This document shows positions 1 through 47,195 of a DNA stretch of 47,195 nucleotides, piece after piece (the stretch's first letter is position 1; each line of letters begins with the position of its first letter). Below the pieces are notes generated by a model. The model saw only the letters and a list, made by a program, of their open reading frames with translations. It made no database searches and was not told where the DNA came from. Position numbers and translations under genes: made by a program. Location of the stretch: contig JALSUP010000009.1 in assembly GCA_027071315.1 (NCBI GenBank), positions 1 to 47,195 of the forward strand. Direction: 5' to 3'. Origin of the DNA: Sulfurovum sp. Its GTDB lineage: Bacteria; Campylobacterota; Campylobacteria; Campylobacterales; Sulfurovaceae.

Positions 1-151
1 TTATGGAAGAATTTTTTCTATTGATTTTATAGAATTTCTCTCAAATGAATGAAGGCATCATTTGAGGAATAATGACTTTAGGTTCTGATTTTGGAATTGG
101 GAGGGTATTTTTAGAGGTGCCCTTAAAAGATACTGTGAAGGTAGTAAACAT

Positions 152-676
152 ATGAAAATACATACTTCTGCATCCGTTGTGATCCGACTGTTTTTATGGC
201 TCGTGATGATGATAGGCGGTGCAGTCTATTCTCTTTCCCAAGATTGGGGTACAGCGCTTTTCTCCAGTATTGCTTTCCATACAGTGTCTGCGTTACTGGG
301 GATGGTGATACTTAAACTGGCATTCAATGCAGCAGGGAACGGCGGAAGAGAATTGACCAAAGGACGTGTGGGTGATATTCCCCGTATGGAAACCAACCGT
401 CTGGTCACGACAGGACTTTTCAGCTGTATGCGGCATCCTATGCTGTTCGGATTGACTCTGCTGCCTCTTGGCTGGGCACTTTTACTCGGTTCTCCCACGT
501 TCATTACTCTCATAGCTCCTTTGGAAATGCTTTTTATTATTGTCATGGTGATCGTTTTTGAAGAGAGGGAAGTAGATAAAAAGTTTGGCAAAGCCTATGA
601 GCAGTATAGACAAAAAGTACCGAGGGTCTCTTTTAAATGGAAATGTCTGAAAGCACTTTTTCAAAGCAAAGGTTAA
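152..676 (+). CDS. Isoprenylcysteine/phospholipid methyltransferase-like integral membrane protein
   Basis: 174-aa ORF with several TM segments and the RHPM...FEEREVDKKFGKAYEQYRQKVPR C-terminal pattern typical of the ICMT/PEMT family. Confidence 0.75.
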   Translation: MKIHTSASVVIRLFLWLVMMIGGAVYSLSQDWGTALFSSIAFHTVSALLGMVILKLAFNAAGNGGRELTKGRVGDIPRMETNRLVTTGLFSCMRHPMLFGLTLLPLGWALLLGSPTFITLIAPLEMLFIIVMVIVFEEREVDKKFGKAYEQYRQKVPRVSFKWKCLKALFQSKG

Positions 677-687
677 GGGCTGAGCAT

Positions 688-1905
688 ATGTTCAAAATAG
701 ATGACCCTAAAAATAACACTAAAAATGTAGTACACGCTTTCTTTCTGGCCTTGGCAATTACCATTGCCGAGCCTTCCACCATCCTGCCTTTGATGGTGCA
801 CCATTTCAGTGACAGTGTGATTATGGTAGGTGTTTTTGCTTCTTTGCTTCGTGGCGGAGCGATCATGATACAACTCTACGCCGCTTTTCATGCACAGGCT
901 TACAAGCGGGTATTGCCTTATTTGGGAAAAGTTTTTTTCTTTCGCTGGGTCTCCTGGTTCTCTATTGGCTTGAGTATTTTTTTTATCGGGGACAGCAATA
1001 AACCTTTGACACTTTTTTTGATAGGTGCAGGACTTTTCTTCTTCTCTTTTTCCGCAGGATTTGGAGCGATCTATTTTAAAGAACTTCAGGCCAAGCTTTT
1101 TTCCAAAGAGTATCGCGGTACGACCATGGCAAACAGACAGATAGCAGGTTCTGTGGCTTCCATTATCAGTGGAGGCGTTGCTGGATATGTCTTGAACAAT
1201 TATGAAGCACCTTTGAACTATGCCTATCTTTTCATGGTCAGTTCTGTGTTCATGGTGATCGGTTTTCTGACATTTGTTACAATAGAAGAACCCTCCAAGG
1301 AAAATGTCTCTGTGAAAGAGAAAGAATTTAAAACCTTTATCCGAAATGCCATGCTGCTGCTTAAAAAAGATAAGAGACTGCAGCAGCAGATCCTGGCTAT
1401 TTTTCTCAGTTACAGTTACTTTCTGTCTATGCCTTTCGTGATCCTGAATGCCAACAGTACGTTTACATTGACCGGATGGATGCTGGGTGGGTTTATTACC
1501 GTACAGATGCTTGGAAGTATCATTGGAAGTACATTTTTATGGCGGAAGATCAATGCCTATGAAAAAATGCTCTCTTTGAGTTTTATTTTTATGATCATTG
1601 CTTTTTCCATCGCGGTATTCGCAGACAATGTCTATTCCTATGCCTTGATCTTCCTGCTTTTCGGGATAGCACTGGACGGATTCAATATTTCCGGAATGAA
1701 TCTGGTCATTGAAATAGCCCAGGAAGAGAAACGACCCATTTATACTGCCTTGCAGACCAATATTGCCTCTTTGGGACTCTTTTTCCCCATTCTTGGAGGG
1801 ATTATTTTAAAGTATATAGGCAGTTATACGGTGATCTACGCGATGAGTATTGTACTGCTAATACTTGGATTTGCTGTAAGTACACAGCTAAAAAAGATAA
1901 AATAA
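688..1905 (+). CDS. MFS transporter
   Basis: About 12 hydrophobic segments; the ORF is open from 637 but MFKIDDP at 688 is a likely start. Confidence 0.75.
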   Translation: MFKIDDPKNNTKNVVHAFFLALAITIAEPSTILPLMVHHFSDSVIMVGVFASLLRGGAIMIQLYAAFHAQAYKRVLPYLGKVFFFRWVSWFSIGLSIFFIGDSNKPLTLFLIGAGLFFFSFSAGFGAIYFKELQAKLFSKEYRGTTMANRQIAGSVASIISGGVAGYVLNNYEAPLNYAYLFMVSSVFMVIGFLTFVTIEEPSKENVSVKEKEFKTFIRNAMLLLKKDKRLQQQILAIFLSYSYFLSMPFVILNANSTFTLTGWMLGGFITVQMLGSIIGSTFLWRKINAYEKMLSLSFIFMIIAFSIAVFADNVYSYALIFLLFGIALDGFNISGMNLVIEIAQEEKRPIYTALQTNIASLGLFFPILGGIILKYIGSYTVIYAMSIVLLILGFAVSTQLKKIK

Positions 1906-1981
1906 GAGTAATTTAGTCTTATTTAAGCAAAAGAGTACTATATTAACCTTAGTTATAATATTGATTATAAAGGATTATATT

Positions 1982-2359
1982 ATGAATTTTTCAGATGAAG
2001 ATGTCTATGAAGCGGTTAAAAATCATCTACCGACAGTCAATGAATATGTGGAATCCCATGGTGGGGCTATTGACCTTTTGGGAACAAAGAACGGTACGGT
2101 TTACATAGAGTTGACCGGTACCTGCCATGGTTGTGCTATGAGTCTCATGACCACTAAAATGGTTGTACAAAAAAAACTGAGAGAGCTTATTCACCCTGAA
2201 CTTGTAGTGATCAATGTGGACGGTACTGCCGAGAATGCTTTGCCGGAAAGTTATTATACGCAGGAAAAACCTGAAAAAGATGAAGTGTTTGAGGAAGAAG
2301 TCAGTATCTATGATAAAATTAAAAACCTGTTTGTCAAAGAGAAAGCAGATGTTGTTTAA
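1982..2359 (+). CDS. NifU C-terminal-domain (Fe-S scaffold-like) protein
   Basis: TGTCHGCAMSLMTTKMVVQKKLRE resembles the NifU-like CxxC motif; ATG at 1982 chosen within the ORF opening at 1961. Confidence 0.75.
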   Translation: MNFSDEDVYEAVKNHLPTVNEYVESHGGAIDLLGTKNGTVYIELTGTCHGCAMSLMTTKMVVQKKLRELIHPELVVINVDGTAENALPESYYTQEKPEKDEVFEEEVSIYDKIKNLFVKEKADVV

Positions 2360-3144
2360 TGTCCCTAAATCTTAAAAGAAAATTTGTACGTTTTTTGTTG
2401 GGGACTACCGCTGTATTTCTTTTTACCGCTTGTGGAAAGCCTGATCAGAAAGAGCAGTATAACGGAAAAGCACTGATAGTACAGAAGTGTGCCTCCTGCC
2501 ATAACTTAAAAATGCCGCCTGATACTTATGAAGACGAAAAGGCACCGCCTATGATGGCAGTGGTCTTTCACTTAAAAGATTTTATGAAAATCAGCATGAA
2601 TGATGAAAAGTTCAGCAAATTCATTCCTTTTGTCCAGGATTATGTGATAAACCCAAGTAAAGATAAATCGTACTGTGACAAAGAGAGCCTTAAAACCTAC
2701 GGGGTGATGCCGTCACAGAAAGGCAATGTCACAAAAGATGAACTTGAAGCGATCGCTTCCTATATGTATGATTTTTATGATCAGCAGACATATTTAACGC
2801 AGATGCAGAAGAGAGCTGCATTTGAGGCCCTTCCCAAAGGAGAGCAGCTGGCACGCAGCAATGGCTGTTTTAACTGTCATGCGATGAACAAGTCAGTGGT
2901 AGCTCCCTCTTTTGCACAGATATCCAAAAGAGATGCCAAGGAAATAAGAGATACCATTCAGAATGGAAGTCAAGGGAAATGGAAAGGATTTCATGTGATG
3001 ATGCCTGCATTTAAAAGTATATTAACACACGGGCATATTTTAACATTGCAGCAATGGATACAAAAAGATACCCCTCAAAGACAAGAGGAAAGTGCTGTCA
3101 AAAACAGAGTAGAAACACCATGGAAGGTAAAAAATGATATTTGA
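2359..3144 (+). CDS. Dihaem c-type cytochrome lipoprotein
   Basis: Lipobox-like signal (FLFTACG) and two CxxCH motifs (CASCH, CFNCH); start overlaps the preceding stop (TAATG). Confidence 0.8.
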   Translation: MSLNLKRKFVRFLLGTTAVFLFTACGKPDQKEQYNGKALIVQKCASCHNLKMPPDTYEDEKAPPMMAVVFHLKDFMKISMNDEKFSKFIPFVQDYVINPSKDKSYCDKESLKTYGVMPSQKGNVTKDELEAIASYMYDFYDQQTYLTQMQKRAAFEALPKGEQLARSNGCFNCHAMNKSVVAPSFAQISKRDAKEIRDTIQNGSQGKWKGFHVMMPAFKSILTHGHILTLQQWIQKDTPQRQEESAVKNRVETPWKVKNDI

Positions 3145-3730
3145 TCTAGGTAAAGATAAAGCGTTAAACGAAACTTACAAACTGATGGCACAGACCATCA
3201 TCCCCAGACCTGTTGCTTGGGTTGTGACGGAAGATGACGGTGTGGTTAACATTGCCCCGTTCTCTTATTTTATAGGCTTGTCTTCTGAGCCTGCTACTGT
3301 ACTTATTTCCGTAGGACATAAGCCTGACGCTAGTCCTAAAGATACGCTTGCAAATATACGTAAACATCAAAAATGTACGATTTGTATGGTGCAGGAGAAT
3401 GATCTGGAGAAGATGCACTTTTCCTCTAAAGGATTGGATAAAGATGTCAGTGAAGCAGAAATGTTTTCCATTGAAACAGAGACCTTTACGGAAGGCTATC
3501 CTCCTATGATCAAGGGAGTGCCCTGTGCCTATGTCTGTGAGCTTAATCAGGAGATAGATCTTGGCGGAGGAACAACGATTCCTCTGGTATTAAATGTCAG
3601 GCAGATATTTGTCAATGATGAGGTCATTACCGATAAAGAGAGACTGACTATCTCATTTGACCCTGTGGCACGTATAGGCAAGAGTTATGCTTTTTTGGGC
3701 GAAGAGATCGATGCACCTGCCATACCTTAG
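3134..3730 (+). CDS. Flavin reductase (FMN-binding) family protein
   Basis: IIPRPVAWVVTEDDGVVNIAPFSYF...SVGHKPDASPKDTLANI motif. Confidence 0.85.
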   Translation: MIFDLGKDKALNETYKLMAQTIIPRPVAWVVTEDDGVVNIAPFSYFIGLSSEPATVLISVGHKPDASPKDTLANIRKHQKCTICMVQENDLEKMHFSSKGLDKDVSEAEMFSIETETFTEGYPPMIKGVPCAYVCELNQEIDLGGGTTIPLVLNVRQIFVNDEVITDKERLTISFDPVARIGKSYAFLGEEIDAPAIP

Positions 3731-3744
3731 ATTCACAGGTATGG
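3720..3744. terminator. Stem-loop between convergent genes
   Basis: ccatacc...ggtatgg inverted repeat between the flavin reductase (+) and norF-like (-) ends. Confidence 0.45.
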
Positions 3745-3754
3745 TCAGTGCATA

Positions 3755-4009
3755 CTACGCGGGTAGATAATATGCCACAGCAATAAGTGACATAACAATG
3801 CTAAGCCATATGCTTGGTATCCATCTATATTTCCCCGTAACATTTTTGAGTTCCATAAAATAATCCAACACCAACTGTACTTTTATAAATGTTGTTACAA
3901 GCAGTATGGCGACAAAAAAGCTATTGATATAATGCAAATGTCCCAAGAGGTAGGCAAAAATAGTCAAGCCCACTAAAATTATCCAAACAATTTCTAAAGT
4001 TTTTGTCAT
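3755..4009 (-). CDS. norF: NorF-like / prokaryotic cytochrome oxidase subunit IV-like small membrane protein
   Basis: 84 aa, three hydrophobic segments, directly downstream of norE in a nor cluster. Confidence 0.6.
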   Translation of the reverse strand: MTKTLEIVWIILVGLTIFAYLLGHLHYINSFFVAILLVTTFIKVQLVLDYFMELKNVTGKYRWIPSIWLSIVMSLIAVAYYLPA

Positions 4010-4018
4010 CTTTTTGCC

Positions 4019-4624
4019 TTATCTTATAATATATACTAATGGAAAGAGAATAATCCATAAAAAATCTACCATATGCCAATACGCAGCACCACTCACTATC
4101 CCTTTATGATCTTCGATGGTATAGCCATAGATTCTTGTCTTTTGAAAAATATTAAATAAAATAATAGAGCCTAGAAGCACATGCATAAAGTGAAAGCCGG
4201 TCAACATAAAATAAAACATAAAGAACTTGTTTGTACTAAGAGTAAGTCCTTCCCCAAACATATGAGAAAACTCAAATATCTTATTGACTAAAAACCCAGC
4301 ACTAAAAATCATAGCAAGAAACAACCATTTGGATGCTTTTTTATTGAACTCTTCACGGCGATTATCTGTCATGTTTTGAATACTTGTGACTGCTTTCACC
4401 ACAAAATAGCTACTTGTTACCAAAAGCAGCGTATTGATAAACCCTGATGTTGTCTCCAGCATCAGCTGAGAGTGGTTAAACATTTCAAGATTTGCTCTGC
4501 GTGAAAAAGCGTAACCTATAAAAAAAAGACCAAAGGTAATAAGTTCCACATAAATAATGATCCAAATGCCGAAATCCCCAGGAGGATATGGCTCTTTTTT
4601 CAGTGCTGCATTATGCATCTTCAT
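4019..4624 (-). CDS. norE: NorE-like cytochrome c oxidase subunit III family protein
   Basis: PPGDFGIWIIIYVELITFGLFFIGYAFSRR and GFHFMHVLLG...AAYWHMVDFLWIILFPLVYI are subunit III motifs; start trimmed to MKMHNAALKK. Confidence 0.8.
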   Translation of the reverse strand: MKMHNAALKKEPYPPGDFGIWIIIYVELITFGLFFIGYAFSRRANLEMFNHSQLMLETTSGFINTLLLVTSSYFVVKAVTSIQNMTDNRREEFNKKASKWLFLAMIFSAGFLVNKIFEFSHMFGEGLTLSTNKFFMFYFMLTGFHFMHVLLGSIILFNIFQKTRIYGYTIEDHKGIVSGAAYWHMVDFLWIILFPLVYIIR

Positions 4625-5411
4625 TCTTTGTAAAATGGAGTGCAATAAGCTTTTCAAGTACTGAGAGTACATCATTGTCATCACTCAGTGATTCCACTAT
4701 CGTATGCATACAGGCTTGATAGGGATCAAATCCTTTGACAATAAGTTTCCCTGCATAGATAAGCAGTCTTGTGGATACGGCTTCTTGAATGTCTGTATCA
4801 TCAAGTTGTCTTATCTCGCTTGCGATATCTACAAGCTTTTGTGCAGTCTGGGCATCTACGCCACTTTCATTGATGAGTACCTCTTTTTCTATATCAGGTT
4901 TTGGATAATCAAAACTCAAAGAAATAAAACGCTGTTTTGTGCTGGGCTTCATTCCTTTAAGTACATTTTGATACCCGGGATTATAAGAGACTACAAGCAT
5001 AAAGTCCGGATGTGCTTCTATCACTTCACCTGTTCTGTCTATGGGTAGGATTCTTCTGTAATCAGCAAGAGAATGGAGTACAACAGTGGTGTCTTTTCTG
5101 GCTTCAATAATTTCATCAATATAACAAATGCCACCATTGCGTACCGCTTTTGTCAATGGTCCATCCTGCCAATAAGTACCATTTTCATCTATAAGGTGTC
5201 GACCGACCAAATCGGCTGCACTTAAATCATCATGACAAACCACAGTATAGACATCTCGACCAAGTTCTTCACCCATAGCTTCGATAAATCTGGTTTTTCC
5301 GCATCCTGTGGGTCCTTTGATCAGAACAGGCAGATTCATACCTGCGGCTGCTTGAAAAAGCTCCACTTCATTTGATTGGGGTAAATAGTAAGTGTGTGAC
5401 ATCATTTTCAT
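4611..5411 (-). CDS. norQ: NorQ/CbbQ-family MoxR AAA+ ATPase
   Basis: Walker A (GPTGCGKTRF), Walker B (GGICYIDEIIEA), CbbQ/NorQ C-terminal region; 5' to norE. Confidence 0.9.
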   Translation of the reverse strand: MKMMSHTYYLPQSNEVELFQAAAGMNLPVLIKGPTGCGKTRFIEAMGEELGRDVYTVVCHDDLSAADLVGRHLIDENGTYWQDGPLTKAVRNGGICYIDEIIEARKDTTVVLHSLADYRRILPIDRTGEVIEAHPDFMLVVSYNPGYQNVLKGMKPSTKQRFISLSFDYPKPDIEKEVLINESGVDAQTAQKLVDIASEIRQLDDTDIQEAVSTRLLIYAGKLIVKGFDPYQACMHTIVESLSDDNDVLSVLEKLIALHFTKNEDA

Positions 5412-5414
5412 TCC

Positions 5415-7220
5415 TTATTTGGTTAAATTTATATAAACTTCAGTAAGCACTTTTGGTAACTTTTGTCCATTGCGTACAATAGCATAGCCGTTAGCGCCAA
5501 AAAGATAATTCAAATACTCTTTTGCATCCAGATCAATCGTAATACAAAATGGTGTAATCCCTTTTTTCTTCGCTTCCTGAAGTGCTTTTTTTGTATCTTC
5601 AATACCGTAACGCCCATCATATCTATCTTCATCATTTGGTTTACCGTCACTAATGATAAGTAAGAGTTTATTTGAATTTTGCTGTTTATCTAATATGGTG
5701 ATACTCTCCCGAATAGCAGCACCCATTCTGGTATAGTATTGTGGCTTTATGCTATCAATTCTACCGCGTATCAAAGCATCATATCTGTCTTTAAAATTTT
5801 TAATAATATTAAAATAGACCTTTTTATTTTGAAGTGAAGAAAAAGTATAAATAGCAAATTTATCTTCAAGCTTCTCAAGGGCTTCGCTAAAAACCATCAG
5901 CGAATCTTTAATCACATCGATAATTCGTATCTCTTGGGTGATACCCCCTTCTGTCGAGAGTGATATGTCGGCTAAAAGCAGTGTCGACATATCACGTGTT
6001 TTTTTTTCATAAGTGGTGTAGAAATTTTGATGATGCATTGATTTGTTTTGATGTGACATATACTCTATCCAGCTATCCATATTGAGTTCATCTCCATACG
6101 GTAGACGGTCATTTTTAATGCGATTGAGTTGGAGCATATCAAGTTCCGCCTGAATGTGTTTGACCGTTTTTTTAAGTCTTTGTGGAAGTTCTATGGGGAG
6201 TACATTCATAGTGACTTGTGGTAAGATACGGGCATATTTCACTAAATAATCATTTTTTTTGTAATCCCACTCATCCAAATAGTGTCCTTTGCCAAGTGGA
6301 TATATCACCGTATTGTCAGGTAAAAGTTCCAAATCCATTTTAATACGTGCCGAAAGGTTTGCCTGTTTCTGTCCAATGGTGATCTCATCCAAATCCTCAG
6401 CATGATACAACGCATCTTCATCAAAACTGTCATCTTCGCATCGGTCTACATTTACTTGCTCAAAGATACTCATTAAAGATTCTGGTAAAAAAGCCAAGAA
6501 ACCATCTGTTTCATGTTTGTCATCTATCTGTTCGGTCTGCTTTTTCATCTGAAGCTCTTCAGATTGATCCCTATCATCTCTTGTTGGCGCTACTTGTTCT
6601 TCCTCTTCGTTATCGTTGGCATAGTTCGCCGTGATAGAGGGTGGGTATATCCATAAAGGGTTTGGATACGCATTTATTAAATCTTCATTTGACTGTGCAT
6701 CTAAAGAGTTAAGAAATGATAATTGTTCATATTTATCCACAAGGTAAGGTGTTGCTTCTTTGTAAAAAAGATCAAAACCGCTATATCGTTTTGTAAGGTA
6801 ATGCAGCGCTTGCATATTTTGTTCTATAAGGTTGCGGTTGTTTATGTTTTTCACTTGTGCTGCAAGTGCAACAAGCCAATAGTAAAGCATCTCATTTTGC
6901 TCTTTTGTAGCAAAATAGGCGAATGATGCAGGAAGATAGACAGCCTCTTCATCTTGCCATGTCAAGTAAAATTCTTTTCCTAAAAAAGAGAGCTTTTCTA
7001 AAAGTGTTCGTGTCGTCTCAACATATCTTTTGTCCGTTATTTTAAGTTCTTTTGCTTTTTCACCACCTATAAGGCGGTGAAAAATATGTAAAGATTTGGA
7101 AATGTCTTCAAAATAGACTATCTGCTCTTCATGAAATTTATGGACTTTCTTATTGAGATATCTATCCCAAACTTTTCCCATACTCTCTTCAAATTCAAGC
7201 CAATAATGAAGCATTTTCAT
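5415..7220 (-). CDS. norD: NorD, VWA-domain nitric oxide reductase activation protein
   Basis: VWA domain (LLLADISLSTEGG..., LLLIISDGKPNDEDRYDGRYGIEDTKKAL) and position next to norQ and norB. Confidence 0.9.
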   Translation of the reverse strand: MKMLHYWLEFEESMGKVWDRYLNKKVHKFHEEQIVYFEDISKSLHIFHRLIGGEKAKELKITDKRYVETTRTLLEKLSFLGKEFYLTWQDEEAVYLPASFAYFATKEQNEMLYYWLVALAAQVKNINNRNLIEQNMQALHYLTKRYSGFDLFYKEATPYLVDKYEQLSFLNSLDAQSNEDLINAYPNPLWIYPPSITANYANDNEEEEQVAPTRDDRDQSEELQMKKQTEQIDDKHETDGFLAFLPESLMSIFEQVNVDRCEDDSFDEDALYHAEDLDEITIGQKQANLSARIKMDLELLPDNTVIYPLGKGHYLDEWDYKKNDYLVKYARILPQVTMNVLPIELPQRLKKTVKHIQAELDMLQLNRIKNDRLPYGDELNMDSWIEYMSHQNKSMHHQNFYTTYEKKTRDMSTLLLADISLSTEGGITQEIRIIDVIKDSLMVFSEALEKLEDKFAIYTFSSLQNKKVYFNIIKNFKDRYDALIRGRIDSIKPQYYTRMGAAIRESITILDKQQNSNKLLLIISDGKPNDEDRYDGRYGIEDTKKALQEAKKKGITPFCITIDLDAKEYLNYLFGANGYAIVRNGQKLPKVLTEVYINLTK

Positions 7221-7223
7221 GGA

Positions 7224-8606
<1,383 letters not shown>

Positions 8607-9053
8607 CTACCCTTCAATTGTTGGTGGCCATTCATTGGCATTGATTTTTGATGTCCAGATTAGAAAATCCGATAAATTATCAACTTCTGCCGGTGTTAAA
8701 TGAAACTGTGGCATTTTTCTTCTGTTTGGTGTACTGAGCGGTTGTGCAGCCATCCACCCTTGCATATAAGCTTTAAATGTTGTTTCGTCAGAAGCGCCTC
8801 TTCTTTGAAATACGTTCATGAGTTCCGGTGCATAATAAGCGCCTTCTCCCACAATAGTATGACAGCCGACACAGTCATTTTTTTCCCAAAGTTTCTTTCC
8901 TGCTACAACACTTTCAGTCATATTCTGCTGATTGGACCGCTTTGGAATTTGATGTACAGTATCAAAAGTAAGGGCAATGAATATCAACAGTGCGAATGTA
9001 CCGCCACCATAATAGATATTCTTTGCCATACTTTTCGTTATACGTTCAGTCAT
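8607..9053 (-). CDS. norC: Nitric oxide reductase cytochrome c subunit
   Basis: N-terminal TM, CVGCHTIVGEGAYYAPELMNVFQRRG, upstream of norB. Confidence 0.95.
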   Translation of the reverse strand: MTERITKSMAKNIYYGGGTFALLIFIALTFDTVHQIPKRSNQQNMTESVVAGKKLWEKNDCVGCHTIVGEGAYYAPELMNVFQRRGASDETTFKAYMQGWMAAQPLSTPNRRKMPQFHLTPAEVDNLSDFLIWTSKINANEWPPTIEG

Positions 9054-9070
9054 GGATTATCCTCTTTTTA

Positions 9071-9093
9071 AATTCTACCAGTAAGTAGTAATT
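9071..9093. promoter_or_regulatory. Operator-like imperfect palindrome, copy 1
   Basis: aattctaccagtaagtagtaatt; near-identical to the copy at 9116-9138. Confidence 0.6.
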
Positions 9094-9115
9094 GGAATAT
9101 TAGCGAGATATTATT

Positions 9116-9138
9116 AATTCTACCTTTAAGTAGTAATT
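9116..9138. promoter_or_regulatory. Operator-like imperfect palindrome, copy 2
   Basis: aattctacctttaagtagtaatt; overlaps the -35 region implied by TATAAT at 9152-9157. Confidence 0.6.
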
Positions 9139-9189
9139 ATATTTATTTTTGTATAATATGACGCAAAAATGATTATTTAAAGGAGTCAT

Positions 9190-9603
9190 ATGCAATTGAG
9201 CAACAGTTCACAATATGCTATAAGGATCCTAGCTTATATGGCAGATCAAAAAGATTCTAAACTTATGAATGCTACAGAACTGGCGGGAGCACTCTATATA
9301 CCCTATAAATTTTTGACTAAAATCATGACGGAACTTGTAAAAGTCGGTTTGGTGGTATCAATACGGGGAAGAGAAGGCGGATACAAATTTGAAAAGAAAA
9401 CTTCCGAAATCATGGTGAGTGATATTCTGGATATCTTTAATGATTCTATAAAAGACGAGCAGTGTGTTTTGGGTATAGGCTTTTGTAACGGGCTGTGTAA
9501 ATGTGCTTTGCATGACCAGTGGATGGAACCGAAACTTTTGCTGCAAAGAATGTTTCGGGAATCGAGCCTGGAAGATATTGCCGGAAGAGGATGTAAAATA
9601 TAG
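9190..9603 (+). CDS. Rrf2-family transcriptional regulator (NsrR-like)
   Basis: N-terminal MQLSNSSQYAIRILAYMA, RGREGGYKF wing, Cys cluster (CVLGIGFCNGLCKCALHDQW); divergent from norC. Confidence 0.85.
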   Translation: MQLSNSSQYAIRILAYMADQKDSKLMNATELAGALYIPYKFLTKIMTELVKVGLVVSIRGREGGYKFEKKTSEIMVSDILDIFNDSIKDEQCVLGIGFCNGLCKCALHDQWMEPKLLLQRMFRESSLEDIAGRGCKI

Positions 9604-9642
9604 TTGGCGCTTTTCTTAAGTTAGATTGGTTAAAATCGCTTC

Positions 9643-10224
9643 ATGTTAATACGAAAACTTTTTAAATTTGAAAATGCACATATTGTACGTGACTGTTCTA
9701 CACAGCGTTGTTCTGAAAATATTCACGGGCACTCCTATAAAGTAGAAGTGCTCTTAGAGTCAAACTATCTTGACAATGGTCAGATGGTCTATGATTTTGG
9801 TTTAACGAAGCGCTATATCAAAGAGCTGATCGACTCTTTTGATCATGCCATTACCCTCTGGTCACAGGATGACAAAGCCTATAGAGATGCCATGAAGCAG
9901 TACAGTCGCAGATGGGTGGAATTACCTGTTTCCCCTTCCGCGGAACAATTCTCGCGGGTGATCTATCTGATGGTCGAGCGTGTCCTTGCCTGTACCGATA
10001 TGCAAAATGGTGAAAATGAGGTGAAGCTTCACAGTATCATTGTGCATGAGACGGAAACGGGTTATGCACAGGGGTTTAAAGAGGATGCCCACAGCCTGCT
10101 TATGGGGGAGATAAAGCTTGAGGATATCTGTTTTTCAGAGCAGGTTAAAAGCGAATGGAGCGACCCTCAGCTCTGGGAGAAGCTCTTAAAAGAAGAACGC
10201 AGTATCAACCCCAAAAAGGTGTGA
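9643..10224 (+). CDS. queD: 6-carboxytetrahydropterin synthase / 6-pyruvoyl-tetrahydropterin synthase family (QueD-like)
   Basis: FKFENAHIV..., SENIHGHSYKVEV, FDHAITL motifs. Confidence 0.8.
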   Translation: MLIRKLFKFENAHIVRDCSTQRCSENIHGHSYKVEVLLESNYLDNGQMVYDFGLTKRYIKELIDSFDHAITLWSQDDKAYRDAMKQYSRRWVELPVSPSAEQFSRVIYLMVERVLACTDMQNGENEVKLHSIIVHETETGYAQGFKEDAHSLLMGEIKLEDICFSEQVKSEWSDPQLWEKLLKEERSINPKKV

Positions 10225-10227
10225 TGC

Positions 10228-11445
10228 CTAGGCGCTGTAGAAATCCTTTTTATGCTCTGCCAAAAACTCCCAGGCAATGGGAATGATCTTGATCCTCTCC
10301 CCTTTTTTTATGACTTCTCTCTCCGGTGTGGTCAGCATCATCGCTTCTGCCTCCTGCATCGGACAGACCATACCTGCCATCTGCCGACGTAGGGGTATGA
10401 ATGTTTGACCGTCAAAACGTCCCAGTGTGACGGTATATTTTCCCTTCTTAGGGAAGAAGTCTTCCGCAATGACCGTTTCGATCGTATGGAGATAATAGGC
10501 GGACTTTCCTGACATTTTATGGATCAGAGAACGGATAAATATTTCAAAATTGATCATGGCTGCCAGGGGATTCCCCGGCAGATTGACAATGGCGGTCTTT
10601 CCGATGTTCCCAAAAGCGATGGGTGCACCGGGTTTGATCTGTACCCGGTTGAAATGAAGCTGCATGCCGCAGTTGGCAAAGGCTTCCTGCGTATAATCTT
10701 TGTCCCCCACGCTCATCCCTCCGGAAGTGATGATGATGTCGGCATTGAGGGAAGTTTTAATGGCTTTTTCAAGGGCTTCAACTTTGTCTTCGATGTTGGG
10801 GATGTAAGTGACTTCACAGCCAAGTGATTTTGCTCTGTTGAGAAACATGGGTGTATTGGAGTTGTAAAGCTGATGTGCCTCAGCAGTATCGAAGTGGGAG
10901 CGCAGTTCGTCTCCCGAAGAGAAGACGGCTACTCTGATCTTGCGGTAGACCTCCACATGGGTCAGTCCCTGACTCACAAGCAGGGTGATGCCGTAAGCCG
11001 TGAGCTGCTCTCCTTTTTTCAGGTAGACACTTCCGCACTTCATATCTTCTCCGGCGCGCCGTATGTGGTCTCCCTCGCGGATGGTTTTGGGCAGGCTTAC
11101 TTTTTCATGGTCGATCTTGACGCGTTCAAAAGGGACAATGGCTTCACAGCCTTTCGGTACGGGGGCACCGGTCATGATGCGCAGGGCGGTCTTTCCCTGA
11201 AGTACCATCTCCGGGTTGTCTCCGGCATAGATGACGCTGTCACAGTGTACGACAGTGCCTGCATCGGCACACTTGACCGCATAGCCGTCCATGGCGGTGT
11301 TGTCAAAGCGCGGCAGGTCAAAGGTGGCGACACACTCCCTGGAGAGGACACGTCCCAGTGCCATCTCTATGGGGAGTATCTCCGTGTTGACAGGGGTGAT
11401 ATGTTTATAGATGATGTCGAGTGCTTCGGTGATGAGAACAGCCAT
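10228..11445 (-). CDS. moeA: Molybdopterin molybdenumtransferase MoeA
   Basis: FDNTAMDGYAV, SGGMSVGDKDYT, PGNPLAAMINFEIF. Confidence 0.93.
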   Translation of the reverse strand: MAVLITEALDIIYKHITPVNTEILPIEMALGRVLSRECVATFDLPRFDNTAMDGYAVKCADAGTVVHCDSVIYAGDNPEMVLQGKTALRIMTGAPVPKGCEAIVPFERVKIDHEKVSLPKTIREGDHIRRAGEDMKCGSVYLKKGEQLTAYGITLLVSQGLTHVEVYRKIRVAVFSSGDELRSHFDTAEAHQLYNSNTPMFLNRAKSLGCEVTYIPNIEDKVEALEKAIKTSLNADIIITSGGMSVGDKDYTQEAFANCGMQLHFNRVQIKPGAPIAFGNIGKTAIVNLPGNPLAAMINFEIFIRSLIHKMSGKSAYYLHTIETVIAEDFFPKKGKYTVTLGRFDGQTFIPLRRQMAGMVCPMQEAEAMMLTTPEREVIKKGERIKIIPIAWEFLAEHKKDFYSA

Positions 11446-11527
11446 GAAAAACCTTTTGATGTAAATTATTTCGATTATAACTAAATAGGGTATAATCCGG
11501 TTTTAAAACCATATTCAAGGATCACTT

Positions 11528-11953
11528 ATGATAGCACAAATGCTTGCAACACACAGTATTTTAGTAAAGGTTTTTTTAGCCTTTTTGGTAGCGGGATTGT
11601 TCATCCCGAAGATGACAGCACAAAAACCTTTAGGGTTTAGAAAAGCAAGTTTTATTTACACAATGGTGTTTCAGGGGATCGCAACGATGATCGCCTTTAC
11701 CGGACTGATCGCGATGGTCTTTGGCGATCTTGGTCTTTCAATTGCAACGATGATTATGATCGTCATCTGGGGACTGATGATGTTTATAGAGATCAAAAAA
11801 TACAAGCTTATTAAAATTGCAAAGATCGAAAACCCTGAAACGCACAAGGTGCTTAAGGGCGGGTTTATAAAGATCTCCATCATACAGATCTTACTCGTTG
11901 CAGCGATGGTCGTACTGATGATACTTAAAGCCAAAGGTATCCTGGCTATCTAA
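11528..11953 (+). CDS. Hypothetical integral membrane protein
   Basis: 141 aa with about 4 TM segments; 2 bp before rsmE. Confidence 0.6.
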   Translation: MIAQMLATHSILVKVFLAFLVAGLFIPKMTAQKPLGFRKASFIYTMVFQGIATMIAFTGLIAMVFGDLGLSIATMIMIVIWGLMMFIEIKKYKLIKIAKIENPETHKVLKGGFIKISIIQILLVAAMVVLMILKAKGILAI

Positions 11954-11954
11954 A

Positions 11955-12623
11955 ATGTTATATCTTTATCAGAAAGAAGCAGGCAAGGCACAGTTGACCC
12001 TAAGTGGTGACGACCACCGTTACATTTTCAAAGTACGCAGACATAAAGTGGACGATACACTTTATCTGCGCAATCTGGAAGACGGTCTTTTACATCGTTA
12101 CCGCATTGCTTTTATCGATAAACGCTCCGTGATACTTGACCTTCAGGAGAGTACAAAACTTGAAGTGAAAGCTTTAGGATCTTTACATATCGGCTGGTGT
12201 GTGATAGACCCAAAAAATATTGAAAAAGTGTTGCCTTCACTCAATGAAATGGGTGTAGAAAAAATTACCTTCATCTACTGTAAACGCTCCCAGAAAAGTT
12301 TCAAACCGGACTTTAAACGTTTGAAAAAAATACTTTTGAATTCTTCACAGCAGTCCGGAAGGTCTGAAATGATGCAGCTTGAAATGGCTGACAATATGCA
12401 AGATTTTCTGGCGGAATACCCAGAGAGTAAAATGCTGAACTTCTCTGAAAACAACTTTGTCTCAAATGCAGCATTCGACAGTATTGTCATTGGTTGTGAA
12501 GGTGGTTTTCATGACGAAGAAGTACTGCTTTTCAAAAAAGAAAATATTATTGGTTTTGAGACGCCCTTGGTTTTAAAGAGTGAATCTGCAGTATGTGCAG
12601 TGGCATCTAAAAAACTTCTCTAA
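11955..12623 (+). CDS. rsmE: 16S rRNA m3U1498 methyltransferase RsmE
   Basis: DDHRYIFKVRR...GWCVIDPKNIEKVLPSLNEMGVEKI...VIGCEGGFHDEEV. Confidence 0.88.
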   Translation: MLYLYQKEAGKAQLTLSGDDHRYIFKVRRHKVDDTLYLRNLEDGLLHRYRIAFIDKRSVILDLQESTKLEVKALGSLHIGWCVIDPKNIEKVLPSLNEMGVEKITFIYCKRSQKSFKPDFKRLKKILLNSSQQSGRSEMMQLEMADNMQDFLAEYPESKMLNFSENNFVSNAAFDSIVIGCEGGFHDEEVLLFKKENIIGFETPLVLKSESAVCAVASKKLL

Positions 12624-12769
12624 AACCTTATAAAAATAAATCGGCCATATAGACCTCTTTTTATGATAGGATTACTTCTTGCTGAAAAATGTAAATTGTT
12701 AATGGATTAAGCTTAAGAAATGTATAATAAATCTGTAAGAAAAATTTTAGTTATTTAGGAGATTTAAAA

Positions 12770-13129
12770 ATGAAGAGTATTATAGCTGCATTGCTTGCAA
12801 GTGGTAGTTTAGTAGCAGCAGATGCTGTACAGGCAAATAATTCAGGTACATTTTCCGCAAAAGATATAGATGGTGCGGCAATTTACAAACAGCAATGTTC
12901 ACTATGTCATGGTGAAAAGGCTGAAAAAAGTCCTGAATCGGGAGTAGCACCATTAGCTGGTAGAGATGCAACAGTATTGGCACTCACAATAAGAGCATAT
13001 AGAGATCAGGACAAAGGTGTTGGGACATACACTATGCATAAAAGCAGTGAAATAATGAAAAATGAGACTGTTAAGCTTAGTGATATGCAAATTAGTGCTC
13101 TTGCTAAATATATTAGTGGTTTAAAATAA
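12770..13129 (+). CDS. Monohaem c-type cytochrome
   Basis: Signal peptide and CSLCHGEKAE haem motif; distal Met-containing region (GTYTMHKSSEIM). Confidence 0.8.
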   Translation: MKSIIAALLASGSLVAADAVQANNSGTFSAKDIDGAAIYKQQCSLCHGEKAEKSPESGVAPLAGRDATVLALTIRAYRDQDKGVGTYTMHKSSEIMKNETVKLSDMQISALAKYISGLK

Positions 13130-13213
13130 TATATACCGGGCTTGCTGATCTTTTCAGCAGTCCTTCTTGATAAAAATCGGCTTCTCTCTCATTCTTCTTT
13201 AAAGTGCATTTTT

Positions 13214-13374
13214 TGTTGACTTTTATAGTGTTTTAAACATTTTTCGATAGAATACCATTCTAAATTGTCTCAGCAAGACTGTTGCAATGACCCTGTTTGC
13301 CTGCAAATACGGAAGAGTCACTGACTGGAACAGGCTAGTTACCTGTCATAAAAATTAACTTTTAAGGAAATACA
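13214..13374 (+). promoter_or_regulatory. Putative rpmE promoter (TTGACT...TAGAAT) and long structured leader
   Basis: TTGACT and TAGAAT hexamers, then about 110 nt of untranslated sequence with nested inverted repeats before rpmE. Confidence 0.4.
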
Positions 13375-13575
13375 ATGAGAAAAGGTATTCACCCGGACTA
13401 CATGGAATGTAAAGTAAAATGTGCTTGTGGAAACGAGTTTGAAATTAGAACAAATAAGCCAGAGATGAGTATTGATATCTGTAATGAATGTCACCCGTTC
13501 TTTACAGGGTCTGAGAAGATCCTTGATGCTGCCGGTAGAGTTGAGAAGTTTAAAAGCAAATATAAACTTTCTTAA
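13375..13575 (+). CDS. rpmE: 50S ribosomal protein L31
   Basis: [45 protein letters not shown]. Confidence 0.97.
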
Positions 13576-13582
13576 TTTGTTT

Positions 13583-13607
13583 GGGCAGATCTTGTATCTG
13601 CCCCTAC
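13583..13607 (-). repeat. GTAG-headed REP-like hairpin
   Basis: Minus strand reads GTAG-GGGCAGAT-ACAAG-ATCTGCCC, downstream of rpmE (may also act as terminator). Confidence 0.45.
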
Positions 13608-13630
13608 GTTATATTGCCTAAAGGCACCCC

Positions 13631-14443
13631 ATGATCACATTCATCCCCACCCCCATTGGAAACCCCCAGGACATTACCATTAGAGCTATGAAGCTTTTTG
13701 AGAAAGCAACACTCTTTTTTTGTGAAGATACACGTCAGACCAAACGGCTTTTACGCTTGCTTGAAGAGCGGTTTGATATGACGTATCCCGAAGCAGAGTT
13801 CATCTCTTTTAATGAACACAACGGGGCAGTACGTATTGAAGAGTTTGCTTCGGTCCTTGATGCAAAAGAGATCGTCTACGTGAGTGATGCCGGTATGCCT
13901 GTCATCTCCGACCCGGGGCAACTGCTTGTGGCTTATTGTCAGGCACAGGGGCTGAAATACGACGTGCTTCCAGGTGCTTCTGCGGTGACGACTGCCTATG
14001 CTGCTTCCGGATTTGAAGAGGGCAAGTTCCTTTTTTATGCTTTTTTACCGCATAAAGGGAAAGAACGCGCTTCTGCACTTTCTGAAGCAATGAATAATGG
14101 CTATAACACGGTGCTGTATGAATCACCGCACAGGTTAGAGAAACTGCTTCATGAAATTCTTGCTGAAGATGGAGAGAGGGAACTTTTTTTAGCCAAAGAG
14201 ATCTCTAAAAAATACCAGAATTATTACCGTGGCACAGCCAAAGAATTGAATGAAACATTCAAAGAACTGACCATACGCGGAGAGTGGGTCGTGGTGATCT
14301 CTGCTAAGAAAAGCAGTGAAAAAAGCTTCTCTTTTGCAGAAGTGCTGAAGCTTGATCTTCCACCGAAACCGAAGGCAAAACTGCTCTCACAGCTCTCTGA
14401 CAAGAGTGTGAAAGAGTGGTATGAAACACTCATTTCCAAGTAA
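13631..14443 (+). CDS. rsmI: 16S rRNA (cytidine1402-2'-O)-methyltransferase RsmI
   Basis: FIPTPIGNPQDITIRA, FCEDTRQTKRLL, VSDAGMPVISDPG. Confidence 0.93.
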   Translation: MITFIPTPIGNPQDITIRAMKLFEKATLFFCEDTRQTKRLLRLLEERFDMTYPEAEFISFNEHNGAVRIEEFASVLDAKEIVYVSDAGMPVISDPGQLLVAYCQAQGLKYDVLPGASAVTTAYAASGFEEGKFLFYAFLPHKGKERASALSEAMNNGYNTVLYESPHRLEKLLHEILAEDGERELFLAKEISKKYQNYYRGTAKELNETFKELTIRGEWVVVISAKKSSEKSFSFAEVLKLDLPPKPKAKLLSQLSDKSVKEWYETLISK

Positions 14444-14506
14444 GGTATAGGGACTTAAAAATGCTGGCACGCAGATTTCAAGTAAAAATTAGATAAAATC
14501 ATTCTT

Positions 14507-15193
14507 ATGATTATTTATGGAAAGCAAGTGTGCCTCTACGCTTTAGAGACACACCCCGATACGATTACCACTGTCTATGTTGCCAAAAAAGGCATCTTAC
14601 CGCAAAAACTTTTTCATGAACACCATGATAAGATCAAATTCCTTGAAGAGAAATGGGCACAGTCCATGAGCAAAGGCGGCAATCACCAGGGTATTCTTCT
14701 TGAAGTCAAGGATTTTGAAATGTGCACCCTCGCTGAAGTGAAGAAAAACAGTTTCATTGTGGTTCTTGATGGCTTGACAGATGTAGGAAACATTGGTGCC
14801 ATTGTACGTTCAGCCTATGCTTTGGGTGCGGAAGCCATTGTTGCTACAGGTGTGAAGCAGTTGAACTTTGCAGCCATTGCCCGTACAAGTTCAGGTGCAC
14901 TGCTCGATATGCCTATGATGGTCAACCATAACATTATGGATGTCTTCAATGAACTCGGACAGGTCGGTTTCTCTTTTTACGGGGCAGATATGAACGGTAC
15001 AGCAGTACAGGAAATGACTTTTCCGGCAAAAAGGGTGCTTGTTCTGGGGAGTGAAGACAAAGGTCTTTCGAAGAAGGCAAGGTCCAAGATAGATACGGTG
15101 ATCTCTATTGAGATGAAACATGCGTTCGATTCACTGAATGTCAGCGCGGCCGCAGCAATTTTATTACATAGGATGGGTTATGCAGTTAAGTGA
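14507..15193 (+). CDS. rlmB: TrmH/SpoU family rRNA 2'-O-methyltransferase (RlmB-like)
   Basis: LDGLTDVGNIGAIVRSAYALG, VLGSEDKGLS, SLNVSAAAAILL. Confidence 0.88.
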   Translation: MIIYGKQVCLYALETHPDTITTVYVAKKGILPQKLFHEHHDKIKFLEEKWAQSMSKGGNHQGILLEVKDFEMCTLAEVKKNSFIVVLDGLTDVGNIGAIVRSAYALGAEAIVATGVKQLNFAAIARTSSGALLDMPMMVNHNIMDVFNELGQVGFSFYGADMNGTAVQEMTFPAKRVLVLGSEDKGLSKKARSKIDTVISIEMKHAFDSLNVSAAAAILLHRMGYAVK

Positions 15194-15695
15194 CATACTT
15201 GAGGAAAACAGTGTAGACGGGATCAATAAACGAACCAATATATCGGAAGACAATATTGAAGCCCTTATTGCAGGTGACTTTTCAAAGATCAATCGGATCA
15301 AGACGATGGGATTCATTTCGATCATTGAAAGAGAATACAATACCGACCTCTCCAAATTAAAAGAAGAGGCCATTAACTATTATGAGAATCATCGCGAAGA
15401 GAATGAGAGTATCACGCTTGGTCTGCCTATTGTAGAAGAGAAAAAAGGGATGTCAAAGTGGTTGAAGCTCGTCATCTTCTTTATGATCATTTATGCCGTT
15501 TGGTTCGCCTATAGCAATTTTGATAAAGAGAAGTTAAATGCCATGCTTCCCTTTTCGGAAGAAAAATTCAGTCAGCTGATAGGTTCGGACAAAAAGAGTG
15601 ATGATGTCTCTGAGATAGAGAATGTGAAAGATTTGAGTATAGAACATGTACAGGTTCAGAATACTCAGCATGATGAAGAAAACAGATCATACTAA
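15180..15695 (+). CDS. Hypothetical protein with N-terminal HTH-like region and one TM (RodZ-like topology)
   Basis: Start at 15180; ISEDNIEALIAGDFSKI then WLKLVIFFMIIYAVWFAY. Confidence 0.55.
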   Translation: MQLSDILEENSVDGINKRTNISEDNIEALIAGDFSKINRIKTMGFISIIEREYNTDLSKLKEEAINYYENHREENESITLGLPIVEEKKGMSKWLKLVIFFMIIYAVWFAYSNFDKEKLNAMLPFSEEKFSQLIGSDKKSDDVSEIENVKDLSIEHVQVQNTQHDEENRSY

Positions 15696-15707
15696 AAGAG
15701 AGAAAAT

Positions 15708-16937
15708 ATGTTTGATGAAATACAATTTGATAAAATAAACAGATTACCGAAATACTTATTTGCCGAGATCAATGATCTTAAGATGAATCTCAGAAGAGAC
15801 GGAAATGATATTATAGATTTTTCCATGGGAAATCCGGATGCCCCCACACCAAAGCCTATTGTCGACAAGTTATGTGAAACAGCACGTAAGAAGACACATG
15901 GTTACTCTGCGAGTAAAGGTATTTATAAACTGCGTCTTGCCATGAGTAACTGGTATAAACGTAAATACAATGTTGACCTTGACCCTAACACAGAGGTGGT
16001 TGCGACCATGGGAAGTAAAGAGGGCTATGTTCACCTTGTACAGGCCATTACAAACCCGGGTGATGTGGCCATTGTACCGGATCCTACCTATCCTATCCAC
16101 TCTCAGGCTTTTGTCCTGGCAGGCGGATCGGTTGAAAAAATGGAACTTGTGTTTAATGAAGAGACATTTGAAGTCGATGAAGAGCGTTTTTTCAAGGATG
16201 TGAATGAGTCCCTGGAAAACAATGTCCCTCAGGCCAAATACCTTGTGGTGAACTTCCCCCATAACCCTTCTACGGCAACCGTGACACCGGAGTTTTATGT
16301 GAAGCTGGTAGCGTTGGCAAAAGAGAAGCGTTTTTATATTATTTCAGATATCGCTTATGCGGACATTACATTTGATGGCTATAAAACACCTTCTATTCTT
16401 GAAGTGGAAGGGGCCAAAGATGTGGCTGTTGAAGCCTATACCCTCTCCAAGTCATACAATATGGCAGGGTGGAGAGTCGGGTTCATCGTGGGTAATAAAA
16501 AACTCATTGGCGCACTTCAGAGTATGAAGTCCTGGCTGGACTACGGAATGTTCACCCCTATACAGGTGGCAGCAACAGTGGCACTTGACGAGCACGGATA
16601 TGTACCGGATGAGCAAATTATTCCCCGTTATCAGAAAAGACGTGATGTGATGATCGACTCTTTTGGAAAAGCAGGCTGGCCTTTGGCTAAACCGAATGCT
16701 TCCATGTTCATTTGGGGAAAGATTCCTGAAGTGGCAAGAGAGATGGGTTCACTGGAGTTTGCAAAACAGCTTTTGCTGGAAGCCGATGTGGCAGTAAGCC
16801 CGGGTATCGGTTTTGGTATTCATGGTGATCAGTATGTACGTATTGCTTTGATCGAAAATGAAAAACGTATCCGTCAGGCGGCAAGAAATATTAAAAAATT
16901 CCTAAAGAAGTTGGAAGAGGATAAAAAGAATGGTTAA
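15708..16937 (+). CDS. PLP-dependent class I/II aminotransferase (AlaC / LL-DAP aminotransferase-like)
   Basis: IIDFSMGNPDAPTP, VVNFPHNPSTATV, YTLSKSYNMAGWRVGF. Confidence 0.88.
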   Translation: MFDEIQFDKINRLPKYLFAEINDLKMNLRRDGNDIIDFSMGNPDAPTPKPIVDKLCETARKKTHGYSASKGIYKLRLAMSNWYKRKYNVDLDPNTEVVATMGSKEGYVHLVQAITNPGDVAIVPDPTYPIHSQAFVLAGGSVEKMELVFNEETFEVDEERFFKDVNESLENNVPQAKYLVVNFPHNPSTATVTPEFYVKLVALAKEKRFYIISDIAYADITFDGYKTPSILEVEGAKDVAVEAYTLSKSYNMAGWRVGFIVGNKKLIGALQSMKSWLDYGMFTPIQVAATVALDEHGYVPDEQIIPRYQKRRDVMIDSFGKAGWPLAKPNASMFIWGKIPEVAREMGSLEFAKQLLLEADVAVSPGIGFGIHGDQYVRIALIENEKRIRQAARNIKKFLKKLEEDKKNG

Positions 16938-18192
16938 GATAGGTATACTCGGTGTCGGAACAGTGGGTGCAAGTGTTGCGAATATACTTGAAGACAATGC
17001 AGACATCATAGAAGCCAGAGCAGGGAAGAAGATCGTTGTTCAGTCAGGTGTGGTTAAAAATCTTTCTAAAGACCGCGGGGTTTCCATTAAGTTAAGTGAT
17101 GACCCTATGGATGTCATCAATGATCCTGAGATCGATATTGTCGTGGAGCTCATGGGCGGGGTTGAAGAGCCGTACGCCCTGGTTAAAAAAGCTTTGGAGA
17201 ACGGTAAAGCTGTTGTGACTGCCAACAAAGCACTTTTAGCCTACCACCGTTATGAACTTCAGGAGATCGCAGGTGATATTCCTTTGATGTATGAAGCGAG
17301 TACCGCAGGCGGTATCCCGATCATCGGTGCCTTGCGTAATGGCCTTTCAGCCAACCATATTGACTCCATTAAAGGTATCATGAACGGTACCTGTAACTAT
17401 ATGCTCACCAAAATGATCAACGAAGGTGCACAGTATGACGATATACTTAAAGAGTCCCAGGAGTTAGGCTATGCTGAAGCAGACCCTACTTTTGATGTGG
17501 GTGGTTTTGATGCTTCTCACAAGCTTCTTATTTTGGCAAGTATTGCGTATGGTATTGATGCGAAGCCTGAAGATATTCTCATTGAAGGTATTGAAAACAT
17601 TACCCAGACAGATGTGGCCTTTGCCAAAGAGTTCGGCTATGAAATTAAACTGCTTGGTATTGCCAAAAAAGTAAATGACGGTGTAGAGCTGAGAGTCCAT
17701 GCAACCATGATACCTCAAGAGAGCATGATCGCCAAAGTGGACGGTGTCATGAACGCAGTCACTGTGGTAGGTGACCGTGTCGGTGAAACCATGTATTACG
17801 GTCCCGGTGCAGGCGGTGATGCTACAGCTTCAGCAGTTATAGCAGACATCGTAGACATTGTACGTGGTTATCACGGACCAATGTTAGGCTACAAAAAAGG
17901 CCTGGAGTCTGGTTTAAAACTACTCTCCAGAGATGAGATAGAAACTGAATACTACATCAGACTGGAAGTCGATGACAAGAGTGGTGCTTTGGCTACCATT
18001 ACTTCGGCTCTGGGTGAGTTTGGTATCTCTATTGCCTCTATGTTGCAAAAACCGACCAAAGATGATGCTATTGCCAAATTGCTGTTCACAACACACACCT
18101 GTAAAGAGAGCAAAATGCAAGAAGCGATTAAAGTATTGAATAATCTTGAAGTTGTCCATGGCAATCTTGCAATGATGAGAATTGAGAACTAA
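16930..18192 (+). CDS. hom: Homoserine dehydrogenase
   Basis: GILGVGTVGASVANIL, KAVVTANKALLA, GIMNGTCNYMLTKM, C-terminal ACT domain. Confidence 0.95.
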   Translation: MVKIGILGVGTVGASVANILEDNADIIEARAGKKIVVQSGVVKNLSKDRGVSIKLSDDPMDVINDPEIDIVVELMGGVEEPYALVKKALENGKAVVTANKALLAYHRYELQEIAGDIPLMYEASTAGGIPIIGALRNGLSANHIDSIKGIMNGTCNYMLTKMINEGAQYDDILKESQELGYAEADPTFDVGGFDASHKLLILASIAYGIDAKPEDILIEGIENITQTDVAFAKEFGYEIKLLGIAKKVNDGVELRVHATMIPQESMIAKVDGVMNAVTVVGDRVGETMYYGPGAGGDATASAVIADIVDIVRGYHGPMLGYKKGLESGLKLLSRDEIETEYYIRLEVDDKSGALATITSALGEFGISIASMLQKPTKDDAIAKLLFTTHTCKESKMQEAIKVLNNLEVVHGNLAMMRIEN

Positions 18193-18201
18193 GGAGTTTT
18201 T

Positions 18202-18699
18202 ATGGCAAAAGATCACTATTTTGATATTACGGCGAAGCTGGACATGATGGAGCTGAAAAATGCACTTATCATGGCAGAAAAAGAGGTGGCTACACGTTTT
18301 GACTTTAAGGGCTTGAAGGCAGAGTTTAATCTAAATGAAGATGCAAAAACTTTGTCTTTGAGTTCTTCTTCCGATTCTAAGATCGATGCGTTGAAAGACA
18401 TCTTAATTTCAAAATTGATCAAGCGTGGTATTGCGGGTAAGTCTCTTGAAGAGGTGAAGACTGAAGGTATTTCCGGCGGGAATACAAAAGTCATTTACCG
18501 TATTGTCGATACCATTGATAAAGATGAAGCGAAGCAGATCGTCAAAGCGATCAAAGCGATGAAGGTGAAGGTGACACCTTCTATTCAGGGTGATGAGGTG
18601 CGTGTTTCCGGGAAGAAGATAGATGATCTTCAGGCGGTGATGGCGGAAGTCAAAACGTTGGATCTGAAAGCACCGTTGGTTTTCGGTAACTTCAAATAA
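18202..18699 (+). CDS. yajQ: YajQ family nucleotide-binding protein
   Basis: FDITAKLDMMELKNAL, RFDFKG, VRVSGKKIDDLQAVMA. Confidence 0.93.
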   Translation: MAKDHYFDITAKLDMMELKNALIMAEKEVATRFDFKGLKAEFNLNEDAKTLSLSSSSDSKIDALKDILISKLIKRGIAGKSLEEVKTEGISGGNTKVIYRIVDTIDKDEAKQIVKAIKAMKVKVTPSIQGDEVRVSGKKIDDLQAVMAEVKTLDLKAPLVFGNFK

Positions 18700-18718
18700 T
18701 CGAATAACGCTTTACACT

Positions 18719-18746
18719 CGTTCCCATCCGTCCTCGGTGGGAATGC
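18719..18746. repeat. REP-like palindrome (cgttccca...tgggaatgc)
   Basis: CGTTCCCATCCGTCCTCGGTGGGAATGC, intergenic imperfect palindrome. Confidence 0.5.
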
Positions 18747-18941
18747 ATACTTAAAATTCTTTTCTTTTTCGAACTTTCCTCTCAATCTTAACTGTGGCAT
18801 TGTTTCTCTCTTCATTTTTTTAGAAAAAACGAAGCAAAAAATCGTCTCTGTTCTCGAATCGCTGTCGCTTTCAAGGTCGTTCACAGAGACAGAGCACACT
18901 TCGTGTGATTGATGGAGGGATTTTTTGTCAAAAATCGTTTT

Positions 18942-19036
18942 CGCGTAGGTCGGGGTGCCTCACCCCGACAAGAATTTGCATACAAACATGTTTATGTGCA
19001 TTTGAAGATTGTCGGGGTAAGGGTACCCCGACCTAC
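18942..19036. repeat. BIME-like element: two GTAG-headed hairpins in opposite orientation, copy A
   Basis: GTAG-GTCGGGGTG-CCT-CACCCCGAC ... GTCGGGGTA-AGGG-TACCCCGAC-CTAC; same family as 30269-30422. Confidence 0.75.
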
Positions 19037-19061
19037 AGAACATATTTGCAATCGGGTGTGT

Positions 19062-19319
19062 TTACCCGCAATGCCCACCGCCACAACATCCGCCGGAGCT
19101 TTTTGCTGGGTCTTGTGGTTTTGCCGACATACTGATCTGAAAGGTGTTTCCCTCTTCTACTAAAGAGAACGCATGTTTCTGGCAGAAATCCTCGTTCATG
19201 GTTCTTAACATGGTTGTGGCTTCGATGAGGGCGGTGTCTTTGTCGTGGAAACTTTGGTTGTTTTCGTACATGCTTCTTTTGAAACATCCACATTCTTTAT
19301 CTAGTGAAATGGTGAACAT
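19062..19319 (-). CDS. Small Cys-rich hypothetical protein
   Basis: 85 aa ending SSGGCCGGGHCG, also CGCF near the N-terminus; intergenic and not overlapping a stronger ORF. Confidence 0.55.
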   Translation of the reverse strand: MFTISLDKECGCFKRSMYENNQSFHDKDTALIEATTMLRTMNEDFCQKHAFSLVEEGNTFQISMSAKPQDPAKSSGGCCGGGHCG

Positions 19320-19433
19320 TGTAAATCCTTTAGGTATAATTTAGGTTATATTATCCGGCGAGACTTAAAAAAACTTTATTTTAAGGGTAAATAGGATAAA
19401 TTTACTCTTATTTAGTAATCCAAGGGCAAAAAG

Positions 19434-21551
19434 ATGACAAAAAAGTATGATGGCGAACGCCAGGAGATAGAGAGTGTTTGTACCTATTGTGGTGTAGGGT
19501 GTGACATTACCGGTGTGGTCGAGAACAATAAAATTGTAAAGATCTACGCACAGCAGGATGGTGTGGTCTCAGAAGGAAACCTTTGTATCAAGGGGAAGTA
19601 CGGTTATGACTTTGTTGACTCTAAAGACCGTATACGTGAACCGCGTATCCGTAAAAGCTTTTTGGACAAGAACCCTCACATACTGAAAGCATTCTCCGGA
19701 AAACTGAGCTGTTTTGATGACGACTTTATGACCTGTGATATCAACACGGCTACGAGTATTGCAGCTATGAAACTGGATGAGATCAAAAAGAACTATGGCG
19801 GAGATGCTTTTTGTGCCATTGGCGGTGCGCGTACCTCCTGTGAATCCGCCTACTCTTTCCAGAAATTCTGTCGTGAAACGATGGACTCTCCCCATGTCGA
19901 TAACTGTGCCCGTGTCTGCCACTCTCCCTCTCTTAAAGGGATGAGAGCGACCATGGGAGAGGGTGCGGCGACAAACCCATACAATGACATTTATGAGACA
20001 GAATTCATGGTGGTCATCGGTTCAAACACCATGGAAGCCCACCCGATCATTGCCAACCGTATTGTCAATGTGGCAAAACAGCACAATAATCTGGCAGTTA
20101 TTGATGTACGTGAAACGAAGCTGGCAAAACTGGCGAAACACAACTGTATCATCCCCTTTGAATCGAATCTGCTTGTACTCAATATGATGGCTTATGTCAT
20201 TATGGATGAAGAGTTGTATGATGAGAGTTTTATAGAGAACCGTACCAAAGGTTTTGATGACTTTAAAGAAAAAATACTCAATGATCCGTATGCGAATCCG
20301 GCTTTCTTTAAAGAGATCGAAGGCTATGAGTACCTGGCAAAGATGATCCCGAACATCGCCAGAGAGTATGCCGTGAAAAAATCGATGATCTTCTGGGGTC
20401 TTGGTATTACACAGCACCTTGACGGTTCCCATGCGGTTATGGCCATTACCCACCTGGCACTCATGACAGGGAACGTCGGTAAAACCGGTGCAGGTCTCAT
20501 GCCTCTTCGTGGACAGAACAATGTACAGGGTGCATGTGATATGGGTTGTCTTCCCTACTTTGCACCAGACTATCAGCAGCCTAAAGAGATCGGACTCATG
20601 ACCCCGCAGTTGATGGATGCCATGCTGGACGGACGCATTAAAGCCCTGCTCAATATGGGTGAGGACATCACGCACATCCACCCGAACATCAACAAGATCG
20701 ACAAAGCCATGGATATGCTGGAGTTTTGTATGGTGCAGGAGTTGTTCATGACCGATGTGACTAAAAAAGCGGACATCATCATAGGTGTCAAATCTGCCTA
20801 TGAAAAGACAGGTGTCTATGTCAATGCCATGCGTAGACTGCACCTTTCTCAGCCTCTGGTCAAGTCTGACCTTCCTGATGACTGGGAAGTCTTGACAGAG
20901 ATGGCCAAGAAGCTTGGAGACGGTGAAAACTTCCACTTTAAAACGTCTGAAGATGTTTGGAATGAAGTACGTGAAGTGGCACCGAGACGTTTCTCCGGTG
21001 CAGACTACTACCGTTTGGCACGTCACCGTAAACGCGGTATGCAGTGGCCGATCTACCATGAAGACACACCGATCCTTCACCTGCTTGATTTCCGTACGGA
21101 GGATGGTCTCGGTAAGTATGTCTACAAGCAGTATGAACCTCGCGGTATGGTACAGCAGATCTTAGATAAAAATCTGTTTGACGACTCTCTGGAGGGGTAC
21201 TACCTTACCACAGGAAGAACGCTGGCACACTACAACAATGCCGCACAAACCAAGCAAACCCCTTCTTTGCTCAAAAAGCATGATGAGGATGTCCTTTTGG
21301 CACCACTGGAAGATGAAGAGAAGTTGGGAGACAGGGTCATCTTGAAGTCTGAGTATGGTGAGAGTGAAGCCTTAACCGTTAAATACACGAGTAAAGTGAA
21401 GAAAAAGACACTTTTTTGTACTTTCCACCACGCAGCATCGAGAATCAATGCCGTCTTTGGAGACGAAGCAGATGAACTCATCTGGACAGCACGGTTTAAA
21501 TCAGTCAAAGTAGATGTCATCCCTGTGGGCGATGAGATCGCCTGTGGGTAA
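19434..21551 (+). CDS. Formate dehydrogenase-like molybdopterin oxidoreductase, alpha subunit (Cys type, no Tat signal seen)
   Basis: N-terminal 4Fe-4S motif CTYCGVGC...NLCIKGKYG; active-site context VDNCARVCHSPSLKGM; C-terminal MopB-type domain. Confidence 0.85.
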   Translation: MTKKYDGERQEIESVCTYCGVGCDITGVVENNKIVKIYAQQDGVVSEGNLCIKGKYGYDFVDSKDRIREPRIRKSFLDKNPHILKAFSGKLSCFDDDFMTCDINTATSIAAMKLDEIKKNYGGDAFCAIGGARTSCESAYSFQKFCRETMDSPHVDNCARVCHSPSLKGMRATMGEGAATNPYNDIYETEFMVVIGSNTMEAHPIIANRIVNVAKQHNNLAVIDVRETKLAKLAKHNCIIPFESNLLVLNMMAYVIMDEELYDESFIENRTKGFDDFKEKILNDPYANPAFFKEIEGYEYLAKMIPNIAREYAVKKSMIFWGLGITQHLDGSHAVMAITHLALMTGNVGKTGAGLMPLRGQNNVQGACDMGCLPYFAPDYQQPKEIGLMTPQLMDAMLDGRIKALLNMGEDITHIHPNINKIDKAMDMLEFCMVQELFMTDVTKKADIIIGVKSAYEKTGVYVNAMRRLHLSQPLVKSDLPDDWEVLTEMAKKLGDGENFHFKTSEDVWNEVREVAPRRFSGADYYRLARHRKRGMQWPIYHEDTPILHLLDFRTEDGLGKYVYKQYEPRGMVQQILDKNLFDDSLEGYYLTTGRTLAHYNNAAQTKQTPSLLKKHDEDVLLAPLEDEEKLGDRVILKSEYGESEALTVKYTSKVKKKTLFCTFHHAASRINAVFGDEADELIWTARFKSVKVDVIPVGDEIACG

Positions 21552-21559
21552 TTTTTAAG

Positions 21560-21577
21560 GTCGGAAATTTCGACCGA
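21560..21577 (+). terminator. Stem-loop after formate dehydrogenase gene
   Basis: ggtcg-gaaattt-cgacc. Confidence 0.4.
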
Positions 21578-21718
21578 AGAATGATTCATTTTTGATAGAA
21601 TAAGGTCTTATGTTAATCAACTAGCCATTTTGGAGAAAAAAATATTTTCTAAATGCCCTTACTATTTTATTCGTTACAGTATATAATAGTGAAGTATTAG
21701 AAATACGAAGGAGTATAC

Positions 21719-22210
21719 ATGAAATATTTAAAACAATTTATCATGGTAACAATAGTTATATTAAGTACTGCATCAGCAAGTGCACAAGCCATTATCGATG
21801 AAGTTGTAGATAGTCTTGGAAATGTACAAACAAATTCTTGGGCAGATGAAGGTAGCGGAAATTGGCCAGGGGATGTAGAAACTCCAATTATAGTGAATGT
21901 TGGAGATAGTATTACTTTTACTGCATCTGCTACAGATGCTGATGGAGGAGCTTTAGAATACAAATTTGCCATACAACCACCAGGAGGAAGCTTTGAAACA
22001 AAACAAGATTGGAGCGCCTCAAATATTTTTACTTGGCATGTTGATGCATCAGAATATGGATCGGATATAACCGTTTTGATTTCTGTAAGAAATGATGATG
22101 GTAGCGACTATATGGGATTTTCTGATGACTATACATATGCAACTTATGATGTTAATGATCCATCATTGGCACATATAATTACACCAATAATTATGTATCT
22201 ATTGAATTAA
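21719..22210 (+). CDS. Secreted single-domain Ig/Y_Y_Y-like hypothetical protein
   Basis: Signal peptide (LSTASASAQA); VGDSITFTASATDADGGALEYKF...DWSASNIFTWHVDASEYGSDITVLISVRNDDG. Confidence 0.6.
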   Translation: MKYLKQFIMVTIVILSTASASAQAIIDEVVDSLGNVQTNSWADEGSGNWPGDVETPIIVNVGDSITFTASATDADGGALEYKFAIQPPGGSFETKQDWSASNIFTWHVDASEYGSDITVLISVRNDDGSDYMGFSDDYTYATYDVNDPSLAHIITPIIMYLLN

Positions 22211-22278
22211 ATTTAAGATATATGTCAAAATATGCACTATAGCTGTAAATAGTTTTTCAAAGAATGCCCATTATGTTA

Positions 22279-22380
22279 ATCGGAAAATCCCGATGAGAAC
22301 GGACGTTTAAGTTTAAAGCCGTTTTAAACAACCTTAAACGGAATGTTTAAAGCCCTTGTTTGCGGGGTTTGGTGCTTTAA
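22279..22380. repeat. Cluster of intergenic inverted repeats
   Basis: atcgg/ccgat; nested cgtttaag...cttaaacg with inner gtttaaa/tttaaac; ttaaagc...gctttaa. Confidence 0.45.
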
Positions 22381-22450
22381 GAGTAGGGTATTTGGAGAGA
22401 AAACTTAAGTACGAATTTTCTTCTCAAAACCTTATACAATTATAAAGTTA

Positions 22451-23527
22451 TCACTTAGCTCCCAAAACCCACAGCTCCACTTTTTCAGTCTCTCTGGAGT
22501 CTCTGCGTTTTGTTCTTCTTGAGGAGGCTCTTACGTCTCTTGTGAGGTGTAACTCTTTTTTGAAACGTTTGTTATTTCGTAACTCTTCAATGATGGGGTG
22601 AGGGCTCTCTGCGTCGACGACCTGGGCAAGGTTTGAAAAGATGAGTACAACTTTCCCTTCAGGTGCAAGGTGTTCCTTTGCCTGTTCAAAGAATCTTGGG
22701 AAAAGATCTTCCTCATAATACATGGCTTTGTCAATGCCTTCTTCAAGTGTGTGTTTTGCACGTAGCCAGGGAGGGTTGAAAACGATGAGGTCGGCTTTCA
22801 CATCACAATTGTCAAAGAGGTCACCATGGTTGAGGGTGATCTTCTCTTCGTAGCCCAGTCTTTTAGTTTCTTCAGTAACACCGATGATGGCATTTTTATT
22901 GCTGTCGCTAGCGAAAATGTTTTGAAAACCGTTTTGGATGAGTTGGAATGACAGCACCCCGGAGCCTACCCCGATCTCTATGGCATTCTCTTTTGAGCCC
23001 TCGTATTTCTTCAACCATTTGTCAAATAATTTCAGGTGGTCAAAGCGTGTGGGAAAGTAGGTACCGTAATAAGGGTGAAGCATCAAATTCAAGGTTTTGA
23101 CTTCAATGCCTTTTTCATACCATTGCCAGGAACTGTTCATACCCTGAACGTCAGGAAAAGAGATGTAAAATTCTGATACTTCAGGGTATAAAAGTGTCAG
23201 CCAGCCAATAGTGGGTGCTTTTTTGACAATGAGTTTATTGTCTTCGACTTTCAGTAACAAACGATGTGACGCTTCTCTAAAAGCATCACGATACGCACGC
23301 TGCCCCTGAAAACTTTTGTCTGTATGTGTCAGCAAGAGTTTTCTTTTGAGTTCTGCCAACACCTGCAAACCGTTGCTGTAAAACTCTTCTACAAGCACAT
23401 ATTTGCCTGCGATCATTTCGTTGACAGTTGCTTCTGTATCCATTTTACGGTAAAAGCCTATGGCTTCCACTTTGGTGGTAATAATATCGGGTCTGTCTGC
23501 CTGGAGTGGTTGTAAATCTTTATTCAT
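22451..23527 (-). CDS. SAM-dependent methyltransferase (MTS/HemK-like fold)
   Basis: AIEIGVGSGVLSFQLIQNG motif I and LIVFNPPWLRAKH (NPPW). Confidence 0.82.
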   Translation of the reverse strand: MNKDLQPLQADRPDIITTKVEAIGFYRKMDTEATVNEMIAGKYVLVEEFYSNGLQVLAELKRKLLLTHTDKSFQGQRAYRDAFREASHRLLLKVEDNKLIVKKAPTIGWLTLLYPEVSEFYISFPDVQGMNSSWQWYEKGIEVKTLNLMLHPYYGTYFPTRFDHLKLFDKWLKKYEGSKENAIEIGVGSGVLSFQLIQNGFQNIFASDSNKNAIIGVTEETKRLGYEEKITLNHGDLFDNCDVKADLIVFNPPWLRAKHTLEEGIDKAMYYEEDLFPRFFEQAKEHLAPEGKVVLIFSNLAQVVDAESPHPIIEELRNNKRFKKELHLTRDVRASSRRTKRRDSRETEKVELWVLGAK

Positions 23528-23737
23528 CGTATTATGCCTTTTGTCTAATGTTTCAGTCTAATGTATAGCGCCTTTGTTCTGGTTTGTTTAAGCCTAAAAG
23601 ATGACAATTTGACACATTTTACGGTGCAGGATTTTTTATACTCTATACTATAAGAAAGAGAAGGAAAGATCTTCTAATGATTTTATGTTAGAATTGAATG
23701 AAAAAGAGTTTGAAAAAATGACGGGTTGTATAAAATA

Positions 23738-24079
23738 ATGCGTGAACTTCCTAAAATATTTGGTGATGCGAGTGAAGATCTGGCTACTTTGTTTTTGGAG
23801 CAGGAAGCCTATGTTATTATTGAGCGTAACTACTTCGCCCGTAAACTCGGTGAGATCGACATCATCGCCATGCAGGGAGAGGTGCTGCACTTCATAGAGG
23901 TGAAGTCCGGAAAAGCGGACTTTGACCCGGTCTATAACCTTACCCCTGCCAAACTCCGAAAAGTCATCAACTCCGCACACTACTATATGAAAAGCAAACA
24001 GCTCGACCTCTCTTTCTCCATCGATGCACTGATCATTCGCGGAGATGAGGTGGAGTTTATTGAGAATGTCACCCTGTGA
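23738..24079 (+). CDS. YraN/UPF0102 family protein
   Basis: ASEDLATLFLEQEAYVIIERNYFARKLGEIDIIAMQGEVLHFIEVKSG. Confidence 0.9.
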   Translation: MRELPKIFGDASEDLATLFLEQEAYVIIERNYFARKLGEIDIIAMQGEVLHFIEVKSGKADFDPVYNLTPAKLRKVINSAHYYMKSKQLDLSFSIDALIIRGDEVEFIENVTL

Positions 24080-25737
24080 GCGATATGAAAGTGAACAAAA
24101 TAGAGCGGCTGAAAGCACAAAAGCAGCCTTTTGACTACCGCTCGGAACTCCCAAAAGCAGACTGGCACGCTCTGGATGAAGAGGCACGCTTCTACCTCAA
24201 GAATTTCGGTATTTACAATATCAAACTGCGGCCTGAAGTATTCATGATACGCCTGCGCATCGACGGCGGACGTATCTCGGCAGAGAGGCTGGAGCAGATA
24301 GTCGGGATCATTGAGGCATACGGGCTGAAGGTCATTGTCACTTCCCGCGCGCAGCTCGAACTGCATGAGATCTCCGCTTCGGATGTCTATGCCGTCTATG
24401 AAGCTTTGCAGCATCTCAACATAGAGACGGCACAGACCCTGACCGATAACTTCAGAGCCATCGTCACGGACCCCTATGACGGTGAGGCGGAAGAGAGTCA
24501 TGTCACCTGTTATCCGCTGATAGAAGAGATACGTGAACGCATACTCAACAACCCCTCTTGGATGGGGACGCTTCCCCGAAAGTTCAACACGGCACTGATC
24601 GGCCGAAAAAAGCCGCTGCTCAACCCCTGGGGAAATGACCTGCTATTCGCGCTTGCCACAAAAGAGGGTGCATATGGTTTCAACGTCTATCTTGGCGGTA
24701 AAAATTCCGAAGTGGCTAAAACGGCCAATATCTTCGTGCTGCCCGAAGTGGTACCCGAGCTCTTTGAAGCAGTGGTGCAGACCTACCATGAGCACGGTTT
24801 GAGAGGGAGCCGTTCCAAGACACGTCTCTTTCACCTCATAGCACAGGCAGGCATGGGGCAGGTCAGAGTGTGGATAGAACACTGTTACGGCAGCTCTCTG
24901 GCGGGGGAGGGAGCGCTTGAGATGGTTTCGGCCGAGTACCTGAGTGAAACCCCTTTGAAAAGTGCTGCCTTTGGAAGTATTTTTCGTACCCGTTACGGAG
25001 AGAGCTCTGCGGAAGCACTGCGGGAGGTATTGTCTCTGGCAAAAGCGTCCCGGGCAGAGATACGTTTGGGGGCGGATCAGAACTTTCATCTGCTTCCCTC
25101 CGAAGCATCGCTGCGCCTGCCGACAGAAGAGAGCACGCTTCTGACCGCCTGTGCCGGTTCACGCTACTGTCCGCTTTCACTCTGGGACATCAAGGCAGAT
25201 GCGGATGTACTGCCGCTTGGGCTCTTCAGAAAACATAAGATCTCTCTGGGCTTCAGCGGCTGTCTCAAAGGCTGCGGCAGACACTACCATAGCGATATCG
25301 GACTGATCGGACTGCGTACCAACCTTTACGGAGAGACAGAGAAAGCCTTCAGGATCTTTCTGGGGGCAACGCAGTCTCCTGTGGCCAGACCGTCGCGCAT
25401 GCTCTACTACTCTGTGCCGCTGAGAGCATCGGACAGACTTTTCTCTGTCCTTTTCGAAGATTTTGAAGAGAGCGGTCTTGCATCGTTTGAACTCTTTTCG
25501 CATCAGGTACTGAATCGCTATGAGATAGATCTTTTACAGCTCTGGTACCTTTTCAGACAGCTTTATGAAACAGAGAGCCGTCTGCTGCTGGGTCGTTTTC
25601 TGGATACTTCAGCCGAAGCACAAAGCCATGCACTTTTTGAAGAGATCAAAGGTGTCACAGCGCAAAAAGAGGTGTCGGAGCCTGCTGAACTGACCAGGAT
25701 CCTGAGTTACCGTTTATGGGATCAAGATGTGTTATAA
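24076..25737 (+). CDS. Siroheme/4Fe-4S nitrite or sulfite reductase (NirA/SirA-like)
   Basis: Siroheme-Fe4S4 cysteine pattern TACAGSRYC...SGCLKGCGRHYHSDIGLIGL; two ferredoxin-like half-domains. Confidence 0.8.
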   Translation: MSDMKVNKIERLKAQKQPFDYRSELPKADWHALDEEARFYLKNFGIYNIKLRPEVFMIRLRIDGGRISAERLEQIVGIIEAYGLKVIVTSRAQLELHEISASDVYAVYEALQHLNIETAQTLTDNFRAIVTDPYDGEAEESHVTCYPLIEEIRERILNNPSWMGTLPRKFNTALIGRKKPLLNPWGNDLLFALATKEGAYGFNVYLGGKNSEVAKTANIFVLPEVVPELFEAVVQTYHEHGLRGSRSKTRLFHLIAQAGMGQVRVWIEHCYGSSLAGEGALEMVSAEYLSETPLKSAAFGSIFRTRYGESSAEALREVLSLAKASRAEIRLGADQNFHLLPSEASLRLPTEESTLLTACAGSRYCPLSLWDIKADADVLPLGLFRKHKISLGFSGCLKGCGRHYHSDIGLIGLRTNLYGETEKAFRIFLGATQSPVARPSRMLYYSVPLRASDRLFSVLFEDFEESGLASFELFSHQVLNRYEIDLLQLWYLFRQLYETESRLLLGRFLDTSAEAQSHALFEEIKGVTAQKEVSEPAELTRILSYRLWDQDVL

Positions 25738-25768
25738 TGGCTGCTAATTTAACCGTAAAGGTAAGGTA

Positions 25769-26551
25769 ATGAAACTCAGTAATGCCCAATTGACACAGTT
25801 CGAGGAAGACGGTTTTTTACTTTTAAAAGATTTTGCTTCACATGCACGCTGCGAGACCATCCACGATATTGCCAAAGCACATTTAAAACATAAAGTACCA
25901 CCGCTTGAGACAGAGTTTGAATATGTGGCTAAAAGTAAAGAGGAGAGAGAAAAGATCTCTGATGCCCATTCTGAGTTGATCGAGAAGCGTATTACGATCA
26001 GAAGACTCAGACAGGTGTACCATCGTGATATTGTCTTTAAGCAATGGATGGAAGAGGAGAAGATCCGTCCGATTTTAAAGCAGATACTGGGAGAGTCTCC
26101 GACCATCACTATTGCACACCATAACTCTATTATGACTAAAATGCCCCATAGTTCGACTGCGACTGCCTGGCATCAGGACTTCCGCTACTGGCGTTTTGAA
26201 AATGACAACCTTGTTTCTGTCTGGCTGGCACTTGATGATGAGCACGATAAAAATGGGGTGTTGGAGTTTATCCCGGGGAGTCATAAGTTAGACTTTGACC
26301 CCGCACAGTTTGATGAGAAAGAGTACTTTTCTGAAGGGCACAGCAAAAACCGTGACCTGATTGCTTCCAAAGTGTCGTATGAATTAGAAAAAGGAGACGT
26401 GGTGCTTTTTCATTGTAAGCTTTTACACCGAGCCAACAAAAATGCAACAGACGAAGCAAAAATCTCTTTTGTCTATACGGTAAAAGGGGCAAGTAACAGG
26501 GCTGTAGAAAATACAAGATCGACTGAGTATGAAGAGATTCCTTTAGCCTGA
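25769..26551 (+). CDS. Phytanoyl-CoA dioxygenase (PhyH) family protein
   Basis: TAWHQDFRYWRFEND...VWLALDDEHDKNGVLEFIPGSHKL...HCKLLHRA; HxD...H facial triad. Confidence 0.85.
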   Translation: MKLSNAQLTQFEEDGFLLLKDFASHARCETIHDIAKAHLKHKVPPLETEFEYVAKSKEEREKISDAHSELIEKRITIRRLRQVYHRDIVFKQWMEEEKIRPILKQILGESPTITIAHHNSIMTKMPHSSTATAWHQDFRYWRFENDNLVSVWLALDDEHDKNGVLEFIPGSHKLDFDPAQFDEKEYFSEGHSKNRDLIASKVSYELEKGDVVLFHCKLLHRANKNATDEAKISFVYTVKGASNRAVENTRSTEYEEIPLA

Positions 26552-26687
26552 GTACACAGAAATTCTACAATTATCAGTTAGAATGCAGAAATTAATGAAA
26601 ATAGTTGACAAAATAATAAAGATAAGCTATAACTCATTAACGAAATTATTGTATAATTTTCAAACTAAAATTTTAAAGGATTTAAAT

Positions 26688-27005
26688 ATGGCAAAATATG
26701 TAGAATTGACAGCAGCGAACTTTGAAGACACAGTAAAAGAAGGCGTAACAATGGTAGACTTTTGGGCTCCATGGTGTGGACCTTGTAGAATGATCGCTCC
26801 GGTAGTTGAAGAATTGGCAGAAGATTTTGACGGAAAAGCAACAATCGCTAAAGTCAACACAGATGAAGAGCAGGATCTTGCAGTTAAATACGGAATCAGA
26901 TCAATTCCGGCAATTCTTTTCTTTAAAGACGGCGAAGTCGTTGACCAAATGGTAGGTGCCGCTTCCAAAGATGCATTTGCAGAAAAAATCAACGCACAAC
27001 TATAA
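26688..27005 (+). CDS. trxA: Thioredoxin
   Basis: VDFWAPWCGPCRMIAPVVEELA, SIPAILFFKDGE; start set at MAKYVEL. Confidence 0.96.
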   Translation: MAKYVELTAANFEDTVKEGVTMVDFWAPWCGPCRMIAPVVEELAEDFDGKATIAKVNTDEEQDLAVKYGIRSIPAILFFKDGEVVDQMVGAASKDAFAEKINAQL

Positions 27006-27156
27006 GTTATTACTAAAACAGGGAGTTCTCTTCCTGTTTACCCTTTTACCTCAATCCTCTTCTAAAAATTATTAACCAAGCATTTAAAGTGTATAATTCC
27101 TCAATTATTTGTTTAAAATCTTTGATTAAAAATTTTACTGATTTGAAGGATTCAAT

Positions 27157-28098
27157 ATGTTAGATTGTGCAATTATCGGTGGTGGACCAGCAGGCTTGAC
27201 AGCAGGACTTTACGCAACACGCGGGGGACTTAAAAATGTCAGTTTGTTCGAAATGGGAATGCCCGGCGGGCAGATCACACAGAGTTCTGAAATAGAGAAC
27301 TATCCGGGATTTTTCGAGCACGATAAAACAGGTATGGACTTTATGAATACCTGGCAGGAACAGTGTTTCCATTTTGGTCTCAAACATGAGATGAAAAAAG
27401 TGGAGCGTGTGGCTAAAACAGGTGATCACTTTACAGTGACACTTGAAGGCGGTGAGACAGTAGAAGCACTGACAGTGGTTGTTGGAACAGGTTCTACACC
27501 AAAACGTGCAGGCTTCAAGGGTGAAGATGAATTTTTTGGAAAAGGTGTCAGTACCTGTGCTACCTGTGACGGTTTCTTTTACAAGAACAAACCTGTCACC
27601 GTTCTGGGTGGCGGAGACACAGCTCTGGAAGAGGCATATTACCTTTCCAACATTTGTTCAGATGTCTATGTCGTACACAGAAGAGATGAGTTTAGAGCAG
27701 CACCTCCGACACTTGACAGAGTGATGAGAAAAGAGAACATTCACCTTATTACCGATTCGGTCATTGAACAGGCGGTGGGTGATGCCATGGGTCTGTCAGG
27801 TGTGGACATTAAAAATGTGAAAACAGATGAAATCACACACATGGACAACACAGGACTTTTTGTCTTTGTCGGTCACGATGTCAATAACGCTGTACTTAAA
27901 GATGAAAAGGGTGACTTCATTTGTGACATGAATGACTGGGGACAGGTGATCGTGGATCTCTCTATGAAAACATCGGTTCCAGGTCTTTTTGCCGCGGGTG
28001 ATATGCGTATACAGGCACCTAAGCAGGTGGTTTCAGCAGCAGGTGACGGCTCAGTAGCAGCATTGCAGGTTATTTCATATATTCAAGAACAACAGTAA
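27157..28098 (+). CDS. trxB: Thioredoxin-disulfide reductase
   Basis: [37 protein letters not shown]. Confidence 0.95.
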
Positions 28099-28111
28099 AG
28101 GATCGGGTCAA

Positions 28112-28879
28112 ATGGTAAAAGTAGGTATTGTCGGTAGTACGGGAAGAATGGGGGAACACCTCATTAAAAATGTGATGGAAAATGACGCTTTGGCTTTGGC
28201 TGGAGTACATGTCTTTGATGAACTTAAAGTGACTGTACCAGAAGAGACTTTGGTGACAAACTCTATGAAAGCCTTGCTTGAAGCCTGTGATGTGATCATT
28301 GATTTCTCTGCACCGGTGGCGACACAGGAACTTTGTGAAGCAGCACTCACTAACCCGACACCTTTAGTCATAGCCACGACAGGATTCACGGCACATCAGC
28401 AAAACCTTTTAACAGAAGCTTCAAAGAATATGCCGGTGCTTTACTCTTCCAATATGTCAGCAGGTATTGCCCTCTTAAAGCAGTTGGTTGAGCAGGTTTC
28501 TGCGACACTCAAAGATTTTGATATTGAGATCGTAGAACAGCACCACAGACATAAAGTCGATGCTCCCTCCGGTACAGCTTTGACTTTGGGTGAGTTTGCT
28601 GCCAAAGGCCGCGGACTTGACCTTGATGCGGTACGTGTCTCCGGAAGAGACGGACAGATCGGTGCAAGAACGAAAGATGAAATTGCAGTCATGGCACTGC
28701 GTGGCGGTGACATTGTGGGTCGTCATACGGTTGGTTTCTACAACGATGGTGAGTTTTTAGAGCTTAACCATACGGCAACGAGCAGAGAGACTTTTTCAAA
28801 AGGTGCCATCCGTGCAGCAGCATGGCTTGTGAACCAGGAAAATGGACTCTACTCAATTAATGACTGTTTAGGACTGTAA
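28112..28879 (+). CDS. dapB: 4-hydroxy-tetrahydrodipicolinate reductase
   Basis: GIVGSTGRMGEHLIK, EIVEQHHRHKVDAPSGTAL. Confidence 0.95.
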   Translation: MVKVGIVGSTGRMGEHLIKNVMENDALALAGVHVFDELKVTVPEETLVTNSMKALLEACDVIIDFSAPVATQELCEAALTNPTPLVIATTGFTAHQQNLLTEASKNMPVLYSSNMSAGIALLKQLVEQVSATLKDFDIEIVEQHHRHKVDAPSGTALTLGEFAAKGRGLDLDAVRVSGRDGQIGARTKDEIAVMALRGGDIVGRHTVGFYNDGEFLELNHTATSRETFSKGAIRAAAWLVNQENGLYSINDCLGL

Positions 28880-28880
28880 T

Positions 28881-30251
28881 ATGTGTGCAATTGTTGGTGT
28901 GTTCGGTGCAAAAAAAGCGTCTACGGTAGCCTATTACTCTCTCTTTGCGATGCAGCACAGAGGACAGGAAGCCACAGGTATCTCTACGGCAAATGGAGAG
29001 CGTATCTCTATTTATAAAAAGAAAGGGATGGTCTCTGACGTTTTTTCACAAGCAACCTTAGACGGTATGGCAGGTGGCTGTGCTGTAGGACACAACCGTT
29101 ACTCTACTGCGGGTACGGAGTCTGCCGGAGATTCCCAACCGGTGTTTGCCAAGTATAAACTGGGTGAAATCTCTGTGGTGCATAACGGAAACCTTGTCAA
29201 TAAGCATGAAGTACGAAATGAACTCATTGACAGAGGGGCGATCTTCCAAACCGATATGGATACTGAAAATATTATTCACCTGATCGCAAAGTCACAGAAA
29301 GATGCTTTGGTCGATCGTATCAAAGATATGTTGACAAAGATCGAAGGTGCGTACTGTCTGGCAATTCAGAGTCGTTCCAAAATGTTCGTCATTCGTGACC
29401 GTTTTGGTATCCGTCCGCTTTCTCTTGGTAAACTCAAAGACGGTGGCTGGATCGTCGCTTCCGAAACCTGTGCTTTTGAACTTGTCGGTGCAGAATTCGT
29501 ACGTGATGTGAAGCCCGGCGAAATGCTGACTTTTGAAGAGGGTAAAGAGCCAGTTTCTGAGCAGATATTTGAGCCTGACTACCACCCTTGTGCCTTCGAG
29601 TACATTTACTTTGCAAGACCGGACTCCATCATTGACGGTAAGAATGTGTATGCCATGCGTTTGGAAATGGGTAGAAAACTTGCTGAAGAGACACCTATAG
29701 AGGTAGACCTTGTATTGCCTGTGCCTGACTCAGGTGTGGCTGCGGCCAGAGGGTATGCTGATGGACTTGGTGTCCCTTTTGAAATGGGTATTGTAAGAAA
29801 CCACTATGTGGGAAGAACCTTCATTGAACCGACACAGGCGATTCGTGACCTGAAAGTCAAAATGAAGCTCTCTCCGATCAGACATTTGATCGAAGGCAAA
29901 AGAGTAGCCATCATAGATGACTCTCTGGTACGCGGTACGACGTCTAAGCAGATCGTGCGTATGCTTAAAGAAGCAGGGGCTAAAGAGGTACACATGCGTA
30001 TTGCTGCACCGGAGATCAAATTTCCCTGTCGTTACGGGATAGATACTCCAACGAAAGAAGAGCTTATTTCCAGTAGATACACGCCTGAAGAGATCGCTGA
30101 AAATATGGGTGCGGATTCACTTGGATTCTTGTCTGTTGAGGGGCTTACCGAATCATTAGGCAATGATAGAAAGTATTCACTGGTGAGTTTTGACGGGAAG
30201 TATTTTGCCGGCGGAAATGAAGATACACCAGGGTGTGCCGGAGGGTGTTAG
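28881..30251 (+). CDS. purF: Amidophosphoribosyltransferase
   Basis: MCAIVGVFGAKKAST, AMQHRGQEATGIS, VAIIDDSLVRGTTSKQIV. Confidence 0.96.
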   Translation: MCAIVGVFGAKKASTVAYYSLFAMQHRGQEATGISTANGERISIYKKKGMVSDVFSQATLDGMAGGCAVGHNRYSTAGTESAGDSQPVFAKYKLGEISVVHNGNLVNKHEVRNELIDRGAIFQTDMDTENIIHLIAKSQKDALVDRIKDMLTKIEGAYCLAIQSRSKMFVIRDRFGIRPLSLGKLKDGGWIVASETCAFELVGAEFVRDVKPGEMLTFEEGKEPVSEQIFEPDYHPCAFEYIYFARPDSIIDGKNVYAMRLEMGRKLAEETPIEVDLVLPVPDSGVAAARGYADGLGVPFEMGIVRNHYVGRTFIEPTQAIRDLKVKMKLSPIRHLIEGKRVAIIDDSLVRGTTSKQIVRMLKEAGAKEVHMRIAAPEIKFPCRYGIDTPTKEELISSRYTPEEIAENMGADSLGFLSVEGLTESLGNDRKYSLVSFDGKYFAGGNEDTPGCAGGC

Positions 30252-30268
30252 GTATAATAGGCTAATCA

Positions 30269-30422
30269 CGCGTAGGTCGGGGTGCCTCACCCCGACAAAA
30301 ATCATACATTCATAAACCAGCCCCAACAGACATCACAAAACATCAATCGATATTTTATTAAGTTACATAGGTAAACATTCATGCCAATTGCATGTCGGGG
30401 TCAGGGGACCCCGACCTACGCG
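30269..30422. repeat. BIME-like element: two GTAG-headed hairpins in opposite orientation, copy B
   Basis: CGCGTAGGTCGGGGTGCCTCACCCCGAC ... GTCGGGGTCAGGGGACCCCGACCTACGCG; left end shared with copy A at 18942. Confidence 0.8.
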
Positions 30423-30470
30423 GATTGTGAAAACATATCACAATGTGGGTTCAATGTTGAAATGGGCGTA

Positions 30471-31136
30471 TTATTTCTTCCTGTTCTCTTTCTCTGTGAT
30501 CCCTGACATACCAAAACGTCTTGCCAATTCCTGTTTGACCCTGTCTGGGGAGATTTCTCTGTATCCCAGGCCTACGAGGGTGTGGTAGAGGAGGTCGGCG
30601 GATTCGTAGATGACCTGTTCGTCGCTCTCTTCGTCTATGGCAACACAGACTTCCTCTGCTTCCTCACGAATTTTACTTAACATCAACGCTTTGTCGTCCA
30701 ATAACTTTTTAGTCCATGACTTCTGTTCTGCAGAGGCATTTTTACGTTCCAAGACCGTATGGTAGAGGGTATCGACCACACCATAAATGGCATCGGTATC
30801 GACCTCTTTCTCCAAGATGACCTTGTCTTGCATGACAGAGGTAAAGAAACAGCTTTTTCTGCCTGTGTGACAAGCCACACCGTTCTGTTTGATCTTAAGT
30901 ATGACCGTGTCTGCATCGCAGTCCAGCAGGACATCTTTGACTTCCTGGGTGTGGTTCGAGCTTTCGCCCTTTTTCCAGATGCGCTGTTTGCTTCTGCTGA
31001 AGTAGTGTGCATAGCCTGTCTCAAGTGTGAGATTGTAGGCTTCTTCATTCATATAGGCAAGCATGAGAACGTCGTTTGTCTCAGCGTCTTGTGCAATGGC
31101 AGGGATGAGGGGGTTTTTGTTCCAGTCGATGGTCAT
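30471..31136 (-). CDS. hisIE: Bifunctional phosphoribosyl-AMP cyclohydrolase / phosphoribosyl-ATP pyrophosphatase
   Basis: LAYMNEEAYNLTLETGYAHYFSRSKQRIWKKGESS, DCDADTVILKIKQNGVACHTG; start trimmed to MTIDWNKN. Confidence 0.94.
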   Translation of the reverse strand: MTIDWNKNPLIPAIAQDAETNDVLMLAYMNEEAYNLTLETGYAHYFSRSKQRIWKKGESSNHTQEVKDVLLDCDADTVILKIKQNGVACHTGRKSCFFTSVMQDKVILEKEVDTDAIYGVVDTLYHTVLERKNASAEQKSWTKKLLDDKALMLSKIREEAEEVCVAIDEESDEQVIYESADLLYHTLVGLGYREISPDRVKQELARRFGMSGITEKENRKK

Positions 31137-31156
31137 GGTGTTTTCTCCGGATATGG

Positions 31157-31220
31157 GGGTAACCACAAGGGATGCCCCTACAGATATCATTATCGTAGGG
31201 GTGCCCCTTGTGGGTACCCG
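31157..31220. repeat. Head-to-head GTAG REP-like pair
   Basis: gggtaaccacaagggatgcccCTACagatatcattatcGTAGgggtgccccttgtgggtaccc. Confidence 0.6.
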
Positions 31221-31228
31221 TTTATATT

Positions 31229-32332
31229 TTATTGTTCTACTGAAACAGCTCTTTGTGTCTGTGTCTTACCTTTAGTATCTACCCAAATGTTCGGGACGGC
31301 ACCGCCAGGAGTAAGGAAGATCTTTGCATCTCTGTTTACTTTGAGTGCTTCGTTGAATTTCCCCTGTGTCTTGATCTGCTCAAGCTGGAGGAGCTCCGAG
31401 GTAAGTGAAGAGGAGATTAGCTTATTCGCTTTGGCCTGCTCTTCTGCTTCAATACGGATCTTATCTGCTTCACCCTGTGCTTCAATACGGTTTCTCTCTG
31501 CTTCACCTTTGGCGATTTCAGCCGCTTTTTGCGCCATCTGTTTTGCTTTCTCTTTTTGCTGCTCAGCGATCGTTACATCCTGCTTTGCAATTTGTACACG
31601 CTCGATCTGGTCTTTGATCTTCGTTGGAAGGTTGATGGTTCTAAGCTCTACAGAAGCAAGTATCACCGGCTGATTTGGCAGCTCATCTACACTCTGTTTT
31701 ACTTTGGTCTCAATGGCTGCGGCAATTTCATTACGCATTTCAGGAAGCTGCTCTGCTGTGTACTGACCGACAACATCACGTACTACTTCTCTTACTTTCG
31801 AGTTGATGATCTTCTCTTCCCAGCTTGAACCCCATTTTTCAATGGTCGCCGGTGCAGTCTCTGCTTTGAGTCTGTACTGTACGGCGATGTCGATCTTAAC
31901 GGTCAAACCTCTTCTGTCAAGTACGGAAATGGCAGGGTTTCTTCTGAGCCCGCCCTCAAAACCTCTGTATGAGTCACCTAAAGCACCTGTACTGATGTCA
32001 GAGTAGGTAATGAGTCTGATACGGGTGTTGACCGGGATGATCTTCTGCAGTACGGGAATATAGAAGTGCAGACCTGCTTTGAGTGGTGTCTGTTCAAACT
32101 TACCTGTGTTGACCTTGATACCCACTTCACCGGAGTTGATGATGGTAAAAGGTTTTAGGACAAAAAAAGCAAAACCGATCGCGATCAGAATGACGATCCA
32201 CGGTCCCCCTTTTCCCAGATTGTTCAGAGGGTTCTCAAAGTTATTGGAACCGCCGTTGTTGTTACTGTTCGACCCGTTGTTACTGTTAGAGGGTCTTTTC
32301 TTTTTAAAATAGTCATTCATGTCTGCTGGCAT
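31229..32332 (-). CDS. SPFH/prohibitin domain protein (HflK-like)
   Basis: One TM then INSGEVGIKVNTGKFEQTPLKAGLHFYIP; long coiled-coil AEQQKEKAKQMAQKAAEIAKGEAERNRIEAQGEADKIRIEAEEQ. Confidence 0.85.
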   Translation of the reverse strand: MPADMNDYFKKKRPSNSNNGSNSNNNGGSNNFENPLNNLGKGGPWIVILIAIGFAFFVLKPFTIINSGEVGIKVNTGKFEQTPLKAGLHFYIPVLQKIIPVNTRIRLITYSDISTGALGDSYRGFEGGLRRNPAISVLDRRGLTVKIDIAVQYRLKAETAPATIEKWGSSWEEKIINSKVREVVRDVVGQYTAEQLPEMRNEIAAAIETKVKQSVDELPNQPVILASVELRTINLPTKIKDQIERVQIAKQDVTIAEQQKEKAKQMAQKAAEIAKGEAERNRIEAQGEADKIRIEAEEQAKANKLISSSLTSELLQLEQIKTQGKFNEALKVNRDAKIFLTPGGAVPNIWVDTKGKTQTQRAVSVEQ

Positions 32333-32361
32333 GCTGTTCCTTTGTGTGTAACGCTCTGTCG

Positions 32362-32382
32362 CGTAGGGTGGGTTTACCCACC
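32362..32382. repeat. GTAG-headed REP-like hairpin
   Basis: CGTAG-GGTGGGT-TT-ACCCACC between ilvE and the hflK-like gene. Confidence 0.45.
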
Positions 32383-32389
32383 ATTTGTT

Positions 32390-33310
32390 TTAATTTATAT
32401 AAGTTAAGTGTTGAATGTAGTCAGGGTTTTTTCCTGCCACGACATCAAAATAGGCTGATTGCAGCTTCTCTGTAATAGGTCCACGGGAACCGGCACCGAT
32501 GATACGGGCATCTATTTCACGGATAGGGGTGACTTCTGCAGCAGTACCGGTAAAGAATGCTTCATCAGCAATATAAACTTCTTCACGCGTAATACGTCTT
32601 CTCTCGACAGGGATACCAAAGTCATTGGCCAGGTCGATCACTGTCTGCTGTGTAATGGATTCAAGTGTATTGTCGGACGGCGGAGTGATGAGTTTTCCGT
32701 CTCTTACCATGAAGAAAGCTGCACCGGATGCCTCGGCAATATACCCCTGGTCATCTCTCAAAAGGGCTTCATCATATCCTGCTTCAACTGCTTCAAACTT
32801 TGCCATTTGTGAGTTGAGATAATTCGCAACAGCCTTGGCTTTACCCATACCAGAAGTATTGGGTGTTCTTGTCATGGAGGAAGTTTTGACTCTTACACCT
32901 TTTTTCAAGCCTTCCTCACCGAGATAGGCACCCCATTTCCATGCAGAAATAGAAACATGTACCGGCGCATCTTTATGGTAAAGTCCCATCACGCCATAGC
33001 CCAGATAGACCAAAGGTCTGATATAGGCACCGTCAAAGAGTTCATTCTTCTGTAAAAGTTCGACTTGGGCAGTATTGAGTTCTTCCCGGCTGAAAGGGAC
33101 ATCCATCAAAGTCATTTTAGAAGAGTTCAGCAATCGTTGAGTGTGCTCGTTCAATTTAAAAATAGCACATCGTCCATCGACTGTTTTGTAGGCTTTGGTT
33201 CCTTCTATGGCACCGTTTCCGTAATGCAGTGTATGTGTAAGAATATGTACTTTAGCTTCATCCCAGGGTACAAATTTACCATCCATCCAAATATATTTTG
33301 CTTTTTCCAT
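32390..33310 (-). CDS. ilvE: Branched-chain amino acid aminotransferase
   Basis: YIWMDGKFVPWDEAKVHILTHTLHYGNGAIEGTKAY, class IV PLP motif. Confidence 0.95.
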   Translation of the reverse strand: MEKAKYIWMDGKFVPWDEAKVHILTHTLHYGNGAIEGTKAYKTVDGRCAIFKLNEHTQRLLNSSKMTLMDVPFSREELNTAQVELLQKNELFDGAYIRPLVYLGYGVMGLYHKDAPVHVSISAWKWGAYLGEEGLKKGVRVKTSSMTRTPNTSGMGKAKAVANYLNSQMAKFEAVEAGYDEALLRDDQGYIAEASGAAFFMVRDGKLITPPSDNTLESITQQTVIDLANDFGIPVERRRITREEVYIADEAFFTGTAAEVTPIREIDARIIGAGSRGPITEKLQSAYFDVVAGKNPDYIQHLTYIN

Positions 33311-33396
33311 TTTCTGCTCCGTAACGCACCTCTTATATGAATGAAGGGGTGCATGAAATAATTGGATATTTTAGCCAAAAAGTGGTTAATGGTGGG

Positions 33397-33585
33397 TTAT
33401 GCGAATTTGAGGAAGAGTCCTATAAGAAGAGAGAGCAGTATAGTGGTTCCGATAAGCAGGACATTGTGTACCTTTTCACTCGTTTCTACTTTAGTCTCAA
33501 TAAAATCAACGATCTTCATGGCAGGAAAGGCCATAAAAACCAGCATAACGACGGAAAATACCAGGGTAAGTACAATATTGATCAT
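33397..33585 (-). CDS. Small hypothetical membrane protein
   Basis: MINIVLTLVFSVVMLVFMAFPAMKIVDFIETKVE...; two TM; directly downstream of 33587-33970. Confidence 0.55.
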   Translation of the reverse strand: MINIVLTLVFSVVMLVFMAFPAMKIVDFIETKVETSEKVHNVLLIGTTILLSLLIGLFLKFA

Positions 33586-33586
33586 C

Positions 33587-33970
33587 TTAGAGTCCGTAGT
33601 AGTTGTGAACGAAATCCAACTCTTTTTTGTTCTGAAGGGAGAGTTTCGCCACTTCTGAGGCATTATTGTCAAGGATCACAAGCGTGCTGCCATCGAGTTT
33701 CAAGTGTGTTTTTGCCCATACTTTTTCCAAATGTGAAAACTCTTTGAAGAAGCTCATGTTATTGGGCTTCTCTTTGAACTCTTTGTCCTCTTTGCTCAAA
33801 ATCTCCAAACCGCCGAAACGTTTCTCTATGTAATAAGGACTGTATTTCTGTACGGTTTTGTAGACACGTTCATTTTTGGCAGCGGGTCTGCTTTGGAAGA
33901 ATGCATCAAGACCAAAGACCAGAAAAGCTAAAAAGAGGGCAAGCGGCAGATATTTTTTAAAAGCGTTCAT
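33587..33970 (-). CDS. Hypothetical membrane-anchored protein
   Basis: 127 aa, N-terminal TM; divergent promoter shared with the 34097 gene. Confidence 0.65.
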   Translation of the reverse strand: MNAFKKYLPLALFLAFLVFGLDAFFQSRPAAKNERVYKTVQKYSPYYIEKRFGGLEILSKEDKEFKEKPNNMSFFKEFSHLEKVWAKTHLKLDGSTLVILDNNASEVAKLSLQNKKELDFVHNYYGL

Positions 33971-34027
33971 AATAACCTTATGTGAAGTTGATTTTTGAAA
34001 GTATAGAAGCTTTTCCCTAAAGATCGC

Positions 34028-34041
34028 TTGATGAATATCAA
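34028..34041. promoter_or_regulatory. CRP/FNR-family box in a divergent promoter
   Basis: TTGATGAATATCAA; TATGAT at 34064-34069 (+) and TATACT at 34000-34005 (-), symmetric about the box. Confidence 0.7.
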
Positions 34042-34096
34042 TTGGCTTATATCCAAACTGTGTTATGATTCTTTAAACAATTTAATAGGTGAAATT

Positions 34097-34462
34097 ATGA
34101 GCAATTTTTTATTTTTAGAGGGTGCATACCTTATACTCGGGGCGATCATTTTACTGGTGACACTTTTTGTCTCTACGCGACCGTTTATGAGTAAAGGTGC
34201 ATGGAAAAAAGGACTTTTCTGGGTCACAGTCGTGCTTGCTGTTATGATCGGTGCACACTACAACCTTACCATGAGTAGAATGGCCGAAGTAAAAGCAGCT
34301 TTTGAGAAAGACCTTCCTATTTTATGTGAAAGCAGAATGCAGCGAAAAGTGGCTCAAACAGTCACCATACAGAAATCAAATGACTGGTTCCTCGAAAACG
34401 ACAACTTCAGCTCTCCGAACTACTCAAGACCGTTCTTCGCGGCACGTTGTATTGTAAAATAA
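34097..34462 (+). CDS. Hypothetical membrane protein (2 TM)
   Basis: 121 aa from MSNFLFLEGAYLILGAIILL; downstream of the box at 34028. Confidence 0.65.
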   Translation: MSNFLFLEGAYLILGAIILLVTLFVSTRPFMSKGAWKKGLFWVTVVLAVMIGAHYNLTMSRMAEVKAAFEKDLPILCESRMQRKVAQTVTIQKSNDWFLENDNFSSPNYSRPFFAARCIVK

Positions 34463-34477
34463 CCTTTTACAATACAA
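34447..34477 (+). terminator. Perfect 13-bp stem-loop overlapping the stop codon of the 34097 gene
   Basis: ttgtattgtaaaa-taacc-ttttacaatacaa. Confidence 0.55.
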
Positions 34478-34540
34478 GCGGCCACAACATAACAAAACCT
34501 TCATTTAATCCTTCCCTTTTCTCTCTTTTCCTTCCGTTTC

Positions 34541-34554
34541 TTGATATATGTCAA
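34541..34554. promoter_or_regulatory. CRP/FNR/NNR-type box upstream of the norCB2-nirS locus
   Basis: TTGATATATGTCAA with CATAAT at 34577-34582 (implied box centre -41.5). Confidence 0.65.
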
Positions 34555-34645
34555 TCTTATCGATTTGTTAAACTGTCATAATACTTTCATGCTCGAAGGT
34601 TTTGACCCTTTCAGTTAAAATAGATAAACGACAGGAGTCCATTGG

Positions 34646-34996
34646 ATGGAAAATATGATCATAAGACCAGAGATCGCGTTAGATCAGTTCTTACCGGTTT
34701 TTGTAGAATCGACACTTGTGCTTGTTTTCGGTGTGGGGTATGCAGCAATCATCACCCTTGCCAAAATGGGCTATTTTTCCAAAAAATGGATGGTCGTCGG
34801 ATATCTGTTTTGGGCATTACAAACATATTTCTTGTATGATTTCGCAATGTTGATCCAGAGCAACCACTTTACGATGAAAGTATTGATGGTCACAATGGTG
34901 GCGTATCTTTTTGTTCCGCACCTGTATTTTTACTTGATATCAGCTGCGGACGATCGTTACGAAGATAAAGACGAAATAGTACAAGATACAAAATAA
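34646..34996 (+). CDS. Hypothetical membrane protein (3-4 TM), first gene of the second NOR locus
   Basis: 116 aa, hydrophobic, 11 bp upstream of norC2. Confidence 0.7.
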   Translation: MENMIIRPEIALDQFLPVFVESTLVLVFGVGYAAIITLAKMGYFSKKWMVVGYLFWALQTYFLYDFAMLIQSNHFTMKVLMVTMVAYLFVPHLYFYLISAADDRYEDKDEIVQDTK

Positions 34997-35007
34997 AAGG
35001 AGGACAC

Positions 35008-35688
35008 ATGGCTAACGAAAATGTTTCGGTTTGGACCAGTATACCATTTTGGCGTCGTTCAGCGGCATGGGTAACAGGATTTGCAACTATCTTGTTGATT
35101 TGGCTTTCATTTGACACACTTGGACAAATAAGTATGAATGAAGACATTAAAATGAATATCGACGGTAAAGAGGTAAACAAGAGGGTACCTGGACCAACGG
35201 TGATCAACTATAAAATTGGTTATGCAATGAGTAAAGAGAGAGGGCACGAAGTACCGACTATTGGTGAAAAGCAGCCGTTCTTTGGTAAAGAGTGGAGTCA
35301 AAAAGAGGCGGCAGATCTGTTGCACCTTGGTAAATTGACATCTCAGGCAAAGAACTGTATGAACTGTCATACATTGTTAGGGAACGGGGCATATTTTGCA
35401 CCGGACCTTACCAAAGCATGGTTAGATCCGGCTTGGCAAAATGGCGGACCGCTTCAGGGAATGACAGGGAAAAATACAGTTGAAGAAGCAATGGCAGAGT
35501 TCTTGCAGCATCCTTCACAGTATCCTACTCACGCACGTATGATGCCAGATCTTGGAATCACTGCAGATGAAGCAAAAGGATTGGTAGCTTTCCTCAAACA
35601 TATGAGTTCTATCGACACAAACGGTTTCCCGAGAAACTTCTCTAAAACAGTAGAACAATTCAAAGCAGGAGGCACAAATGCTCACTAG
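35008..35688 (+). CDS. NorC-like monohaem cytochrome subunit with extended periplasmic insertion
   Basis: N-terminal TM; CMNCHTLLGNGAYFAPDLTKAWLDPAW; 226 aa versus 148 aa in norC1; overlaps norB2 start. Confidence 0.88.
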   Translation: MANENVSVWTSIPFWRRSAAWVTGFATILLIWLSFDTLGQISMNEDIKMNIDGKEVNKRVPGPTVINYKIGYAMSKERGHEVPTIGEKQPFFGKEWSQKEAADLLHLGKLTSQAKNCMNCHTLLGNGAYFAPDLTKAWLDPAWQNGGPLQGMTGKNTVEEAMAEFLQHPSQYPTHARMMPDLGITADEAKGLVAFLKHMSSIDTNGFPRNFSKTVEQFKAGGTNAH

Positions 35689-37120
35689 TATTAAAACAAA
35701 TAAATTTGAAGGAAGTAAAACCAAAGAATTGGCAATGATGTATTTCAGAGTTGCAATCATTCTTTTTGGTGCACAGCTTCTTTTTGGACTTGTTGCGGCA
35801 ATCCAGTTCTTGGTTCCGGGGTTCTTATTTGAACTTTTAGACTTCTCTGTAGCAAGAACAGTGCATATTAATGCCCTGGTCGTTTGGATGCTTTATGCAA
35901 TGATCGGTTCTGTTTACTTTATGTTGGATGATGAAACAGAAGTAGAGGGTGTTGGTATAGGTCTTGGAAAGCTTGCTTTCTGGATACTTACAGCAGCAGT
36001 TACAGTGGTTGTACTTGTCTATATTCTTGTTCAAGTCGGTGCCGGTACAGAAGCATCTATCTGGTTCATTAACGAAGGTAGAGAGTATATTGAAGCACCA
36101 AGATGGGCCGATATCGGTATCGTTGTTGTTGTCCTTGTCTTTTACTGGAACGTATTTGCTACTTATCTGAAAGGTAAGCAGACAGGAATCATGACTGTCA
36201 TGGTCGCTGACCTTCTTGCGCTTGCAGGTCTTTATATGGCTGGTATGTTCTTTACAGACAACATCTCAATGGATCAATTCTGGTGGTGGTGGGTAATACA
36301 CCTTTGGGTTGAAGCAACTTGGGAAGTATTCGTTGGTACTTTGGCAGCGTTCGCGCTTATCAAGATCATCGGTGCTAAAAGAGAAATCGTTGAAATGTGG
36401 CTATGGATCGAAGTCCTTATGCTATTTGGATCTGGTATCCTTGGTATGGGTCACCACTACTTCTGGATCGGTACACCTGAGTACTGGTGGGAAATTGGTG
36501 CACTATTCTCAGCACTGGAGCCGGTTCCATTGGTAGCAATGTTTGTTCACGTCCTTTACGACTGGGGTAAAGAGCAGGGTATTGCAAAAGCAGCAGGTAA
36601 AACAGGTTCAGTGATGAACAACGGACCAGCAATGGCATGGATCGTCACCAATGCATTTGGTAACTTCTTGGGTGCAGGTATCTGGGGTTTCTTCCATACT
36701 TTACCTCAAGTAAACATCTATACACACGGTACACAGTTTACAGCGGCACACGGTCACCTGGCATTCTTTGGTGCCTATGCAACGATCCTTATTGGTATGA
36801 TGTACATGGGTGTTCAGTATGCTTACGGAATCGAAAGACTCAGAGCAACATTCAAGTCTAAAATGGGAATATTCCTTATTACATTTGGTGTACTAGGGAT
36901 GGGTATTGCCTTGACCATCGCAGGATACGAGCAGGTACTTGTTGAAAGAGCAGAACTTGGTGGCGGATGGAATGCATTCTTTGCTGCACAGGAGTTACCT
37001 TGGTATATTCAGAGTATGATGTGGAGAGCGATCATGGGTGTAGTTACATTCGTAGGATTCATCTATCTTGTTTGGGATCTATTGACCATAGGTGCCCAGG
37101 CGAAAAAAGCGCAAGCATAA
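35678..37120 (+). CDS. norB: Second nitric oxide reductase large subunit (NorB-like)
   Basis: [29 protein letters not shown]...GMGHHYFWIGTPEYWWEIG...THGTQFTAAHGHLAFFGAYA. Confidence 0.92.
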   Translation: MLTSIKTNKFEGSKTKELAMMYFRVAIILFGAQLLFGLVAAIQFLVPGFLFELLDFSVARTVHINALVVWMLYAMIGSVYFMLDDETEVEGVGIGLGKLAFWILTAAVTVVVLVYILVQVGAGTEASIWFINEGREYIEAPRWADIGIVVVVLVFYWNVFATYLKGKQTGIMTVMVADLLALAGLYMAGMFFTDNISMDQFWWWWVIHLWVEATWEVFVGTLAAFALIKIIGAKREIVEMWLWIEVLMLFGSGILGMGHHYFWIGTPEYWWEIGALFSALEPVPLVAMFVHVLYDWGKEQGIAKAAGKTGSVMNNGPAMAWIVTNAFGNFLGAGIWGFFHTLPQVNIYTHGTQFTAAHGHLAFFGAYATILIGMMYMGVQYAYGIERLRATFKSKMGIFLITFGVLGMGIALTIAGYEQVLVERAELGGGWNAFFAAQELPWYIQSMMWRAIMGVVTFVGFIYLVWDLLTIGAQAKKAQA

Positions 37121-37144
37121 AGATATGGGGGAGACCCCATATCT
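37121..37144 (+). other. 10-bp stem / GNRA-type loop hairpin between norB2 and the 48-aa ORF
   Basis: agatatgggg-gaga-ccccatatct. Confidence 0.7.
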
Positions 37145-37165
37145 AAATTTTTAAAGGAGAAAATT

Positions 37166-37312
37166 ATGTTCGAACCATTCACAGATGTCGTACCAAGTTT
37201 TTTTGGTATGTTAAATCAGGGACCTTTGACACTGACTATCTTTTTACATACGGTAATTATTTTGCCGATGTTCTGGATATATTTCAGTGAAAAGAAAAGA
37301 CTTAATAAATAG
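37166..37312 (+). CDS. 48-aa small single-TM protein (not in supplied ORF track)
   Basis: MFEPFTDVVPSFFGMLNQGPLTLTIFLHTVIILPMFWIYFSEKKRLNK, preceded by aaaggagaaaatt. Confidence 0.6.
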   Translation: MFEPFTDVVPSFFGMLNQGPLTLTIFLHTVIILPMFWIYFSEKKRLNK

Positions 37313-37330
37313 ATTTTATTGGGTGAAGTA

Positions 37331-37470
37331 TGAGAGCCGGGTAGGGCTCTCAGAAAATGTAGACGGTCTTTCTTTTGGAAAGACCCGCAATTTTATCGCA
37401 AGAAACTTTAATTTAGCACTTTCGCTAAATGAATGTTTCTATTGGGGCTCTGGTATCATCAATGATACCA
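37331..37470 (+). other. Four consecutive stem-loops in the nirS leader
   Basis: tgagagcc/ggctctca (37331-37352), ggtctttc/gaaagacc (37365-37385), atttagc/gctaaat (37411-37430), tggtatca/tgatacca (37451-37470). Confidence 0.65.
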
Positions 37471-37500
37471 AGAGAATGAACCATTAATAAAGGAGAAGAA

Positions 37501-39243
37501 ATGAAAATGAACAAACTATTGAGTTTAGCAGCGGCGACAAGCCTTTTTGCAACGATGGCTTTGGCCGGAACATCAACTATGGACTTTGCACAGAAATTTG
37601 AAAAAGAGTGTCAGGGATGTCACGGACCGATCCACCAGGGTGGTGTTGGATCTGACCTTAGACCTAAAGCGCTTAAATCAAAGAGTAGAGAATTCCTAGC
37701 AGAGAGAATTTTACACGGGGTAGAAAATACAGCCATGCCGGCATGGGAATCTTCATTTTCCAAAGATGATGCCGCTGGTATGATTGACTGGTTGATGGAC
37801 TGGAAAAACACAGTTGAGTTGACACTCAGTTTTGATGAAGTACATAAATCCTGGACTAAATTGGCTGACAGAGATGCCTTGGCTAAAAAATATCCTGTCG
37901 ATAAAAGTGGTAAGCTTACCTATAAAGGTGCAGAAGTTAAGAATGTAAAAGATATTACATTTGCAACAGAAAGAGATGCTTCTTTGGTTGACTTTATTGA
38001 TTCAACGACAGGTAAGGTACTTTCCCGTCACAAAGCAGGATTTGCGGTACACGTCACAGTAACAAACAAAAATGAGCCAAGATATGCATACTCAATTTCC
38101 CGTTCAGGTAAATTGACAATGTTTGACATAGGTGCTCCGGGACAACCGGCATTGGCATCTGTTCAGGTTGGACAGGAGTCAAGAGGTCTTGCAGTATCTC
38201 CGGATGGTAAATACATTCTTGCAGGTAACTATAACCCGGGTGGTGCAGTACTTTGTGATGCACATACACTTGAGCCTCTAAAAGTATACGACACAAGCCG
38301 TGTTATTGACCCTGATGGACAAATCGGACCGTCAAGAGTTGCAGGTATTGCAGATACGCCATACGGACCGTATTTTGCAATGGCATTGAAAGATGGTGGA
38401 CATACATATATCATCGATTACTCCAAGCCTGACTTCCCGATCGTGGGAGATATTGCGAATATCGGTAAGATCCTGCATGACTGTTTCCTGAATGAGAATG
38501 AAGGTGAAGACTTTGGTCGTTACTTTATGATCGCTTCCCAGGGTTCAGACCTTATGGGTATTGTTGACTTTAAAACAAAAGCGTTGGCAGCAAAAGTACA
38601 CACAGGTAAAAAGTCCAAGCCACACCCAGGTCAGGGTTCATCTTGGTACAACAAGAAGTTAGGTAAGCAGTTGAACGCGACTAACTCTATGAACTTCGGT
38701 TCTGTTGTTATCTGGGAGTCTCCAAGCTGGGAAATCGTTAAAAAAGTTGAAACAGCCGGTGGTGGTCTGTTCGTAGGTACTGCTGAGCATACACCTTGGA
38801 TCTGGTCTGACTGTGTTCTTGGTAAGCCGGACAAGTATAATGAAGTGCACCTGATCAATAAAGAGACACTTGAGACTGACAGAATCATTAAAGTCGGTAA
38901 GACCAAGGGTCAGTTGATCGATGCGAAGACTAAAAAAGTACTTCAAGAGTGGGATGCAACACAGCATGAAAAAGTGCCTGTAAATGAGAAAGCATTTGGT
39001 CAAGAGAAGATCATGCCTATGCCGGATCATTTAGGTAAAGCAGTGAAAGATCCTGTACAACCAAGATTGCTTCACGCTGAGCCTGCGAACCACGGTAAGT
39101 GGACAATGATCTCTGAGTGGACTACCGGAAGAATCGGTATCTACGAGTCAGATACAGGTAAGTTCGTTAAGTATATCAATAACTTGACAACACCTACATT
39201 TACTTACTCAGTTGAGCACAGACAACATATTCCGGGTGCTTAA
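37501..39243 (+). CDS. nirS: Cytochrome cd1 nitrite reductase
   Basis: Signal peptide; haem c motif CQGCH; d1-domain His positions present by motif (GFAVHVT, ILHDCF, KPHPGQG). Confidence 0.92.
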   Translation: MKMNKLLSLAAATSLFATMALAGTSTMDFAQKFEKECQGCHGPIHQGGVGSDLRPKALKSKSREFLAERILHGVENTAMPAWESSFSKDDAAGMIDWLMDWKNTVELTLSFDEVHKSWTKLADRDALAKKYPVDKSGKLTYKGAEVKNVKDITFATERDASLVDFIDSTTGKVLSRHKAGFAVHVTVTNKNEPRYAYSISRSGKLTMFDIGAPGQPALASVQVGQESRGLAVSPDGKYILAGNYNPGGAVLCDAHTLEPLKVYDTSRVIDPDGQIGPSRVAGIADTPYGPYFAMALKDGGHTYIIDYSKPDFPIVGDIANIGKILHDCFLNENEGEDFGRYFMIASQGSDLMGIVDFKTKALAAKVHTGKKSKPHPGQGSSWYNKKLGKQLNATNSMNFGSVVIWESPSWEIVKKVETAGGGLFVGTAEHTPWIWSDCVLGKPDKYNEVHLINKETLETDRIIKVGKTKGQLIDAKTKKVLQEWDATQHEKVPVNEKAFGQEKIMPMPDHLGKAVKDPVQPRLLHAEPANHGKWTMISEWTTGRIGIYESDTGKFVKYINNLTTPTFTYSVEHRQHIPGA

Positions 39244-39254
39244 TTAAGCTTTTG

Positions 39255-39310
39255 CTCTCTCCTCCGGGAGAGGGTGATTTATTGAAGTGATCTCTGGAGA
39301 TCATCTCAAT
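39255..39310 (+). terminator. Two consecutive stem-loops after nirS
   Basis: ctctcc/ggagag near 39257-39272; tgatctc/gagatca at 39288-39303. Confidence 0.5.
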
Positions 39311-39379
39311 AAGTGACCGAATCTTATGCATAAATTATTGATTTTTGTGTACAATATATGCATCAGGAAGGATGTGTAG

Positions 39380-40705
39380 ATGAATATAATGATAGCAGGT
39401 GCCGGTACCGTCGGCTACTCACTGGCACAGACACTCTCCCATAAACATGATGTTATCGTTATAGACAAAGATATCCATAAACTCAATAAACTGGATGAAG
39501 ATATTGATATTATGGTGCTGCATGGTGATATTGAAAATCCAAAAACATACCAGTCACTGACATTGGATGAAACAGATCTTTTTATTGCGGTGACAGATTC
39601 CGATGAAGCGAATCTGCTTTCGACCCTGATCGTTGAAGATGTGGTGGCTGTCAAACGCAAGATCATCAGGCTTAAGAATGACGGTTTTTTAAAGAGTCAC
39701 GTTCTGGAAAAACTGGCCATTGAATATGCTGTTTTTCCAGACCTGACAACTGCCAACAAAGTGAAGGCACTTTTCACGTTTCCCAAAGCGAACAATGTCA
39801 AGACTTTTCACCAGACCAAACACAAACTCATCTCCATCAGAGTGCAGTATACAGATGAGATGCAGTATACGGTGGGAGAACTCGTCAATGCGCAGGTCTC
39901 CATCGTCGGCATAGAAAGAGAAAAATCCTTTTTTGTTCCGCAGAGAGAAAGAACCATTCATAAAGGGGATCTTGTTTATCTTTTCGGGCAGATCGATGCT
40001 ATCAGGGAGATCGCATCCAAACTGGATGAAAAAATGCCCTCCTCCATTAAAAAAGTAGTCATTTTCGGTGCTAATACACTGGCACAGAAGATCGCAAAAG
40101 CCCTGTTGGATAAAAAGCTGGAAATTAAAATGATCGAAAAAGACATAGGACATTGCCGGCGTGCTTCCGAGGTGCTGCAGGGAAAAGTGACTATTATCAA
40201 TTCAGCACATGATGATGAACGTCTTTTTGAAGAGGAGGGGTTGAAGAGTGCAGATATGATCATTGCGGCAGAACATGATGATGAAAAGAATATAGTGAAG
40301 TGTATTGAAGCAAAAGAGTACGGCATAGAAAAAGTGGTGGCCGTCAACAATGACAAAGCTTATTATAATCTGATGCACAAAATGGGCGTAGTGGTGGTAA
40401 GGGGAAGCAAGGCCGGTGCCCATTATGCTATTTTGGAAAAAATATCTTCAAGTTCCATTGTGACACAGAGACATTTCTGCGGAGGGAATGCGGTGCTGTT
40501 CATGCGTAAGATCTATCCCCATTCGGAACTCATAGGAAAGTCTGTTAAAGAGTTCAGACGCGACAGTGCGAGGGTACAGCTTTTAAGAGAAGAGATGCTT
40601 TATAGTCTCTCTGAAGTCGGCACATTGGTACAGGGTGATATTATCGTGATATTCGCAGAGAAAGAAAAAAAAGAAGAGATAGAGCAGTGGATATACACGC
40701 TTTAA
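39380..40705 (+). CDS. trkA: Trk K+ uptake regulatory NAD-binding protein TrkA
   Basis: Tandem Rossmann/RCK domains: MNIMIAGAGTVGYSLAQTL and VVIFGANTLAQKIAKALL. Confidence 0.92.
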   Translation: MNIMIAGAGTVGYSLAQTLSHKHDVIVIDKDIHKLNKLDEDIDIMVLHGDIENPKTYQSLTLDETDLFIAVTDSDEANLLSTLIVEDVVAVKRKIIRLKNDGFLKSHVLEKLAIEYAVFPDLTTANKVKALFTFPKANNVKTFHQTKHKLISIRVQYTDEMQYTVGELVNAQVSIVGIEREKSFFVPQRERTIHKGDLVYLFGQIDAIREIASKLDEKMPSSIKKVVIFGANTLAQKIAKALLDKKLEIKMIEKDIGHCRRASEVLQGKVTIINSAHDDERLFEEEGLKSADMIIAAEHDDEKNIVKCIEAKEYGIEKVVAVNNDKAYYNLMHKMGVVVVRGSKAGAHYAILEKISSSSIVTQRHFCGGNAVLFMRKIYPHSELIGKSVKEFRRDSARVQLLREEMLYSLSEVGTLVQGDIIVIFAEKEKKEEIEQWIYTL

Positions 40706-42141
40706 AGAATATTTTCAAGTTCGTCTCTGTCATCGGGATGGCACTCAGTCTGTTTTTTCTGACGGCCATCGTCACAGGCTGGATCTATGACGAAGATATG
40801 ACGAAGTTCCTCTACTTTGATCTTTCGCTGTTCTTTTTGAATGCCTCTGTTTTTTCCCTTCTGCGCAAACATACCATGAAGCTGAGTATCAAAGGGGGTA
40901 TCCTCTCTGTGAATCTTATCTGGATCCTTCTGGGTGTTGCCGGAGCGGTTCCTTTAATGCTCTATACCGGTCTCTCTCCTTCCGATGCATTTTTTGAATC
41001 CATCAGCGGTTTTACAACTACGGGCGCAACCGTTTTTTCAGACATAGAGTCACTCCCGAAATCCATACTCTATCTGCGAAGTCTGATGCACTGGCTTGGG
41101 GGTATGGGGATCATTGTATTGGGAGTCGGGCTTTTTTCTCTCATCAACCCCAGCGGCTCCATGGCACTCTTCAAGGCAGAATCTACCGGAATTAAAATGG
41201 AGAAGATCACGCCCAAGGTCAAAGATACGGCTTTGAGACTATGGGGGATCTATCTGCTTTTTACAGTCATAGATATGATCGCATTGTGGTACGCGGGCAT
41301 GACCCCTTTTGATGCGCTTAACCATGCTTTCTCTACTATCTCCACAGGCGGCTTCTCTACCAAAAATGCTTCGCTCGGCTATTATGACTCCTCCTGGATC
41401 ATTTGGATCACCACCTTTTTTATGATCATCTCCGGGATCAACTTTTTGGCACACCTTAAACTTTTTTCTACAGGCAGGCTTGATGGCTACAAAAGAGAAG
41501 AAGTCCTTTGGTATTTGATAATTTTCATTGTACTTTCCCTGATACTCGGCAGTATAGATGTTTTTGTTGATTATGACAGTACCTTTCATGCGTTGACACA
41601 CTCATTTTTTACGGTAGCCTCTGTGTTGACAACGACCGGCTTTGCCACACTCGATTATGAGACCTGGGGGCATATTGCCATTTCGGTGATCTTTGTGGCT
41701 ATGCTGGTGGGAGGGAATGCCGGTTCAACGGCTGGAGGTGTAAAGGTGATCCGATATATTGTTCTGTTTAAGAACATTGTACTTCAGTTCACGAAGACCC
41801 TGCACCCCAATGCCGTTGTCGGACTTTTTATCGACGGACAGAAGATCTCCTCACAAATTATCTCTTCGACCACAGGATTCATCTTCCTTTTTGTCCTGAC
41901 CAATCTGCTGGTTTCCCTCTACCTTTTTGCAAGAGGTTTTGATGCTATGACTGCGGTTTCAACGGCTTTGGCAACGGTGGGTAACATCGGACCCGGTTTC
42001 GCCCTGACCGGTCCGGCACACAATTATGCCTTTTTCTCCTCTGCCGACAAGATCATCTTGTCTATTGCCATGATCATCGGAAGATTGGAATTCTATACCG
42101 TCTTTCTGCTCTTCAGCCGAAGTTTCTGGAAAAAGTTTTAA
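40687..42141 (+). CDS. trkH: Trk/Ktr K+ transporter membrane subunit TrkH
   Basis: FESISGFTTTGATVF, FSTISTGGFSTKN, GGNAGSTAGGVKVIR selectivity-loop motifs. Confidence 0.92.
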   Translation: MDIHALKNIFKFVSVIGMALSLFFLTAIVTGWIYDEDMTKFLYFDLSLFFLNASVFSLLRKHTMKLSIKGGILSVNLIWILLGVAGAVPLMLYTGLSPSDAFFESISGFTTTGATVFSDIESLPKSILYLRSLMHWLGGMGIIVLGVGLFSLINPSGSMALFKAESTGIKMEKITPKVKDTALRLWGIYLLFTVIDMIALWYAGMTPFDALNHAFSTISTGGFSTKNASLGYYDSSWIIWITTFFMIISGINFLAHLKLFSTGRLDGYKREEVLWYLIIFIVLSLILGSIDVFVDYDSTFHALTHSFFTVASVLTTTGFATLDYETWGHIAISVIFVAMLVGGNAGSTAGGVKVIRYIVLFKNIVLQFTKTLHPNAVVGLFIDGQKISSQIISSTTGFIFLFVLTNLLVSLYLFARGFDAMTAVSTALATVGNIGPGFALTGPAHNYAFFSSADKIILSIAMIIGRLEFYTVFLLFSRSFWKKF

Positions 42142-42146
42142 ACGTT

Positions 42147-42160
42147 TTGACACATATCAA
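42147..42160. promoter_or_regulatory. NNR/FNR-type box upstream of nirF-like gene
   Basis: TTGACACATATCAA; TACAAT at 42184-42189. Confidence 0.7.
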
Positions 42161-42219
42161 TAGGCTTGTTAAAGAGATTTAAGTACAATAGCCCCACTTA
42201 CATATTAAAGGATAGACGG

Positions 42220-43323
42220 ATGAGATCTTTATTGGCTGCTTTACTTTTGGGTACAGCATTTTTTACAACAGCACTCAGTGCTAAAGAGAAATATTTTGTG
42301 GTTGAACGCGAGAGTGAATCGGTGGCTGTCATTGAAGATGGTCTGACACGAAGACATATGGAGCATATGCACAATATGAACCACGGTATCATTAAGTTCG
42401 ATGGTAACGATGCCTACCTGATCAGCCGTGACGGTTTTGTAGTGAAGTTCGATCCAGAAACGGAAAAGATCGAAGCGGAGTACAAGACGAGCAAGTCTGC
42501 CATCGGTTTTGTCATCGGCAAGAATTATGTGGCTGTGGCTAACTATGATGACAAGTCGGTCGACATTCTGACACGTGACTTGAAGCCGATAGACAAGATC
42601 GTGACGGGTTCAAAAAATGTCGGTATCAAGATCTATAAAGACATGATCATCTTTGCACAGATGGACAATGACAAAGTGACCGTACTTAAAGATGAGAATG
42701 CCGGCAAAGGAACACCGAAGTTCAAAATTTTCAAAGAGTTCAATGTGGGAGAGATGCCATTTGATGCGATGATCAAAGACAACACGTACATTGTCGGTTT
42801 TTTCCTCACCAAAGCCTTTGGTGTCATTGACCTCGACAAAATGACCTTCTCTGAGATAAAAGTCACCGCAAAAGACAATAAACCGGTACTGAAAGTACCT
42901 CATTTTGGTTTCTGGTCTTTGTCTGATGATAAAACATTCATCCCCGCGGTGGGTGACAATGCTGTGATGGTCTATGATGACAAGTTCAATTTCATTAAAA
43001 ATGTGGAAACAAAGGGACTGCCGGTCTTTACTTCCCTGAGTCCTGACAAAAAATATCTGGCCATTACCTTTTCCGGGAAAGATTTTCCGACCATACAGAT
43101 ACTCGATACCAAAACACTGAAGATCATCAAAACCTTTACCTTTAAGGGCAAGGTACTTCATGTACGCTGGTCCAATGATCACTCTTCACTTTATGTCTCT
43201 GTGAATGATGCCAATCAGGTAAATGTCATTGACACGGATGAGTGGTTCCTTGAACGTGAGATCTTTCAGGTCAAACATCCTTCGGGGATCTTCCTCTATC
43301 AGACGGATGAAAAGAAAAAGTAA
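42220..43323 (+). CDS. nirF: NirF-like cytochrome d1-type beta-propeller (haem d1 biosynthesis)
   Basis: Signal peptide, then FVVERESESVAVIEDGLTRRHMEHMHNMNHGIIKFDGNDAYLISRDGFVVKFD, VAVANYDDKSVDIL; no CxxCH. Confidence 0.78.
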   Translation: MRSLLAALLLGTAFFTTALSAKEKYFVVERESESVAVIEDGLTRRHMEHMHNMNHGIIKFDGNDAYLISRDGFVVKFDPETEKIEAEYKTSKSAIGFVIGKNYVAVANYDDKSVDILTRDLKPIDKIVTGSKNVGIKIYKDMIIFAQMDNDKVTVLKDENAGKGTPKFKIFKEFNVGEMPFDAMIKDNTYIVGFFLTKAFGVIDLDKMTFSEIKVTAKDNKPVLKVPHFGFWSLSDDKTFIPAVGDNAVMVYDDKFNFIKNVETKGLPVFTSLSPDKKYLAITFSGKDFPTIQILDTKTLKIIKTFTFKGKVLHVRWSNDHSSLYVSVNDANQVNVIDTDEWFLEREIFQVKHPSGIFLYQTDEKKK

Positions 43324-43332
43324 TCTGACTCT

Positions 43333-43740
43333 ATGCAGAAGGTTCTAAAGTATCTCCTGCTTTGGCTTTTGCCCCTTCTGCTTCAAGCCGATTTTGTGAA
43401 TTGGCTGGGCAATTATGACGTGGCACATCAAAAAGCGCTTCAGGAAGAGAAACCTCTTCTAGTCCTTCTAGTCAAAAAAAATGACCCTCTCTCCTCCTCA
43501 ATCATTCAAAACACGCTGATGAATCACTCCTATGTTAAGCAAATCAATCAAAAAATGATCCCTGTCATCATCACTTATGAAGGTACTTTGTCCTACCCTA
43601 TTGAAATGTACTACACCACAGTCTTTCCCACACTTTTTTTTGTTGACAGCAGCCGTGAGATCTTTTTGACCGAAGCTCTGTACGGAGAAGCGATCAGGAC
43701 AGAAAAAGTAAACGCAAAAATGGTTGAAATATTTAAATAA
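43333..43740 (+). CDS. Periplasmic thioredoxin-fold protein lacking CxxC
   Basis: Signal peptide; FPTLFFVDSS cis-Pro region; no Cys at the expected active site. Confidence 0.65.
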   Translation: MQKVLKYLLLWLLPLLLQADFVNWLGNYDVAHQKALQEEKPLLVLLVKKNDPLSSSIIQNTLMNHSYVKQINQKMIPVIITYEGTLSYPIEMYYTTVFPTLFFVDSSREIFLTEALYGEAIRTEKVNAKMVEIFK

Positions 43741-43782
43741 AACCTGTATACTTATTGAAAGTAATGAGAAAAGAGGTATTGA

Positions 43783-44070
43783 ATGAAAAAGTATATTGTC
43801 AGTATGATCGCAGGAACGGGTTTTTTGTTGGCCGCCTTGCCTCCACAGCATCAGAACATTAAAGACCTGGCTGTCATGGTGGACTTTGTCAAGAGTCATC
43901 CGAAAGTGGCCGCAACTATCAGAGAGATCTCTGTGGTGGACAGAAAAGTCTATTTCGGGGCGGGGTGCAAGGCTGTCTTTGTCCGCAAGGTTTCAGCCAA
44001 ACCTGCAGGCTGGGTAGGCCCGGCAGACCCGTTGGTCTTTCAACGTTCTACCTGTCCTCTGGACAAGTAG
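43783..44070 (+). CDS. Small exported hypothetical protein
   Basis: 95 aa with signal peptide and two Cys. Confidence 0.55.
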   Translation: MKKYIVSMIAGTGFLLAALPPQHQNIKDLAVMVDFVKSHPKVAATIREISVVDRKVYFGAGCKAVFVRKVSAKPAGWVGPADPLVFQRSTCPLDK

Positions 44071-44116
44071 GGGACTATCATTTCTTGGGGATTCTTCCCG
44101 AAGAGATTCCTTTGTT

Positions 44117-44809
44117 TTATTTGGAAGAGGCGAAAAATCTCCAGACCAACCCTGCCAGAATGCCCCCTGCAATAGGTGCAAGCCAGAAAACCCATAATTG
44201 ACTCAGTGCAGCCGTATCGGCAAAGAGTGCAGCAGCGGTACTTCTTGCCGGGTTTACTGAAGTGTTGGAGACAGGAATGGAGATGAGGTGTATCAGGGTC
44301 AGACCCAGACCGATGGCAATGCCTGCAAATCCGGCAGGGGCCTTCTCATCGGTGGCACCAAGGATGATGAAGATGAACATGAATGTCATGACCACTTCAG
44401 TAATGATGACCGCAGTGAGATCGTATTTTCCCGGAGAGAGTTCACCGTAACCGTTTGCAGCAAAACTGCCCACTTCAAACCCTGCCTGGCCTGTGGCGAT
44501 GAAGTAGAGAACAAGGGCACCCAGTATGCCGCCAATGACCTGTGCAACAATGTAGGGGGCAAGCTCTTTTGTCTCAAATTTTCCTGCAGACCAGAGACCA
44601 AAAGAGACAGCGGGGTTAAAGTGAGCACCTGAAATGTGACCGACAGCATAGACCATGGTCAGTACCGTCAGACCGAAGGCCAAAGCAACACCGGCAAAAC
44701 CAATACCCAAATCAGGGAAACCTGCTGCGAGAACAGCCGAACCACAACCTCCTAAAACCAACCAGAAAGTACCGAAAAATTCGGCACCCATTTTTTTGCT
44801 TAATGACAT
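44117..44809 (-). CDS. aqpZ: Aquaporin Z family channel
   Basis: Two NPA motifs: [14 protein letters not shown] and [14 protein letters not shown]. Confidence 0.96.
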
Positions 44810-44852
44810 AGATATTCCTTTTAATCAAATGATTTAAAAGTATAACATATTT

Positions 44853-45752
44853 TTATAACAATGCGTAGGCTTCTTCGATACTTGCGACTTTGTCTGTGAG
44901 GTATAAAATGACAGCGGCATTGAGTTTTGCGAGTTTATCAAAGCCTTCACTTGGGTTCTCCAGTCTAAACACAGACTCTTGAACAGAGATGCGTTGGGTC
45001 GATTTATGGTACTCAATACCAAAAGCCCTTGGGTCCACTTTTATCTCTCTTATTTCACCATTTTCAACAATGGTAATGGCACACTTTGAAAAGATCTCCG
45101 GTGTCCCTTCATTGCCTTTGATGATAATGAGCTTTTTGTAGCGGTCTTTAAAAAGGCTAATGTATTTCTCCACAAAAGGTTTATGAAAAGCCCCAATAAT
45201 GGCAATGTCACTTTGGGTAATGTTCAGCAGTTTCTCTATGGTGTTAAAAGAGGAACGCAGTCCCAGTTTTTCTCTAATGAGAGAAAATTCATAAAGTTCA
45301 GGGAAATAGTCTGAACGGTCATAGTAGTAAGTGTTGTCCGTTAAGGTCGTATGCTCACAGATCTCTTTAAGTGTCGTACCGTTCTTGGCTGGTTGTAAAA
45401 GCCCGCCATGAAAAGAGAGGTTGACGTTATAGGCTTGCAGGTATTTGGCCACAAGTGGAAAAATGTAAGGGTTCTTGACTTTCCCGTCATAGGGGTAGCC
45501 AAACTCTACTGAGTTTTCCAGTGGTGCATGTCTTACAAATTCGTCAAAGACTTCTATGGAAGCTGCAAATTCATCAAGGCTTTCTCCTTTGACTCTCCAA
45601 CCCAGTAAAAATGCTGCTGCCTGTTCAGGTACCACCTGCTTGTTCAGCAAAGCACGCATCACCGTTTTCATTTCCAACTTTGTCAAGTCACGGTTACGTT
45701 TGGGACCGGTCCCCACGCATTTGAGATAGGGAAGGAATTGTTCTGAAGTCAT
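44853..45752 (-). CDS. Anthranilate phosphoribosyltransferase-like (TrpD2/YbiB-type) protein
   Basis: N-terminal helical region RDLTKLEMKTVMRALLNKQVVPEQAAAFLLGWRVKGES characteristic of the family. Confidence 0.7.
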   Translation of the reverse strand: MTSEQFLPYLKCVGTGPKRNRDLTKLEMKTVMRALLNKQVVPEQAAAFLLGWRVKGESLDEFAASIEVFDEFVRHAPLENSVEFGYPYDGKVKNPYIFPLVAKYLQAYNVNLSFHGGLLQPAKNGTTLKEICEHTTLTDNTYYYDRSDYFPELYEFSLIREKLGLRSSFNTIEKLLNITQSDIAIIGAFHKPFVEKYISLFKDRYKKLIIIKGNEGTPEIFSKCAITIVENGEIREIKVDPRAFGIEYHKSTQRISVQESVFRLENPSEGFDKLAKLNAAVILYLTDKVASIEEAYALL

Positions 45753-45754
45753 GA

Positions 45755-46768
45755 CTAGAAGTCGTTCAAGTCAATGCTTGATTTGGCATAGTTTGAAACA
45801 TTGCTCTCAAAGAAATTGGATTTGACTTCATTCATCTCAAGGTGTTTGGTGACCAGTTTTTGAAGATACGTGGTTGATGTCTCTTCAAAAATAGGATCAA
45901 GACCTATTTTATTCAGACGGTCATTGGCATAGTTGTGTACCGTTTGTTTCATCAACTCCTGTGTCACACCCATAATAGGAAATTGATCCATCAGATAGTT
46001 CCCGTACTCCAGTTCGATCTTGACGGCATCTTCTATCATGATGTAGGCTGCATCGATGGTCGAGGTTTGGATCTTGTTCTCTTTCTGGATGGTCTTGAAA
46101 ATGTTGGCAAAGAGCGGCAGATGTGTGTTAAGTTCATCTCTGGCAATGAATTTGATCATATCCCGGGCACCGGGCACTTTGTCTCCCAGCAGGTAAATGT
46201 AGGAGAATCCAAGAAGGAAGTAGATTCCCTCAAGGTTGACCGACGCCATGGCCGAGAGCAGCATTTTGTCCACAGAACCGCCGTCTATGTAACGTGCGAA
46301 CTGCTCTGCGACCTGCTGATTCTTCTGGTTGAGTGCGGCATCGTACTTGTAAAGGTTAAAGACTTCATCGGAGTTTCCGCAGGCATCGAGCAGTACTGCA
46401 TACGATTTGGAGTGGTTCACCTCCTGCATGATCTGCAGGGAGAGAACAGATTTGACCAGACGGTTATTTGCCAAACGCCTAAAATCAGAAAGGTACTCCT
46501 CCTGCGCCGAGTCGTTGAAACTCAACTGGGCAAAGGTCATTTTGTAAATGGACTGTTCGTTGTCCGTCAGCGCATCGAAGTGCTTCTTTTCTGTGGAAGT
46601 ATTGACTTCCGAAGGAAACCAGGTATTGGCATTCATGAGGTCATAAATGTTGCTGTCCCAACGGTATTTGGAACGGTTGAAGTCCACAAATCCTGTAGGT
46701 GAACCTCCAAATATCTTCTCGTCGAGTATCTCTTCACCCTGCGGGTTATAGTAGTGTTTTACATCCAT
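45755..46768 (-). CDS. nrdB: Class I ribonucleoside-diphosphate reductase small subunit
   Basis: NANTWFPSEVN, FAQLSFNDSAQEEYLSDF, QIMQEVNHSKSYAVLL, FIARDELNTHLPLF. Confidence 0.93.
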   Translation of the reverse strand: MDVKHYYNPQGEEILDEKIFGGSPTGFVDFNRSKYRWDSNIYDLMNANTWFPSEVNTSTEKKHFDALTDNEQSIYKMTFAQLSFNDSAQEEYLSDFRRLANNRLVKSVLSLQIMQEVNHSKSYAVLLDACGNSDEVFNLYKYDAALNQKNQQVAEQFARYIDGGSVDKMLLSAMASVNLEGIYFLLGFSYIYLLGDKVPGARDMIKFIARDELNTHLPLFANIFKTIQKENKIQTSTIDAAYIMIEDAVKIELEYGNYLMDQFPIMGVTQELMKQTVHNYANDRLNKIGLDPIFEETSTTYLQKLVTKHLEMNEVKSNFFESNVSNYAKSSIDLNDF

Positions 46769-46826
46769 TCTTTGACTCCTGTATCATACTGGTTCAACAG
46801 TGTACTTTTTTCTATATGTTTTTTGA

Positions 46827-46840
46827 TTGATACGTATCAA
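46827..46840. promoter_or_regulatory. Perfect FNR-type palindrome upstream of nrdB
   Basis: TTGATACGTATCAA; minus-strand TACACT at 46799-46804 (implied box centre -41.5). Confidence 0.65.
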
Positions 46841-47040
46841 AACGATATGAAAAAAGGTAAAGCCATCATGAGAAGAGAGAAGAATACCATGAGCCAGATA
46901 TTCAAACCGAAATAGGGTAACAGTGCTAAGCCTATGCCGGATAACAGGGCGACAGCCTTCCTCTGGAATTTCCCATACATCATGTAGGCCAATGCAGCAG
47001 AGCCGAAAAAGATATAGATAAGTAACGTAGATGTTGACAC
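46837..47040 (-). CDS. Small hypothetical membrane protein
   Basis: 67 aa: MSTSTLLIYIFFGSAALAYMMYGKFQRKAVALLSGIGLALLPYFGLNIWLMV; about 3 TM. Confidence 0.55.
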   Translation of the reverse strand: MSTSTLLIYIFFGSAALAYMMYGKFQRKAVALLSGIGLALLPYFGLNIWLMVFFSLLMMALPFFISF

Positions 47041-47195
47041 AGCATGGTCCTTGCAAAGGGTATTGGGGTGATGCGGTAATAAGGCCTATTATAATGCAAA
47101 ATTTTAAACAGAAGTTTATTGTCTCAAACACGCCAGTCCGAAACGATGTGCTTAGTGCAAGCTTTTAGCTTCTACAAATGTGTTAAAATGGTTGT

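Follow-up and report, generated by a model that had tools for sequence, protein, structure and literature searches.

Two divergent transcripts for small membrane proteins share a predicted DNR/FNR-type class II site, and one of the proteins co-occurs with a NorB2-type nitric oxide reductase in Campylobacteria

The DNA analysed in this work is a stretch of 47,195 nucleotides (the window) from Sulfurovum sp., which we take to be a sulfur-oxidising ocean bacterium. The window contains a palindrome, TTGATGAATATCAA, located between two divergent transcripts for small membrane proteins (viz. P0001 on one side, P0002 and P0003 on the other), next to the genes for a nitric oxide (NO) reductase (norC2 and norB2) and for the nitrite reductase NirS (Table 1). 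An earlier note on this DNA had described mirror-image -10 hexamers at equal distances from the palindrome, and both hexamers are read directly at 32.0 bp from its centre, the right-hand one (TATGAT) occupying positions 34064-34069 (centre 34066.5). If a -10 hexamer is taken to span -12 to -7, this distance centres the dyad at -41.5 relative to either transcript, which is the class II position of Crp/Fnr activators. We predict with high confidence that TTGATGAATATCAA is a genuine DNR/FNR-type class II site. On the minus strand, the segment between the box and the left -10 hexamer (34007-34024) contains conserved A-/T-tracts (AAAA and a T-rich run; at most 1.4 bits per column) that have no counterpart on the right side.

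The reading frames described in the earlier note were also recovered (viz. 127 aa on the left and 121 aa on the right), except that the second protein on the left consists of 62 aa and not of the claimed 63. The perfect 13-bp stem-loop reported at the end of the right-hand frame is likewise present, and it is a possible local terminator. However, a 13-bp stem at the end of P0001 is found in 2 of 78 relatives, most of which have stems of 4-7 bp, near those of shuffled controls, and because of this lack of conservation the stem-loop was dropped as a shared regulatory element. A search of Rfam gave no match.

Table 1. Features of the P0003–nirS region and of the nirF promoter (positions are those of the window).
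Feature	Position	Strand	Characteristics
P0003, 62 aa	33397-33585	minus	Two predicted TM helices (hydropathy); downstream of P0002
P0002, 127 aa	33587-33970	minus	N-terminal membrane helix and predicted periplasmic alpha/beta domain
-10 TATACT of P0002-P0003 promoter	34000-34005, centre 34002.5	minus	Conserved as TCTATACT; 32.0 bp from box centre
FNR/DNR-type dyad TTGATGAATATCAA	34028-34041, centre 34034.5		Common to two divergent promoters; read directly
Extended -10 TGTTATGAT of P0001 promoter	34061-34069	plus	TG at 34061-34062, then TATGAT
P0001, 121 aa	34097-34462	plus	Two TM helices, then small beta domain
Perfect 13-bp inverted repeat	34447-34459 / 34465-34477		Loop TAACC holds P0001 stop codon
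Second box TTGATATATGTCAA	34541-34554		For P0004-norC2-norB2
-10 CATAAT of P0004-norC2-norB2 promoter	34577-34582	plus	32 bp from box centre
P0004, 116 aa membrane protein	34646-34996	plus	Immediately upstream of norC2
norC2, cytochrome c subunit	35008-35688	plus	52% identical to Thermus thermophilus NorC
norB2, catalytic subunit	35678-37120	plus	53% identical to Thermus thermophilus NorB
48-aa single-TM ORF	37166-37312	plus	Between norB2 and nirS
nirS, cytochrome cd1 nitrite reductase	37501-39243	plus
Box TTGACACATATCAA	42147-42160		Precedes nirF (ATG 42220); TACAAT 33 bp away

P0001 and P0002 have no match in Pfam/NCBIfam, no relative in the PDB by sequence (single sequences and profiles) and no PDB fold match in Foldseek searches with their confident AF2 models (pLDDT 92.2 and 90.8, respectively). 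A weak match of P0002 to cytochrome P460 (E 0.24) vanished when a profile was used. P0001 has two invariant cysteines (C77 and C118), each kept in 67/67 sequences, and the positive loop between its helices leads us to predict a periplasmic location for the C-terminal beta domain. The invariant residues of P0002 are Y37, P45, G54, I57, and W85. A separate set of 80 named contigs, many of them from the same species, was also fetched and provided 78 usable P0001 genes. P0003 is present in 69 of these 80 named loci, and where P0002 is absent, as it is from part of this group, P0003 is directly divergent from P0001. The arrangement in the Arcobacteraceae and some others, with P0001 behind nirDLGH and P0002 next to sirC, suggests heme d1 no less than NOR. 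Three P0001 loci in contigs labelled Bipolaricaulota, Thermotogota, and Desulfosporosinus (L133, L177, and L197, respectively) probably represent misbinned Campylobacterota contigs.

The NO reductase subunits encoded beside these genes retain the residues of their class. NorC2 carries its CXXCH motif as CMNCH, and an alignment of NorB2 to 3o0r (E 3e-92) indicates that the motifs HLWVE, GHH, THGTQ, and AHGH, which hold the FeB and heme ligands, are kept. NorB2 shares about 40% identity with NorB1, which the window also encodes, and, among the matches listed, its 53% identity to Thermus NorB compares with at most 39% to other plasmid-borne cNORs, so that NorB2/NorC2 are closest to the Thermus NorCBH type among these matches. 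The preceding gene, P0004, is present in 79 of 151 family genomes and co-occurs with P0001 (phi 0.92). It is possibly NorH-like, being collinear with Thermus NorH over 70 columns (pairwise E 0.0055, probability 6.7%, with an HMM score not above all shuffles). The 48-aa ORF has a tblastn match in 45 of the 80 named loci (best matches 85-96% identical) and may possibly represent an overlooked small subunit. In many Campylobacteria (viz. G001, G157, G180, G206, G431, and others) nirS is replaced by a gene for a NirS-like protein of about 30% identity next to norB2, often with two such genes in tandem. One genome has, besides an intact nirS, a second nirS-like copy elsewhere (G088:C92:9480-11138) that is decayed and interrupted by 12 in-frame stops.

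Of 75 divergent intergenic regions between P0002 and P0001 in family relatives, 74 contain the sequence TTGAN6TCAA. The left hexamer, which is preceded by a conserved TC, matches TATAAT in at least 4 of 6 positions at exactly 32 bp in 72 of these 74 relatives, with columns of up to 1.8 bits, whereas the right hexamer is found at 32 bp in 53 of 74 and at 33 bp in most others. Exact mirror symmetry was therefore rejected as a conserved feature, and what is kept is class II spacing on each side. Among the named contigs, the box is located 5' of 69 of 78 P0001 orthologues, all 69 of which have a -10 hexamer (at least 4/6) at 32 or 33 bp (43 and 26 loci, respectively), compared with a background of 5.7% of 250-bp tiles of the same contigs that contain a box. 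A box is similarly located upstream of the P0004-norC2-norB2 operon in 63 of 65 named loci, and 62 of these 63 have the hexamer (at least 4/6) at exactly 32 bp. The family-wide presence of this box with class II spacing indicates that it is a selected regulatory element.

The 2.59-Mb genome contains 12 perfect copies of TTGATN4ATCAA, compared to 3 of a reversed control pattern, and 26 copies of TTGAYN4RTCAA, compared to 10 for its control. A match to TATAAT of at least 5/6 at 32/33 bp is present at 16 of these 26 sites, as against 3.7% of nearby random positions, and the distances are sharply concentrated, with 12 sites at 32 bp and 4 sites at 33 bp, whereas each of the other distances tested accounts for 0-3. 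The targets, identified by sequence reading, comprise nosZ, a site behind nosZ, norC2B2, nirF, an Lrp-like gene of nirDLGH, an FmdE-like/hemerythrin/DUF2249/NnrS operon, a DUF2249-NnrS pair, a hemerythrin-like protein, and an ABC-type periplasmic protein. The occurrence of the same box and spacing at nosZ, nirDLGH, nirF, nnrS/hemerythrin, and norC2B2 therefore identifies a denitrification regulon, and a set of the nir/nor/nos/nnrS type is the classic content of DNR-type regulons (PMC1274295). A perfect box, TTGATACGTATCAA, is also present at 46827-46840, 58 bp upstream of nrdB, which encodes the small subunit of ribonucleotide reductase; TACACT lies 32 bp from this box. A further box at 4716 is probably fortuitous, because it lies inside norQ and has no -10 hexamer at 32 bp. 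No box is present in the promoter region of norC1B1QD (~4600-9053), which encodes the other NO reductase of the window. Between norC1 and a divergent Rrf2-family gene (9190-9603; the two lying within 8607-9603 of the window) there are repeated TACTACTTA-like motifs in the form of direct repeats. As norC1 has no FNR box and is located beside an Rrf2-family gene, the two NO reductases seem to be controlled by different regulators.

The Crp helix-turn-helix model has four matches among the proteins of the genome, and of these Crp/Fnr-type proteins only one, encoded in the C200:14729 region (C200:14.7 kb), has an E-xx-SR helix (ETFSR; LTPETFSRIL). This protein (PF13545, 50.4 bits) has two boxes near its gene, which is part of the nirDLGH/siroheme cluster, and inspection of its sequence shows no N-terminal [4Fe-4S] Cys cluster of the FNR kind. 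In Poseidonibacter ostreae, an ETLSR protein that is 34% identical to it directly adjoins P0002. The activator that binds the box is likely this DNR-like Crp/Fnr protein with the ETFSR helix, which would sense NO. That an FNR-like oxygen sensor or a different Crp/Fnr member acts here in place of an NO-responsive DNR appears rather unlikely to us: TTGATN4ATCAA is the consensus of both FNR and DNR (PMC1274295) and nrdB also carries the box, but the candidate lacks the N-terminal Cys cluster of FNR, its targets are those of denitrification, and no FNR orthologue is known in Campylobacterota according to a review that calls the metabolic regulation of this group an enigma (PMC6682613). The DNR regulon of denitrifying Pseudomonas and beta-proteobacteria is similar in its TTGATN4ATCAA box, its nir, nor, nos, and nnrS targets, and a regulator with an E-xx-SR helix but no FNR Cys cluster; the present case differs in its Campylobacterota host, in the half-site TTGAY, in the inclusion of P0001-P0003 among the targets, and in the use of a single dyad by two class II promoters that point in opposite directions. 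The NssR regulon of Campylobacter jejuni is a Crp/Fnr-family nitrosative response within the same phylum, which differs in its recognition sequence and is not known to include denitrification genes.

The distribution of P0001 was determined in 378 Campylobacteria genomes, each at least 90% complete, using cut-offs of E <= 1e-20 for P0001 and at least 60% identity for NorB2; weaker partial P0001 matches (E 1e-6 to 1e-3) were left out of the counts. P0001 is present in 68 of these genomes and NorB2 in 67, with 67 genomes having both, one having P0001 only (G274), none having NorB2 only, and 310 having neither, which corresponds to a phi of 0.991. This value is inflated by co-inheritance, as many genomes carry both genes in one denitrification island at a distance of no more than 10-20 kb, and its p-values are not literal because the genomes are related. 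The independent distribution of orthologues relative to nirS/nor that would have spoken against the earlier note is thus not what is found, P0001 being present in 67 of 67 NorB2 genomes and in one further genome. The co-occurrence that it had anticipated with both nirS and norB2 is, however, strong for NorB2 and weaker for nirS in general (phi 0.72, rising to 0.94 when the 30%-identical NirS-like proteins are counted). The phi of P0001 with NorB1 of the canonical norCBQD is 0.08. Within the family, P0001 and P0002 co-occur with a phi of 0.93, and the exceptions to the pairing of P0001 with P0002 and with P0004 are mostly incomplete genomes. In the genera that differ internally (g1, g10, g18, and g63), P0001 and NorB2 have been gained or lost together. 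The two genes are neighbours in Sulfurovaceae, whereas in other groups 10-20 kb often separate them, and in G202 more than 400 kb. P0001 is found in 0 of 10 NorB1-only genomes and is absent from 45 genomes with more distant, mostly long NorB-like (qNor-type) proteins. Five well-assembled genomes (G029, G056, G387, G478, and G484) have a NirS of at least 60% identity, yet lack both NorB2 and P0001; at least G056 and G387 among them carry NorB1 with NorD. The proposal that the divergent genes are part of the nitrogen-oxide response is supported by these results, the same box and geometry being present at known denitrification genes and P0001 tracking NorB2.

NorD was detected in exactly 15 genomes, namely all those with NorB1. 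Genomes with NorB2 alone yielded no NorD, although a very divergent one could be missed. To judge from the title of an article by Appelgren and Adelroth (2025), cNORs lacking metal-inserting chaperones are reportedly already known. NorQ and NorD have been reported to be essential for FeB insertion in the Paracoccus cNOR (PMC9976466), and Thermus has norCBH (PMC7694296). The Thermus thermophilus system resembles that described here in the sequences of NorB and NorC (53 and 52% identical), in a small membrane protein encoded with norCB, and in a plasmid nor locus without norQ or norD beside norCBH, whereas it differs in that NorH follows norB and P0004, which is only weakly NorH-like, precedes norC2. 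No P0001 or P0002 was detected near the Thermus nor locus, the closest relative found outside the phylum, and a plasmid search did not find P0001 on any plasmid. The norEFCBQD genes of the canonical cNOR also include accessory proteins that co-occur with the reductase, and NorE and NorF are membrane proteins too. In contrast, P0001-P0004 have no meaningful Pfam/NCBIfam match and NorD is absent from the NorB2-only genomes.

We propose that the palindrome is a DNR/FNR-type activator site in the class II position for two divergent sigma70-type promoters, and one of about 16 such sites in the genome that make up the denitrification regulon. The DNR-like protein encoded beside nirDLGH would switch these genes on once nitrite is reduced and NO appears. 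The divergent transcripts would then provide P0001 and P0002/P0003 as small membrane proteins serving the co-regulated NorB2-type NO reductase, an enzyme of the Thermus NorCBH type that would work in genomes where no NorD is found. P0001 together with P0002-P0004, and perhaps the 48-aa ORF, may act in the assembly, cofactor insertion or stability of NorC2B2; alternatively, the same P0001-P0004 set could couple NirS to NorC2B2. The explanation as a whole (viz. a DNR/FNR-type class II regulon, with P0001-P0003 serving the NorB2-type reductase) is one that we moderately favour. That P0001 is an accessory factor for NorC2B2 is the best reading of its distribution, and we regard it as an evenly balanced proposition. 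A bolder and rather doubtful extension is that P0001, P0004, the 48-aa ORF, and P0002/P0003 constitute a NorQD-independent assembly or extra-subunit set for the NorCBH-type reductases of Campylobacteria. Such a set would act from the periplasmic or membrane side, inserting the non-heme iron site or protecting it, without an AAA+ motor.

The main rival to this explanation is that P0001 and P0002 serve NirS, in heme d1 biosynthesis, in d1 insertion or export, or in the anchoring of NirS, and that their association with NorB2 is due solely to the two enzymes being carried together. The location of P0001 directly after nirDLGH in Poseidonibacter and other loci, with P0002 adjoining sirC or a regulator, is the best argument for such a role, to which the higher phi obtained with NirS-like proteins counted may be added. 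NirS was initially considered as the partner, but NorB2 proved the better fit to the distribution: the phi with NorB2 is higher still, and the five NirS-positive genomes without NorB2 are also without P0001, so that we consider the NirS reading a tentative alternative of limited likelihood. It is less probable again that P0001-P0003 are general nitrosative-stress membrane proteins hitchhiking in the denitrification island with no role specific to NOR or NirS; they are indeed small membrane proteins that evolve fast and belong to an NO-type regulon with nnrS and hemerythrin genes among its other targets, but they show no sign of independence, being missing from the NorB1-only and qNor-type genomes alike. 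A chance arrangement of the palindrome and mirror hexamers can be dismissed almost entirely, for although about 4-5 boxes with at most one mismatch are expected per 47-kb window, this reading is already refuted by the conservation of box and class II spacing across the family, and the box is enriched genome-wide.

Among the organisms that denitrify and cycle N2O at vents and in sulfidic sediments, the Campylobacterota are a major group, and the locus described here yields a concrete regulon, box and candidate regulator for this group. As judged by sequence comparison, the DNA element appears to be of a known type (the DNR/FNR box), and the putative accessory protein set appears to be without a recognised family. 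The unannotated P0001 family pairs almost one to one with one kind of NO reductase, in genomes without a detected NorD. P0001 is hence to be regarded as a good candidate for the missing helper of the NorB2-type NO reductase, and its pairing with NorB2 where NorD is not found makes the iron supply of a NorQD-less cNOR directly testable.
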